A DNA stretch of 53,148 nt from Bacteroidota bacterium (GTDB taxonomy: Bacteria; Bacteroidota; Bacteroidia; Flavobacteriales_E; Vicingaceae): NCBI GenBank assembly GCA_016183805.1, contig JACPDX010000069.1, forward strand, positions 1 through 53,148, written 5' to 3'. The notes beneath the pieces are model-generated. The model worked only from the letters and a program-made list of their open reading frames with translations. It did not search any database and was not told the origin of the DNA. Shown here in pieces: positions 1-53,148 of this stretch. Positions within the stretch are counted from its first letter, which is position 1, and the number at the start of each line of letters is the position of its first letter. Both the position numbers and the translations under genes were made by a program.

Positions 1-1650
1 TGATGCAACACCAGCCATAGCAACAAATAGCATGAAAAAGGCATAAAGGCTATCAATTTTATAACCAATAAATGATTTTTCTTTTATTCGTGAATCTTTA
101 AAAATTGTTTTTACTATAGCTGCTTTAGTTTCTTTTGTTTTAACCTGTTTAAAAGAAATCAAATCAATACTCACGTATTTTTTTCCTTCTATTTCTTCTG
201 CTTTATCCATGTTTTCACACAAAACTATGTTATTTGCAGTTTGTTCAGCCTCTACTGATTCAACAGTTATCATTGTTTCCGGATAAAAAGAGCTTAATGT
301 TCCTGCAAATTTATTTGCAGATGCTGTTGATAAAAACCAAACTCCCATTAGTAAAGAAGCAAATTTTACAGGTGCCAATTTGTTAACCATTGACAATCCA
401 ATTGGAGATAAACAAAGCTCACCAAACGTGTGAATTAAATATAAACTTACTAACCAAATCATACTTACTTTGGTAGAAGCATCTACCCCTTTAACACCAA
501 ATGCAATTACTAAATATCCAATGGCTAATAATAATAAACCTATTGATTGTTTGTAAGGCGAAGCTGGTTCTTTTCCTTTTTTACCCAAATAAGTCCATAG
601 GGCCACAAAAATACCTGCAAAAATTACAATGGCAACAGCATTAATGGATTGGAAATAACTTGCTGGAATTTCAGAACCAAATAAATTTCTATTGGTTTGC
701 TCTTCAGCGAAAAAAGTTAACGAAGCTCCTGCTTGTTCAAATGCTGCCCAAAAGAAAATAACAAAGAAAGCTACAATGTAAATTACCCAAATCCGTTCTC
801 TTTCAATCTTTGTTAAATTTTTATCGGACAATATAAATCCCGGAGCAGCAATAGATAATGAAAAAATAAATGCACCTATTACACCTTGGTCAAAATAATA
901 AAACAACGAAAACAAACCAATTTCAATACCAATCCACATCATTATTTGAGTTGTTGAAAAATTAGATTTAGTGCTTATATCAGCAAATTCATCTTTTTTG
1001 GTTGGTTTTGCTCCAATTGCTTTTCCTTCAGGAGTTACAATGTATTTATCTTTTAAACTTAGGAATAAAATTAAACTACAAATCATTCCTACTCCTGCTG
1101 CTAAAAATCCCCATTTAAAATCGGCAGGATTACCGGTATCACCTAAAAATCCACAAACAAGTGGTGCAAAAAATGCTCCTAGGTTAATACCCATATAAAA
1201 GATGGTAAAAGCAGAGTCAATTCTCTTGTCGCCTTCTGGATACAATTGACCAACCATGGTTGAAATATTTGGTTTAAAAAACCCATTTCCAATAATTAAT
1301 GACGTTAGTCCTACCATCATTAATGCTCTTGCCAATTCCAATTCTTCGAAAAAAGAGCCACTCATAAACATAAAAAATTGACCTATTGCCATTAAGATTC
1401 CTCCAAAAACAATTGATCGTCTGTTTCCCCAATACCTATCGGCAACATAACCTCCAATTAAAGGTGTTAAATAAACTAATCCGGTATAACTTCCATAAAT
1501 TTCGCTACCAAATGCTTTATCGTATAACAATGCTTTTGTTAAGAACAATACAAAAATTGCACGCATTCCGTAGTAACTGAATCGTTCCCACATTTCTGTA
1601 ACAAACAGGACATACAATCCTTTTGGGTGACTTAATTTTGCTTCTGACAT
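1..1650 (-). CDS. POT/PTR family proton-coupled di/tripeptide transporter (3' end outside window)
   Basis: Inner-membrane symporter that imports di- and tripeptides with protons. Translating the minus strand from ATG at 1648-1650 gives an open frame of 550 codons that runs off the left edge. Residues 19-28 read ExxERFSYYG, the family signature in helix 1 with the proton-coupling ExxERF glutamates. Many hydrophobic helices follow, with a charged loop in the middle (GAKPTKKDEF) and another near the 3' end, as in the longer bacterial POT members. It lies next to an exported DPP IV-like peptidase and an M32 carboxypeptidase, so peptide use is a sensible local theme. The substrate cannot be read from sequence. 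The C-terminus is missing only because of the window edge. Confidence 0.9.
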   Translation of the reverse strand, partial: MSEAKLSHPKGLYVLFVTEMWERFSYYGMRAIFVLFLTKALLYDKAFGSEIYGSYTGLVYLTPLIGGYVADRYWGNRRSIVFGGILMAIGQFFMFMSGSFFEELELARALMMVGLTSLIIGNGFFKPNISTMVGQLYPEGDKRIDSAFTIFYMGINLGAFFAPLVCGFLGDTGNPADFKWGFLAAGVGMICSLILFLSLKDKYIVTPEGKAIGAKPTKKDEFADISTKSNFSTTQIMMWIGIEIGLFSLFYYFDQGVIGAFIFSLSIAAPGFILSDKNLTKIERERIWVIYIVAFFVIFFWAAFEQAGASLTFFAEEQTNRNLFGSEIPASYFQSINAVAIVIFAGIFVALWTYLGKKGKEPASPYKQSIGLLLLAIGYLVIAFGVKGVDASTKVSMIWLVSLYLIHTFGELCLSPIGLSMVNKLAPVKFASLLMGVWFLSTASANKFAGTLSSFYPETMITVESVEAEQTANNIVLCENMDKAEEIEGKKYVSIDLISFKQVKTKETKAAIVKTIFKDSRIKEKSFIGYKIDSLYAFFMLFVAMAGVAS

Positions 1651-1714
1651 AAAATATTTTTTTAGAGTTTTATGATTTTAATAAGATGCGAATATATATA
1701 ATTTAAAGTAATAC

Positions 1715-3886
1715 CTATAAATTATTGATAATAAAATTGGTCATTAAATTATATAAATGCAATCGGGTATTACCCCCGCTTATTCCGTGATTTTTATTTG
1801 GGTAAGAAAATTGTGTGAATTGCTTGTTTGCTTTAATTAATGCATTAATCATTTCTGCGGTATTCTGATAATGCACATTGTCATCAGCCATACCGTGAAT
1901 TAGCAAATAATTTCCTTTTAATTTCTCCACATGATTAATTGGTGAATTATCATCATAACCCTGAGCATTTTCTTGTGGCGTTTGCATGTAACGTTCGGTA
2001 TAAATATTGTCGTAATACCTCCAATTGGTTACTGGTGCAACTGCAATAGCTGTTTTAAACACATCAGCACCTTTTAACAAACAAGAAGTAGATAAATACC
2101 CTCCAAAACTCCAACCAAAAATGCCAATTCTACTTCCATCAATGTAAGGTAGGGTTGAAAAATATTTAGCTACTTCAATTTGGTCTTCGGTCTCATATTT
2201 TCCCAATTGTTTGTAAATGCTTTTTCTAAATTCAGCTCCCCTACCCTCTGTACCTCTATTATCTACAGAAATAACAATATATCCTTTACTTGCTAAATGT
2301 TGATACCAAAAGTCATTAAAACTATCATATTCATCCATAACGGTTTGATTTCCATCACCTCCATAGACAAACATAAACAATGGATATTTTTTTGTAGAGT
2401 CGAAATCAACAGGTTTAATTGACCAAGCATTCAACTCTTGTCCGTTAATTTTTACTTTAAAAAACTCTTTATTAGTAATCGAATATTCAGCCATTCTTTT
2501 TACGATGGGTTGATTATCTTCTAACAAACGTACTTCTTTACCTTTATTATCGTTAATAGTGGTTAAATAAGGAGTCTTTGCGTTCGACCATGTATTGATA
2601 AAATAATTGAACGTGCTACTGAATTCAGCATTGTTGACACCATTCTTAGTATTTAGTTTCTTTTTATCTTTTCCATTCAACTTTATACTGTAAATATTTC
2701 TAGTTATTGGAGATTCTTCGGTAGATTGATAATACATCGTACCTGTTTTTTCATCTACTCCATAAATTTCATTCACTTCCCACAGCCCTTTGGTAACCTG
2801 ATTGATTAATTTGCCTGATAAATCATATAGATAAACATGGTTGTACCCATCTTTTTCACTGGTAATGATAAATTGATTTTTTGTAGCTAAAAAAATCGTT
2901 GTTGGAATTTCAACATAACGTTCGTCTTTCTCCTCATAAATTAATTGGGCTTGATTATTATCAACATTAATTAAATGTACTGCCAAATAATTTTGTAACC
3001 TATTAAATGTTTGAATGGCAACATTTTTTGAATCGTTACTCCAATTTATTCTTGAAATGTATTCGTATGAAATCGGTACATTTAATTTTTGATTGGTTTT
3101 TGTTTGTAAATCATACACGTAAATCTCCACTTTCGAATTTTCCTCTCCGGCTTTTGGGTACTTGAATTTTACTTGCTCAGGATATAAATCATTGTATAAT
3201 TCCATGTGCCATTCCTTCACTTTACTTTCGTCGAACTTATAGTAAGCTATTTTAGTTCCATCCGGCGACCAATCGAAAGCACTCACTAAAACCAATTCTT
3301 CTTCATATACCCAATCGGAAGCACCATTAATAATACTTCCTTTTTTGCCATCTGTGGTGATTTGAATTTCATTGTTGGAGTTTAATTCTTTGTAATAAAG
3401 GTTGTTTTCTTTTACAAAAGCCACTTCGGTACTGTTAGGCGAAAACGTAGCGTACATTTGCTTTTCCCCTTCCGAAAGTTTGTTGATTTGTTTGGTACTA
3501 ATATCATAAATAAAATAATCTGCTTTACTCGAATGGCGGTAAATTGATTCGTCATCAGAAGCTATCAACAGCTTAGTTTCTGTATTATTAAATTCATAAT
3601 CATCCAACGAAATTGGTTTATCGCCAAATTTCAATTCTTCATTTTTAAGGATAACATCTCTATACTTTTCGTCTTTATAGGAATATTTCACCAAATCACT
3701 ACCGCTTTTGGTTCTTTCGAGCGAAGTATAAAAAATCCCGTCATTTAACGACCTGATTCCACCGATTCTTTTTGCATAAAAAGAATAAGTTGCCCAAATA
3801 TTATCAATTGTAACCGATTTTTTTTGTGCAAAAGTCTGACTAACTAATATAGTTATGGCAAGAAATAAAAACGAATTTTTTTTCAT
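1715..3886 (-). CDS. Exported dipeptidyl peptidase IV-like S9 family serine peptidase
   Basis: Prolyl-oligopeptidase clan enzyme that probably removes N-terminal dipeptides from peptides in the periplasm or at the surface. Its 723 residues match the family. Residues 1-20 are a signal peptide ending at TFA-Q. The N-terminal half is a beta-propeller and contains DWVYEEE, whose acidic pair binds the substrate amino terminus in DPP IV. The C-terminal half is the alpha/beta hydrolase with the nucleophile in GWSFGG (Ser593), Asp in HGMADDN (about 668-669) and His in NKNHGI (His700). The complete triad is visible. It is divergent from the M32 carboxypeptidase gene, with about 100 bp between starts. 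Exact specificity (X-Pro or other) is inferred from the family only. Confidence 0.92.
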   Translation of the reverse strand: MKKNSFLFLAITILVSQTFAQKKSVTIDNIWATYSFYAKRIGGIRSLNDGIFYTSLERTKSGSDLVKYSYKDEKYRDVILKNEELKFGDKPISLDDYEFNNTETKLLIASDDESIYRHSSKADYFIYDISTKQINKLSEGEKQMYATFSPNSTEVAFVKENNLYYKELNSNNEIQITTDGKKGSIINGASDWVYEEELVLVSAFDWSPDGTKIAYYKFDESKVKEWHMELYNDLYPEQVKFKYPKAGEENSKVEIYVYDLQTKTNQKLNVPISYEYISRINWSNDSKNVAIQTFNRLQNYLAVHLINVDNNQAQLIYEEKDERYVEIPTTIFLATKNQFIITSEKDGYNHVYLYDLSGKLINQVTKGLWEVNEIYGVDEKTGTMYYQSTEESPITRNIYSIKLNGKDKKKLNTKNGVNNAEFSSTFNYFINTWSNAKTPYLTTINDNKGKEVRLLEDNQPIVKRMAEYSITNKEFFKVKINGQELNAWSIKPVDFDSTKKYPLFMFVYGGDGNQTVMDEYDSFNDFWYQHLASKGYIVISVDNRGTEGRGAEFRKSIYKQLGKYETEDQIEVAKYFSTLPYIDGSRIGIFGWSFGGYLSTSCLLKGADVFKTAIAVAPVTNWRYYDNIYTERYMQTPQENAQGYDDNSPINHVEKLKGNYLLIHGMADDNVHYQNTAEMINALIKANKQFTQFSYPNKNHGISGGNTRLHLYNLMTNFIINNL

Positions 3887-3959
3887 TATTATAGATTTAA
3901 AGCCACGAATTTAAAAAAATTGAATGATAATAACCATAAATTCTACTGTTAGTTTTAAC

Positions 3960-3967
3960 TACTTTTG
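3960..3967 (+). promoter_or_regulatory. Possible -7 box (TACTTTTG) for the M32 carboxypeptidase gene
   Basis: The octamer TACTTTTG fits the Bacteroidota TAnnTTTG -7 consensus and lies 21 bases before the start codon at 3989. No clear TTG -33 element is seen at 17-23 bases upstream, so this is a weak prediction. Confidence 0.35.
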
Positions 3968-3988
3968 CATCAACATTAGATTAAACCT

Positions 3989-5512
3989 ATGGATTCATAT
4001 CAAGACTACAAAAATCATTTAAGCAAAATTGCGGATGTAGAGTATTCCATTGCCGTATTAAATTGGGATCAGGAAGTTTTTATGCCCGAAAAAGGAGCTC
4101 AACATCGGGCTCAACAAATTTCTACATTGGCAGGTATCGCCCACGAACTTTCGGTGGATGAAAAGTTTGGAAAACTATTGAAAAAATTAAATGAGGAGTC
4201 TTTAGCTGAAACGGAAAAGTTAAACATAGAGGAATCGTTACTAAATTTCGAAAGAAGCAAAAAATACAGTACTGCCTTTGTACAGAAAATGAGTATGGCT
4301 ATTTCTGAGTCATTTGTTGCTTGGCAAGAAGCAAAACAAAAAAGCGATTTTTCAATTTTTGCACCCAAACTTAAGGTATTGGTTCAGCTAAAAAGAGAAG
4401 AATGTGAATTGTTGGGCTATCAGAATTATCCCTACAATGCATTGTTAGATTTACACGAACCAAAAGCTACCGTTGCCGAATTAGATGTTTTGTTTGAGGA
4501 TATTAAAAAAGAGTTAGTGCCTTATGTTCAACAGATTGCCAACGCTAAACAAAATGACGACAGTTTGATGTTTAATTTTTTTGCAAAAGACAAACAACTT
4601 GCTTTTACAGAAGTGCTTTTAGCACAAATGGGTTACAATTTTAAAGCTGGTCGTCAGGATATTTCTACCCACCCATTTACCACTAATTTTGGCTCGCATG
4701 ATGTGAGAATTACGACCAGAGTAAACGAAAACAATTTGAACGAAATTTTATGGAGCAGTATTCATGAAGGAGGACATGCTTTGTATGAACAAGGCTTGTT
4801 AATAGAAAATTACGGTTTACCAGCTGGTTCTTATTTGTCATTAGGTATTCACGAATCTCAATCGAGATTATGGGAAAATAATGTAGGAAGAAGTTATGGA
4901 TATTGGAAAAATAACTTTAAGAAGCTACAAGAGTTTTTTCCTGAAAACTTAAACAACTATTCGGCAGAAGATTTTTATAAAGCCATGAATATTGTTCGAC
5001 CATCACTTATTCGTACAAGTGCCGATGAACTTACCTATCAGTTTCATGTGTTGATTCGTTATGAAATTGAAAAGGAATTGATTTCAGGTAAAATTGAAGT
5101 AGATGATTTACCAAAAATATGGAACAAGAAATATAAAGATTACTTAAACATTGATGTTCCTAATGATGCAAAAGGTGTGTTGCAAGATATTCATTGGTCG
5201 CACGGAAGTTTTGGATATTTCCCGACCTATTCCATTGGAAGTTTTTATGCTGCACAATTTTATAATCAAGCAAAAAAAGAGATTACCAACTTGGAACAAC
5301 AAATTGAAAATGGTGAATTAACGCCTTTATTAAACTGGCTTAGAGAAAAAATTCATGTTCATGGCAGATTATTTGCAGCAAAAGAGTTGTGCGAAAAAAT
5401 TACAGGAGAAAAACTTAATTTTAAATACTTTTTAGCTTACGCTAAATTAAAATACAACAAATTGTATCAACTAAAAAGCCTCCCCAACCCCTCCGAAGGA
5501 GGGGCTATGTAG
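3989..5512 (+). CDS. Carboxypeptidase Taq-type M32 metallopeptidase
   Basis: Cytoplasmic zinc carboxypeptidase that trims C-terminal residues from peptides. Its 507 residues match the M32 family. HEGGH at residues 259-263 is the zinc-binding and catalytic HExxH motif, and HES at 288-290 supplies the third ligand (Glu289). There is no signal peptide. Start ATG 3989 follows a TAnnTTTG-like box. The normal end of the domain is around AKLKYNKLYQL; the last dozen residues (KSLPNPSEGGAM) are encoded by a dispersed GC-rich repeat (5479-5505) and the stop codon lies just after it. That tail is therefore repeat-derived and probably functionally neutral. Confidence 0.93.
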   Translation: MDSYQDYKNHLSKIADVEYSIAVLNWDQEVFMPEKGAQHRAQQISTLAGIAHELSVDEKFGKLLKKLNEESLAETEKLNIEESLLNFERSKKYSTAFVQKMSMAISESFVAWQEAKQKSDFSIFAPKLKVLVQLKREECELLGYQNYPYNALLDLHEPKATVAELDVLFEDIKKELVPYVQQIANAKQNDDSLMFNFFAKDKQLAFTEVLLAQMGYNFKAGRQDISTHPFTTNFGSHDVRITTRVNENNLNEILWSSIHEGGHALYEQGLLIENYGLPAGSYLSLGIHESQSRLWENNVGRSYGYWKNNFKKLQEFFPENLNNYSAEDFYKAMNIVRPSLIRTSADELTYQFHVLIRYEIEKELISGKIEVDDLPKIWNKKYKDYLNIDVPNDAKGVLQDIHWSHGSFGYFPTYSIGSFYAAQFYNQAKKEITNLEQQIENGELTPLLNWLREKIHVHGRLFAAKELCEKITGEKLNFKYFLAYAKLKYNKLYQLKSLPNPSEGGAM

Positions 5513-5660
5513 ATGAGCAAAACCAGAAACAACAAATCACCCACCCTACCCTCCCTCAAGGGAGGAAGCCACAACGGAGGACACTCTCCCCTTGAGGGGA
5601 GTCGGAGGGGTGATTTGAAAGATGAGCAAAACTAGAAATTAAGAAACCAGTAACTAGAAA
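5479..5660. repeat. Tandem dispersed palindromic repeats between M32 peptidase and lipoprotein gene
   Basis: This stretch holds a short GC-rich hairpin (5479-5505, CCTCCCCAACCCCTCC then GGAGGGG), then GATGAGCAAAACCAGAAA (5512-5529). A long imperfect inverted repeat follows (outer arms at 5534-5565 and 5586-5616), then GATGAGCAAAACTAGAAA (5621-5638) and an AACCAGTAACTAGAAAC-type tract. Related hairpins occur at 23563-23627. No gene lies here. Confidence 0.8.
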
Positions 5661-5675
5661 CTAAAAATAAAAACT

Positions 5676-6089
5676 ATGAACAAGCTAATTATTATTTTAT
5701 CTGCTGTAAGCTTAATAGCATGTAAAAACGGTCAAAAATCAACAACCATGAAAAATGCATCTTCAACAGAAAAAACAGCAGAAACAGCAAACCCACAAGA
5801 TGTTGTTTTTGATATAATTGTTCAATTTATTAGTAAAGGAGAAGGAATAGCTCATCCAGTAAAAACAAAATTTGAAGAAGCTGTAGCTAAATTTAATAAA
5901 GACAACCATACTAATATTGAAGCAGATGTTCGTCATTGGGGTCGTGAAGGAGAAATAGACTTGAATTACAACCTAAAAAACTTATCAACAAAGCAAAAAA
6001 ATGCTTTTTTAAGTTTAGTTAAGGAAACTGTAGGAGATACCGACATGGTACACATTAAATATAATGAAAAAGGTGTTCAAAAAAGATAA
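5676..6089 (+). CDS. Small predicted lipoprotein of unknown function
   Basis: I do not recognise this 137-residue protein. It opens with a lipoprotein signal: a hydrophobic stretch (IIILSAVSLIAC) ends in the lipobox Cys at residue 16, so it should be anchored to a membrane by acylation. A low-complexity Ser/Thr/Glu linker (residues 20-42) leads to a small mixed alpha/beta domain (about 44-135). That domain contains VRHWGREGEIDLNYNL and is otherwise polar. It has its own ATG after a repeat-filled gap and is about 100 bp before pckA, so it may be transcribed alone. No catalytic motif is evident. Confidence 0.75.
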   Translation: MNKLIIILSAVSLIACKNGQKSTTMKNASSTEKTAETANPQDVVFDIIVQFISKGEGIAHPVKTKFEEAVAKFNKDNHTNIEADVRHWGREGEIDLNYNLKNLSTKQKNAFLSLVKETVGDTDMVHIKYNEKGVQKR

Positions 6090-6134
6090 TAGAATATTAT
6101 CAATATTCAAAAACTTATGAGAACTTTGTTTATG

Positions 6135-6152
6135 CTAAGCAATAAGGCTTAG
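6135..6152 (+). other. Small hairpin in the pckA leader
   Basis: CTAAGC (6135-6140), a six-base loop, and GCTTAG (6147-6152) form a perfect inverted repeat about 40 bases before the pckA start. It could be a leader hairpin or an operator; nothing else supports a role. Confidence 0.3.
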
Positions 6153-6190
6153 ACACGTATCAATTATAAAAATCTTATTAATAAATTATC

Positions 6191-7825
6191 ATGAATTCTA
6201 GAGTAGAGTCTATTGCCAAATCTTTAAATGGTTTAGGTATTAAAGGAATTAAAGAAATCATTTACAATCCTTCGTATGAAAAATTGTTTGAATATGAAAC
6301 TGACCCATCCCTAACCGGTTTTGAAGTTGCACAAAAAACAGAGTTAGGTGCTTTAAATGTGATGACAGGAGTGTTTACAGGCAGATCTCCAAAAGACAAA
6401 TATTTTGTATTGGATGATATAACTAAAGATACGATTTGGTGGAATTCCGATAAAGCAAAAAATGATAATAAACCTACCTCACAAGTAGTATGGAATGATT
6501 TAAAGAAAACGGTAGCCGATCAACTATCCGATAAAACTTTATTTGTTGTTGATGCGTATTGCGGAGCAAACGAAAACACCAGATTAAAAGTTCGTTTTAT
6601 TATGGAAGTAGCATGGCAAGCTCATTTTGTTAAAAATATGTTTATTAGACCAACTGAAGAAGAGTTGAAAAATTTTGGTGAACCAGATTTCATTGTTATG
6701 AATGGCTCTAAAACATCTAATAAAAAATGGCAAGAACATGGATTAAATTCTGAAAATTTTATTGTTTTTAATTTAACCGAAAAAATTCAGCTTATTGGTG
6801 GTTCTTGGTATGGTGGAGAGATGAAAAAAGGATTGTTCTCTTTGATGAACTATTATTTACCATTAAAAGGAATAGCTTCAATGCACTGCTCTGCTAATGT
6901 AGGTAAGGATGGCGATACTGCTATTTTCTTTGGCTTATCAGGAACCGGTAAAACTACTTTATCAACCGATTCAAGCAGACAATTAATTGGTGATGACGAA
7001 CATGGTTGGGATAATGATGGAGTTTTTAACTTTGAAGGCGGTTGTTATGCAAAAACAATAAATTTGGACAAGAGTTCCGAACCAGAAATATATGCTGCAA
7101 TAAGAAGAGATGCATTACTTGAAAACGTTACCGTTGATGCAAATGGTAAAATAGATTTTAGTGATAAATCAGTAACTGAAAACACTAGAGTTTCTTATCC
7201 TATCTATCATATTGACAATATTGTAACACCTGTTTCTAAAGCTGGTCCTGCTAAAAAAGTTATTTTCCTTTCCGCAGATGCATTTGGAACATTACCTCCG
7301 GTATCAAAACTTACTCCTGCTCAAACTAAATACCATTTTTTATCAGGTTTTACAGCAAAATTAGCGGGTACAGAACGAGGTGTTACTGAACCTACTCCAA
7401 CTTTCTCATCTTGTTTTGGTGCGGCATTTTTAAGCTTACACCCAACTCAATACGGTAAAGAATTGGTTAAAAAAATGGAAGCGAATAATGCTACAGCATA
7501 TCTAGTTAATACCGGTTGGAACGGTAGTGGTAAACGTATTTCTATTAAAGATACTAGAGGTATTATTAATGCTATTTTAGATGGCTCTATAGAAAAAGCT
7601 GAAACTAAAATAATTCCAATTTTCAACTTAGAAGTACCCACTTCATTACCCGGAGTTGATTCATCTATTTTAGATCCTAGAGACACTTATGTAAATAGAG
7701 AAGAATGGCATGAAAAAGCAAATAAATTAGCCGGTTTATTTGTTAAAAACTTCGAAAAATTTACCGACAATGAAGAAGGGAAAGCTTTAGTTGCTGCAGG
7801 ACCTTCTGTAAGTATTGAAGCATAA
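6191..7825 (+). CDS. pckA: Phosphoenolpyruvate carboxykinase (ATP)
   Basis: Converts oxaloacetate and ATP to phosphoenolpyruvate, CO2 and ADP in gluconeogenesis, in the cytoplasm. Its 544 residues are typical of the ATP-dependent enzyme. Family motifs are visible: the kinase P-loop GLSGTGKTT from residue 248, the preceding MHCSANVG, and the metal and substrate segment IGDDEHGWD just after the P-loop. The N-terminal TGRSPKDKY binds substrate. The gene is followed by a strong hairpin terminator at 7846-7877, so it is probably monocistronic. The ATG start is unambiguous because upstream sequence contains stops and a leader hairpin. Confidence 0.97.
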
Positions 7826-7845
7826 TTCAAATAAAATAATTTATC

Positions 7846-7877
7846 AAGGCCTCACATTTTTTGTGGGGCTTTTTTTA
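7846..7877 (+). terminator. Rho-independent terminator after pckA
   Basis: GCCTCACA (7849-7856), a five-T loop and TGTGGGGC (7862-7869) pair with one G-U, followed by an uninterrupted T run. Confidence 0.85.
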
Positions 7878-7980
7878 TTTTCCTCTGCTCAGAAAAATCT
7901 ATGTTTCAAGGGAATTAGTCCAACTTATAAAGACTATTTACATTAACCGATTCCTTTTAACTAATTTGGAAATCTACTAA

Positions 7981-8013
7981 TAAAAAAGGTCGTCTGAATA
8001 ACAGACGACCTTT
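7981..8013 (-). terminator. Rho-independent terminator after pntB
   Basis: A perfect 12-bp stem (7985-7996 with 8002-8013) has a five-base loop. Read on the minus strand it is followed by a T run (7982-7987 complement), 24 bases after the pntB stop. Confidence 0.9.
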
Positions 8014-8036
8014 CAAAACATAAAATATGAATTATT

Positions 8037-9431
8037 TTATCCTTTTAAATAACTTAAAATTTTGTCAACACTATCTTTAGCGTCTCCGTATAGCATTTCA
8101 GAATTTTCCTTATAAAATAGTGGGTTTTCTACTCCAGCATAACCAACTGCCATTGAACGTTTCATAATAATCACCGTTTTTGCTTTCCATGCCTCAATTA
8201 CAGGCATGCCATAAATCGGGCTCGCAGGGTCATCTTGTGCTCCCGGATTAACAACGTCATTTGCACCAATAACCATCACCACATCTGTATGAGGTAAGTC
8301 TTCGTTTATTTCATCCATTTCTAAAACAATATCATAAGGTACATTTGCTTCTGCCAATAATACGTTCATGTGACCCGGCAAACGACCTGCTACAGGATGT
8401 ATGGCAAATTTAACATCTTTACCTTCTTTTCTAAGGTATTGAACCATGTCGAAAATTGGATATTGTGCTTTGGCAACAGCCATTCCATAACCCGGAACAA
8501 TTACCACCGATTTAGCATCTTTCAACAATTCAGCAACAGCCTGATGGTCTAGTGAAGTGACTTCCCCTTCCATCTCCTGAGCAACTCCTGTTGTAACAGC
8601 ACCAAAACCTCCTAGAATAACAGAAATAAAAGACCTGTTCATTGCCTTACACATGATAATTGAAAGAATAGCACCTGAACTACCAACTAAAGCACCGGTA
8701 ACAATTAACAAATCATTTCCTAACATAAAACCTGCTGCTGCTGCTGCCCAACCCGAATAAGAGTTAAGCATAGAAACAACTACTGGCATGTCCGCACCAC
8801 CAATTGCCATTACCAACATAATCCCAATAAAAGAAGCAATTGCTGTCATCATGTATAAATACATCATTCCGTCTAAACCAGGAGCCACAGTAAATAAATA
8901 ACCCAATACAAAACAAGCAATAAGTAATATTATATTTACTAAGTGCCTACCGGGATACAACAAAGGTTTACTCATTACTTTTCCATCAAGCTTTCCCCAA
9001 GCAATAATAGATCCGGTAAAAGTAATTGCTCCAATAAATACCCCAATAAAAACTTCTACTAAATGAATGGTATGTTCAGTTCCTATAAGGGATTGAGTAT
9101 GTACATCTAAATACGAACCAAAACCAACTAATACGGCTGCTAATCCCACAAAACTATGTAAGATGGCAACCAATTGAGGCATAGATGTCATTTCAACTTT
9201 TCGAGCTACCAAAGTTCCTATTACGGCTGCAATGGCAATGGCTACAATAATATAAACATGACCTTCTACTCCTTGCCCTAAAACAGTGGCTAGAATGGCA
9301 ATTGCCATACCTATAATTCCGTAAAATACTCCACGTTTTGCTGATTCTTGAGAAGATAATCCTCCCAAACTAAGTATAAACAAGATACTTGCAAATAAGT
9401 ATGCTGCTATTTGTATTTCTTTAACTATCAT
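8037..9431 (-). CDS. pntB: NAD(P) transhydrogenase subunit beta
   Basis: Membrane subunit of proton-translocating transhydrogenase, which moves hydride between NADH and NADP+ using the proton gradient. Its 464 residues match PntB. The N-terminal two-thirds is a bundle of hydrophobic helices. The C-terminal domain III binds NADP(H); [14 protein letters not shown] contains its GxGxxxA/V fingerprint, and [12 protein letters not shown] follows. The gene begins 6 bases after the pntA stop and is co-transcribed with it; a terminator follows at 7981-8013. It should supply NADPH for biosynthesis. Confidence 0.97.
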
Positions 9432-9437
9432 CTTTTT

Positions 9438-10979
9438 TTATTTTTTAAACATTTTCAACATTCGGTGAGTAACTAAAAATCCTCCAACAATATTAATACT
9501 GGCAACCAAAATGGCTACAAAAGCTAATATAGTCATAGGGCTCGATATATCGCTAGTGGTTTGTAATAATCCTCCAACAATGATAATTCCACTGATGGCA
9601 TTGGTAACAGCCATTAACGGAGTGTGTAAAGAATGTGAAACATTCCAAATGACTTGCCATCCAATAAATACAGACAATACAAATACTGTAAAATGTTGCA
9701 TAAATTCTGCTGGTGCAAATTGTCCTAATACCAATAACAAAGCACCTATAGCACAAAGTTTTATCACCATTCCTGTTGCTTCTTGTTTCGCTTTTCTAGC
9801 TGCAACAATTTTTGGGTCTTCTACTTCAACTGGAGCAACAACTGGTTTTTGAGGGCTAACTGGAAGTGGTTTTGGTGGCCAATTTATTTTACCATCGTAA
9901 GTAACCATGGCTCTAGAAACCACATCATCTTCCATATCAATTTTAAAGTTCTCGGCTTTTCCCATATCATCTAAAAGATGACAAAGGTTGTTTCCGTATA
10001 ACTGAGACGCTTGGTTAGGCAATTGATTAAGTTTACCCAAAATAGTAACTCCGTTTTCGGTAGTATAAACTTCTCCAGGTTTAGTCATGGTACAGTTACC
10101 ACCACAAGATGCTGCTAAATCAACAATAACAGAACCTGGTTTCATTGCTGCAACATGATAATCCAAAATTAATTTTGGTGCATCTCTACCAGGTATTAAT
10201 GCAGTAGTAATGATAATATCTACGTCTGCTGCTTGTTCTAAAAATAATTTCATTTCTGCATCAATAAATTCTTGGCTCATTACTTTAGAATATCCTGAGG
10301 AAGTAGCTCCATCTTCTTCAATTTCTACAGTAAGAAATGATGCCCCCATAGATTCTATTTGTTCCGCAACTTCTTTTCTAGTATCAAAAGCCCTAACAAT
10401 TGCACCCAACGAGTTTGCTGCACCAATAGCTGCTAAACCTGCTACTCCTGCTCCAACTACCAGTATTTTTGCAGGATCAACTTTTCCGGCGGCTGTGATT
10501 TGACCATTTAAAAATTTACCATAATAATTAGCTCCTTCAATTACAGCTCTATAACCCGATATGTTTGCCATAGAAGATAAAACGTCCATTTTTTGTGCTC
10601 TGGAAATTCTAGGAATAGCATCCATAGCCACAGCATTTACTTTTTTATCGGCAAGTTTTTGAAGTAATTCAGGGTTTTGTGCAGGCCATAAATAACTCAA
10701 CAATACCAAACCTTCTTTCATCATGTCCACCTCTTCATAAGTGGGCCCAAGTACTTTTAGTACAATGTCTGAGTTACTGTATATATCAGCAGCGGTTGAA
10801 ACTATTGTTGCTCCTGCTTCTTCGAATGCTGCATTCGAAAAATTTGCTTTTACACCTGCATTTTCTTGAATAAATACACTAAATCCTTGTTTTATTAATC
10901 GTAATACTGTCTTTGGAGTGGCTGCTACTCTAAGTTCGTTTGGATTTATTTCCGAAGGAATTCCAACTTTCATATCCAT
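9438..10979 (-). CDS. pntA: NAD(P) transhydrogenase subunit alpha
   Basis: Partner of PntB, 513 residues. The N-terminal domain I binds NAD(H) and resembles alanine dehydrogenase: [18 protein letters not shown] near residue 5 and the Rossmann loop [15 protein letters not shown]. After a proline-rich linker (about residues 370-390) come four hydrophobic helices of domain II, so this is the long fused alpha form rather than the split PntAA/PntAB form. It starts with ATG at 10979, with a possible second ATG two codons on. First gene of the pntAB operon. Confidence 0.97.
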
Positions 10980-11105
10980 AATTTTTAAATTATTTTATTT
11001 TGCTTAACGCAATATTATTTATACCTTTTAAATCCTAAACCACAACTTACAAGTCGTCCCTTCTTTTAAGGTAGGTTAAAATCATTTCAACCTACATTTC
11101 ATTAA

Positions 11106-11129
11106 AATCTATTCAAAATCAAATAGATT
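11106..11129. other. Palindrome upstream of pntAB
   Basis: AATCTATT (11106-11113) and AATAGATT (11122-11129) are a perfect inverted repeat around an eight-base loop, in the gap between kynA and pntA (10980-11233). It could be an operator or part of the pnt leader. Nothing else gene-like is seen in the gap apart from the terminator at 11184-11213. Confidence 0.35.
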
Positions 11130-11183
11130 AACACCATCTATTTACGTGACGAAATTATCAAATAAAACGCCAACAAACAAACA

Positions 11184-11213
11184 AAAAAGGCATTGAAATT
11201 TCAATGCCTTTTT
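11184..11213. terminator. Palindromic terminator after kynA
   Basis: GGCATTGA and TCAATGCC (11189-11196, 11201-11208) form a perfect stem with A runs on one side and T runs on the other, so it can act in both directions. It lies 20 bases after the kynA stop. Confidence 0.85.
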
Positions 11214-11233
11214 CAGTAATTAATACTAAATTT

Positions 11234-12160
11234 TTATTTGTAGTCTTTAGCCCAATTGTTTAATTCGTCTGTAGTCCACAATCCCGGAAAAAACACTCTT
11301 TTTTGATACATCGGATGTAAATATTTTTTCCAATCGCTGCCACCTGTAGCCTCAATTACTTTACTTCCATTGTCTAAATATTGTTCGGCAGCTCTTAAAT
11401 GAACCAATGGCCATTTAATATTAAATTCTATATCTAACTCTTTAAGGGCTTGAATTAATGCCGGGTTTTTTTTATCGGTTTCTGACATTGAACTGTATTT
11501 CTGCCAAATATTTTTGGTTTTATATTCATTAGCCATTGCGATAAACTTTTCTAAATATTTTTCTTCAAATAAATTAAGTAAATACGATTTTTTACCAGTT
11601 TTATGATCTTTGCCGGCTGCCTGCCAATAAATATTTTCGAATAAAAAAGTTGTATCGTAATTTGCAGGAAGATTGTTTTTGATTCTTGTATCGACCAGAT
11701 TTTCAATATCAGTAGAGCAAATTTCGGCAAACCTAAACGATGCACATTGGAAACCACTTGCAGGAGTTAACGAAAAACGAAATTCATTGTATTGTTTTGG
11801 ATTCATTCCTAAACGCATTACATCAAACGAATTGGCTAACATTTGAATGTAACGGTTCATTCTACCTAGTTTTTCGATAAAAAAATCGGCTTTAATATCA
11901 ATACAGTTACAAACTTGATTCATTTCGTGAATCATCATGTTTAACAACAATTCCGTAACTTGATGGTACATGATAAAAACCATTTCATCAGGGTAATCAG
12001 TTCTTGGTTTTTGTAAACTCAATAGCGATTCCACTTCAATATAATCCCAATAATTGATTGGTTTTGAATACAATAATCCTTTATAAAAAGCCTCTGGGTC
12101 TAAACCCATTTTTGTATATTTTTCGTTAATTTTTTCGATTAATTCGCTTTGAGTAGTCAT
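11234..12160 (-). CDS. kynA: Tryptophan 2,3-dioxygenase
   Basis: Haem enzyme that opens the indole ring of L-tryptophan to N-formylkynurenine, the first step of the kynurenine route. The protein is 308 residues. Recognisable family segments are YWDYIEVESLLSLQKPRTDYPDE at the N-terminus, FIMYHQVTELLL with the substrate-side His, and FQCASFRF and ATGGSDW further on. No other kynurenine-pathway gene is in the window, so tryptophan breakdown or NAD supply cannot be told apart here. It appears to be transcribed alone, with a dyad in its upstream gap (12204-12227) and a palindromic terminator behind it. Confidence 0.93.
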   Translation of the reverse strand: MTTQSELIEKINEKYTKMGLDPEAFYKGLLYSKPINYWDYIEVESLLSLQKPRTDYPDEMVFIMYHQVTELLLNMMIHEMNQVCNCIDIKADFFIEKLGRMNRYIQMLANSFDVMRLGMNPKQYNEFRFSLTPASGFQCASFRFAEICSTDIENLVDTRIKNNLPANYDTTFLFENIYWQAAGKDHKTGKKSYLLNLFEEKYLEKFIAMANEYKTKNIWQKYSSMSETDKKNPALIQALKELDIEFNIKWPLVHLRAAEQYLDNGSKVIEATGGSDWKKYLHPMYQKRVFFPGLWTTDELNNWAKDYK

Positions 12161-12203
12161 TTTTGGAATTTAAAATTAATTTTTCAATACTAAAATTATT
12201 TAC

Positions 12204-12227
12204 TGACATGTATCGTGACTTATGTCA
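12204..12227. promoter_or_regulatory. Dyad upstream of kynA
   Basis: TGACAT (12204-12209) and ATGTCA (12222-12227) are inverted with a 12-base spacer, and TGAC-TTAT-GTCA is nested inside it. They lie 44-67 bases before the kynA start. The arrangement suits a dimeric regulator but no regulator can be named. A separate TGGCA-AAC-TGCCA palindrome is at 12256-12268. Confidence 0.3.
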
Positions 12228-12301
12228 TAAAACATATACAAAAGTGATTTTTTTATGGCAAACTGCCAACTAAAATAATTTGGATTTTAATTTTTTAGCA
12301 A

Positions 12302-13261
12302 TTATTCTACATTAAGTGTAAAAAGTGAGCTACGTCGATTGTAGATAATGTCATCTAATTCGAGCATACTTGCTAAAACCAATTGGGAGTAATTTTGTGA
12401 TGCATTCCTAAAACCACCCGCTTCTGTCTGCCACATTTTTGTAATTAGCTCCATGTTACCTTGTTCAGGATTAATAACATCCATTGCTTTTTTAACATTT
12501 CCAGCACCAGCATGGTAAACATGCATAACCATTAATCGATACCAAATATCAGTGGGGTTATATTCAATACACTTATCGTCTAAAATTTTATTGAGTTCAG
12601 GAATACAAATGGTTCGAATTAATTTTGCTGCAGCCCATGCCGATTTATCAAAATCTTTTCGTTCATCTTCATATTTATTCACTTTCAGTCCCATGTTTAT
12701 TGCTACTTTTTTCATGATTTGAAAAGAGCCATAAGCACCAACATTTGATTTTTGAAGTTTATTTGGACTTTCAATTAATAAAATGGCTTGAGCATAAAAT
12801 GGATCTACATTGTTTTCGTTAAAAATTTCAATTCCTTTGCTAATAACAGGCATTACATTATCAAAATCATAAAAGAATTTTCTGCCGGTGGTAACAAATA
12901 TTTTTACTTCAGGTGGTAATTCGTAATAGCACCTTACACTATCTCTAAAGCAATCTTTATCCATATCAGATTGTTTGTTCCAATCTTTAATGGCAACTTT
13001 TTGTATGATTTGGCGTGTAGTACTTACATTAATTAACGCTGAGTCGTGATGCATATTCATTAACGTTCTCCAAAAATTTGGTTGACTTAAGGTGTCCCAA
13101 CTTTCTGCATAAAGTTGATTGGTTTTAATAAAATTATAATTAATAGTATCGTTAGTACTTGAAACACAAACGAGTTCAACTTTTTCTACACGAGGAACAT
13201 AAAAAGAAGTTGTTAACAACAACAAAATAAAAAGAATGCTATAGATAGATAAATTTTTCAT
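12302..13261 (-). CDS. Exported lytic transglycosylase-like (SLT fold) protein
   Basis: Probably cuts peptidoglycan glycan strands in the periplasm. The 319-residue protein begins with a hydrophobic export segment (residues 6-22). After a unique middle section, residues about 140-260 carry an SLT-like fold. The catalytic Glu is probably Glu164 in LLIESPNK, followed by GAYGSFQIMKKVA, which matches the GAxGLMQ region of lytic transglycosylases, and then VMHVYHAGAGNV, which matches the NYNAGxG region. The middle of each motif is diverged, so activity is inferred and not certain. Transcribed towards kynA. Confidence 0.75.
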   Translation of the reverse strand: MKNLSIYSILFILLLLTTSFYVPRVEKVELVCVSSTNDTINYNFIKTNQLYAESWDTLSQPNFWRTLMNMHHDSALINVSTTRQIIQKVAIKDWNKQSDMDKDCFRDSVRCYYELPPEVKIFVTTGRKFFYDFDNVMPVISKGIEIFNENNVDPFYAQAILLIESPNKLQKSNVGAYGSFQIMKKVAINMGLKVNKYEDERKDFDKSAWAAAKLIRTICIPELNKILDDKCIEYNPTDIWYRLMVMHVYHAGAGNVKKAMDVINPEQGNMELITKMWQTEAGGFRNASQNYSQLVLASMLELDDIIYNRRSSLFTLNVE

Positions 13262-13350
13262 ACCCTTAAAATAACGAATTTTTACTCAAAAGGTTACTCA
13301 CACTCTTTTTTAACTTATTAACAAGACATTCTTAATAGCATAGATTACGA

Positions 13351-13710
13351 TTAATCGGCATTACTCCGTTTAACCAATGCGTAATAATCGTTTTCGATGG
13401 GTAAATACCCTTGATTGTAGCAAAAATAGTATGTTGTGCCTGCTTTAGTGATATAAATACCAGTAAATAAATTAAAGTCAAATCCTTTAACTGTGAGTTG
13501 TTTTTTTGATACTTTGCATTTTTCGTTTGGGTTTAGCTCTTCAAGAATACGCCAATTTTTACGCAGTTGGTTGTTGGTGTTGCGTATCAAATTTTTTGAA
13601 TCTTTATTAAATTGATTGTTGTGGGCATTTCTACAATAATCAGAACAAAACTTTTTATCAGCCCTTCCTGCAAAAGGTTCTCCACATACTAAACAAGTTT
13701 TTTTATCCAT
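13351..13710 (-). CDS. Small zinc-finger protein of unknown function
   Basis: A 119-residue protein if it starts at ATG 13710; a longer frame from TTG 13731 would add seven residues and is less likely. The N-terminus holds a four-cysteine finger (Cys6, Cys9, Cys22, Cys26, CxxC-x12-CxxxC) like those found in DNA-binding or zinc-ribbon proteins. A basic helix follows (NLIRNTNNQLRKNWRILEEL), then a beta-rich C-terminal domain ending YYALVKRSN. It is divergent from ssb, with about 180 bp between starts, so the two may share a control region. The function is not known to me. Confidence 0.7.
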   Translation of the reverse strand: MDKKTCLVCGEPFAGRADKKFCSDYCRNAHNNQFNKDSKNLIRNTNNQLRKNWRILEELNPNEKCKVSKKQLTVKGFDFNLFTGIYITKAGTTYYFCYNQGYLPIENDYYALVKRSNAD

Positions 13711-13890
13711 TTTTATAAATTTAATAGCCAAATGTACAAAAAAAATATCCGTTTACAAACGATTACAAACGATTTTAAACAACAATAAACGAAAGCAATT
13801 ATTTATTAACCGAATGAGGTATTTTTTGTGTCATTACTTTGCTCCATCAAATAAATCGAAAAAATGTTAAACCAATTAAATTTTAAAGTC

Positions 13891-14229
13891 ATGAGCACAT
13901 TAAGAAACAAAGTACAGTTAATCGGAAACTTAGGTAACACACCTGAAATTATTAACCTAGAGTCGGGTAAAAAACTGGCTAAATTTTCGTTAGCAACCAA
14001 CGAAAGTTACAAAAACACTAAAGGCGAAACAATTAAAGAAACACAATGGCACAACTTGGTTGCGTGGGGAAAAACAGTAGATGTAATTTCAAAATATCTT
14101 CAAAAAGGTAACGAAATTGCCGTCGAAGGTAAATTGGTAAGTAGAAGTTACGACGATAAAAACGGTAACAAAAAATACGTTACTGAAATTGTGGTAAACG
14201 AATTACTGATGTTGGGTGGTAAAAATTAA
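13891..14229 (+). CDS. ssb: Single-stranded DNA-binding protein (short form)
   Basis: OB-fold protein that coats single-stranded DNA. Starting at ATG 13891 gives the canonical opening MSTLRNKVQLIGNLG and a 112-residue protein; an upstream ATG at 13864 in the same frame would add nine unrelated residues. Conserved OB segments are present (KFSLATNESY, TQWHNLVAWGKTVDVISKYL, GKLVSRSYDDKNG). The protein ends at LLMLGGKN and lacks the long Gly/Pro/Gln linker and acidic tip through which housekeeping SSBs recruit partners. It may therefore be a secondary SSB, as seen in many Bacteroidota. A hairpin terminator follows. Confidence 0.9.
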   Translation: MSTLRNKVQLIGNLGNTPEIINLESGKKLAKFSLATNESYKNTKGETIKETQWHNLVAWGKTVDVISKYLQKGNEIAVEGKLVSRSYDDKNGNKKYVTEIVVNELLMLGGKN

Positions 14230-14243
14230 ACAACTCTAACCCT

Positions 14244-14280
14244 AAAAAAAGAGGCGACATTAGTTTGCCTCTTTTTTTTT
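14244..14280. terminator. Bidirectional terminator between ssb and the frameshifted gene
   Basis: AAAAGAGGC (14247-14255) pairs with GCCTCTTTT (14267-14275) around an 11-base loop. A T run follows on the plus strand and an A run precedes it, so it can serve both convergent genes. Confidence 0.85.
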
Positions 14281-14282
14281 TG

Positions 14283-15156
14283 TTAAAATTTTCTAAACCA
14301 CTGCAAAAAAGGGATAGGAAATGGAGCTATTTCACCGTTACCATAAAAACCGGCAAAACCAAACTGAAAAGCTCTGTCGGGTTCACCTTGAATTCTGATG
14401 CCTGGAATTAAAATAGCCACAACACTATATTTTGTAGTGGTGGTTTCAATGTCAGTCAATGGTTCATAGTTAGTATTGGTAAATCTAACATGAGGAACGA
14501 TAAAAGAATCGAAAACTAAACTTATTTTTTTACCTACTTTTTTCATTGCGGCAACCGATAATAAAGCATTTCCTTCTCCCACCCCATCATAAGCAATTAC
14601 ACCATATCCAGCCGAAACGTTAATATTATTTCTTCTGTTACCATACGTTAATACTCCGTAAGGTAATGCTAAAACGAAATCGGGTGCTGCCCATGAACCT
14701 GTTCCAATTAATGCTCCAAAACCGACATTTATTTTATCATTAATATTAACACTATATTTTTCCGAACATATAATAGTCAGGTCCGTACAAATTCCAAATT
14801 ACATAGTTTTCGCCTTTTTTAATAGGCAAGCCATTAGTGGTGATAAAATATCGAGTCGAAAAAACTTCTTCAGGCATATAGTTACCTTTAGCATTCAATT
14901 CCCCCGATTTTAATACCCTTAGTACTTTAACTTCGTATTTTGGAATTGATATCTGACCTCTGTCTTTAGTATTTATCAATACTTCCTTCTCATCCTGTCT
15001 TAATATTTCGCCAATAAACTGACCCCCATTGTAGGTTTCAATAATATAGGTAAGGCTTATGATAGTTGTATCAATTTTTTCTTGAGCAAAAAGTTTACCG
15101 TTAAAAAATAAAACAATTGATAAAAATAATATGCAACAACTTGTTTTTGTTTTCAT
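14283..15156 (-). pseudogene. Exported beta-rich protein split by a one-base frameshift
   Basis: Two minus-strand frames belong to one gene. The 5' part (14752-15156) has a signal peptide ending LFA-Q and reads on to PDYYMFGKI-stop. Skipping one base in the AAAAA run just before that stop (about 14756-14760) gives a continuous frame FGKYSVNINDKINVGFGALIG, which runs straight into the second part (ending FLQWFRKF at 14283). The joined product is about 290 residues: an N-terminal beta domain (YNGGQFIGEILRQDEKEVLI) and a C-terminal porin-like or membrane-barrel region. I recognise the layout from Bacteroidota exported proteins of unknown function. Whether the shift is a mutation or a base-calling error cannot be settled here. 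Confidence 0.8.
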
Positions 15157-15332
15157 GGCAACTATTTTTATCTAAAATTAGCACTTTAACTGATATGAAA
15201 TGATGATGTTGGTTAGTAAAATTAGTACAATTATCTGCATTTTTGAGTAGAGTTTTTGATGCTATTATAACTAGTTGTCCTTAGTCGCATCTTCCATTAC
15301 CTCCCTTCAGACTATGAACAGATGGGGGTAGA
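15157..15332. other. Gap of 176 bp without a gene
   Basis: No gene, tRNA, clear terminator or repeat is seen. It is the upstream region of the frameshifted gene and the downstream region of the next minus-strand gene. Confidence 0.5.
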
Positions 15333-15938
15333 TTACGGTTTCAACTTGGGATCCACAATTGTTAATGAAGAATCGATATTTAGAATTTCTACACGAACAG
15401 TATCATTATTCTTTAACACCTTTTGTCGGATTATTGGTGATAATTCTTCAAGTGTCTGTTCAGTTGGTTCTTTCATTATATATATTGCTAAATTAACAAT
15501 AGATGCAACTGCTGTTACTATTGTTGCAATCATTATCAAAAAAGCAAATCTCTTTTGTGCTTTTGTACTTTTTATTAATTCAGATGTTAATTCATCGTTT
15601 TTTTTATCTCTAATCTTTTGTATTCTTCTTTTAGCGTCATCTCGAATAAATTTTTCAGAATATCCACCATTTTTATAAGTAAAAATACCGTTGTATGAAA
15701 TAAAATAAGTCGGACTTGCTTCATCCCTAACTTCACCTCTTTTTTTAAATATCCTTTGAGCAAAACCATCTTTGTAAATTTTATCTAAAGCTGCATAAAT
15801 AAGTGGTATTTCCATATTCATATCTAACTCATCATTTAAATCTTCTGGAGATATGTAATATTGACCTTTTTCAGAATATAAAGCTAAAATCCATAAACTA
15901 TAAATAAAATAGGGTGAAATCTGAAACAACCCACCCAA
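15333..15938 (-). CDS. Single-pass membrane protein of unknown function
   Basis: A 201-residue frame with no ATG near its 5' end. It begins at TTG 15938, directly after an in-frame stop. The N-terminal half (about 1-105) is helical with a small beta hairpin and has a winged-helix flavour (DLNDELDMNMEIPLIYAALDKIYKDGFAQRIFKKRG). A basic helix follows, then one transmembrane helix (about 132-153) and a C-terminal segment (TEQTLEELSPIIRQKVL). The missing ATG and the first codons (LGGL) leave open that the true start or some N-terminal sequence has been lost. Function not recognised. Confidence 0.55.
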   Translation of the reverse strand: MGGLFQISPYFIYSLWILALYSEKGQYYISPEDLNDELDMNMEIPLIYAALDKIYKDGFAQRIFKKRGEVRDEASPTYFISYNGIFTYKNGGYSEKFIRDDAKRRIQKIRDKKNDELTSELIKSTKAQKRFAFLIMIATIVTAVASIVNLAIYIMKEPTEQTLEELSPIIRQKVLKNNDTVRVEILNIDSSLTIVDPKLKP

Positions 15939-16137
15939 TTAATAATTAATTTTCTCTATAAAAGACATGTCCTTCGTTCCTCACAAGTATTTTTTACACA
16001 TAAATGTTAAAATTCCCTTCGTTCATGCGATTTTCGCGAAGCACAACTCGTACTATATGTTTTACCATATTCTAACTTACGACACTGCCAGTTTATAGCT
16101 TTCGCTAATAAAACAAATGTAAAACTTTATTTAATGA
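15939..16137. other. Gap of about 200 bp without a gene
   Basis: Contains two copies of a CCTTCGTTC motif (near 15970 and 16017) and no ORF or strong hairpin. Nothing else recognised. Confidence 0.4.
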
Positions 16138-16911
16138 TTATTGATTCTTTTTCTCCTCTATTTTAAACTCTTGTTTCAATTGATCTAAGCTGTTTTCAAA
16201 CTTAAAGCTGTTACGTAATGTGGATATAAAATTATCTACATCAAACGTTTTGGAATAAATAAATTTAGCAAAATCGAGTTTGGTTTCTTCATAGTCGAAA
16301 TTAACTAACAATTCAGCAACTTGTTTGGTCAATAAACACTGATTACTTAAGTATTCTTTACAATAGTAAAGTTTATCATCTTCCAGTCGTTTGGATTGCA
16401 AATTAATTTTAAAATTGGCAAAATCATCATCTTTCATGGGCCACGGACAACCAATTTTACCATTGTAATCGGGCATTTGAAAATATTCGGTAAAATCTAC
16501 CAAAGTCGAATCAGTTTTTACAGTATCTTTTATTATTGTGTCTATAACCGAAATACCAAATTTAACCACCAATTGGTTAGGCTCTTCTACTTCAAAATCG
16601 GGAGCTATTTTTTTTAATTGTACACCCTTTTCATCAACTTCATACAAATGATAAAAGCCAACATCAACAACATGTACAGATGTTTTAAAAACCGTAGTAT
16701 CATTTTCAAACCTTAACGTCAAAAAGTATTTTCCCTGAGGAATTAATCCTATTACTTTTAAATGGTTTACTGGAGTATTGTTAATTAAAAAGTTGTTGAT
16801 ACTTGCCTGAAACAATTGGTTTGATTTTTTACTTTTTATTACAACAGAGGTTTGTTGTGCAAAAACACTACAATCAAAAAAAAGCACTACAGCTATAAAA
16901 AAGTATTTCAA
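16138..16911 (-). CDS. Exported DUF4476-domain protein
   Basis: A 257-residue secreted or periplasmic protein of unknown role. It begins with TTG at 16911, giving MKYFFIAVVLFFDCSVFAQ, a normal signal peptide, so the TTG start is well supported. Residues about 25-110 form a beta sandwich of the kind that precedes DUF4476. The C-terminal 95 residues show the DUF4476 helical pattern: FKINLQSKRLEDDKLYYCKE, LLTKQVAELL, and DFAKFIYSKTFDVDNF. Upstream is batE, 30 bases away on the same strand, so it may be read through from the Bat operon, but its role is unrelated as far as I can see. Confidence 0.75.
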   Translation of the reverse strand: MKYFFIAVVLFFDCSVFAQQTSVVIKSKKSNQLFQASINNFLINNTPVNHLKVIGLIPQGKYFLTLRFENDTTVFKTSVHVVDVGFYHLYEVDEKGVQLKKIAPDFEVEEPNQLVVKFGISVIDTIIKDTVKTDSTLVDFTEYFQMPDYNGKIGCPWPMKDDDFANFKINLQSKRLEDDKLYYCKEYLSNQCLLTKQVAELLVNFDYEETKLDFAKFIYSKTFDVDNFISTLRNSFKFENSLDQLKQEFKIEEKKNQ

Positions 16912-16941
16912 ATTGTTAATGTTTATTAGGTTTTAGGCTTA

Positions 16942-17793
16942 TTAAATCACCTCTAAATCCTTTGCCCCCAGCCAACCCACATTACCATTGGGTAATTTAA
17001 TTTTTACCCAATCTTTTTGAGATGCTAATACATTTACTTTGGTTCCCTCATGTAGGGTAAATAATTTTTGAGAGTTGGCATTGGGTTCACTTTTAATAAT
17101 TACCGTTTCTGTAAAAATAATGGCTTCGGCTTGTTGGTTCACCAAGTTTTGGTTTTCACTAGCCATAAACCAGCAAAACAAACCCATTAACAAAAACAAT
17201 AAACCACCATAAAAACCTGTTTTTTTAATCAGCACTCCCGAACTTAATAAATAACTTATAAACAACAACAAGGCTACTGCCGACAAACCAACAGTAAAAT
17301 ATGCCCATGTTCCAGCAGTTTTTGAAGTTACTAAACTTCTGTATGCATTGCCAATAAACAACTCAGGCAATCGGTCAATTTTATCAATGGTTCTAAAATT
17401 GGCTTGTTTTAAGTTAAAAATAGCATCTTCGTAATCGGGCTTAAGCTTTAAAGCACGTTCGAAATTTAAAATGGCAGAAGGAATTTCGTTCAATTTAAAA
17501 TGAGCATTTCCAAGGTTATAATAGATTTCTGGCGACAAATAATCATCTTTTATCAATTGATTGTAGATTTCAGCTGCCTCGATATATTTTCCATCAGCAT
17601 AAAGTGTATTGGCTTCCTTAAATTTAATGTTCGGATCGGCATAAGATGTTGCAAATGCAGAAGATGTAATTACCAGAAATAAAAGTATTATGAAGGACTG
17701 AATATTGACGATTGGAGATTGACGATTTTTGATTTGAGAACTGCCAACCGACAACTTTAAGCTTTCAACTTTAAACTTTAAACTTGAATTCAT
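16942..17793 (-). CDS. batE: BatE: TPR and SH3-domain membrane protein
   Basis: Last gene of the Bat (Bacteroides aerotolerance) operon. The protein has a hydrophobic export helix (about 34-47), TPR repeats (about 58-125, with YYNLGNAHFKLNEIPSAILNFERAL), two transmembrane helices (about 160-185 and 192-210), and a C-terminal bacterial SH3 domain (226-283, LFTLHEGTKVNVLASQKDWVKI). The start ATG at 17793 overlaps the batD stop (ATGA), so translation is probably coupled. The first 33 codons before the export helix are unlike BatE proteins and come from dispersed repeats (AGTTTAAAGTTTAAAGTT and GTCAATCTCCAATCGTC). Confidence 0.88.
   Translation of the reverse strand: MNSSLKFKVESLKLSVGSSQIKNRQSPIVNIQSFIILLFLVITSSAFATSYADPNIKFKEANTLYADGKYIEAAEIYNQLIKDDYLSPEIYYNLGNAHFKLNEIPSAILNFERALKLKPDYEDAIFNLKQANFRTIDKIDRLPELFIGNAYRSLVTSKTAGTWAYFTVGLSAVALLLFISYLLSSGVLIKKTGFYGGLLFLLMGLFCWFMASENQNLVNQQAEAIIFTETVIIKSEPNANSQKLFTLHEGTKVNVLASQKDWVKIKLPNGNVGWLGAKDLEVI
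17690..17790. repeat. Dispersed repeats forming the 5' coding end of batE
   Basis: Imperfect tandem tracts, (T)TTAAACTT-type at 17757-17787 and GACGATTGGAGATTGACGATT at 17707-17727. These belong to classes normally found between genes in Bacteroidota; here they are translated. Confidence 0.65.
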
Positions 17794-19598
17794 AACCTTA
17801 CCTCCTTCTCTATTTGATTGATAATGATTTCAGCTTTTCCATAAATTTCTTGTTCAGAAACAGAAACTGGAGCAAAACGAGCCATTTCGCAAAGCTCTAA
17901 TGTTGCTATAAAATTATTAATAGTTTCTTGGCTTACGCTTACACCGTTTAGTTTTTCGGTAATGTTTTCTTTGTTTAATGCCGATAACGGAATTTTTAGC
18001 TTGTCGCTGGTATAACCAAATAATGCTTTGGAAATGTTTTCGTAAAATGCAGTTTGTTGTTGTAAATCCAAACTCTTTTTGGCTACAGCTAAATATTTAT
18101 TTGCCATTTTGTTGGCTTTACGGCTTTTTGAACCCAATACATCACGTTGAGCTTCTCTGATTTTGTTTCTAAAAATCAATACCAAAATAAAAAGAAGAGG
18201 CAAAATACCTAACGCTAAATAAAACCATAAACCTCCATAAAACGATGATTTAGTATGTGAAACCAAAATATCTCCTGTAAAAATATAGCGAATATCTTCT
18301 CCAAGTATTTGTACATCTTCTTTATTAACACCAGTAAACGTAACGTTGGCATCATTACCATTGCCTTTTTCGACTTCAATAATAAAGGGTTCGCTTTTGT
18401 TTGTTTTATACGATTTTGTTGATGGGTCGAAATAAGTAAACTCAACAGGATCAATAGTAAATGTTCCAGCGTGGCGGGGTATCAACAAATAATCAAACTC
18501 TTTATATCCAGCAACCCCGGTTGGCGAAGTTTTATAATTATCGGCAACTTTAGGGTCATAGGTTTCAAAATCTTTAGGAAAATCAATCGCAAATTTGTCG
18601 ATTAAAGGTAAATTACCCTTACCCGATATTTTAATTTTTAGGTTGATGGCTTCGTTGGCTTTTACCTTATTGGTAGATAGATTGGTAGTCATTTCAAACT
18701 GTCCAACAGCACCACTAAAACTTGTGGGTTTATTTTCCGGATGTGGTAAAACTTTAATCTTAATAGGTTCGCTTTTTAAAGTGGCTTCAACATTTTCTAC
18801 TCGTCCAAAAAATTGGTCGAATACCGAATTTCCACCACCAGTTGCTCGTCGTTGAACAATAAACTTCATTTCAATGGGGTCGATGGTTAAAGTGCCTGAA
18901 CGTTGTGGAAACAACACAATTTTACGAATGGTAGCCACATTCCATCTAAACCCACCAAAAACTTCCTGACTCCATTGTGCCTGTCCCAAATCAATTTCCT
19001 GGCTCCAAAAACCATTCAAATCGGCATTTTTTACCAATTCGTTTCCTGCAATGTTCACTTTAGTGTATAATTTATAAGTAGCAACAATGTGTTCGCCTTG
19101 ATAAACCTCTGATTTAGTTACACTCGATTTAATGAATAAATCTTTTGAAGCATCTGCTTTCGAAACATTTATTGTTTCTTCGGGTTGATTTTGTTGAGTT
19201 TGCTGTTGTTGAACGTTTACTCCTTTTGAAACTGCAATATTTATTGAATTAGTACTGTATGCTTGCCCATCAACTGCAGCAACGGCTGGTTTTATGGTAA
19301 ACATCCCTTCTTTTACAGCCATTAACACATAACTAAAAGAAATGCTGGTACTCATAGCCCCATTAACAAACGACATACTCGTACTTTGGTTTGGACCAGA
19401 TAACACCCTAAAATCCGATAAATCGGGAGCTTTAAAATTGGTTATTTTGGCGTTAGCCGTAAATTGTATCTGAAAACGGTCGCCAGTTGCTACTTCGGTA
19501 TGGCTGGTTGCAGCAGTAAACTTTACATCTTGAGCAAATAAATTAACTCCTGATGTTAAGGCTAAAAATATTAGTAAGTATTTAAACAGTTTGTGCAT
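17790..19598 (-). CDS. batD: BatD: exported oxygen-tolerance protein
   Basis: Membrane-anchored periplasmic protein of the Bat complex. Start ATG 19598 gives MHKLFKYLLIFLALTSGVNLFAQ, a good signal peptide, and a 602-residue protein; the longer frame from TTG 19697 runs through repeat sequence and is rejected. The body is a series of Ig-like beta domains (VKFTAATSHTEVATGDRFQI, TKSEVYQGEHIVATYKLYT). A transmembrane helix (FYLALGILPLLFILVLIF) near the C-terminal third is followed by a basic stop and a helical cytoplasmic domain. It overlaps batE by four bases. Its family role (resistance to oxidative or envelope stress) is known only loosely. Confidence 0.9.
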   Translation of the reverse strand: MHKLFKYLLIFLALTSGVNLFAQDVKFTAATSHTEVATGDRFQIQFTANAKITNFKAPDLSDFRVLSGPNQSTSMSFVNGAMSTSISFSYVLMAVKEGMFTIKPAVAAVDGQAYSTNSINIAVSKGVNVQQQQTQQNQPEETINVSKADASKDLFIKSSVTKSEVYQGEHIVATYKLYTKVNIAGNELVKNADLNGFWSQEIDLGQAQWSQEVFGGFRWNVATIRKIVLFPQRSGTLTIDPIEMKFIVQRRATGGGNSVFDQFFGRVENVEATLKSEPIKIKVLPHPENKPTSFSGAVGQFEMTTNLSTNKVKANEAINLKIKISGKGNLPLIDKFAIDFPKDFETYDPKVADNYKTSPTGVAGYKEFDYLLIPRHAGTFTIDPVEFTYFDPSTKSYKTNKSEPFIIEVEKGNGNDANVTFTGVNKEDVQILGEDIRYIFTGDILVSHTKSSFYGGLWFYLALGILPLLFILVLIFRNKIREAQRDVLGSKSRKANKMANKYLAVAKKSLDLQQQTAFYENISKALFGYTSDKLKIPLSALNKENITEKLNGVSVSQETINNFIATLELCEMARFAPVSVSEQEIYGKAEIIINQIEKEVRL

Positions 19599-19760
19599 AC
19601 TTGTTATTCGTTTTTCTTTTTTAACCAATTTGTAACGTTGATAATGAAGATTCTTCACTTCATTTGTTAGTGTAAATCGATACCGATTTACAAACAAATT
19701 TTGTTCAGAATGACAATTAAAATTAATTCATTTTCAAATCTTCAAATTAGCAAATTGGTA
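19599..19760. repeat. Repeat-bearing gap between batC and batD
   Basis: Contains two pieces of the GATTCTTCACTTC...GTTCAGAATGACA repeat class (19649-19661 and 19703-19716). They are separated by a stretch that includes a perfect GTAAATCG-ATAC-CGATTTAC hairpin (19672-19691). A TCAAATCTTCAAATTAGCAA tract follows (19734-19754). No gene is seen. Confidence 0.65.
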
Positions 19761-20498
19761 CTACCAATCTTTTTCAATATTAAGTTTTTGCCCGTTTTCT
19801 TTTTTCTTTTTTAGTTTTGCTTGTACTTTTTTTTCTTGGTTGTTTAAAGCATCCAACATTTGCTGAGCTTCTTGTTTCGACAACTGATTAGGTTGTGGCT
19901 GCTGTTCTTTGTCTTTATCACCCTCTTTTTTCTCATCAGATTTATCTTTGTTTTCTTCGTCTTTTTTATCTTGATCCTTTTTGTCTTTGTCTTTATCTTT
20001 TTGGTCGTCTTTCTTGTTTTCGTCCTTTTTATCGTCTTTTTTGTCCTTGTCTTTATTCTCTTGCTCCTGTTGTTGTTGAAGCATTTTTTTTGCGTAAGCT
20101 AAATTATACCTTGTTTCGTTATCCGTTGAATTAATTTTAAGAGATTGTTTGTAAGCATTTACACTTTCTTGATATTTTTCTGACTGTAACAATGAATTTC
20201 CTAAGTTGTGATAGGCATTTGCTTTCAGTTCTTTATCAGTAGTTTTTTCGGCAACTTTTTGAAATTGTTGTGCAGCTTCAGCAAACTTTTTTTGTTTGTA
20301 AAAAGCATCTCCTAAGTTAAAATCGGCTTTTATAGATTGACTATTTTTTTCTAATGCTTTTAAATAGTTTTCTTCAGCTCCGGCAAAATCCTCTTTTTCG
20401 TAAAGGTTATTTCCTTTACGGATGTATTTTTTGTCTTCTTGGGCAAAACCTTGAAAACAAGCTACTAAAAGTAATATGGCTACTAAATTTCTAATCAT
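19761..20498 (-). CDS. batC: BatC: TPR protein with a long charged low-complexity tail
   Basis: Exported TPR protein of the Bat operon, 245 residues. A signal peptide ends at GFA-Q (residue 19). About three TPR units follow (residues 25-135: YEKEDFAGAEENYLKAL, DAFYKQKKFAEAAQQFQ, GNSLLQSEKYQESVNAYKQSL). Residues about 143-205 are almost only Lys, Asp, Glu, Gln and Asn. A short conserved tail follows (LSKQEAQQMLDALNNQEKKVQAKLKK). The ATG overlaps the batB stop as ATGA, so the two are probably translated together. TPR units suggest it is a scaffold for BatA and BatB. Confidence 0.92.
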   Translation of the reverse strand: MIRNLVAILLLVACFQGFAQEDKKYIRKGNNLYEKEDFAGAEENYLKALEKNSQSIKADFNLGDAFYKQKKFAEAAQQFQKVAEKTTDKELKANAYHNLGNSLLQSEKYQESVNAYKQSLKINSTDNETRYNLAYAKKMLQQQQEQENKDKDKKDDKKDENKKDDQKDKDKDKKDQDKKDEENKDKSDEKKEGDKDKEQQPQPNQLSKQEAQQMLDALNNQEKKVQAKLKKKKENGQKLNIEKDW

Positions 20499-21538
20499 TT
20501 TTTAACCTCAAACAAATTAACACGATCTAATTTTCCACTTCTTCTGGTAGAAATAAAAAATTCTAACACCAATAAAAACAAAGCAATCAGGAGAAAAATC
20601 TGAAAACGACTTTCGTAGTTTTTAAACACTTTGCTATCAAATTCTTTTTTCTCCATTTTACCGATTTCATCCATAATAATACCTAATCCGGCATTAGCGT
20701 TAGTGGCTCTCACATAACTTCCATTTCCGGCACTGGCAATTTTTTTCAGCATGGTTTCATCCAATTTAGAAACAACTGTATTTCCTGTATTATCGGTTCT
20801 AAACCCCACTTGTTTACCCATTTTATAGATGGGTAAAGGAGCTCCTTGTTCCGAACCCATTCCAATGGTGTGAACTGAAACTTCCATTTCAACAGCTTTT
20901 TGAGCAGATGAAATAGCATCATCTTCATGGTTTTCTCCATCGGTAATTACAATAATTGCTTTACTGGTGGTAGTTTCAAAATCAAACGATTCCATAGCTA
21001 AATCGATAGCCGAACCTATTGCTGTTCCTTGTGTAGGAACAATGTCGGTTCCGATGGTTTCTAAAAACAATTTAGCTGATGAATAATCAGTGGTTATCGG
21101 CAACTGGACATAAGATTCTCCTGCAAAAACAATAATCCCCAATCGGTCGTTTTGTAACTTTTCAATCAATTGATAAATGGCACGTTTAGCTCTATCCAGC
21201 CTGTTTGGCGATAAATCTTCGGCCAACATACTGTTACTTACATCTAAAGCAATCATCAAATCCACACCTTCTTTTTTTGCTTCTTCCATGGTTGTTCCAT
21301 ACTGTAAATTTGCCAACCCCAACAACAAAAAGATAAAAGCAAACGAAAGAACAATAAACTTAACGATGGGTAATGTAAATGAAACGTTGGGCATCAAGCG
21401 TTTGATAACTTGTTGGTTAGTCAATTGTTTTAACCGTTTATTTTTCCATCGTTGGATAAAAATAAATACAATAATCATTAATGGAATTAATGCCAATAAC
21501 GACCATAAGAATATAATATGTTCAAACCTAAACGACAC
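20495..21538 (-). CDS. batB: BatB: membrane-anchored von Willebrand factor A protein
   Basis: VWA protein of 347 residues with two N-terminal transmembrane helices (about 9-29 and 60-76) and one near the C-terminus (about 315-332), so the VWA domain lies in the periplasm. The metal-binding MIDAS motif is intact: DVSNS with Asp99, Ser101 and Ser103, and later ITDGENHEDD. It probably pairs with BatA. Translation starts at GTG 21538, overlapping the end of batA by 11 bases; no ATG is suitably placed. Confidence 0.93.
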   Translation of the reverse strand: MSFRFEHIIFLWSLLALIPLMIIVFIFIQRWKNKRLKQLTNQQVIKRLMPNVSFTLPIVKFIVLSFAFIFLLLGLANLQYGTTMEEAKKEGVDLMIALDVSNSMLAEDLSPNRLDRAKRAIYQLIEKLQNDRLGIIVFAGESYVQLPITTDYSSAKLFLETIGTDIVPTQGTAIGSAIDLAMESFDFETTTSKAIIVITDGENHEDDAISSAQKAVEMEVSVHTIGMGSEQGAPLPIYKMGKQVGFRTDNTGNTVVSKLDETMLKKIASAGNGSYVRATNANAGLGIIMDEIGKMEKKEFDSKVFKNYESRFQIFLLIALFLLVLEFFISTRRSGKLDRVNLFEVKK

Positions 21539-22526
21539 TTTTAAAAAGGGTATTTTTTAATAAAAATTCAACAAAAAATAAACCTACCGCCAATAATGCA
21601 AAAGGCCAAAAATATTCCGATTTTTTTCTGTAATCAGTTACATTAATTTTTGATTTTTCTAATTTATCAATCTCTTTGTATATGTTTTCTAATTTGTTTT
21701 TATTCAATGCTCTAAAATACTGTCCATCACCTAATTTGGCTATTTCACTTAAAGTTTTTTCATCAATACGAACAGGCACATCTTGATACACCGTTCTTCC
21801 AAATTGATCTTGATAAGGCGTTGGTGCTGTTCCGTTAGTTCCTACTCCAATGGTATAAACCCGAATACCAAATTCACGGGCAATTTCTGCTGCTGTTACC
21901 GGAGGAATAGAGCCTGAATTATTTACTCCGTCGGTTAACAATATCACCACTTTACTTTTGGCTTCACTATCTTTTAAACGATTTACCGCTGTTGCCAAAC
22001 CCATTCCAATGGCTGTTCCATCTTCTATCATTCCATTCTTCACATCTTTAAACAAGTTCAACAACACATCATGGTCGGTGGTAAGCGGGCATTGTGTAAA
22101 GCTTTCTCCTGCATAAATTACCAATCCAATTCTATCATAAGGTCGTTCCGAAATAAATTTCATCGCCACATCTTTCGACGCTTCTAAACGGTTGGGTTTA
22201 AAATCTTCTGCCAACATACTACCCGAAATATCCATTGCAATAACAATATCAATACCTTCGGTAGTTACATCTTGCCAACTCGAGGATGTTTGAGGGCGAG
22301 CAATGGCAGTAATTAGTGCGGCTAAACCAAAAATTCTTAAAAAAATAAGGGTATGTCGAAAATAAGGAAACTTGGTTTTACCAAAACTACTTACCGTTGA
22401 TATTTTAAAAGTTCCCTGAAGTCTTCTGTTTCGAAGGATATACCATACTAAAATTAAAGGCAAAACAAGGAACAGCCAGAAATATTCAGGATTTTCGAAT
22501 GATATGTCGTTCCAATAGTTTAACAT
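21528..22526 (-). CDS. batA: BatA: membrane-anchored von Willebrand factor A protein
   Basis: VWA protein of 332 residues, paralogous to BatB. Two N-terminal transmembrane helices (about 15-30 and 58-75) and one near the C-terminus (about 308-325) flank a VWA domain. Its MIDAS motif is DISGS (Asp99, Ser101, Ser103), with LLTDGVNNSG further on. The ATG overlaps the stop of the preceding gene by one base (TAATG), and its own end overlaps batB. MoxR-type ATPases often act on VWA partners, and moxR heads this operon. Confidence 0.93.
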   Translation of the reverse strand: MLNYWNDISFENPEYFWLFLVLPLILVWYILRNRRLQGTFKISTVSSFGKTKFPYFRHTLIFLRIFGLAALITAIARPQTSSSWQDVTTEGIDIVIAMDISGSMLAEDFKPNRLEASKDVAMKFISERPYDRIGLVIYAGESFTQCPLTTDHDVLLNLFKDVKNGMIEDGTAIGMGLATAVNRLKDSEAKSKVVILLTDGVNNSGSIPPVTAAEIAREFGIRVYTIGVGTNGTAPTPYQDQFGRTVYQDVPVRIDEKTLSEIAKLGDGQYFRALNKNKLENIYKEIDKLEKSKINVTDYRKKSEYFWPFALLAVGLFFVEFLLKNTLFKSVV

Positions 22527-23464
22527 TACTTAATAGGTTCCTCAACCATTTTAGTAGCATTAATAAAAGCAATAGCAAAAGTTAAACTCTGCTCATTTTC
22601 TTGTGGTAAAGGCTGTTCTTTAGCAAATTTTACCAAATCGGCTAACGTTAGTGTTTGCGTTAATTTATTCGTCATTTCAGCAGTAATTTGCTGAAGCCTT
22701 AAGCCATGTATAATTTCTGCTGTGGTTTCTTCTAAAGCGTTTATTTGATAACGGTTTTCAATGTATTCTCTTAAAATTTCTGAAATGTACGAATGGTACA
22801 ATTTCACCTTTCCATTCTGCCATAATTTTTCCTGACTGAGTTTTTCCAGTTTTTCTAAAGCTATCACGTGACAAGGAATGACAGGAATTATTTCTTCAAG
22901 GATAACTTCTTTTGGTTTTCTGTTTTTCAAATAACGAATCAACACCACAATAGCAATAGCCAAAACCAGTATAGCAGCCATCCACCACCAGTTTTCTTTT
23001 AACCAATCGATAAACGAAAATGGTTCGGAAATAGGTTGTTTAATGTCAAAAATACCTTGAGCAGTATCTACTTCTAGCGTATTTACCTCCAACAAAAATG
23101 CTTCTGTTTCAACAGTATCATCATTAATAATAAACTTGAAAGGTGGAATTACGTAATAACCTGAATCAAATGAAGTTAATGTAATGGTTTGTTGTTGAAT
23201 AACTTGATACGGGTCGGATTTATCAGGAACAATGGTATCAATTTTCGATTTATTTACAATCTCAACAAACTCGTTAATGGTGTCATAAATGGTAGGAAAA
23301 GCAATACTTATGCTTCCTAAATCACGACGGTAATCTATTTTAATATTAACTTTTACTTGTTCTCCTATTAAAATAGCAGAAGTGTCCGCTTTGGCTTCAA
23401 CTTTAAATTGTTGAGCATTAGCTTGAAATGCAAGTAGTAGTAATATGTAGATGATTTTTTTCAA
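22526..23464 (-). CDS. Bat-operon membrane protein with N-terminal Ig-like domain
   Basis: A 312-residue protein found at this operon position, between DUF58 and batA, in many Bacteroidota. It starts with TTG 23464, giving MKKIIYILLLLAFQANAQ, a signal peptide. A BatD-like Ig domain follows (about 22-130, KADTSAILIGEQVKVNIKIDY), then one transmembrane helix (about 160-178) and a cytoplasmic helical domain (ALEKLEKLSQEKLWQNGKVKLYHS, REYIENRYQ), which resembles DUF4381-type regions. No enzyme motif is seen. It is joined to batA by overlap. A role in the Bat complex is inferred from context. Confidence 0.78.
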   Translation of the reverse strand: MKKIIYILLLLAFQANAQQFKVEAKADTSAILIGEQVKVNIKIDYRRDLGSISIAFPTIYDTINEFVEIVNKSKIDTIVPDKSDPYQVIQQQTITLTSFDSGYYVIPPFKFIINDDTVETEAFLLEVNTLEVDTAQGIFDIKQPISEPFSFIDWLKENWWWMAAILVLAIAIVVLIRYLKNRKPKEVILEEIIPVIPCHVIALEKLEKLSQEKLWQNGKVKLYHSYISEILREYIENRYQINALEETTAEIIHGLRLQQITAEMTNKLTQTLTLADLVKFAKEQPLPQENEQSLTFAIAFINATKMVEEPIK

Positions 23465-23637
23465 ATGAGATATGGAACGCTGATGACGCTGATTTTTATG
23501 ATTATTATTATTTCTTTTTTTAACATACAGTTACATAATTTTTTTTACTCTCTCCTTCTAAAAACACACCCCCTAACCCCTCTCAAGAGGGGAACTTCCT
23601 CCCTTTGGGAGGGTTGGGGTGGGATTACATTCTTCTT
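23465..23637. repeat. Repeat-filled gap inside the Bat operon
   Basis: Holds a GC-rich repeat with two nested hairpins (23563-23627: CACCCCCTAACCCC and TTGGGGTGGG arms), of the same family as 5534-5616. It also holds a CGCTGATGACGCTGATTTTT tract (23478-23497). No gene. Confidence 0.75.
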
Positions 23638-24522
23638 TCACTTCGCTCCTCTTCGTTTAAACAAGTTCATTAATGGTTTAATATAATTCACTTCGGTAGC
23701 TATTTCAGCATTATCAACTCCCGACCTTCTAAAGGTGTTTTTCAATTGGTCTTTTCTTTTCAATGCTTCAGCTTTGTAATGGATCCTAACCTCTTTACTG
23801 GATGAATTAATCCATTTTAACTCGTTGGTTTCTGCATCAATCAAAGGAATTAAGCCAAGATTTGGTAAATCTTCTTCCGCTCTATCGTAAATATGTAAGG
23901 CAATTAAATCGTGTTTTTTGTTGGCAATTTTTAGTGCATCCTCAAAGTTTTTCTCATCTACAAAATCGGAAATTAAAAACGATGTGCTTCTTTTTTTAAT
24001 CACATTGGTAAAAAATTTAAGAGCCAAACCAATATCTGTTCCTTTACTTTTTGGTTCAAAATCAATTAAATCTCTAATAATCATCAAAATATGGCTCTTT
24101 CCTTTTTTTGGTGGAATATACTTTTCGACAATGTCAGAAAAGAAAATAACACCCACTTTATCGTTATTTTGAATAGCTGAAAACGCCAATACTGCACAAA
24201 TTTCGGTAGACAATTCTTGTTTACTTTTTTCTTGTGTACCAAATTCTTTAGAACCACTTACATCCACCAACAGCATAACGGTCATTTCCCGCTCTTCTTC
24301 AAAAATCTTAACGTAAGGATGGTTAAATCTTGCTGTTACATTCCAATCGATGGTTCGTATTTCATCGCCATGTTGGTACTCTCTAACCTCACTAAAAGCC
24401 ATACCTCTACCCTTGAAAGCCGAATGGTATTCGCCGGAGAAAATCTGATTGCTCAGCCCTCTGGTCTTAATTTCGATCTTTCGTACTTTCTTTAGTAGTT
24501 CGGATGTTGTGTTGTTGCTCAT
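23638..24522 (-). CDS. DUF58 protein of the MoxR/Bat operon
   Basis: A 294-residue cytoplasmic protein. It carries the DUF58 signature region FKGRGMAFSEVREYQHGDEIRTIDWNVTAR (residues about 36-65). A degenerate VWA-like fold follows, with VMLLVDVSGSKEFG as a MIDAS-like DVSGS. DUF58 proteins are regular partners of MoxR ATPases, and moxR is the next gene upstream, 73 bases away with a repeat hairpin in between. The ATG start is clear. Mechanism unknown beyond the association. Confidence 0.9.
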   Translation of the reverse strand: MSNNTTSELLKKVRKIEIKTRGLSNQIFSGEYHSAFKGRGMAFSEVREYQHGDEIRTIDWNVTARFNHPYVKIFEEEREMTVMLLVDVSGSKEFGTQEKSKQELSTEICAVLAFSAIQNNDKVGVIFFSDIVEKYIPPKKGKSHILMIIRDLIDFEPKSKGTDIGLALKFFTNVIKKRSTSFLISDFVDEKNFEDALKIANKKHDLIALHIYDRAEEDLPNLGLIPLIDAETNELKWINSSSKEVRIHYKAEALKRKDQLKNTFRRSGVDNAEIATEVNYIKPLMNLFKRRGAK

Positions 24523-24595
24523 TTTAATTAGAAATTAGAGATTGGAAATTGGAGATTAGAAATTAATAATTTCCCATTTCTAATCTCAAATTACT
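24523..24595. repeat. Palindromic repeat between moxR and the DUF58 gene
   Basis: An AGAAATTAGAGATTGGAAAT-type tract contains a perfect 12-bp inverted repeat (24552-24563 with 24576-24587) around a 12-base loop. Without a T run on the minus strand it should not terminate. Confidence 0.75.
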
Positions 24596-25636
24596 CTAAG
24601 GAATCTCAACGTTATTTAATATTCCGTTAATAATTTCTTCGGTAGTAATGTTTTCAGCCTCAGCTTCATAACTTAAACCAATTCTATGACGAAGCACATC
24701 GTGGCAAATAGCACGAACATCTTCCGGAATTACATATCCTCTTCGTTTAATAAAAGCATAAGCTTTAGATGCCAAAGCCAAGTTGATACTTGCTCTTGGT
24801 GAGCCACCAAAACTAATCAGGTTTTTGTACTCTGCAAGGTTGTAGTTTTCAGGATGACGAGTAGCATCCACAATATCAACAATGTATTGCTCAATTTTTT
24901 CATCCATGTAAACTTCTCTCACCACTTCTCTGGCTCTTAAAATGTCGGCAGGACTAAGTACTTGATTTGGCGTTGGAAATCCAGCTTGAGAAATGTTATG
25001 TCGGATGATTATTTTTTCGTCTTCTTTTTTGGGATAATTCAATACCACTTTTAACATAAAACGATCCACTTGGGCTTCCGGTAATGGATAGGTTCCTTCT
25101 TGTTCTATAGGGTTTTGAGTTGCCAACACTAAAAAAGGTTCGGGCAATTTAAAGGTTTCTTCGCCAATGGTAATTTGACGTTCTTGCATGGCTTCTAACA
25201 AAGCACTTTGAACCTTTGCAGGAGCACGGTTAATCTCATCTGCCAAAACAAAATTGGCAAAAATAGGTCCTTTTTTTACCGAAAAAGCTTCTTGTTTTTG
25301 ATTGTAAATCATGGTTCCAATAACATCGGCAGGTAATAAATCGGGTGTAAACTGTACACGACTAAATTTTACATCAACAATTTTAGCTAAAGTATTTATC
25401 GCTAATGTTTTTGCTAAACCAGGAACACCTTCCAATAAAATGTGTCCGTTTGACAATAAACCGATTAAAAGTCGTTCGGTCATGTGTTTTTGACCGATTA
25501 TTACTTTATCCATTTCCATGGTGAGCAATTCCACAAACGAACTTTCTTTTTGAATTTTTTCGTTTAACGCCCTGATATCAACATTCGATGTTGGGTTTGG
25601 CGTTGATACCGGGTTATCAAAATTTGTTTCTTCCAT
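24596..25636 (-). CDS. moxR: MoxR-type AAA+ ATPase
   Basis: First gene of the Bat operon, 346 residues. AAA+ ATPase motifs are clear: Walker A in GVPGLAKT, Walker B in LADEINRAP, sensor 1 in LVLATQNPIEQEG, and the arginine finger area LPEAQVDRF. MoxR ATPases act as chaperone-like machines for VWA-domain proteins. Here they would act on BatA and BatB and with DUF58 in envelope or oxidative stress tolerance. The gap upstream (25637-25734) should carry the operon promoter; I did not find a convincing TAnnTTTG box there. Confidence 0.95.
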   Translation of the reverse strand: MEETNFDNPVSTPNPTSNVDIRALNEKIQKESSFVELLTMEMDKVIIGQKHMTERLLIGLLSNGHILLEGVPGLAKTLAINTLAKIVDVKFSRVQFTPDLLPADVIGTMIYNQKQEAFSVKKGPIFANFVLADEINRAPAKVQSALLEAMQERQITIGEETFKLPEPFLVLATQNPIEQEGTYPLPEAQVDRFMLKVVLNYPKKEDEKIIIRHNISQAGFPTPNQVLSPADILRAREVVREVYMDEKIEQYIVDIVDATRHPENYNLAEYKNLISFGGSPRASINLALASKAYAFIKRRGYVIPEDVRAICHDVLRHRIGLSYEAEAENITTEEIINGILNNVEIP

Positions 25637-25734
25637 TTTACATATTTTTTTAGCTTTCCAAAATTAACCACACGTTTTAATTATCCTACTATATAGTGAG
25701 TTTTGTTTGTTAAAAATTGTTAATGAATGTTTGT

Positions 25735-26499
25735 TTAAAACCCTTCAAAAACTCCCAAACCAAACAAGCTAAAATCGTATTTGATTGGATCGTTGGCATC
25801 ATATTTTTTTAAATTATTGGTTAGCTCTAAGGTTGCTTTCCAATCGTTTTGTGTTCTGCTTAACAAACCTAATTTACGAGCAACATTTCCGGAATGTACA
25901 TCTAGCGGACACATCAAGTGTTTTGGTTCGATTTTTTTCCAAATTCCAAAATCAACTCCCCTGTTATCGTTTCTAACCATCCAACGCAAATACATGTTGA
26001 TGCGTTTTGCAGCAGAGTTGTTCATGCTGTCCGAAACATGTTTTTTGGTTCGTGAAGGGTGATTAATTTCAAAAAAAACTTCACGGAAATGGTGAATACT
26101 CTTTTGTATGTCAGTTGGATAAACCGCAAAAACATCTTCCAAACCATTGTGGTTGGAGTAAATATTTTTTAATGACGTTATAAAAAACGAAACATCAATG
26201 GCGTTAAAAGTCCGGTGTTTAAAATCATCAAAATGCTTTAAATCATTTTCACTGTGATTCATCACAAAATCAAAAGGTGTCAAATCCATTAATTCTACTA
26301 ATTTATTGGCATTTTTTATAATAGTAACTCGTTGTCCCCATGAGATGGTTGCAGCTAAAAACCCAGCAATTTCAATGTCTTCTTTTTTCGAAAACAAGTG
26401 TGGTATAGAAATTGGGTCGGATTCAATAAATGAAACTCGATTAAATTTATCGTGCTTATCTTCAAGCAATTCAAAGATTTCGTGTTTGTTTAAATTCAT
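25735..26499 (-). CDS. TIGR02757/DUF2400 family protein
   Basis: A 254-residue cytoplasmic protein of a widespread family with no proven function. Visible family segments are AGFLAATISWGQRVTIIKNA (about residues 44-63), RINMYLRWMVRNDNRGVDFGIW (about 166-187) and LMCPLDVHSGNVARKLGLL (about 194-212). Their arrangement recalls the helix-hairpin-helix glycosylase/lyase fold, though a DNA repair role is only an inference. It is divergent from the DUF4294 gene, with starts 52 bases apart. Confidence 0.85.
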   Translation of the reverse strand: MNLNKHEIFELLEDKHDKFNRVSFIESDPISIPHLFSKKEDIEIAGFLAATISWGQRVTIIKNANKLVELMDLTPFDFVMNHSENDLKHFDDFKHRTFNAIDVSFFITSLKNIYSNHNGLEDVFAVYPTDIQKSIHHFREVFFEINHPSRTKKHVSDSMNNSAAKRINMYLRWMVRNDNRGVDFGIWKKIEPKHLMCPLDVHSGNVARKLGLLSRTQNDWKATLELTNNLKKYDANDPIKYDFSLFGLGVFEGF

Positions 26500-26551
26500 T
26501 TATCTAATTATTGATTGTAAAGTTCTAATTTTATTTCCAAAATATACTTAT

Positions 26552-27196
26552 TTGAAATTTAAAGCCTTCATACAGATCCATTTTTACTTGTTAATGAGTG
26601 TAGTTTGTTATTCGCAAATTGATACTTCTGTGATAGATACCTCTTCATTTAGAATAATAGAGCAAAAACAGCCCAATGGAAAAGTGATGCAAATGCTGGT
26701 GATAGATGGTGATACCTCTTATATATTTAATTTGCCTATTGTTCGGATTATTGGAGAAAGACCTTATGGAGATGCTGAAAAAGACAAACAATTCAGGCGT
26801 TTAAGGTATCATGTTACAAAAGTTTATCCTTATGCAAAATTGGCTTCAAAAAAATTGGCTGAATATAACGAAGAACTTACCAATGTTGGTTCGAACCGTA
26901 AAAGAAGATTATTACTAAAACAACGAGAAAAAGAATTAAAAGAAGAATTTACTGAGGTAATAAAAAAAATGACGGTAACTCAAGGTAGAGTTTTGGTAAA
27001 ATTAATTGATAGAGAAACAGGGGAATCGACTTATGACATCATTAAAGAAATGCGAGGTACTTTTAAAGCATTTATTTATCAAGGTGTGGCAAGACTTTAC
27101 AGTGGCGATTTAAAAGAGCGATACAATCCAAAAGAAAATGAAGAAGATGAAATGATTGAGCGGATTGTATTAATGATAGAAGCTGGTCAGATTTAA
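26552..27196 (+). CDS. Exported DUF4294 protein
   Basis: A 214-residue protein if it starts at TTG 26552, which gives MKFKAFIQIHFYLLMSVVCYSQ, a good signal peptide. The first ATG in frame (26594) would cut the signal peptide in half, and the longer frame to 26306 lies antisense inside the neighbouring gene. The domain includes IRIIGERPYGDAEKDKQFRRL-like sequence, YHVTKVYPYAKLASKKLAEY and RVLVKLIDRETGESTYDIIKEMRG, the DUF4294 pattern. Its function is unknown. The stop overlaps the convergent START-like gene by four bases. Confidence 0.8.
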   Translation: MKFKAFIQIHFYLLMSVVCYSQIDTSVIDTSSFRIIEQKQPNGKVMQMLVIDGDTSYIFNLPIVRIIGERPYGDAEKDKQFRRLRYHVTKVYPYAKLASKKLAEYNEELTNVGSNRKRRLLLKQREKELKEEFTEVIKKMTVTQGRVLVKLIDRETGESTYDIIKEMRGTFKAFIYQGVARLYSGDLKERYNPKENEEDEMIERIVLMIEAGQI

Positions 27197-27570
27197 CCAA
27201 TGATAGCATGTAAATTACCGAGTTGAGTTTCCCAAAGCAATTTTGCTTCATCTAATTCGTCTTCATCAGCAAAATCGGTAACAATTAATGCTATGTCTTG
27301 AGTTAAATCATCAATTTGTATTCTTAATTCGAAAAAAGTATCATCTTCTGCTTCGTCCCATTTGAATTTTACAGAATGATTATTTTTTTTGTGAATTAAT
27401 GTGGCATGTTCTTCAGAGTTCTCCCAAATAAAAATAAATTGTTCTCCTCTCGATTTTACATTATCAGCAAACCACTGTTCTAAACCGCTTGGTGTTGAAA
27501 TGTAATTAAACAAAAGAGACGGTGATGATTTAATCACAAATTCTAAATGGTATTTTATTTTCTCAGTCAT
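27193..27570 (-). CDS. START-like (AHSA1-type) domain protein
   Basis: A small cytoplasmic protein of about 125 residues. ATG 27570 gives MTEKIKYHLEFVIKSSPSLLFNY, the usual opening in Bacteroidota; ATG 27576 would add two residues. The sequence shows the helix-grip fold pattern of the Bet v1/START class: a first strand, PSLLFNYISTPSGLEQWFAD, the middle strands FIFIWENSEEHATLI, and a C-terminal helix LLWETQLGNLHAII. It could bind a hydrophobic ligand or act as a cochaperone; neither is shown. Convergent with the DUF4294 gene. Confidence 0.8.
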   Translation of the reverse strand: MTEKIKYHLEFVIKSSPSLLFNYISTPSGLEQWFADNVKSRGEQFIFIWENSEEHATLIHKKNNHSVKFKWDEAEDDTFFELRIQIDDLTQDIALIVTDFADEDELDEAKLLWETQLGNLHAIIG

Positions 27571-27657
27571 CTTCATGCAATTTATATTTACAATACGCTG
27601 CAAGATATGAAAAAAAATGTTTTTAAAAATAATCTAAAAAAAAAATCGCATTATATG

Positions 27658-27686
27658 TTGATAAAATAACAAAACAACTATATTTG
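27658..27686 (+). promoter_or_regulatory. Bacteroidota promoter of tRNA-Met
   Basis: TTG at 27658-27660 (-33) and TATATTTG at 27679-27686 (-7) are separated by 18 bases. The -7 box lies 13 bases before the tRNA 5' end. It fits the Bacteroidota sigma factor consensus closely. Confidence 0.85.
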
Positions 27687-27699
27687 CAACCTTAATTTT

Positions 27700-27773
27700 G
27701 GCGAGGTAGCTCAGTTGGTTAGAGCGCCGGATTCATAACCCGGAGGTCGAGAGTTCAAATCTCTCTCTCGCTA
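27700..27773 (+). tRNA. tRNA-Met (anticodon CAT, elongator type)
   Basis: A 74-base cloverleaf. The acceptor stem (27700-27706 with 27766-27772) includes two G-U pairs. The D arm is GCTCAGTTGGTTAGAGC, the anticodon is CAT at 27734-27736 in TTCATAA, and the T arm is GAGAG-TTCAAAT-CTCTC; the discriminator is A and no CCA is encoded. The anticodon stem lacks the three G-C pairs and the 1-72 mismatch of initiator tRNA, so it is an elongator. A CAT anticodon can also be modified to read Ile AUA, but the body looks like tRNA-Met. Confidence 0.93.
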
Positions 27774-27781
27774 CATTTTTT

Positions 27782-27811
27782 AAAGCTTCATTTTTATGAA
27801 GTTTTTTTTTT
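27782..27811 (+). terminator. Terminator after tRNA-Met
   Basis: A short stem (AGCTTCA with TGAAGTT) around a T/A loop is followed by a run of ten T residues. Confidence 0.75.
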
Positions 27812-27899
27812 GAAGGACAAGTATCGTCTTGATACCTTAAAAATCAAATTTATACGTATTATTACTTATCAAATTAGTAAAGATGCACCTTTTTTACTA

Positions 27900-27924
27900 G
27901 GTAATTTGTCTTTTAAAAATTACC
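27900..27924 (+). other. Hairpin upstream of the T9SS cargo gene
   Basis: GGTAATTT (27900-27907) and AAATTACC (27917-27924) are a perfect inverted repeat with a nine-base loop, about 70 bases before the next start codon. Role unknown. Confidence 0.35.
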
Positions 27925-27991
27925 AAGAACTACCGTTTTTTTTCTGATTCTCATAACGGAACTTTATCTATATAATTTAAAACCCGAAGCC

Positions 27992-28735
27992 ATGAGAAAA
28001 TTTGTTCCTTTTTTACTTGCTGTTATGATAATTTCACCAAGTATTATTTTAGCTCAATATTCAAATGCCATGAGAATAAAAATTGAGGGTTATGGCTATT
28101 CCGATGAAACTGTTGTTAGATTTCTTGATGGTGCAACTCCTAATTTTGATGGTGCTTACGATGCTTGGAAATTGTTTAGTACTAATCCAATGGTTCCGTC
28201 AATTTACTCTAAAATTCAGAGTGGCGACGAATTATCTATAAATTCGCTTCCTGCTTATACTACTAATACTATTATTGAACTCCATACCAAAGTGGCTTAT
28301 TCAGGATTATATACGGTAACCGTAGAAGAAATTTATGCGTTTGATGATGATTTTGTGCTAAGTATTACAAATGTTGACGGCGAAGAAACTTACGACATCA
28401 GTGGTAATACAACTTTTACCTGTGTGTTACAACCAAACACCACTACTCCTACTTTTACTTTTAATGTGGCAAAAACATTCAGTACATCCATCGAACAAGA
28501 ACCCATTAAAGAAGATTTTAAAATTTTAACTAAATCAAATGGAAATTTTGATTTATTGTTTAACAACAGTACTGTCAAAAATATTTCGATATATGATATT
28601 ACCGGAAAAGTAGTCTTGCAAGAAAAAACAACCACGAATGTATTTCGTTTAAATTTAGAAAATCAAAATGCCGGACTATATGTTATTGTAATTAATGATG
28701 GAATAAAAACTACATCAGAAAAGGTTTTCAGGTAA
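27992..28735 (+). CDS. Secreted protein with type IX secretion sorting domain
   Basis: A 247-residue protein exported by Sec (signal peptide ending LAQ near residue 22) and then by T9SS. The C-terminal 75 residues form a type A sorting domain: LTKSNGNFDLLFNN, KNISIYDITGKVVLQ, and GLYVIVINDGIKTTSEKVFR. The middle region (about 23-165) is a beta-sandwich module (MRIKIEGYGYSDETVVRFLDGA) that I cannot assign to a function. It has its own gap upstream and a strong terminator downstream, so it is likely monocistronic. Confidence 0.87.
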   Translation: MRKFVPFLLAVMIISPSIILAQYSNAMRIKIEGYGYSDETVVRFLDGATPNFDGAYDAWKLFSTNPMVPSIYSKIQSGDELSINSLPAYTTNTIIELHTKVAYSGLYTVTVEEIYAFDDDFVLSITNVDGEETYDISGNTTFTCVLQPNTTTPTFTFNVAKTFSTSIEQEPIKEDFKILTKSNGNFDLLFNNSTVKNISIYDITGKVVLQEKTTTNVFRLNLENQNAGLYVIVINDGIKTTSEKVFR

Positions 28736-28763
28736 AAAAACAGTAAAACAGTAAAAATGATTA

Positions 28764-28806
28764 TAACAAAGAGAGTCCCGCAATATTGCGGGACTCTTTT
28801 GTTATA
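28764..28806. terminator. Bidirectional terminator between the T9SS cargo gene and ilvE
   Basis: GAGTCCCGCAAT-ATTGCGGGACTC (28773-28796) is a perfect palindrome extended by A and T runs on both sides, between convergent genes. Confidence 0.93.
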
Positions 28807-29872
28807 GTTTCAACACCCAGTTTCTAACATCTATTTCCCTACCCTTTTTAATGTTTAGTAGTTTGTGCGATATTTGATTAGATAATTCTCTTTGAGAAAT
28901 TTCAGGTAAAACAAATCGTTCGTCATTAAAAGTAATGGTAGCAATTTGAGCAATGGTAGCAGCAGTTCCTGTTCCAAAAACATCTTTAAGCTCACCATTT
29001 CTTGCAGCAGCAATAATTTCTTTAACAGACACTCTTCTTTCTTCCACATCAATCCCTAGTTCTCTAGCCAAGGTTAATACACTATTTCGTGTAATTCCGG
29101 ATAAAGTTGTTTTTAAATCAAGGCTGGGAGTAATTAACTTGTTCCCTATTTGGAACATCACATTCATGGTTCCTGATTCTTCGATGTATTCGTGAGTAAG
29201 TGAATCTGTCCAAATTAATTGTTGATATCCATTGTTTTGCCCCATTTTTGCAGGATATAGAGCCGCACCATAATTACCGGCAACTTTTGCAAAACCAACA
29301 CCACCTTCCATGGCTCTTGAATATTCCATTTCTACTTTAACATTTACAGGAACACTGTAATAAGAATTAACAGGGGCTGTAAATATGATAAATGTATATT
29401 CTTCTGATGGACGAACACCTAAAAGTTGTTCGCTTGCAAACATAAACGGCCGGATGTACAGCGAACTTCCTTCGTTAGAAGGAATCCAATCTGAATCTAT
29501 TTGTACCAATTGTTTTAAGCCTTCCATAAAAATTTCTTCAGGAATTTCGGGCATACACATCCGTTTTGCAGAGATATTTATTCGTTTGGCGTTATCGTAA
29601 GGTCTAAACAAAAATATTTCTCCTTTCTCATTTTTGTAGGCTTTCATTCCTTCAAAAATAGCCTGCCCGTAATGCAATGCAGCACAAGCAGGGCTAACAT
29701 TTATTGGAGCATAAGGCACTATTTTTAAATTTTGCCACTCTCCATTTTTATATTCCGCAACAAACATGTGGTCGGAAAATTCTTTGCCAAAAATTATGTT
29801 GTCAAAATCTACTTCAGGTAATCTAGATTGGTTTATTTTTTCAACCTTAATCTTACTTAAAACTTCTACCAT
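28802..29872 (-). CDS. ilvE: Branched-chain amino acid aminotransferase
   Basis: PLP enzyme (fold type IV) that interconverts leucine, isoleucine and valine with their 2-oxo acids. Its 356 residues fit the long BCAT form. The PLP lysine is in GFAKVAGNYGAAL. Other family marks are ALHYGQAIFEGMKAY near the N-terminus, YIEESGTMNVMF and TTLSGITRNSVL, the latter contacting cofactor phosphate. It stands apart from any other branched-chain gene here. The end overlaps the shared palindromic terminator. Confidence 0.96.
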   Translation of the reverse strand: MVEVLSKIKVEKINQSRLPEVDFDNIIFGKEFSDHMFVAEYKNGEWQNLKIVPYAPINVSPACAALHYGQAIFEGMKAYKNEKGEIFLFRPYDNAKRINISAKRMCMPEIPEEIFMEGLKQLVQIDSDWIPSNEGSSLYIRPFMFASEQLLGVRPSEEYTFIIFTAPVNSYYSVPVNVKVEMEYSRAMEGGVGFAKVAGNYGAALYPAKMGQNNGYQQLIWTDSLTHEYIEESGTMNVMFQIGNKLITPSLDLKTTLSGITRNSVLTLARELGIDVEERRVSVKEIIAAARNGELKDVFGTGTAATIAQIATITFNDERFVLPEISQRELSNQISHKLLNIKKGREIDVRNWVLKL

Positions 29873-29956
29873 ATTATTTTGCTAATAATCGTTATAAACT
29901 CTGCGAATTTACTGATAAATTTTGTAAAAGAAGAATCCTAAACAGGATATATTACA

Positions 29957-29993
29957 TTAGAAGTCGGAAGACCGAAGTCCGAAGTCCGAAGAG
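29957..29993. repeat. GTCGGAAG/GTCCGAAG tandem repeat
   Basis: Three to four imperfect copies of (A)GTCCGAA in the gap between ilvE and cmk. The same AGTCGGAAGA word occurs at 44661-44670. It is a dispersed Bacteroidota intergenic repeat. Confidence 0.65.
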
Positions 29994-30612
29994 CTAACCA
30001 TTAATAATATCATGTGCTAACTTAAGAGCCAGGTTAAACTGCTCTGTTGGAGTAAGATTGGAGTTATCGATTACAACAGCATCGTGGGCTTTAATTAAAG
30101 GATTTTCCGAACGGGTGGTGTCATCATTATCTCTTAGTGGCTCTAATTTCGGGGCTGGCGGTCATAAACAATTTAAGTTCAGCATTTGGAAAAACCACCG
30201 AACCAATATCTCTTCCATCCATTACCAAACCTTTTTCTTGTCCCATGGCTTGTTGTAAATTCACCAGTTTTTCTCTAACTTCTTTTATTTGAGCTATTCG
30301 ACTTACTTGATTTGATATTTCGATGGTTCTGATGTATTGTTCAATATTTTCACCGTTCAAACATGTTTCGGATGTATTGAGTTGGGAGTTAAACGAAAAA
30401 GTGATGTTTATTTTTGGTAATGCTTCCAACAATTTAGAAACACTTAACGCATTTTTATCAAAAAAACCGTGTTGATTGGCATAATAAGCCACTGCACGAT
30501 ACATGGCTCCTGTATCAACATAAATATACCCCAACTCTTTTGCCAATTGTTTTGCCAATGTGCTTTTTCCACATGATGAGTAACCATCAATAGCAATTAC
30601 AATTTTCTTCAT
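29994..30612 (-). pseudogene. cmk: Cytidylate kinase gene with internal deletion and frame change
   Basis: CMP kinase phosphorylates CMP and dCMP. The intact 5' part (30127-30612) reads as a normal N-terminus: P-loop GYSSCGKST, YVDTGAMYRAVAYY, and MDGRDIGSVVFPNAELKLFMTASPEIRA, then stops after 161 residues. Family members have about 225. In the +1 frame from about 30134 to 29994 the true C-terminus continues: RDNDDTTRSENPLIKAHDAVVI, then DNSNLTPTEQFNLALKLA. About 25 codons of the LID region, with its catalytic arginines, are missing between the two. porQ lies just upstream (4-bp overlap), the usual Bacteroidota neighbour. It may be a true loss or an assembly fault. Confidence 0.85.
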
Positions 30613-31763
30613 TCTTGGGCAGATTTAGGTGCTTTTACTTTTTTTTCTTTTACTGGTTTTACTTTGTTTTCTTTTGCCGGCTTCACTTTTTTTTCTTTCG
30701 GTTGAACCGGAAGCTGATCGTTTTTGTAAAAATCGCCAATGTTGGTAGATACTGTAAAATGGTTAGACGTACCTGCCAAATGGTATCTTGCACTTCCATA
30801 GCTAAAATAGAATTTTTTTATCCGAAATCCAAAACCCCAACTAAGACCTGCCAATCCGGCTCTGTCGTCCAAACCAAGTTCAGCTCTACGTTTTATGTTT
30901 AATCCAAACCGAACACTAAAACTTTTAGACGGAATAATTTCTGCTCCAACAATAACGTGTCTAAAAGCCTCATCCCATATAGAAGTTTGATTTTTTTCGA
31001 TTTTTTCTTCTTCAGTAAGTTTATTATTGGCGTTGGTAATATAGGTAGAATCGTTAAAAGCTAAATTCCAATTTTGCAATTGAACCAAATCAACAGAAAG
31101 GCGAATGGGTACATATTTTAATTTTTTCGAAACTCCCAATTGAATTTCAAAAGGAATGGGTTCTCTTTCTGCTCCTTCAACATAAGTGGTTATTTGCATT
31201 CCAATGTTGCGAACTGTTGCAGAAACACCAACATTCGATTTTGGATTGTAATACGTTGCCGCAATATCTAATGCCATACCAAACGAGTGGTATTCGTATA
31301 AATTACTGTAAATAGGTTTTAAGTTGGCTCCAACAGAAAACAGCGAATCGATACTTTTTCCCCAACCCAACACAAAAGCATATTCGTCGGCAGTAAAATT
31401 TCCCAGTTCATTGCCTCCCGCATCGGTTTCTAAAAATTTACCATAATCAATGTAATTTAAACCTCCTGAAAAAGTTCCCCACTTTTTAAAATCGTGGATG
31501 TACGACACATAACCGTAATTAATATCGGCAAAGTAATTCAAATATGTTAAAGTAACGGTTGTACTCATGGGTTGAGTAAGCAATGAAGGATTATTTAGTG
31601 TTAAATTAGGATCGTCGTCTCTGATAGAAAGTGCACTACCACCCATTGCTCCAACCCTACTCGACACCGGGACATTTAAAAACTGATATGTGCTGTTGCC
31701 CCCTATTTGAGCTGTAGAAAACAGCCCAGTCAGCAATAAACTCATTACAAAAAATAATTTCAT
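30609..31763 (-). CDS. porQ: Type IX secretion system protein PorQ
   Basis: Outer-membrane beta-barrel component of the T9SS, 384 residues. The signal peptide ends at TGLFSTAQ. The body has the PorQ start GGNSTYQFLNVPVSSRVGAMGGSALSI, where the conserved GGxxxY..L.....R..A.GG pattern is visible. Amphipathic strands follow to about residue 345. The C-terminus carries an added tail rich in Lys and Pro (four KxVKP/A copies from residue 353), which is not part of the barrel. It overlaps cmk by four bases (ATGA), and porQ-cmk adjacency supports the call. It fits with the T9SS cargo genes in this window. Confidence 0.88.
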   Translation of the reverse strand: MKLFFVMSLLLTGLFSTAQIGGNSTYQFLNVPVSSRVGAMGGSALSIRDDDPNLTLNNPSLLTQPMSTTVTLTYLNYFADINYGYVSYIHDFKKWGTFSGGLNYIDYGKFLETDAGGNELGNFTADEYAFVLGWGKSIDSLFSVGANLKPIYSNLYEYHSFGMALDIAATYYNPKSNVGVSATVRNIGMQITTYVEGAEREPIPFEIQLGVSKKLKYVPIRLSVDLVQLQNWNLAFNDSTYITNANNKLTEEEKIEKNQTSIWDEAFRHVIVGAEIIPSKSFSVRFGLNIKRRAELGLDDRAGLAGLSWGFGFRIKKFYFSYGSARYHLAGTSNHFTVSTNIGDFYKNDQLPVQPKEKKVKPAKENKVKPVKEKKVKAPKSAQE

Positions 31764-31846
31764 TAATGTGTATTGGTTAGTGATGGCTAAAGTACGTATT
31801 TAAACTAAAAATATTGTGTAATATTTAAATTTGATTTGTAATGGTT

Positions 31847-32686
31847 TTAAGAAAAAAGCTCATTAAACTTAAACGTTTCTTTTAGCCTCACTCCTTTTTC
31901 GGTGTGCTGAACGGTGCAACATTCGTTTACCGAATCGTGTTCAAAAAACAACACATATTGATTGTCGGCAGCTTCGTTTAAAAATTTCTCTTTTTCGGTC
32001 ATGGTTATCAAAGGTCGGGTATCGTAGCCCATTACGTAAGGCAACGGAATATGCCCGACAGAAGGTATTAAATCTGCTACAAAAACCACCGTTCTACCTT
32101 TATATTTAACGTGTGGGAGCATTTGTGCATCGGTATGCCCGTCCGCCATTAAAACATCAAAGTAACTAAAGCCCTCTTTATCAGTAAATTTAAGCTGACC
32201 GAGTTCGAGCATAGGCATAATGTTTTCTTTTAAAAACGATGCTTTTTCTCTAGGATTGGGTTCGGTTGCCCATTTCCAATGTTTGCTATTGCTCCAATAA
32301 GTTGCATTTTTAAAAGTAGCTTCAAATTTTGTTCTGTCGTTGTTCCATTTAATTCCGCCACCACAGTGGTCGAAATGCAAATGCGTTAAAAACATATCGG
32401 TAACATCGTCGGTACTAAAGCCCAATTTATTTAAGTTTCCTTCCAACGTGTCGTTACCCGAAAGGTAATAATGACTAAAAAATTTCTCGTCTTGTTTGGT
32501 TCCCATGCCATTGTCAATCAACGTGAGTTTGTTTCCATCTTCAATTAACATACAACGCATACTCCACTCGCACATGTTGTTGCTGTCAGCAGGGTTGGTT
32601 CTATTCCACAACGATTTCGGAACAACGCCAAACATGGCTCCTCCATCTAATTTAAAATTACCGGTATTTAAAGGATGAATTTTCAT
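31847..32686 (-). CDS. MBL-fold metal-dependent hydrolase
   Basis: Metallo-beta-lactamase fold protein of 279 residues. The metal motif HLHFDH is at residues 102-107 (His102, His104, Asp106, His107), with further ligands in DGHTDAQ and FFEHD. The central GKLTLIDNG-like strand and the late MYHQ-free C-terminus resemble the lactonase-like and N-acylhomoserine-lactonase-like members more than true beta-lactamases. There is no signal peptide. The substrate is unknown. It is divergent from mpl across a gap holding a 25-bp inverted repeat. Confidence 0.85.
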   Translation of the reverse strand: MKIHPLNTGNFKLDGGAMFGVVPKSLWNRTNPADSNNMCEWSMRCMLIEDGNKLTLIDNGMGTKQDEKFFSHYYLSGNDTLEGNLNKLGFSTDDVTDMFLTHLHFDHCGGGIKWNNDRTKFEATFKNATYWSNSKHWKWATEPNPREKASFLKENIMPMLELGQLKFTDKEGFSYFDVLMADGHTDAQMLPHVKYKGRTVVFVADLIPSVGHIPLPYVMGYDTRPLITMTEKEKFLNEAADNQYVLFFEHDSVNECCTVQHTEKGVRLKETFKFNELFS

Positions 32687-32704
32687 ATTATGATTTTTTT
32701 ATTT

Positions 32705-32775
32705 CTCGCAGATTTCGCTGATATTCGCAAATGTTTATAGTTATAGGTTCTGCGAATATTAGCGAAATCTGCGAG
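32705..32775. repeat. Long inverted repeat between the MBL gene and mpl
   Basis: Two 25-base arms (32705-32729 and 32751-32775) are complementary at 24 positions around a 21-base loop. They contain GCAGATTTCGCTGATATTCG-type sequence typical of dispersed Bacteroidota repeats. They lie in a 230-bp divergent gap with no gene. Confidence 0.85.
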
Positions 32776-32916
32776 CAAAAAATTTTTATCAAAATTACCT
32801 ATTTATCATGAATTACAAGCACCAAACTAATAACAATACCTTGTTGAAAATTGAAATATCCGCTCCCATTTAATCACACGATAATACTGTAAGTTAGCCA
32901 AAAACAAAACTATACC

Positions 32917-34275
32917 ATGAGAGTACATTTTATAGCTATTGGCGGAAGTGCCATGCACAATTTAGCCATTGCTTTACACAAAAAAGGATTTAATGTAACG
33001 GGGTCGGACGACGAGATTTTTGAACCCAGCAAAAGCAGAATTGCAAGTTTTGGTTTGTTGCCAGAAAAATTCGGTTGGGACGAAAGCCGAATTACACCGG
33101 ATATTGATGCCGTTATACTCGGTATGCACGCCAGAAAAGACAATCCTGAATTGGTGAAAGCTCAACAATTGGGTTTAAAGGTATATTCTTATCCCGAATA
33201 CATTTACGAACAATCGAAAAACAAAAAACGGGTGGTGATTGGCGGTAGTCATGGAAAAACATCCATTACTTCGATGGTGTTGCACGTCCTAAGTTATTGT
33301 AAAATAGATTTCGATTACATGGTTGGAGCCCAATTGGCAGGTTTTGAAACCATGGTTAAAATTACCGATGCCAAAATTATTGTTTTGGAAGGCGATGAAT
33401 ACCTCTCTTCTCCTATTGATTTACGCCCAAAGTTTCACCTTTATCACCCACACATTGCTTTAATTAGCGGAATTGCCTGGGATCACATCAATGTGTTTCC
33501 GACTTTCGAAAACTATGTGGAACAATTTTCCACCTTTGTTTCGTTGATTGAGAAAAATGGTACGTTAATTTATTGCAAAGCAGACCCCGAAGTAAACAAA
33601 GTGGCTTTGATGACTCCAAATCCCAGCATTGACAGGATTGGTTACCAAACTCCTGAAAATGTGATTGAAGATGGAATTACCTCTGTATTAATTCAAGGAA
33701 ATAAAATTCCGTTAGAGATTTTTGGCGACCACAACCTACAAAACATGGAAGGTGCTCGTTTGGTGTGCAATCAATTAAAAATTAGCGACGAAAAATTTTA
33801 CGAAGCCATACAAAGTTTTAAGGGTGCTGCAAAACGACTGGAACTGATTGCTAAAAACGATAAAACTGCCGTTTATAAAGATTTTGCCCATTCGCCATCG
33901 AAACTAAAAGCAACCACTGCTGCGGTAAAACAACAATACCCCAACCGTAAATTAATTGCCTGTATGGAATTACATACGTTTAGCAGCTTAAACGCAACCT
34001 TTTTAAAAGAGTACCACAACAGCATGGAAACCGCCGATGAAGCGTATGTGTATTACAGCAACCATACCCTAGCACACAAAAAATTGGCACCCATTACCCC
34101 CGAAGAAGTAAAAAAGGCTTTTGGTTCGAAAAACGTAACGGTTTTTAACCATTCCAACGAATTATTTGAATTACTAAAAAATAAAAATTGGGACAACAGC
34201 GTATTGCTTTTAATGAGTTCGGGCAACTTTGACGGAATAAACCTAAACGAGTTTGGAAGTGGTTTGGTGAAATAA
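32917..34275 (+). CDS. mpl: Mpl-type Mur ligase (UDP-MurNAc: tripeptide ligase)
   Basis: Cytoplasmic ligase that attaches recycled L-Ala-gamma-D-Glu-meso-DAP to UDP-MurNAc. Its 452 residues carry the Mur ligase order. An N-terminal Rossmann domain opens with HFIAIGGSAMHNLA. The ATP loop is GSHGKTS at residues 110-116, EGDEYLSSP lies in the centre, and the C-terminal domain contains DFAHSPSKLKATTAAV. The GGSAMHNLA variant and the length fit Mpl better than MurC. It appears monocistronic. Confidence 0.88.
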   Translation: MRVHFIAIGGSAMHNLAIALHKKGFNVTGSDDEIFEPSKSRIASFGLLPEKFGWDESRITPDIDAVILGMHARKDNPELVKAQQLGLKVYSYPEYIYEQSKNKKRVVIGGSHGKTSITSMVLHVLSYCKIDFDYMVGAQLAGFETMVKITDAKIIVLEGDEYLSSPIDLRPKFHLYHPHIALISGIAWDHINVFPTFENYVEQFSTFVSLIEKNGTLIYCKADPEVNKVALMTPNPSIDRIGYQTPENVIEDGITSVLIQGNKIPLEIFGDHNLQNMEGARLVCNQLKISDEKFYEAIQSFKGAAKRLELIAKNDKTAVYKDFAHSPSKLKATTAAVKQQYPNRKLIACMELHTFSSLNATFLKEYHNSMETADEAYVYYSNHTLAHKKLAPITPEEVKKAFGSKNVTVFNHSNELFELLKNKNWDNSVLLLMSSGNFDGINLNEFGSGLVK

Positions 34276-34330
34276 TTTTACCAAACCATAAAAAGCCCGT
34301 TTATTGACTTATAGCAACTATTTTTTTAGT

Positions 34331-34338
34331 TATATTTG
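34331..34338 (+). promoter_or_regulatory. Possible -7 box (TATATTTG) for the DUF6602 gene
   Basis: TATATTTG matches the Bacteroidota -7 consensus. The nearest TTG (34304-34306) is 24 bases upstream, a little far. A leader of about 120 bases with two hairpins would follow. Confidence 0.4.
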
Positions 34339-34389
34339 AAAATGAATAAACCGAAACACTTTATCGGTTATCTATCTAATTTTGGGTGG

Positions 34390-34414
34390 ATATCCGATAG
34401 TTTATATCGGATAT
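34390..34414 (+). other. Leader hairpin before the DUF6602 gene
   Basis: ATATCCGATA (34390-34399), loop GTTTA, TATCGGATAT (34405-34414): a perfect 10-bp stem. A weaker AACCGA...TCGGTT hairpin precedes it near 34349-34369. There is no T run after it, so it is not a terminator. Confidence 0.5.
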
Positions 34415-34420
34415 AAACAA

Positions 34421-34430
34421 GTTGGCAGCA
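34421..34430 (+). repeat. Cassette-like border GTTGGCAGCA (left)
   Basis: GTTGGCAGCA lies 29 bases before the DUF6602 start. Its exact reverse complement is at 35405-35414, 65 bases after the stop. A related GTTAGCGGTAA is at 37971-37981 before the glycosidase-like gene. Confidence 0.5.
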
Positions 34431-34458
34431 ATACAAATAATAGAACTAAAAGGTTGAT

Positions 34459-35340
34459 ATGAAAGAAGCATTTTTATACGGCAATTATGTGAAGGTGTTA
34501 AATGACAAATTTGCTAGACGGTTAGAGGATATTGAAGCTGAACATAACTTTGACTATGGTGACGAATTTGAAATTGCGGTTTGTGAAGTTCTAAGAAGTT
34601 TTCTTCCTCAAAAATTTGGGATCTGTAGAGGATTTGTAGTAGATAGTAATGGCAATACAGCAGGAGACGATATTATTATTTACGACCAAGAAAGATTTCC
34701 AACTTTAAAGCTAGTTGGTAGAAACGATTATGCTAGAAAGGAAAAAATTCCAATCGAAGCGGTTTATGCGTATATCGAAGCGAAACATAATATTGAAATT
34801 AGCGACGATCCTGATAAATGTGTATTGAGAAAGGCTATTTCGCAATGCTCTACCGTGAAGGCTTTGTGTTCTCAGCGGACAAAAATGCAACTATATCAGA
34901 ATGATCCGTATCTTTTGGAAACTCAAAGAAAAATACCTCCAATCGATTGGCTTCCGACTTATAGAAACCCTGTTCTTGGTATAATTATTTCCCGGCATGT
35001 CGGATATCAAGCAAAGAAGTTAACTAATGAAAAAGAAATTCATTCTTTACTCCATGATATCCCTATTGAAATGAACCCTAATTGTCCTGATTTAATTGTC
35101 GCAGGTCAACATAATTTGTTATGTTCGGCATATAATACTGGAACCGAAATCAAATCTACTCTTTTTATGCTCACAGAAAAAGAATATGGTTTTGACGTGT
35201 TAACTAGATTGAACCTAGCCTTTGGAATTGGACTTGCTCATTTATTTGCAGCTATGGACTGGGTAAGACTCGGGAGAATGCCTTGGTCAGACATATTAAA
35301 TGATGCAAAAAAAGACGACTACACTCCACAAAATCATTAA
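34459..35340 (+). CDS. DUF6602 protein with nuclease-like core
   Basis: A 293-residue cytoplasmic protein. I recognise DUF6602 from YGDEFEIAVCEVLRSFLPQKFGICRGFVVD (about 33-62) and the C-terminal FGIGLAHLFAAMDWVRL. Residues Glu36/Glu43 on a helix, Asp70-Asp71 in GDDIIIYD and Glu107-x-Lys109 in AYIEAK follow the order of a PD-(D/E)xK nuclease core. A metal-dependent nucleic acid cleaving role is possible but not shown. It is a lone gene bounded by inverted GTTGGCAGCA borders, with an attC-like hairpin behind it. Members of this family are patchily found in accessory regions. Confidence 0.75.
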   Translation: MKEAFLYGNYVKVLNDKFARRLEDIEAEHNFDYGDEFEIAVCEVLRSFLPQKFGICRGFVVDSNGNTAGDDIIIYDQERFPTLKLVGRNDYARKEKIPIEAVYAYIEAKHNIEISDDPDKCVLRKAISQCSTVKALCSQRTKMQLYQNDPYLLETQRKIPPIDWLPTYRNPVLGIIISRHVGYQAKKLTNEKEIHSLLHDIPIEMNPNCPDLIVAGQHNLLCSAYNTGTEIKSTLFMLTEKEYGFDVLTRLNLAFGIGLAHLFAAMDWVRLGRMPWSDILNDAKKDDYTPQNH

Positions 35341-35404
35341 AACTCTTATATTAGATTCCCTTAACTGTAAACAAATTATTAAAATTTTTTGCTATCAAAT
35401 TTAC

Positions 35405-35541
35405 TGCTGCCAACAGCGGCTAAAATCAATTGGGACTTTTGTGTTAATTTGAAATTTATTCTTTTAATTTACTTTGTGTTTGCGGTAAAGCTTTTGCTTT
35501 TAATTTTCCAACTGCTTCTAGCTGCAAACCGTTAACAAACA
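35405..35541 (+). repeat. Long imperfect hairpin with attC-like layout
   Basis: The gap after DUF6602 starts with TGCTGCCAAC (35405-35414). Its arms GCTAAAATCAATTGG (35419-35433) and CCAACTGCTTCTAGC (35508-35522) are complementary at 12 of 15 positions. The outer ends (CCAACAGCG and AAACCGTTAAC) pair partly. The gap lacks other features. It resembles integron cassette sites in general plan but not in exact consensus. Confidence 0.5.
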
Positions 35542-35546
35542 CAATA

Positions 35547-35708
35547 ATGAACAGGTATAAAGAAACATTTGAAACTTGGAATAAAGTTGCCTCACTATAC
35601 CAAAACAAGTTTATGGAATTAGACTTGTATAATAATACGTATGACTTTATTTGCAATTCAATTCCTAAAGAAAAAGCAAAATTATTGGAAATTAAGAATG
35701 AAGAATAG
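35547..35708 (+). pseudogene. 5' fragment of the SAM methyltransferase gene (partial duplicate)
   Basis: A 53-codon ORF whose first 49 codons copy the start of the methyltransferase gene at 37233. It breaks off at LLEI, just before the SAM-binding GCGPG loop, and ends after KNEE-stop. The 159-bp region 35535-35693 aligns without gaps to 37221-37379, with eight mismatches, of which some change amino acids. It is not a working enzyme. Confidence 0.9.
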
Positions 35709-35730
35709 TATCACATCAACCAACAACACA

Positions 35731-35816
35731 TTGAATTATCGCTTATTTAGATGATATGTTGAATTATTGTTGATTTAAGCAATATTTTAAATTATTGCAT
35801 TTTTAAGCAATAATTT
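35731..35816 (+). promoter_or_regulatory. Cluster of ATTATTGC half-sites: putative operator of satD
   Basis: Half-sites occur at 35735-35742 (ATTATCGC), 35763-35770 (ATTATTGT), 35779-35786 (GCAATATT), 35791-35798 (ATTATTGC) and 35807-35814 (GCAATAAT). AAATTATTGC (35789-35798) and GCAATAATTT (35807-35816) are a perfect inverted repeat with an eight-base spacer. This pair sits between the -33 and -7 elements, a typical repressor position. Confidence 0.6.
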
Positions 35817-35826
35817 TTTAGCTTTG
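35795..35826 (+). promoter_or_regulatory. Promoter of satD-DUF3307
   Basis: TTG at 35795-35797 and TAGCTTTG at 35819-35826 are separated by 21 bases and match TTG/TAnnTTTG. The satD ATG is 24 bases after the -7 box. The spacer is occupied by the inverted repeat described as an operator. Confidence 0.65.
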
Positions 35827-35850
35827 TATTTTTAATAACAAAGTTATACT

Positions 35851-36495
35851 ATGGTTGCAGTAATAAAAGGAGACATTGTCGCATCAAGAAAACTGACAGA
35901 TCAAGAAAAATGGTTGTCGCCCCTAAAAAACCTGTTGGCATCATGGGGTAATACACCACAGGACTGGGAGTTGGTATGGGGTGATTTTTTTCAAATAGAA
36001 ATTTCAGATCCGGAAGATGTGCTCAAAAAAGTTTTTGAAATAAAAGCATTGATTAAAAAAATTGAACCCATTGATGACCGCAAAAAAATAAGCACGATAG
36101 ATGTAAGAATGGCAATAGGTATAGGAGAAAAAACGTATACAGGCGAAAGAATATCAGAAAGCAATGGTCCGGCTTTTATCCATGCCGGGGATAAATTTGA
36201 TTTACTTAAAAAAGAAAATGTGAATATTGGTTTAAAGAGCCCTTGGCAAAACTTTGATGAGGAAATTAATTTGTACTTAAAATTAGCTGGAACCTTTATG
36301 GACAAATGGTCTGTTTCATCTGCCGAATTAATTGAAATTGTACTCAAAAAACCCCATACAACCCAAGAAGAAATTGGAAAAATTTTAGGTATAAAGCAAA
36401 GCGGTGTAAGTGGCAGATGGAATAGAGCCCATGCAGAGGAGATATTGGCTGTAGAAAAGATGTTCCGTAAAAAAATTAAAAACTTACTAGCATGA
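35851..36495 (+). CDS. SatD family protein: cyclase-like domain plus HTH
   Basis: A 214-residue cytoplasmic protein of the SatD family, named after satD of the streptococcal secretion and acid tolerance locus; function not established. The N-terminal domain (1-150) has three marks in the order of class III nucleotide cyclases: VIKGDIVAS (Asp8), ELVWGDFFQIEI (Asp45, then a helix) and VRMAIGIGE (Arg86). The two Asp are placed like the metal ligands; catalytic partners cannot be confirmed. The C-terminal 55 residues are an HTH (TTQEEIGKILGIKQSGVSGRWNRA). The stop overlaps the DUF3307 start (ATGA). Half-sites in its promoter suggest it controls itself. The cyclase link is my inference. Confidence 0.75.
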   Translation: MVAVIKGDIVASRKLTDQEKWLSPLKNLLASWGNTPQDWELVWGDFFQIEISDPEDVLKKVFEIKALIKKIEPIDDRKKISTIDVRMAIGIGEKTYTGERISESNGPAFIHAGDKFDLLKKENVNIGLKSPWQNFDEEINLYLKLAGTFMDKWSVSSAELIEIVLKKPHTTQEEIGKILGIKQSGVSGRWNRAHAEEILAVEKMFRKKIKNLLA

Positions 36496-37202
36496 TACTA
36501 TTGATAAAACTTATCTTAATCCATTTTATAGGAGATTTTGTACTGCAACCAAAATCGTGGGTAAAAGAAAAAGAAAATAAAAAAGCTACATCTCCAAAAC
36601 TATATCTACATGTTTTTATACATGGGTTGTTGGTATTGTTAATAGTATGGAACTTGAATTATTGGCTCTTAGCGTTAATGCTTACACTTTCTCACTTGAT
36701 TATTGATGTGTTAAAACTATACGCACAAAAAGAAAAAAATAAAACCACATGGTTTTTGATAGATCAAGCATTACACCTCATCAGTATTTTGGTTGTATGG
36801 TTCTTATGGTTTAATCCGGTTATAAATTTAACTGAATGGGCAATAAATCCAAGCATTTGGATTTATACAACTGCAATACTTTTTATAACAATCGTATCAG
36901 GGATAATGATTCAGGTATTAATGTCTAATTGGTCGAAAACATTAAATGACAGCAATGATGAATCTTTAAATAATGCTGGTAAGTGCATTGGAATGTTAGA
37001 ACGATTATTTGTTTTCACTTTTGTGGTTTCTGGGAATTGGGAAGCTATTGGATTCTTATTAGCTGCCAAATCAGTATTTCGTTTTGGAGATTTAAAAGAA
37101 TCGAAAGACAGAAAATTAACAGAATATATTTTGATTGGAACATTATCAAGCTTTGGTATAGCTATAGCAACCGGAATGATTGTTTTAAAATTAATGAATT
37201 AG
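36492..37202 (+). CDS. DUF3307 multi-pass membrane protein
   Basis: A 236-residue integral membrane protein with about six hydrophobic helices and no known function. Four His/Asp pairs with helical i,i+4 spacing lie in or beside the first helices: His11-Asp15 (HFIGD), His40-His44 (HVFIH), His68-Asp72 (HLIID) and Asp91-His95 (DQALH). Such clusters could bind a metal within the membrane, as in YdjM/DUF457-type proteins. It is translationally coupled to satD and is its regular partner in other bacteria. It ends 30 bases before the methyltransferase start. Confidence 0.8.
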   Translation: MILLIKLILIHFIGDFVLQPKSWVKEKENKKATSPKLYLHVFIHGLLVLLIVWNLNYWLLALMLTLSHLIIDVLKLYAQKEKNKTTWFLIDQALHLISILVVWFLWFNPVINLTEWAINPSIWIYTTAILFITIVSGIMIQVLMSNWSKTLNDSNDESLNNAGKCIGMLERLFVFTFVVSGNWEAIGFLLAAKSVFRFGDLKESKDRKLTEYILIGTLSSFGIAIATGMIVLKLMN

Positions 37203-37220
37203 TTAAGCACATTTTAAATT

Positions 37221-37379
37221 ACAACCACAATAATGGACAGGTATAAAGAAACATTTGAAACCTGGAATAAAATTGCCTCACTATACCAAGACAAGTTTAT
37301 GGAATTAGACTTGTATAATAACACATATGATTTTATTTGCAATTCAATTCCTAAAGAAAAAGCAAAATTATTGGAAATT
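37221..37379 (+). repeat. 159-bp direct repeat (second copy) at the methyltransferase 5' end
   Basis: Gap-free match to 35535-35693 with eight differences. The two copies bracket the satD-DUF3307 pair. The similarity begins 12 bases before the ATG and ends inside the gene. Confidence 0.9.
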
Positions 37380-37874
37380 GGTTGTGGTCCCGGAAACATT
37401 ACAAAATATCTTTTATCGCAACGACCCGATTTTGACATTTACGGAATTGACATTGCCCCAAATATGATAGCACTTGCAAAGAAAAACAACCCCACTGCAA
37501 GTTTTGCTGTAATGGACAGTCGACTAATCGATACACTTGAAACAAAATATGATGGTATAGTGTGTGGTTTTTGTTTGTCTTATTTATCGCAAACCGATAG
37601 TTCAAAACTTATTGCCGACTGTTATCATTTATTGAATGATAATGGGCTACTTTACATAAGTTTTGTTGAAGGCGACCCGAGTAAGTCCGGCTTTCAGGTT
37701 GGTAGCAGTGGCGACAGAAGTTACTTTTATTTCCATGATTTAAACGAACTAAAACAGCAATTTATAGATAATAAATTTGACGAACTAAAAATAGTTAAGG
37801 TGGAGTATAAAAAATCAGCATCCGAAACAGACATACATACCGTATTAACAGCAAAGAAAAAAGCGGTTGAATAA
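37233..37874 (+). CDS. Class I SAM-dependent methyltransferase
   Basis: A 213-residue cytoplasmic methyltransferase. SAM-binding motif I is LLEIGCGPGNITKYL (about residues 46-60). The acidic residue of motif II is in IYGIDIAPNMI, with MDSRLI next, and GIVCGFCLSYLS is motif IV-like. The substrate cannot be told; small-molecule or lipid methylation is more likely than DNA because there is no DPPY or target-recognition region. Its first 49 codons are also present as a broken copy upstream of satD. Confidence 0.88.
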   Translation: MDRYKETFETWNKIASLYQDKFMELDLYNNTYDFICNSIPKEKAKLLEIGCGPGNITKYLLSQRPDFDIYGIDIAPNMIALAKKNNPTASFAVMDSRLIDTLETKYDGIVCGFCLSYLSQTDSSKLIADCYHLLNDNGLLYISFVEGDPSKSGFQVGSSGDRSYFYFHDLNELKQQFIDNKFDELKIVKVEYKKSASETDIHTVLTAKKKAVE

Positions 37875-37902
37875 ATAGCTCTTTTTGCTTCCTGTTTTTT
37901 AC

Positions 37903-37910
37903 TATATTTG
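37903..37910 (+). promoter_or_regulatory. Possible -7 box (TATATTTG) for the glycosidase-like gene
   Basis: TATATTTG matches the consensus. The nearest upstream TTTG ends 15 bases away, shorter than usual. A GTTAGCGGTAA border (37971-37981) lies between this box and the start codon at 38026. Confidence 0.4.
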
Positions 37911-38025
37911 AAAAACTGATGATAGTTTAGCTCCGCTGCTAATTTTCCGATATATTGAGGCAGACTGTGGGTTAGCGGTAAGCGTTACAGACCTACAAAG
38001 TACAAATCGGTAAAACGAAAATGCC

Positions 38026-39390
38026 ATGAAAAAAATAATCTTCCTATTAACACTCACGCTGGTAATTCAGCAAAATTTGTTAGCCCAATGTAATCAGGGA
38101 TTAAATTTAGGTGCAGTAATTGTACCTACACATGGCGATTCTGCCAACGGAGGTAATTTTTTTAGTGTTCCTGCCTGGCAAGAAGCGGCAAATTGGTTGG
38201 ACACTTTTAATCTTGATTATCGGCAGCGTTACCTGACATGGACGGATGTTGTTCAACAAATTACAGGCGGAGTTCCTACTTACAATTCTTATCAAGGATT
38301 TGAAAATGGGCTGACAATGTGGTCTGGCAATGTCAATGTGCATGTGGTTTATCCTGTCATAAAAGTTGAGTTGCCAAATACAACAATGGCTGAACCTCCC
38401 GGATTCATCTCCTCAGTTGATTCAACTAATGTTTCTTATTTTTCAGATACAGCCTTTGTAAATCAAAACTACCTGGCAATAAAACATATTTTACAGAATG
38501 TAAATAATGTGAAATGGATTTCAGTTGGAAATGAAATTGATACTTATTTCAAAAATGCTTATTGGGGAACAGGAAGATTAACAAGGTATGGAGCGTTTCT
38601 TGACACCATTAGAACTCGGATGAATGCGGACGGTTTTTCTTATGTAAAACTTGGAAGTGTTGTGGCTTTTCATAATCTAACATGGTCGGGCAATTATGAT
38701 ATTATAGATTCCATACGACCTCATGTTGATTTTGTTGGATATACTTTTTATTACACTTCACTCGGATCACCTAATGACACTTGTTGGGGAAATCCGGCTA
38801 CCGTTACTTCTTGGCTTAATATTGCAAAAACCGAGGTGGGGTCAAAAAAAATGTTGCTCACAGAAACCTGCATGGGTGACGGTGGAGGTATATCACAAAA
38901 TTGCGGTTCTCCATCAAAACAACTTGCATATGCTGACACACTTTTAAGTTGGTACAACAGCGACACTTCAAAGATAATAGGTATGACTTGGTTTACAGTT
39001 GTTGATCCCTATCTCGGTTGGCAAACACCAAGTACACTTTGGAACACTTGCGGTTTGGTCGATTCTAATGGCGTTACCGTACAATCGGCAGGCACATTAT
39101 GGAGACACGACTGTATGACCACTGGTAGTAATGAAATTTATTCAAAAAATAAATTGGCTGTTTTTCCTAATCCTTTTTCTACGCAGACAACTTTGCAGGC
39201 AACCCATTTTTTTCAAAACACAACTCTCACGATTTATAATTCTTTTGGGCAGACAGTAAAACAAATAGACAACCTCTCCGGACAATCAATCATTTTTCAC
39301 CGAGACAATTTAGTAAATGGTCTGTATTTCGTTCAGCTGACACAAGATAATAAAATAATCACAACAACAAAATTAGTGATTACGGATTGA
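38026..39390 (+). CDS. Secreted TIM-barrel glycosidase-like protein with T9SS sorting domain
   Basis: A 454-residue secreted protein. Signal peptide ends at LLAQ (residue 21). The body (about 25-365) looks like a clan GH-A TIM barrel: WISVGNEIDTYF places an acid/base Glu in an NE motif at the end of strand 4, and KMLLTETCMGDGG offers a nucleophile Glu on strand 7. The family and substrate are not recognised. Residues about 375-454 are a type A T9SS domain (VFPNPFSTQTTLQA, LTIYNSFGQTVKQI, LVNGLYFVQLTQDNKIITTTKLVI). The gene looks less AT-rich than its neighbours, which hints at transfer. It ends the accessory region. Confidence 0.8.
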   Translation: MKKIIFLLTLTLVIQQNLLAQCNQGLNLGAVIVPTHGDSANGGNFFSVPAWQEAANWLDTFNLDYRQRYLTWTDVVQQITGGVPTYNSYQGFENGLTMWSGNVNVHVVYPVIKVELPNTTMAEPPGFISSVDSTNVSYFSDTAFVNQNYLAIKHILQNVNNVKWISVGNEIDTYFKNAYWGTGRLTRYGAFLDTIRTRMNADGFSYVKLGSVVAFHNLTWSGNYDIIDSIRPHVDFVGYTFYYTSLGSPNDTCWGNPATVTSWLNIAKTEVGSKKMLLTETCMGDGGGISQNCGSPSKQLAYADTLLSWYNSDTSKIIGMTWFTVVDPYLGWQTPSTLWNTCGLVDSNGVTVQSAGTLWRHDCMTTGSNEIYSKNKLAVFPNPFSTQTTLQATHFFQNTTLTIYNSFGQTVKQIDNLSGQSIIFHRDNLVNGLYFVQLTQDNKIITTTKLVITD

Positions 39391-39421
39391 CAGAAGGATT
39401 TAGACATTAAAGACACTGGCA

Positions 39422-39442
39422 TAGCAACAAGTTTGTGCTATA
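39422..39442 (+). other. Hairpin after the glycosidase-like gene
   Basis: ATAGCA and TGCTAT are inverted around a nine-base spacer, about 30 bases after the stop. There is no clean T run, so termination is uncertain. The rest of the 195-bp gap holds the promoter of the next gene. Confidence 0.35.
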
Positions 39443-39463
39443 CGGGGTAATTTTGTAAATTTG
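39432..39463 (+). promoter_or_regulatory. Promoter of the epimerase-glycosyltransferase pair
   Basis: TTTG (39432-39435) and TAAATTTG (39456-39463) with 20 bases between; a leader of about 115 bases to the ATG at 39586 would follow. Confidence 0.5.
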
Positions 39464-39585
39464 GTATATGGATTTGTAAGTTTCCCTTCAATCCAATTAA
39501 AAAAAGAATTTTAAATCAATCACAAAGGCATGGCAAAAATCTACTAAATATGAGTATATTTTAAAAAGTGTAGTACATTTACGGT

Positions 39586-40488
39586 ATGATTAAATCAATT
39601 GTTTTTGGAGCAAACGGTTACATTGGCAGGCACTTGGTCTATTATTTAAACCAACAAAATCAGACGGTTATTTCATCCGATGTTTCTCAAAAACCAATCG
39701 ATCAGCCAACCGATACAAATTATAAATCGATAAACATTACCCACCTTAACGAAGTAAGTATGCTCGATTTTGATGTCGATTACATTTATTGTTTTGGAGG
39801 TTTAACAGGTACTAACGTGGGTTTCGATAAATACCAAGATTTTATTGAAGTAAACGAAATTGGTTTGTTAAACATTTTAACTCATCATAAAAACTCAAAC
39901 TCCAAAGCTAGAATTGTATTTCCATCTACACGATTGGTGTATAAGGGTCAGAAAGATATTTTTTTAACCGAAGAAGCACCAAAAGAGGCTTTAACCATCT
40001 ATGCTCAAAACAAACTGAGCTGTGAAGAATATTTAAACCAATACGCAATAAATTTCAACATTGATTATACGGTATTTCGTATTTGTGTGCCTTACGGAAA
40101 TGTTTTTGACGAAAATTTCTCATACGGAACAGTAGGGTTCTTTTACAACAAGGCAAAAAATAACGAAAACATTACCTTGTTTGGCAAAGGCGAATTGAGA
40201 AGAACATTTACACATATAGAAGACATTTGCTTTTCTATCTTCGAAACATTAAAAACACCTTCATCGAAAAACACTGTTTTTAACATAGGAAGCAACGATA
40301 ATTTAAGCCTGTTGGATGTTGCAACATTATTTGCAACTAAATTTAATATATCGGTTGATTTTACCCAATGGCCCGAACAAGCCTTAAAAGTAGAATCGGG
40401 CGACACTATTTTTGATGATACAAAACTTAGAAATACAATAAATTATACCTATAAAAATTCAATCAGTAATTGGATAGAAAACCTGTGA
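39586..40488 (+). CDS. NAD-dependent sugar epimerase/dehydratase (SDR family)
   Basis: A 300-residue extended SDR enzyme. The NAD loop is GANGYIG at residues 8-14, the catalytic pair is YAQNK, FPSTRLVY gives the Ser/Thr, and RRTFTHIEDICFSIF is the usual late segment of nucleotide-sugar epimerases. It probably acts on a nucleotide-activated sugar for surface glycans. It is followed at 2 bases by a membrane glycosyltransferase, so the two likely work together. Product not predictable. Confidence 0.88.
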   Translation: MIKSIVFGANGYIGRHLVYYLNQQNQTVISSDVSQKPIDQPTDTNYKSINITHLNEVSMLDFDVDYIYCFGGLTGTNVGFDKYQDFIEVNEIGLLNILTHHKNSNSKARIVFPSTRLVYKGQKDIFLTEEAPKEALTIYAQNKLSCEEYLNQYAINFNIDYTVFRICVPYGNVFDENFSYGTVGFFYNKAKNNENITLFGKGELRRTFTHIEDICFSIFETLKTPSSKNTVFNIGSNDNLSLLDVATLFATKFNISVDFTQWPEQALKVESGDTIFDDTKLRNTINYTYKNSISNWIENL

Positions 40489-40490
40489 AT

Positions 40491-42098
40491 ATGAACAAAA
40501 AAGTAGAGAAAATAACTCCAAAAAAAGACGAAGCGTCGATTAGTAATCTTACGTTATATTTAATTACCATTGCATTAACTATCGTTTATTTTATTTTCTC
40601 CAGATTTTCGAATGGATTTTATATGCACGATGAAGTAGCAAATTTCTTGGACATGCAAAATTTTTGGTCAGAACCCATGTCGTTGTTTGGTGCCGCAGCA
40701 AAAACAGGATATAAATTATTTTATGTTTTACCTGCATTGGGTGGCTATACTTTTCTTCATTTTTTTAACAGTCTGATTGCAGCATTTACGGTATTTTTTG
40801 CATATAAAATTTTAGATAAATTAGGATATAAAAAACCGTTGTTAATTTTCTTTTTGTTGGGATTACAGCCCTTGTGGTTTATGCTTTCGTTTAGAAACTA
40901 TGCCGAAATGCTGGTCGCATTTTTATTGGTTTTCGGAGTGTATCAGCACGTAAACAAGAAATACATTTTTGCAGCATTAACCTTTTCATTTGTAGCATTT
41001 TCAAGAACCGAACTTCATGTAATTTCAGGGCTGTATTTTCTTTGGTTAGTTTTTCACAAAAAATGGTTGGCAGCTCTACTAACAGGAACATTTACCGTTA
41101 TTAATTTATTGGTAAGTTTTGCTATGAGTGGCGATATATTACATCTTATTAAAGAAACCAAAGCCTATTCAGACTCTATAAAAGATGCTTATCCCCGTCA
41201 AGGATTTGATCATTACTTTCTAATGTCGAGCGTCATATTTGGGTCAACAAGCATTGTATTATTTTTTAATTATTTAGGCATTTGCATCCTAAAAAAAATA
41301 CAACCCAACTGGGTAATTTTAATAACCACAGTGGTAATTTTTGGGTTAAATGCTTTATTTAATGCCCAATTTATGGAGTTTGGTCCTGGTAATGGCGGTA
41401 ATCTCAGGTATCTTCTGCCAATTGCTCCGTTGTTATCTATATTAGGAATTGTATCTATTTATGAAGTTTCGACATTTACAAAAAAATACTTGTTACTGCT
41501 GTTTTTAGTCCCGGCTTTAATAGCCATCGGAATCTTTCAAACGTTTGAGCATAATTTTGTAAAATTTACTGAAGTTAAAGATTGGTCGCCATTGTTGTTT
41601 GCCATTATTGCAATCGTTTTATTAATACTTCCTTTAAAATTAAAACATTATTTAATATCGTTTTCTATCTTAGCATTAATGGTTACACTTTCTATTGTTG
41701 ATACCCGAAAAATACAGCCCGAAGAGGAGATTGTTAAAAAAGCGGCGAAATGGTACAACGACCAGATAAAACAGTCGAAAAACCCACAAAACAATAACCC
41801 GGTCTTATTTACCGAAGATTCAAGATTGGCTTTAGAACACGCATTATTTTATTTTTACAGCGAAAAAAACAGGGGAAGCTTTAAAAACAAACCTGTAGGG
41901 TTAACCAAAGAAGCCACCGATACCCTAAAAAAAGGCGATTTGGTTATTTGGGAGTCGCATTATGGTTACCGACCCCAACTACGCCCAACCAGTTTAAAGT
42001 ACGAAGATTACGAAAACGATCCACGTTTCCAAAAAATTCAATATTATCAATCGAGCGATAACAGGTTTACCATTGTTTTCTTTTTGAAAGTTAGTTAG
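40491..42098 (+). CDS. GT-C type membrane glycosyltransferase
   Basis: A 535-residue protein if it starts at ATG 40491, two bases after the epimerase stop; an upstream TTG in frame (40470) overlaps and is less likely. About ten transmembrane helices fill residues 20-410. The first extracytoplasmic loop has FYMHDEVANF, an acidic DE pair typical of GT-C enzymes that use polyprenyl-phosphate sugars (PMT/ArnT type). A soluble C-terminal domain (about 415-535) follows. It probably transfers a sugar to a glycan or protein at the outer face of the inner membrane. Confidence 0.82.
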   Translation: MNKKVEKITPKKDEASISNLTLYLITIALTIVYFIFSRFSNGFYMHDEVANFLDMQNFWSEPMSLFGAAAKTGYKLFYVLPALGGYTFLHFFNSLIAAFTVFFAYKILDKLGYKKPLLIFFLLGLQPLWFMLSFRNYAEMLVAFLLVFGVYQHVNKKYIFAALTFSFVAFSRTELHVISGLYFLWLVFHKKWLAALLTGTFTVINLLVSFAMSGDILHLIKETKAYSDSIKDAYPRQGFDHYFLMSSVIFGSTSIVLFFNYLGICILKKIQPNWVILITTVVIFGLNALFNAQFMEFGPGNGGNLRYLLPIAPLLSILGIVSIYEVSTFTKKYLLLLFLVPALIAIGIFQTFEHNFVKFTEVKDWSPLLFAIIAIVLLILPLKLKHYLISFSILALMVTLSIVDTRKIQPEEEIVKKAAKWYNDQIKQSKNPQNNNPVLFTEDSRLALEHALFYFYSEKNRGSFKNKPVGLTKEATDTLKKGDLVIWESHYGYRPQLRPTSLKYEDYENDPRFQKIQYYQSSDNRFTIVFFLKVS

Positions 42099-42150
42099 AA
42101 ACGAGTTACCAGCCACTAGTTACTGGCAACTAGAAACAAGTAACTAATTT
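42099..42150. repeat. CTAGTTACTGGCAACTAG-type repeat
   Basis: AGTTACCAGCCACTAGTTAC-type words in both orientations, a dispersed intergenic repeat also seen at 5641-5660 and 44672-44694. No gene. Confidence 0.65.
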
Positions 42151-42177
42151 TTTTACCAATTTTTAACAGTTATACCC

Positions 42178-42207
42178 TTGCGTTATTTTGCTTTAATCCT
42201 ATATTTG
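42178..42207 (+). promoter_or_regulatory. Promoter immediately before bamD
   Basis: TTG (42178-42180), 19 bases, TATATTTG (42200-42207): an excellent match. The bamD ATG is at 42212, so transcription should begin at or next to the start codon. Confidence 0.7.
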
Positions 42208-42211
42208 CCGA

Positions 42212-43021
42212 ATGTTTAAAAAACAGTGGTTATTTCTTCTTCCTTTTTTGCTATTTCTTATTGGATGTAGTAAATATCAGCGTTTGCTAAAAAGCGACGA
42301 TTACAGTGCTAAATATGATGGAGCTGTTGCTTATTACGACAAAGGAAAATACGAAAAAGCGTTACCGTTACTCGAAGAGTTGGTACCATTGTATAGAGGT
42401 ACCGAAAAAGCCGAAAAAATATACTATTACTACTGTTATACCAATTATCATTTAGATTTTTTATACGAAGCCTCCTACCATTTTAAGAAATTTTCGACTA
42501 CATTTCCGAACAGTACACATGCCGAAGAAACTTTGTTTATGAGTGGTTATTGCAAGTATATACTATCTCCTATTCCATCGTTAGACCCTACAGATACTTA
42601 CACGGCATTAACCGAATTACAATTGTTTGCAAATACTTACCCAAAACACCAGTTGCTCGATTCCACCAATATTTTAATGGATAAATTAAGAAGTAAATTA
42701 GAAATAAAATCGTTCGAAAATTCTAAACAATACTATCAAATTTACGATTATAAGGCTGCAATTGTGGCTTTAAACAACACTTTAAGAGAATTTCCGGATA
42801 CAAAATTTCATGAAGAAATACTGCTATTGTTAATAAAATCAAACTATTACCTTGCCTTAAACAGTGTTAAAGAAAAAAAAATACAAAGATTTAACGATAC
42901 TATCGAAGCTTATCTTAATTTTGTAGATTCTTTTAAAGAAAGTAATTCGCTAAAAGAAGCAGAAAGTTATTATCAAAAAGCATTAGAACAAAAAACTAAG
43001 TTAAACCAAGAAAATTTATAA
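42212..43021 (+). CDS. bamD: Outer membrane assembly lipoprotein BamD
   Basis: Lipoprotein of the BAM complex that inserts beta-barrel proteins in the outer membrane. It has 269 residues. The lipobox LIGC (Cys19) follows a hydrophobic stretch. After it, five TPR-like units can be traced (YDGAVAYYDKGKYEKALPLLEELV, YCYTNYHLDFLYEASYHFKKFSTTFP, LFMSGYCKYILSP, and two more). The gene starts the conserved Bacteroidota order bamD, rpoZ, coaBC, DUF4835, recN. Its start codon lies only four bases after a strong -7 box, so the message may have no leader. Confidence 0.92.
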   Translation: MFKKQWLFLLPFLLFLIGCSKYQRLLKSDDYSAKYDGAVAYYDKGKYEKALPLLEELVPLYRGTEKAEKIYYYYCYTNYHLDFLYEASYHFKKFSTTFPNSTHAEETLFMSGYCKYILSPIPSLDPTDTYTALTELQLFANTYPKHQLLDSTNILMDKLRSKLEIKSFENSKQYYQIYDYKAAIVALNNTLREFPDTKFHEEILLLLIKSNYYLALNSVKEKKIQRFNDTIEAYLNFVDSFKESNSLKEAESYYQKALEQKTKLNQENL

Positions 43022-43117
43022 GTATGAAATAGCCATCTGCTAAAAGTGTATAAAAAACACTACAAGGATAACATGGCATATTCCATATGACATTAAACAA
43101 ACAATAAACATATACAT

Positions 43118-43441
43118 ATGAATTTTAAAAATACAAATGCAGAAGTTTCAACCATCACCAGAAACATGGACGAAATAGAAGCAGTTACTGGCAATGTGTA
43201 CGAATCTTGTGTTATTATTTCTAAACGATCAAATCAAATATCTATTGATTTGAAAGAAGAACTTACCGGAAAACTTAATGAATTTGCTTCCAACACTGAT
43301 AATTTAGAAGAAATTTTCGAAAATAGAGAACAAATTGAAATTTCAAGGTTTTACGAAAAACTTCCTAAAACAAATGCTATTGCAATGAAAGAGTTTTTAG
43401 AAGACAAGTTGTTTTTTAGAAAACCAACCCAAGAGAAATAA
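43118..43441 (+). CDS. rpoZ: RNA polymerase omega subunit (Rpb6 type)
   Basis: A 107-residue protein of the Bacteroidota omega/Rpb6 family, which helps assemble RNA polymerase. The omega pattern is seen in NVYESCVIISKRSNQISIDLKEELTGKLNEF, where the long helix with the conserved ISKRSNQI binds the beta' subunit. The position between bamD and coaBC is the usual one. There are no other features. Confidence 0.88.
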   Translation: MNFKNTNAEVSTITRNMDEIEAVTGNVYESCVIISKRSNQISIDLKEELTGKLNEFASNTDNLEEIFENREQIEISRFYEKLPKTNAIAMKEFLEDKLFFRKPTQEK

Positions 43442-43459
43442 TTTCTTACAACTATTTCC

Positions 43460-44656
43460 ATGTTAAAAGGCAAAAACATACTTCTGGGTATAACTGGAGG
43501 AATTGCCTCATACAAAATTGCTACTTTGACTCGTTTGTTAAAAAAATCACGAGCCAACATTAAAGTAGTAATGACTCCGGCTGCAAAAGAATTTATTACT
43601 CCCCTAACCCTCTCTACTTTATCTGAAAACCCTGTTTATACAGAGTTTGCCAACAGGCAAACCAGCGAATGGAACAGCCATGTAGAATTAGGCTTGTGGG
43701 CAGATATTTTTGTTGTTGCCCCCGCCACTGCAAACACTATTGCAAAAATGGCAAACGGAATTTGCGACAATTTGCTTTTAGCAACCTACATGTCGGCAAA
43801 ATGTCCTGTATTTATTGCTCCTGCAATGGATTTAGACATGTTTAAACACCCTACAACTGCCAAAAACATTAATACTTTAAAAGAGTTTGGCTATACCATT
43901 ATTGATGCTGTTGAAGGTGAGCTAGCCAGTAGATTAATGGGTAAAGGAAGAATGGAAGAACCTGAAAAAATTTCGGAAATCATTCATGCTTTTTTTATAA
44001 GCAATCAGGTTCTTAAAAATAAAAAGGTTTTAATTACTGCCGGCCCAACTCACGAACAAATAGACCCTGTTCGGTTTATAGGCAACAATTCGTCGGGTAA
44101 AATGGGGTTAGCATTAGCCAAAGAGGCTAAAAAATTAGGAGCCGATGTTACTTTAATTATAGGCCCCAACAAATTGGAACCTCAGGAAGATATCAATTGG
44201 ATAAACGTAAAATCGGCTGATGAAATGTACACCCAAGTACATAAAAATTTAAAAAAAGCTGATATTATTATTATGTCGGCAGCTGTAGCCGATTTTAAAC
44301 CCAAAAACAGTAGCTCACAGAAGATTAAAAAAAGTAATACGAATTTGATTATCGAACTAGAACCCACAAAAGATATTTTAAAATCGGTTGGATTAATTAA
44401 AACCAAAAATCAATTATTGGTAGGTTTTGCGTTAGAATCGGAGAATGAGTTGAAAAATGCAAAAGATAAACTAAAAACAAAAAATTTAGATTTAATTATC
44501 CTAAACTCTTTAAACGACCAAGGTGCAGGATTTGAATTTGACACCAACAAAATTTCGATAATTGATAAAAAAAATAAAGTTGACAATTTTGAGTTAAAAT
44601 CTAAATCGGAAGTTGCCACCGACATTTTTAATAAAATTGTATCTTTACAGAAATAA
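43460..44656 (+). CDS. coaBC: Bifunctional phosphopantothenoylcysteine synthetase/decarboxylase
   Basis: Two consecutive steps of coenzyme A synthesis. The N-terminal flavoprotein (CoaC, residues 1-180) has GITGGIASYK, VAPATANTIAKMANG with the catalytic Asn, and PAMDLDMF (most relatives have PAMN). The C-terminal CoaB half (about 188-398) has TAGPTHEQIDPVRFIGNNSSGKMG and SAAVADFKP, both typical, and a lysine-rich KIKKS segment as in the nucleotide-binding region. The full 398-residue length is normal. It starts 18 bases after rpoZ. Confidence 0.95.
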   Translation: MLKGKNILLGITGGIASYKIATLTRLLKKSRANIKVVMTPAAKEFITPLTLSTLSENPVYTEFANRQTSEWNSHVELGLWADIFVVAPATANTIAKMANGICDNLLLATYMSAKCPVFIAPAMDLDMFKHPTTAKNINTLKEFGYTIIDAVEGELASRLMGKGRMEEPEKISEIIHAFFISNQVLKNKKVLITAGPTHEQIDPVRFIGNNSSGKMGLALAKEAKKLGADVTLIIGPNKLEPQEDINWINVKSADEMYTQVHKNLKKADIIIMSAAVADFKPKNSSSQKIKKSNTNLIIELEPTKDILKSVGLIKTKNQLLVGFALESENELKNAKDKLKTKNLDLIILNSLNDQGAGFEFDTNKISIIDKKNKVDNFELKSKSEVATDIFNKIVSLQK

Positions 44657-44700
44657 AAAAGTCGGAAGATGAAACTAGTTACTAGTAACTAGAAAAAAAC
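44657..44700. repeat. Short dispersed repeats between coaBC and the DUF4835 gene
   Basis: AGTCGGAAGA (44661-44670) and ACTAGTTACTAGTAACTAGA (44674-44693), the latter self-complementary. Same families as 29957-29993 and 42099-42150. Confidence 0.6.
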
Positions 44701-44701
44701 C

Positions 44702-45613
44702 ATGAAATTATCCCTAAAAATAACACTCGTTTATTTCCTGTTGTTTTTCAGCAATTCCATAGTTTTTGCCCAAGAATTGAATTGTAATTTACAAGTAAAT
44801 TCTAGTCAGATCATGGGTTCTGACAAAAGTATTTTTGATGTGATGCAAAAAAACCTTTCGGAATTTGTAAACAATAAAAAATGGACTAATCATAATTATC
44901 AAATACAAGAAAAAATTGAATGCACCATGCTTATTAATATTACGGAGCGTGTTTCAGCTAACTCTTTTAAGGCAACCATACAAATTCAATCCCGAAGACC
45001 TATTTATAATTCGTCATACAGTTCTACTCTAATCAATCATATTGATAAAGATTTTGAATTTAATTTTAATGAATTTGAACAATTAGAATATTCCGAGAAT
45101 ATTTTTACTTCAAATTTAACCTCTGTAATATCTTTTTATGTTTATATGATTTTGGCTATGGATTACGAATCTTTTTCAAAAGAAGGAGGCAGTCCGTATT
45201 TAATAAAAGCCCAGACTATAGTTACCAATGCACAAAATGCAGGAGGTGCGGGTTGGAAAGCTTTTGAAGATACAAAAAACAGGTATTGGCTGGTTGAAAA
45301 TTTATTAAAACCCAATTACGATCCATTTAGAGAAACCATGTATAATTACCACCGTTTAGGGTTTGATGTAATGTCGTCGGATGTAAATAAAGGCAGAGGG
45401 GTAATTTTAGCCTCTTTAAAAAACTTAGAAAGTATTTTTAAATACGATATGAATTCATATCAGCTTCAGTTTTTTTTTAATGCTAAAGCCGATGAAATTG
45501 TTGAACTTTTTAAAGAAGCTCCTCAGGCAGAAAAAAGTGAGATTGTACCTATTCTAAAAAAAATTAATCCTGCAAATTCAAACACTTACGAAAAGATTAT
45601 ATCAGGAAAATAA
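44702..45613 (+). CDS. porD: DUF4835 protein, PorD-like
   Basis: A 303-residue exported protein (signal peptide ending VFAQ, residue 23). The family DUF4835 is linked by annotation to PorD, a candidate T9SS component of less certain function. Typical segments are ELNCNLQVNSSQI at the mature start, RRPIYNSSY, LAMDYESFSKEGGSPYL, AGGAGWKAFEDTKNRYWL and MYNYHRLGFDVMS. It sits between coaBC and recN as in other Bacteroidota. The stop is directly followed by the recN ATG. Confidence 0.82.
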   Translation: MKLSLKITLVYFLLFFSNSIVFAQELNCNLQVNSSQIMGSDKSIFDVMQKNLSEFVNNKKWTNHNYQIQEKIECTMLINITERVSANSFKATIQIQSRRPIYNSSYSSTLINHIDKDFEFNFNEFEQLEYSENIFTSNLTSVISFYVYMILAMDYESFSKEGGSPYLIKAQTIVTNAQNAGGAGWKAFEDTKNRYWLVENLLKPNYDPFRETMYNYHRLGFDVMSSDVNKGRGVILASLKNLESIFKYDMNSYQLQFFFNAKADEIVELFKEAPQAEKSEIVPILKKINPANSNTYEKIISGK

Positions 45614-47269
45614 ATGCTGTTACATTTATCAATTACCAACTACGCAATCATTGAAAAATTAGAACTTGATTTTGATAAAGGGTTTACTGTAATTACAGGA
45701 GAAACCGGAGCAGGAAAATCAATTTTATTAGGAGCATTATCATTAATTCTTGGAAACCGCGTAGATACAGGTGTATTAAATGATAAAGAAAAAAAATGTG
45801 TGGTTGAAGGTATTTTTAAGCTGACTGCAACCAATTTTCAAGATTTTTTTAAAGAAAATGATTTAGATTTTGAAGAAGAAACTACCATTCGCAGAGAAAT
45901 TTCTTCACTCGGAAAATCAAGGGCTTTTATTAACGATACCCCGGTAAACTTAAACGTTGTAAAGGATTTAGCCGAACAACTCATCAACATTCATTCACAA
46001 CACCAGAATTTATTAGTTAAAAACGGAAACTACCAGCTCACTGTTGTCGATTCTTTTGTTGGTATCCAACCCGAAATGGAAGTTTATGAAGCCGATTATA
46101 AAATGTATCAACAACAAAAAAATGAATTAGTTGATTTAAAAAGTAAAGAGAACAAAGCAAAATCGGAACTGGATTTTATAAGATTTCAGGTAAACGAACT
46201 AGAAGCTCTAAAGCTTCAAGAAAATGAACAACAACACCTTGAAGAACAGCTCGATTTGTTAAACAATGCCGAAGAAATAAAATTAACCCTACATGAAGCC
46301 CACTCATTATTATTAGAAAATGAAGATAATATTTTAAAAAAAATTAAACTTATTCTTCAATCGTTCAATAAAATAGCACATTTATCTAACGATTATCAGG
46401 CTATTTCCGACAGGTTAAACAACTTGTTAATTGAACTAAATGATCTTTCAAGAGAAATTTCCGGATTTAATGATAACGTAAATTTTGACAACGACAATTC
46501 GGAGTTTTTAAGCAATCGACTAAACAACATTTACTCTTTAGAAAAAAAACACCATGTAACCCATTCAAACGATTTATTGAATTTACTTGCCAACTTTAAA
46601 CAGGAATTGGCTAAAATTGAATCGATAGAAGATGTAATTCTTGATTTAGAAAAAGAAGTTTCGGCACTCGAAAATAAACTGTTCATCCAAGCAAAAGTTA
46701 TTTCTAGTAAAAGAACTCAGCATATTCCGAAACTTACTCAATCCATTCAACAAAACTTATTAGAATTGGGATTACCTCATTCAAATTTTGTGATTAAGCA
46801 ACAAATTAATAATGAGTTAAAAATTACGGGTATCGACAAAATTGAGTTTCTATTCTCGGCAAATAAAGGTTTTGAACCTGAAGACATCAACAAAATAGCA
46901 TCCGGTGGCGAAATTTCCAGAGTAATGTTAACCATTAAATCTATCTTAGCTAAAAGTAAAAACTTATCTACAGTGGTGTTCGACGAAATAGATACGGGGG
47001 TTTCGGGTGATATTGCCGATAAAATGGGAAATATTATGAAACAAATGTCGAATGATATTCAAATTATTACCATTACACACCTGCCTCAGGTAGCAGCAAA
47101 AGGAACCAACCATTATAAAATTTACAAAGAAGTTAAAGGTGGTAAAACCATAACAGATGTAGTTGTTTTAGACCAAGAAGGTAAGATTAACGAAGTGGCA
47201 AAAATGCTGAGTGGAAAAGAACTTACAAAAGCTGCACTAGAAAATGCTAAAAATCTTATTTCAAATTGA
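45614..47269 (+). CDS. recN: DNA repair ATPase RecN
   Basis: SMC-like protein for double-strand break repair, 551 residues. Walker A is GETGAGKS at residues 29-36. Two coiled-coil arms run through the middle (about 150-370). The signature IASGGEISRVML and Walker B VVFDEIDTGVSG are near the C-terminus, followed by THLPQVAAKG. All ATPase motifs are present. It starts at the base after the DUF4835 stop. Confidence 0.97.
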   Translation: MLLHLSITNYAIIEKLELDFDKGFTVITGETGAGKSILLGALSLILGNRVDTGVLNDKEKKCVVEGIFKLTATNFQDFFKENDLDFEEETTIRREISSLGKSRAFINDTPVNLNVVKDLAEQLINIHSQHQNLLVKNGNYQLTVVDSFVGIQPEMEVYEADYKMYQQQKNELVDLKSKENKAKSELDFIRFQVNELEALKLQENEQQHLEEQLDLLNNAEEIKLTLHEAHSLLLENEDNILKKIKLILQSFNKIAHLSNDYQAISDRLNNLLIELNDLSREISGFNDNVNFDNDNSEFLSNRLNNIYSLEKKHHVTHSNDLLNLLANFKQELAKIESIEDVILDLEKEVSALENKLFIQAKVISSKRTQHIPKLTQSIQQNLLELGLPHSNFVIKQQINNELKITGIDKIEFLFSANKGFEPEDINKIASGGEISRVMLTIKSILAKSKNLSTVVFDEIDTGVSGDIADKMGNIMKQMSNDIQIITITHLPQVAAKGTNHYKIYKEVKGGKTITDVVVLDQEGKINEVAKMLSGKELTKAALENAKNLISN

Positions 47270-47294
47270 TATATTTGTGAAATTGATAAGTAAA

Positions 47295-47477
47295 ATGATA
47301 AGCAACAGAAATAAAGTTATTGGAGGTTTAGTTTTTTCAATATTTTTGAGTACGATTACTTTTTCTTGTGATCCACATAGAAGAGGCGCTACAGCTAGTC
47401 AAATTGGTGCTAGTTCAGGACAAAAATTTCATAAAAGACCTGCATCAGCCAAACGAAAAAAAACAATAAAATATTAA
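47295..47477 (+). CDS. Small basic lipoprotein
   Basis: A 60-residue frame from ATG 47295; an earlier start would overlap recN. A hydrophobic segment (VIGGLVFSIFLSTITFSC) ends in a possible lipobox Cys at about residue 25. The remaining part is short, rich in Ser, Arg and Lys, and ends RPASAKRKKTIKY. It lies 10 bases before fabI and may be part of the same message. I do not know its role. Confidence 0.55.
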   Translation: MISNRNKVIGGLVFSIFLSTITFSCDPHRRGATASQIGASSGQKFHKRPASAKRKKTIKY

Positions 47478-47487
47478 TACAATTACT

Positions 47488-48306
47488 ATGTCGAACAATT
47501 TATTAAAAGGTAAAAAAGGAATTATTTTTGGAGCATTAAATTCAAATTCTATTGCATGGAAAGTAGCCGAGAGAGCTTATGAAGAAGGTGCTGAGTTTAT
47601 TTTAACCAATGCTCCCATAGCTTTAAGAATGGGTGAATTAAATGAATTAGCAAAAAAAACAAATTCAGATGTAGTTCCTGCCGATGTAACCTCTATCGAA
47701 GATTTAGAAAATTTATTTAATAAAGCTCAAGAAAAATTTGGAAAAATCGATTTTATCCTACACTCCATTGGGATGTCAATCAATGTGAGAAAAAAAATTC
47801 ATTACACAGAAGCCAATTATGATTTTTATGATAAAGCAATGGATATTTCAGCCATTTCTTTCCACAAAGTAATGAAAATTGCAAAAGAAAAAGACATCAT
47901 GAATGAGTGGGGTTCTATTTTAGCACTTTCATTTATTGCCGCACAATTATCAATACCGGGTTACAATGATATGTCGGACGCAAAATCATTGTTGGAATCT
48001 ATTGCTAGAACTTTTGGATATTATTATGGTGTTGATAAAAAAGTAAGAGTAAACACTATTTCTCAATCACCAACTAAAACAACTGCTGGTGGTGGTATTA
48101 AAGGATTTGATTCATTGTATAATTTTGCCGATTACAATTCACCTTTAGGAAATGCACCAACTTTAGATTGTGCAAATTATTGTATTGTAATGTTTTCGGA
48201 TTTAACTAAATATGTTACCATGCAAAACTTATATCACGATGGTGGTTTCTCATCAACCGGAGTAAGTGATAGGACGATGGAAAAGTTTGAAAAAGGATTT
48301 TATTAA
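47488..48306 (+). CDS. fabI: Enoyl-[acyl-carrier-protein] reductase (NADH)
   Basis: Last step of each fatty acid elongation cycle, reducing enoyl-ACP. Its 272 residues match FabI. The cofactor loop is KKGIIFGALNSNSIAWKVAE, in the divergent form typical of FabI, and ILHSIG and LSFIAAQLSIPGYNDMSDAKSLLESIART follow. The last includes the catalytic Tyr and Lys of YNDMSDAK with the wider spacing. A hairpin terminator follows. Confidence 0.95.
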   Translation: MSNNLLKGKKGIIFGALNSNSIAWKVAERAYEEGAEFILTNAPIALRMGELNELAKKTNSDVVPADVTSIEDLENLFNKAQEKFGKIDFILHSIGMSINVRKKIHYTEANYDFYDKAMDISAISFHKVMKIAKEKDIMNEWGSILALSFIAAQLSIPGYNDMSDAKSLLESIARTFGYYYGVDKKVRVNTISQSPTKTTAGGGIKGFDSLYNFADYNSPLGNAPTLDCANYCIVMFSDLTKYVTMQNLYHDGGFSSTGVSDRTMEKFEKGFY

Positions 48307-48311
48307 TTCCT

Positions 48312-48342
48312 AAAAGCCTTACAACCAGTAAGGCTTTTTTTT
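48312..48342 (+). terminator. Terminator after fabI
   Basis: AAAAGCCTTAC and GTAAGGCTTTT form an 11-bp stem with a five-base loop and a T run. Confidence 0.92.
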
Positions 48343-48376
48343 AATACCTAAACACCCATTCTTAATTTTATAAAAA

Positions 48377-50581
48377 ATGAGGTTTATAAAATACATTGTT
48401 GTATTCTTTTACATCTTTCTGATATCAGCTCATTTTAATCGCTTATTTTCCCAAACCTTTGGCGACAAAGATTACTTTTTAATTGATTCGTTAAATTTAG
48501 TTGAACTTAGTGAAAGTGATAGAAATTTATTAAACACAGCACTAAATTCTTACCACAATACTAAACACGACACCTTAAAATTAGATGCTTTAGAAGTTAT
48601 TACCGAAAACTTAATGCACGATGTTTGGGTTAAATATAATGTGTTAGTTAAAAAATTTGTGGAACAAAAATTAGGAGAAAACCCTTCGTTATTATTAAAA
48701 AAGAGGTATTTAAAATCCTTAGCAAGTTCAATAAATAACATAGGTGTAAATTGTGAGCAACAAGGAAATTTAGTTGATGCAATTTTATATTTTCATAAAA
48801 GTTTAAAAATTCAAGAATCACTTAAAGATTTAGAAGGCTCTGCCACTACTCTTAATAATATAGGTGCAATTTATAATACTTTAGGAAATGTTGATAAAAC
48901 TTTAGATTACTTTCAAAAAAGTTTAAAAATTAGAGAACAAGTTGGTGATAAAAAAGGAATAGCACAATCGTTAAATAATATTGGCTCGATTTATTACAGC
49001 CAAAAAGAATTGAGTAAAGCCTTAAATAATTTTGAAAAAAGTGCAGAGTTGTATAAAGAAGTTAATGATAAAGAAGGATTAGCTTACACGTTTAGTAACA
49101 TTGGAAATATTTACGATTTGTTAAACTCATTTAAGGGTTTAAGCTATCATAAAAGAAGTTTAAAATTACGTGAAGAAATTGGCGATAAAAAAGGACGTGC
49201 ATTCGGATTGGTTAATGTTGCCGAATCGCAGTTGATGAATAAAAACATAAACGAAGCTCTAGCTAATGCAAAAGAAGCCTTAGTATTGTCCAAAGAAATG
49301 GGATACCCCGATAATATCCAAAAATCAGCCTATATTTTAAGTAAAATCTATAAAACAACATCAGACTACCCTCAGGCATTAGAGTATTTCGAACTTTCTG
49401 TTGTAATGAAAGACAGCATTAAAAATGAAGAGTCTAGCAGGGCTTCATATAAACTCCAAACAAAATATGAGTTTGAAAAACAACAAGCTGTTAAAGATGC
49501 CGAACACAATAAACAAATGGAAGTGATTGCTGAAAAAGAGGCAAAACAACAAATTATTATCTACTCAATTGCATTAGGATTAATCCTTTTATTGGTATTT
49601 TTTATCTTTATTTATAACAGGTTACAAATAACAAAAAAACAAAAATCAATTATTGAAGAGCAAAAAAAATTAGTAGAAGAAAAACAAAAAGAGATTCTTG
49701 ATTCAATTACTTACGCCAAACGAATCCAAGCTGCTATACTTCCTTCCGATAGAATAATTAAGCAATTTTTACCCGAAAGTTTTGTTTTTTACAAACCCAA
49801 AGACATTGTTGCAGGTGACTTTTATTGGATGGAAACTATTAATAGTGATGAGTCGAGAGTGTTGAGTGGTGAGTACCCATCACTCAATACCCAAAACTCA
49901 CCACTTGTTTTATTTGCTGCTGCCGATTGCACAGGCCATGGGGTTCCAGGAGCCATGGTTAGTGTGGTGTGCAACAATGCTCTCAATCGTTCAGTTCGTG
50001 AATTTGGATTAACTAATCCGGGTGAAATATTAGACAAAACCAAAGAAATTGTTATTCAAGAATTTGAAAAAAGTGATGAGGATGTTAAAGACGGGATGGA
50101 CATAGCACTATGTAGTTTAGAGTTTAAAGTTAAAAGTTGTGAACTAAAATACGCAGGAGCTAATAATCCTTTATGGATAATTCGTCCACCTGTCATTGCA
50201 AGTGCAACAAATCAATCTCTACAAAAGGAACAGATTGCTTCACTTCCTTCGGGCGTTCGCAATGACGAAAATTTCGAACTAATAGAAATCAAACCTACCA
50301 AACAGCCTATTGGAAAAGTCGATAATCCAACATTATTTATAAATAATACTATTGAACTTAAAAAAGGAGATACCATCTATTTATTTACCGACGGTTACCA
50401 AGATCAATTTGGCGGAAAAAAGGGCAAAAAATTTAAACCCGCAAAACTTAAAGAGTTGCTTTTAAGTATTCCAAATCAATCAATGGACGAACAATTAAGA
50501 ATGATTAGTCAATCGTTTGAAAATTGGAAAGGAAACCTGGAACAAGTTGACGATGTTTGTATTATAGGTGTAAGGGTTTGA
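48377..50581 (+). CDS. TPR-containing PP2C/SpoIIE-type phosphatase with repeat insertions
   Basis: A 734-residue membrane signalling protein. It has a signal peptide (about 1-26) and six or so TPR units (about 110-345, several reading GSATTLNNIGAIYNTLGN or similar). A transmembrane helix lies at about 394-414 and a coiled coil at about 418-445 (EEQKKLVEEKQKEILDSITYAKR). A cytoplasmic SpoIIE/PP2C domain (about 450-734) has AADCTGHGVPGAMVS and FTDGYQDQFGG as metal-binding segments. Two in-frame stretches (about 490-510 and 604-630) are not part of the family. They come from dispersed repeats, and both sit in surface loops. Confidence 0.88.
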   Translation: MRFIKYIVVFFYIFLISAHFNRLFSQTFGDKDYFLIDSLNLVELSESDRNLLNTALNSYHNTKHDTLKLDALEVITENLMHDVWVKYNVLVKKFVEQKLGENPSLLLKKRYLKSLASSINNIGVNCEQQGNLVDAILYFHKSLKIQESLKDLEGSATTLNNIGAIYNTLGNVDKTLDYFQKSLKIREQVGDKKGIAQSLNNIGSIYYSQKELSKALNNFEKSAELYKEVNDKEGLAYTFSNIGNIYDLLNSFKGLSYHKRSLKLREEIGDKKGRAFGLVNVAESQLMNKNINEALANAKEALVLSKEMGYPDNIQKSAYILSKIYKTTSDYPQALEYFELSVVMKDSIKNEESSRASYKLQTKYEFEKQQAVKDAEHNKQMEVIAEKEAKQQIIIYSIALGLILLLVFFIFIYNRLQITKKQKSIIEEQKKLVEEKQKEILDSITYAKRIQAAILPSDRIIKQFLPESFVFYKPKDIVAGDFYWMETINSDESRVLSGEYPSLNTQNSPLVLFAAADCTGHGVPGAMVSVVCNNALNRSVREFGLTNPGEILDKTKEIVIQEFEKSDEDVKDGMDIALCSLEFKVKSCELKYAGANNPLWIIRPPVIASATNQSLQKEQIASLPSGVRNDENFELIEIKPTKQPIGKVDNPTLFINNTIELKKGDTIYLFTDGYQDQFGGKKGKKFKPAKLKELLLSIPNQSMDEQLRMISQSFENWKGNLEQVDDVCIIGVRV
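49845..49906. repeat. Intragenic palindromic repeat in the phosphatase gene (first)
   Basis: GTGTTGAGTG and CACTCAATAC (9 of 10 complementary), and GGTGAGT with ACTCACC, make a hairpin-like unit of the GTGAGTGGTGAGT class. It is translated as SDESRVLSGEYPSLNTQNS. Confidence 0.75.
50190..50270. repeat. Intragenic palindromic repeat in the phosphatase gene (second)
   Basis: GTCATTGC (50192-50199) and GCAATGAC (50259-50266) are outer arms, and CAATCT and AGATTG are inner ones. The unit is the well-known GTCATTGCGAG...CGCAATGACG class. It is translated in frame as VIASATNQSLQKEQ and on to GVRNDE. Confidence 0.88.
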
Positions 50582-50611
50582 CGAAGTTTTTTTCCTTTTT
50601 TTAGACAAAGA

Positions 50612-50645
50612 AAAAGTTTTATGAAACGTGTTTCATAAAACTTTT
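50612..50645. terminator. Bidirectional terminator between phosphatase and DEAD-box helicase genes
   Basis: A perfect 16-bp stem (50612-50627 with 50630-50645) with A and T runs at its ends, between convergent genes. Confidence 0.88.
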
Positions 50646-50735
50646 ACCTATCCCTTTAGTAACAAGACTTGTGAAGATTTTTACCAACTATTTTTCAGTA
50701 TTATGCCAGTTTTTGTATTCTAACTTCCAAATTAA

Positions 50736-52568
50736 TTATCTTGGTCTTCTTTCTCTAAAGTTACGAGCGTTTGCACCACCTGAATTTGACGAAGAATAAT
50801 TTTTCTTCGGACCTCTATCTCTATCTCCTCTGTTTCTGTCTCCTCCACTACTACTTCTGGAACCACCTCTGTATTCGCTTCTAGGTTCTCTTGAATCTCT
50901 TGATTCTCCTCTTGGTTTATCCTGTGAAAATTCAACTCTTATTTCTCTTTTTTCAATGTTTTTTCCATTCATGGCTTGAATTAATTTTTCGCCAACGCCA
51001 TCTTCAACACCTAAAAAAGCAAAGCTATCAAACAAATCAATTTTACCAACACTGTTTCCATCAATACCTGACTGGTTACAGATAAATCCTAAAATCTGAC
51101 CTTTGTTTTCAAAACCGTCTAATTTACCTACATTGATAAATACACGTTTTGAATTTTGACTTCCTTCACTCATTCTATCTTCTCTTCTTCCGCTTCTTCT
51201 ATCATCTCTTTCTCCTCTATCGTCACCTCTTCTAGAGCCTCTTGGTTCTAAATTAATGTCTCCGGCTTTTTCGTAGGTTTTTAAGAATCTATTAAATTCA
51301 ACTGAAACAAAACGTTGAATTAATTCTTCTTTTGAAAAATTACTTAGTTCTTCATTGATTTTATCTAAATAAGGAGCTATTCCTTTAGTGTTGATTTCAA
51401 CATCATGAACAGTTTGTATTAATTGTACAATTTGCTGACCACAAATATCGTTTCCTGTTGGAGCCTTAACTAACTCCATCTTTTTACTAATTTGTTTTTC
51501 AACCAATTTAATTCTTCCGGCTTTACTTGGGCTAACTAAAGCAACCGATATACCGGATTTCCCGGCTCTTGCTGTTCTACCGGCTCTGTGAGTATAGCTT
51601 TCAATTTCATCTGGTAAATCAACATGAAACACGTGTGTTATATCATCTACATCAATACCACGAGCAGCAACATCAGTAGCAACCAACACTTGTAAGGTTC
51701 GATTTCTAAATTTATTCATTACACTATCTCTTTGAGCTTGAGATAAATCACCATGTAAAGCATCAGCATTATAGCCGTCAGCCATTAATTTATCTGCAAA
51801 TTCTTTTGCATCCCTTCTTGTTCTACAAAATACTAAACCAAACATACCCGGAGAAAAATCAATAAATCTTCTTAATGCATGATATTGATCTCTTCCGCTA
51901 ACTAAGCAATACTGATGTTCAATGTTTGCAGCGGTACTATTTTTTGTTCCAATGGTAACAGTATGAGGATTTTCCATGTAGTTTTGAGCAATTCGCTCAA
52001 CTTCTCTTGGCATGGTAGCTGAAAACAACCAAGTGTGTTTAAAAGCAGGTGTTGCTTCTAAAATTTCAGTAATATCTTCTTTAAAACCCATGTTAAGCAT
52101 TTCATCAGCTTCATCTAAAACAACAGTAGAAACAGTGTCAAATTTTAATACTTTTCTTCCCATTAAATCAATGGTTCTACCCGGTGTACCAACAATAATG
52201 TTAGCTCCTTTTTTTATGTCTCTGATTTGGTCACTAATGTTAGCTCCTCCATAAACAGCAACTATATTAACTCCTTCTTTATATTTGGAGTACGATTTCA
52301 TTTCTTTCGTAATTTGCAAACACAACTCTCTGGTTGGGCAAAGTACTAATCCTTGAATTGCTCGATAATCAACATCAATTTGTTGTATTAATGGTAAGCC
52401 AAATGCAGCTGTTTTACCTGTTCCGGTTTGTGCCAAACCTACATAATCTCTATTACCTTCTAAAAGTACAGGTATAGTTTTTTCTTGTATGGGAGAGGGT
52501 GTCTCAAATCCCAAAGCTTCTACTGCCTTGATGAGAGTGTCATCAAGACCTAATTCTTTAAATGTCAT
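50736..52568 (-). CDS. DEAD-box RNA helicase with RGG-rich tail
   Basis: ATP-dependent RNA helicase of the DeaD/CsdA type, 610 residues, probably in ribosome assembly or cold adaptation. Motifs in order: GFETPSPIQEKTIPVLLEG (Q motif), AQTGTGKT (I), PTRELCLQI (Ia), GTPGRTIDL (Ib), LDEADEM (II), FSATMP (III), GLVFCRTRRDA (IV), VATDVAARGIDVD (V), HRAGRTARAGKSG (VI). A DbpA-like RNA-binding domain follows (about 470-555), then a tail rich in Arg, Gly, Ser and Asp. The long upstream gap (52569-52737) has an ATACCG-GTT-CGGTAT hairpin near the start, which could be a leader control site. Confidence 0.95.
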   Translation of the reverse strand: MTFKELGLDDTLIKAVEALGFETPSPIQEKTIPVLLEGNRDYVGLAQTGTGKTAAFGLPLIQQIDVDYRAIQGLVLCPTRELCLQITKEMKSYSKYKEGVNIVAVYGGANISDQIRDIKKGANIIVGTPGRTIDLMGRKVLKFDTVSTVVLDEADEMLNMGFKEDITEILEATPAFKHTWLFSATMPREVERIAQNYMENPHTVTIGTKNSTAANIEHQYCLVSGRDQYHALRRFIDFSPGMFGLVFCRTRRDAKEFADKLMADGYNADALHGDLSQAQRDSVMNKFRNRTLQVLVATDVAARGIDVDDITHVFHVDLPDEIESYTHRAGRTARAGKSGISVALVSPSKAGRIKLVEKQISKKMELVKAPTGNDICGQQIVQLIQTVHDVEINTKGIAPYLDKINEELSNFSKEELIQRFVSVEFNRFLKTYEKAGDINLEPRGSRRGDDRGERDDRRSGRREDRMSEGSQNSKRVFINVGKLDGFENKGQILGFICNQSGIDGNSVGKIDLFDSFAFLGVEDGVGEKLIQAMNGKNIEKREIRVEFSQDKPRGESRDSREPRSEYRGGSRSSSGGDRNRGDRDRGPKKNYSSSNSGGANARNFRERRPR

Positions 52569-52584
52569 TAATTTTATTTTTTTT

Positions 52585-52599
52585 ATACCGAACCGGTAT
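52585..52599 (-). other. Leader hairpin of the DEAD-box helicase gene
   Basis: ATACCG and CGGTAT, perfect, around three bases, 17 bases before the ATG on the minus strand. Possibly a cold-responsive leader element; only the structure is seen. Confidence 0.35.
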
Positions 52600-52737
52600 C
52601 TTGATTATTGTGGCGAGGACGAATTTGCCAGGAATACTCTGTTACCAATTTGGTGTTCACATTAACATTACACTATTTATTAGCATAATTTTGGCAAAGT
52701 TGCACATTTATTTGATATAATGGTTGATTTTACTGAC

Positions 52738-53148
52738 TTATTTAACCGAAGTGTTGAATTCATTAATCAGGAGTTCGCTACTTTTTACAATTTTTTTGGT
52801 CCAAATCAACAATTGTTGTAGTTTTTCTTCTTCTGTTAGTTGCCAATTTATGGAAGAATTTTTTAAACGTTTGTTAATTTCATAAAGAGAAATTGCCGCA
52901 CAAACAGAAATATTTAAACTTTCGGTAAACCCATACATGGGTATTTTTACAAATCCATCGGCATTGTCTAATGCAATCTTCGACAAACCTTTAAGTTCGG
53001 TGCCAAATAATAATGCGGTTTTATCTTCTATCGGGAGTTCTGTTATGTCACAATCGGTATGATGTGGTGTTGTTGCAATTATTTTATAGCCATCGGCTTT
53101 AAGTTGATTAATACATCGCAAAGTATTGTCTTCTGCACCGTTGTATTT
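52738..53148 (-). CDS. TrmH/SpoU family RNA methyltransferase (5' end outside window)
   Basis: SPOUT 2'-O-ribose methyltransferase acting on tRNA or rRNA. The frame is open to the right edge (it enters reading KYNGAEDNTLRCINQ), so the N-terminal part is missing. SAM-binding knot motifs are present: ALLFGTELKGLS (motif 2) and IPMYGFTESLNISVCAAISLYEI (motif 3, with the SLNVS-type loop). The C-terminal tail (WQLTEEEKLQQLLIWTKKIVKSSELL) is typical of the Bacteroidota form. Substrate not predictable. Confidence 0.88.
   Translation of the reverse strand, partial: KYNGAEDNTLRCINQLKADGYKIIATTPHHTDCDITELPIEDKTALLFGTELKGLSKIALDNADGFVKIPMYGFTESLNISVCAAISLYEINKRLKNSSINWQLTEEEKLQQLLIWTKKIVKSSELLINEFNTSVK

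Follow-up and report, generated by a model that had tools for sequence, protein, structure and literature searches.

The satD-DUF3307 gene pair probably forms a two-gene signalling module, in which an autoregulated, nucleotide-binding regulator acts with a membrane output. We analysed the pair in a window of 53,148 nucleotides, contig JACPDX010000069.1 of a Bacteroidota bacterium of the Vicingaceae (assembly GCA_016183805.1). The proposal was derived from sequence, i.e. from the predicted fold of SatD, the conservation of two of its aspartates, the pairing of the two genes, an array of dyads in front of satD and the covariation of the half-sites with SatD. The evenly spaced 28-bp array is a new finding of this analysis. 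The pair is present in about a quarter of the sampled Bacteroidota genomes and the function of the family is so far unassigned. The array and its recognition code make the first step of the module directly testable, and concrete hypotheses on what SatD senses and restrains follow from the pairing, from the conservation of the metal site and from the essentiality of satD in Streptococcus pyogenes. The family would thus offer a testable signal-sensing switch, encoded by a pair found across bacteria and archaea.

In the window, satD (35851-36495, + strand) encodes 214 amino acids, with a palm domain at residues ~1-150 that carries Asp8 and Asp45, followed by a C-terminal helix-turn-helix (HTH, residues 155-192). 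Downstream on the + strand, the partner gene (36492-37202) encodes a polytopic membrane protein of 236 amino acids. The two genes share the bases ATGA at 36492-36495, which bears out the coupling reported in an earlier note on the same DNA. SatD matched the Pfam family PF16264 just above the curated cut-off (E 3.7e-7, 30.4 bits against 29); its relatives scored higher, and divergent SatD classes also matched above the cut-off. The family takes its name from the 'secretion and acid tolerance' of Streptococcus mutans, and the link with acid tolerance comes from that species only. The literature searched held no description of the fold, the operator or the partner of SatD. The membrane protein matched DUF3307 (PF11750, E 9.5e-33) over residues 3-117, that is, its N-terminal half only. 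The six helices counted in the earlier note are about right by hydropathy, which gave 6-7 hydrophobic segments; the structural model has at least 8 long helices.

A 28-bp dyad array precedes satD

Three putative operator dyads lie before satD on the + strand, each with half-sites parted by an N8 spacer. Dyad 3 (35792-35813), TTATTGC-ATTTTTAA-GCAATAA, is perfect. Dyad 2 (35764-35785) reads TTATTGT-TGATTTAA-GCAATAT, and dyad 1 (35736-35757), TTATCGC-TTATTTAG-ATGATAT, is the most diverged of the three and stands in the same 28-bp register as the others. On the 3′ side of dyad 3, the sequence TAGCTTTG (35819-35826, + strand) was placed by inspection; from the consensus TAnnTTTG, we take it to be a −7 promoter element of the Bacteroidota type. 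The motif TTATTGC-N8-GCAATAA has a single exact match in the whole 3.47-Mb genome, that of dyad 3, and on this ground a role of SatD as a global regulator was rejected. We also rejected the array as a transcribed repeat (type III antitoxin RNA) because it lies 5′ of the −7 element or covers it.

Tandem dyads of 20-22 bp with a period of 28 bp, placed before satD and against the promoter, were found in many homologues. Arrays of two to four dyads recur not only before the satD genes of Bacteroidota but also before those of Vibrio lentus (TTAGCC) and of the archaeon (GTTCGC), and similar dyads were seen by inspection before the pairs with a shortened partner described below. Blind scoring of the period in 90 satD upstream regions gave a mean of 3.81 at 28 bp, 2.83 at 29 bp and 2.04-2.26 at the other periods between 22 and 35 bp; 53 of the 90 regions beat all 20 shuffles, and 37 do not beat every shuffle.

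The half-site varies between loci and is nearly constant inside one locus. Its covariation with SatD was ranked automatically over all variable residues of the protein, in 51 distinct combinations and with a procedure that partly controls for shared ancestry. The best predictor was residue 183 for base −9, residue 185 for base −7 and residue 188 for bases −6 and −5, all three of them at the recognition helix. The ranking for bases −4 and −3, which belong to the spacer, is not led by any HTH residue. A hand-curated set agrees with these assignments. At residue 185, Ser is mostly accompanied by TATC and Gly or Ala by TATT; at residue 188, Arg or Lys pairs with A or C at base 5, and Gly, Glu or Ser mostly with G. 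Arg183 accompanies TGTTAC in place of TATTAC. Among close relatives of the window, Gly188 is found with TATTGC (L002, L003, L005, L006), whereas Arg188 is found with TATTAC or TATTCC (L004, L009, L010). Such changes occur separately in Bacteroidota genomes farther from the window (L046, L050, L054-L056, L061). These data provide strong sequence evidence that SatD binds its own array. From the 28-bp array and the recognition-helix covariation, SatD is almost certainly a dedicated autoregulator, in support of the earlier view that it controls its own promoter; it is probably a repressor rather than an activator, because the array overlaps the promoter.

The predicted fold and the putative metal site of SatD

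The AlphaFold2 model of SatD, built with 46 homologues, has a pLDDT of 95.8 and a pTM of 0.92; the structure models used chromosomal homologues only, plasmid SatDs being left out. The topology is β-α-β-β-α-β-α-β, a linking helix, and then three helices (155-166, 172-179 and 183-192) that form the C-terminal HTH already expected from the sequence. VIA-align matched the model to GTP cyclohydrolase III (2qv6, Z 9.6, 2.9 Å over 109 residues), the GGDEF protein DosC (Z 9.4), the class III cyclase Rv1625c (7yz9, Z 9.3, 2.7 Å over 122 residues) and the palm of the Cas10 protein Cmr2 (Z 9.1); OptS was not among the matches listed. Since these scores are tied (Z 9.1-9.6), the model places the N-terminal part of SatD among the palm domains of the superfamily of class III cyclases, GGDEF, GTP cyclohydrolase III and Cas10, and not specifically among the class III cyclases. 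The equal fit of several palm families also means that the fold does not single out the ligand. A diverse SatD profile matched the class III cyclase Ma1120 (E 3e-4), with Asp8 and Asp45 aligned to the aspartates of its TDIEES and GDGF motifs. A narrower SatD profile found no match for the palm part among PDB sequences; comparing profiles directly with a single Pycsar cyclase and a single GGDEF protein gave no match either.

The residues singled out beforehand are all present at the positions then given, in the motifs G7-D8-I, G44-D45-x-F-Q48 and D84-V-R86. Asp8, Asp45 and Arg86 are invariant over the 46 SatD homologues (36-85% identity), and among 91 distinct SatDs they are kept in 88, 90 and 81 sequences, respectively. 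Of the three SatDs without Asp8, one (L135) likely reflects a gene-start error, and the other two (L084 and L085) are exactly those that have no DUF3307 partner. The numbers are small and the direction is clear: in these sequences the metal site appears to be lost along with the partner. One of these orphans, L085, has lost Asp8 yet has kept its dyad array, so DNA binding seems independent of the metal site.

The other class III catalytic positions were mapped by motif, not by coordinates. Most of the 91 SatDs have Ile, Val, Thr or His in place of the transition-state Asn, the transition-state Arg position holds Glu in 45/91 and Arg in 23/91, and the specificity Lys is absent, its place being taken by Ile, Leu or Val. 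Because the metal aspartates are conserved but the class III Asn is missing, SatD likely binds nucleotide and metal at Asp8/Asp45, and cyclase activity is a possibility. The class III-like reading of SatD therefore stood for the cyclase-superfamily fold, with class III cyclases among the tied top matches, and for the conservation of both aspartates; it did not stand for class III identity, as GGDEF, GTP cyclohydrolase III and Cas10 fit equally and the catalytic Asn is mostly replaced.

SatD shares with class III cyclases (Ma1120, Rv1625c, and PycC of Pycsar) the palm fold, the two metal aspartates and a VRxxIxxGE-like strand, but the transition-state Asn and the specificity Lys are absent, the Arg position is variable and a C-terminal HTH is present. 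The cyclase-like proteins of DUF2652 from Bacteroidetes, uncharacterised and described as single-domain, also have two metal aspartates; they belong, however, to another Pfam family and retain the specificity pair and often His-Arg (PMC4886424). Many SatDs carry a hairpin resembling that of GGDEF domains, and PucR-type regulators such as MabR likewise join a palm-type domain to an HTH-type effector domain in one regulator. SatD differs from these in that a single short chain runs from palm to HTH, and in its 28-bp operator array and its membrane partner. In Panoptes, which is defined by an mCpol domain with an S-2TM beta, CARF or SAVED effector, OptS (mCpol) and OptE also form a two-gene operon of a two-Asp palm protein and a membrane protein, with a restraint logic that satD-DUF3307 may share. 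In contrast to that system, SatD has an HTH, DUF3307 is without an S-2TM beta domain, and the chromosomal pairs showed no defence enrichment.

The membrane partner

Of 31 loci, drawn from Bacteroidota, Ignavibacteria, Chlorobiota, Vibrio, Salinivibrio, Pseudoalteromonas, enterobacterial plasmids, Fusobacterium and the archaeon Haloplanus, 30 have satD directly 5′ of the DUF3307 gene and in the same orientation. The remaining locus (L017, 6001-6600), in Proteiniphilum sp. X52, is a decayed remnant of the pair at the place where P. acetatigenes (L003) carries it intact. The same arrangement was found in 29/29 further genome loci. Among 395 Bacteroidota genomes, SatD is present in 113, DUF3307 in 109 and both in 103. 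The membrane partner put forward for SatD is thus a fixed one, which accompanies it in 103 of the 109 genomes with DUF3307.

The ten SatD-only genomes comprise seven with a mini partner, one whose locus runs into the end of its contig, and two true orphans. The mini partners (L087-L094), of 105-115 amino acids, correspond to the C-terminal half of the DUF3307 protein only (GxLER...GALKIGTR). This half, which lies outside Pfam PF11750, may be the functional core. The invariant residues of the N-terminal half are rich in His and Asp. Conversely, six genomes have DUF3307 without SatD, and in three of them (L078, L079, L083) the protein keeps 21/24 checked invariant residues, which indicates that DUF3307 is not always harmful alone. 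In these three related genomes the lone gene adjoins thiamine-biosynthesis-like genes. A fold search with DUF3307 found no PDB relative; its only rows were weak and channel-like (Z < 8), and we took them as chance matches. In Aerococcus tenax (L098, 4917-7709), a distant SatD-like protein is followed by a DUF975 membrane protein in place of DUF3307, which may represent an exchange of partners in Bacillota.

Proposed mechanism, competing readings and genomic context

We propose that SatD is a one-component regulator whose palm domain, through its two-Asp metal site, most likely binds a nucleotide with Mg2+ and may turn it over. The C-terminal HTH would bind, as a dimer, the 28-bp-spaced dyads abutting or overlapping the satD promoter, and would thereby repress its own operon. 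An altered nucleotide, or an altered product of SatD, would then change the repression and/or act directly on the co-translated DUF3307 protein, so that the signal would reach the membrane, where DUF3307 would be the output of the module. In a more specific version, SatD would also hold DUF3307 in check. This is the most interesting sub-case, and a rather doubtful one; if true, it would add to Panoptes a second inhibitory nucleotide-signalling architecture, outside defence islands. Its most elaborate form, which we consider unlikely, would make SatD a palm nucleotide synthase and an autorepressor in one chain, its nucleotide keeping DUF3307 inactive, as a Panoptes-like inhibitory switch with an unrelated effector, present in bacteria and archaea and carried on a mobile 1.5-kb cassette. 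A hint that SatD may restrain a partner comes from a pangenome study of S. pyogenes, in which satD alone among the accessory genes is reported to fall into the highest essentiality class, being essential in all strains tested by transposon sequencing and present in 178/249 genomes (PMC11323703); DUF3307 is not mentioned in that study. An essential yet accessory gene resembles one that restrains something encoded beside it, as OptS restrains OptE in Panoptes (PMC12657218, PMC12657230).

Such restraint could be that of a Panoptes-like or toxin-antitoxin-like module, in which DUF3307 is kept harmless by a nucleotide that SatD makes or holds at all times, and is released when either SatD or the nucleotide is lost. 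The regulator gene standing first, the ATGA overlap, the autoregulatory array, the patchy distribution (4/60 relatives), the small plasmids of 3.8 and 4.4 kb on which the pair is the main cargo, the apparent cassette insertion, the S. pyogenes data and the working precedent of OptS-OptE are all in line with this reading. Nevertheless, some DUF3307 genes without satD are nearly intact, which speaks against unconditional toxicity, the pair is stably placed among housekeeping genes such as pyrD, purC and gltX in several lineages, and OptE has a soluble nucleotide-binding domain whereas none is apparent in DUF3307; we regard the reading as possible, with limited confidence. A comparable reserve applies to SatD as an active cyclase, or a synthase of cyclic dinucleotides, with a product that gates DUF3307. 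Both metal aspartates are conserved in a palm fold and the GDEFQ hairpin of many SatDs resembles GGDEF, but the class III Asn is missing, the specificity Lys position is aliphatic (Ile, Leu or Val), and palm fold and metal aspartates alone do not show cyclisation. SatD might instead be a non-catalytic nucleotide-sensing repressor, with DUF3307 transporting a related metabolite or hydrolysing it at the membrane. This we also hold tentatively: the housekeeping neighbourhoods including pyrD and purC, the His/Asp-rich invariant residues of DUF3307 and the PucR-type precedent of a GGDEF-like domain with an effector-HTH (MabR, PMC11617747) speak for it, while the pyrD and purC neighbours are each limited to a few lineages and the mini partners are wholly without the His/Asp half.

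The last reading, a dedicated anti-phage system of the Pycsar type as evoked in the earlier note, is very unlikely. Scattered links do exist: in four of 16 close loci the pair lies between hsdS-like and hsdR-like genes in type I RM-like operons (assigned by inspection), one copy on a Sphingomonas plasmid adjoins a Pycsar cyclase and its effector, and a NucC-like nuclease gene stands beside the pair in the window. However, the 76 immediate neighbours of 38 chromosomal pairs showed no defence enrichment by PADLOC, with 5 families against 21 at matched control positions, and the models matched were RmuC and other generic ones; no PADLOC model matches SatD or DUF3307. A defence island was rejected on these counts, as was a phage origin, since neither phage records nor four scans of viral contigs yielded a match. 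The genes beside the chromosomal pairs are HMG-CoA-lyase-like, purC, pyrD and gltX. Some copies may therefore serve in defence, a role not supported for the pair in general, and the autoregulated module with a membrane output remains our preferred reading.

In the window, the pair and its array are flanked by a repeat of 159 bp. The left copy (35535-35693, + strand) duplicates the start of the methyltransferase gene that lies downstream and is 95% identical to the right copy (37221-37379, + strand), which holds the 5′ end of the intact gene (37233-37874). A similar pattern occurs in L007, where the copy in front of the array comes from the 5′ end of an hsdR-like gene downstream (55 bp, 87%; about 5747-5801 and 7387-7441). 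By their sequence, these repeats look like the insertion of a ~1.5-kb cassette with duplication of the target; no transposase lies inside the cassette. The repeat was absent from the other thirteen loci checked, including L002 and L004 of the same context, which makes it a minority pattern or a fading one. Relatives carrying the methyltransferase showed no synteny that would reveal an empty insertion site, and no near match to the pEC34A cassette was found in E. coli complete genomes. The two insertions, although unrelated, have AATAGTATCAC in common at their left junctions. Just 5′ of the cassette in the window, a gene for a DUF6602 protein (34459-35340, + strand) matches PADLOC PD-(D/E)xK and NucC models (E 3.5e-23 to 6e-16) and is apparently a lone NucC-like nuclease gene.
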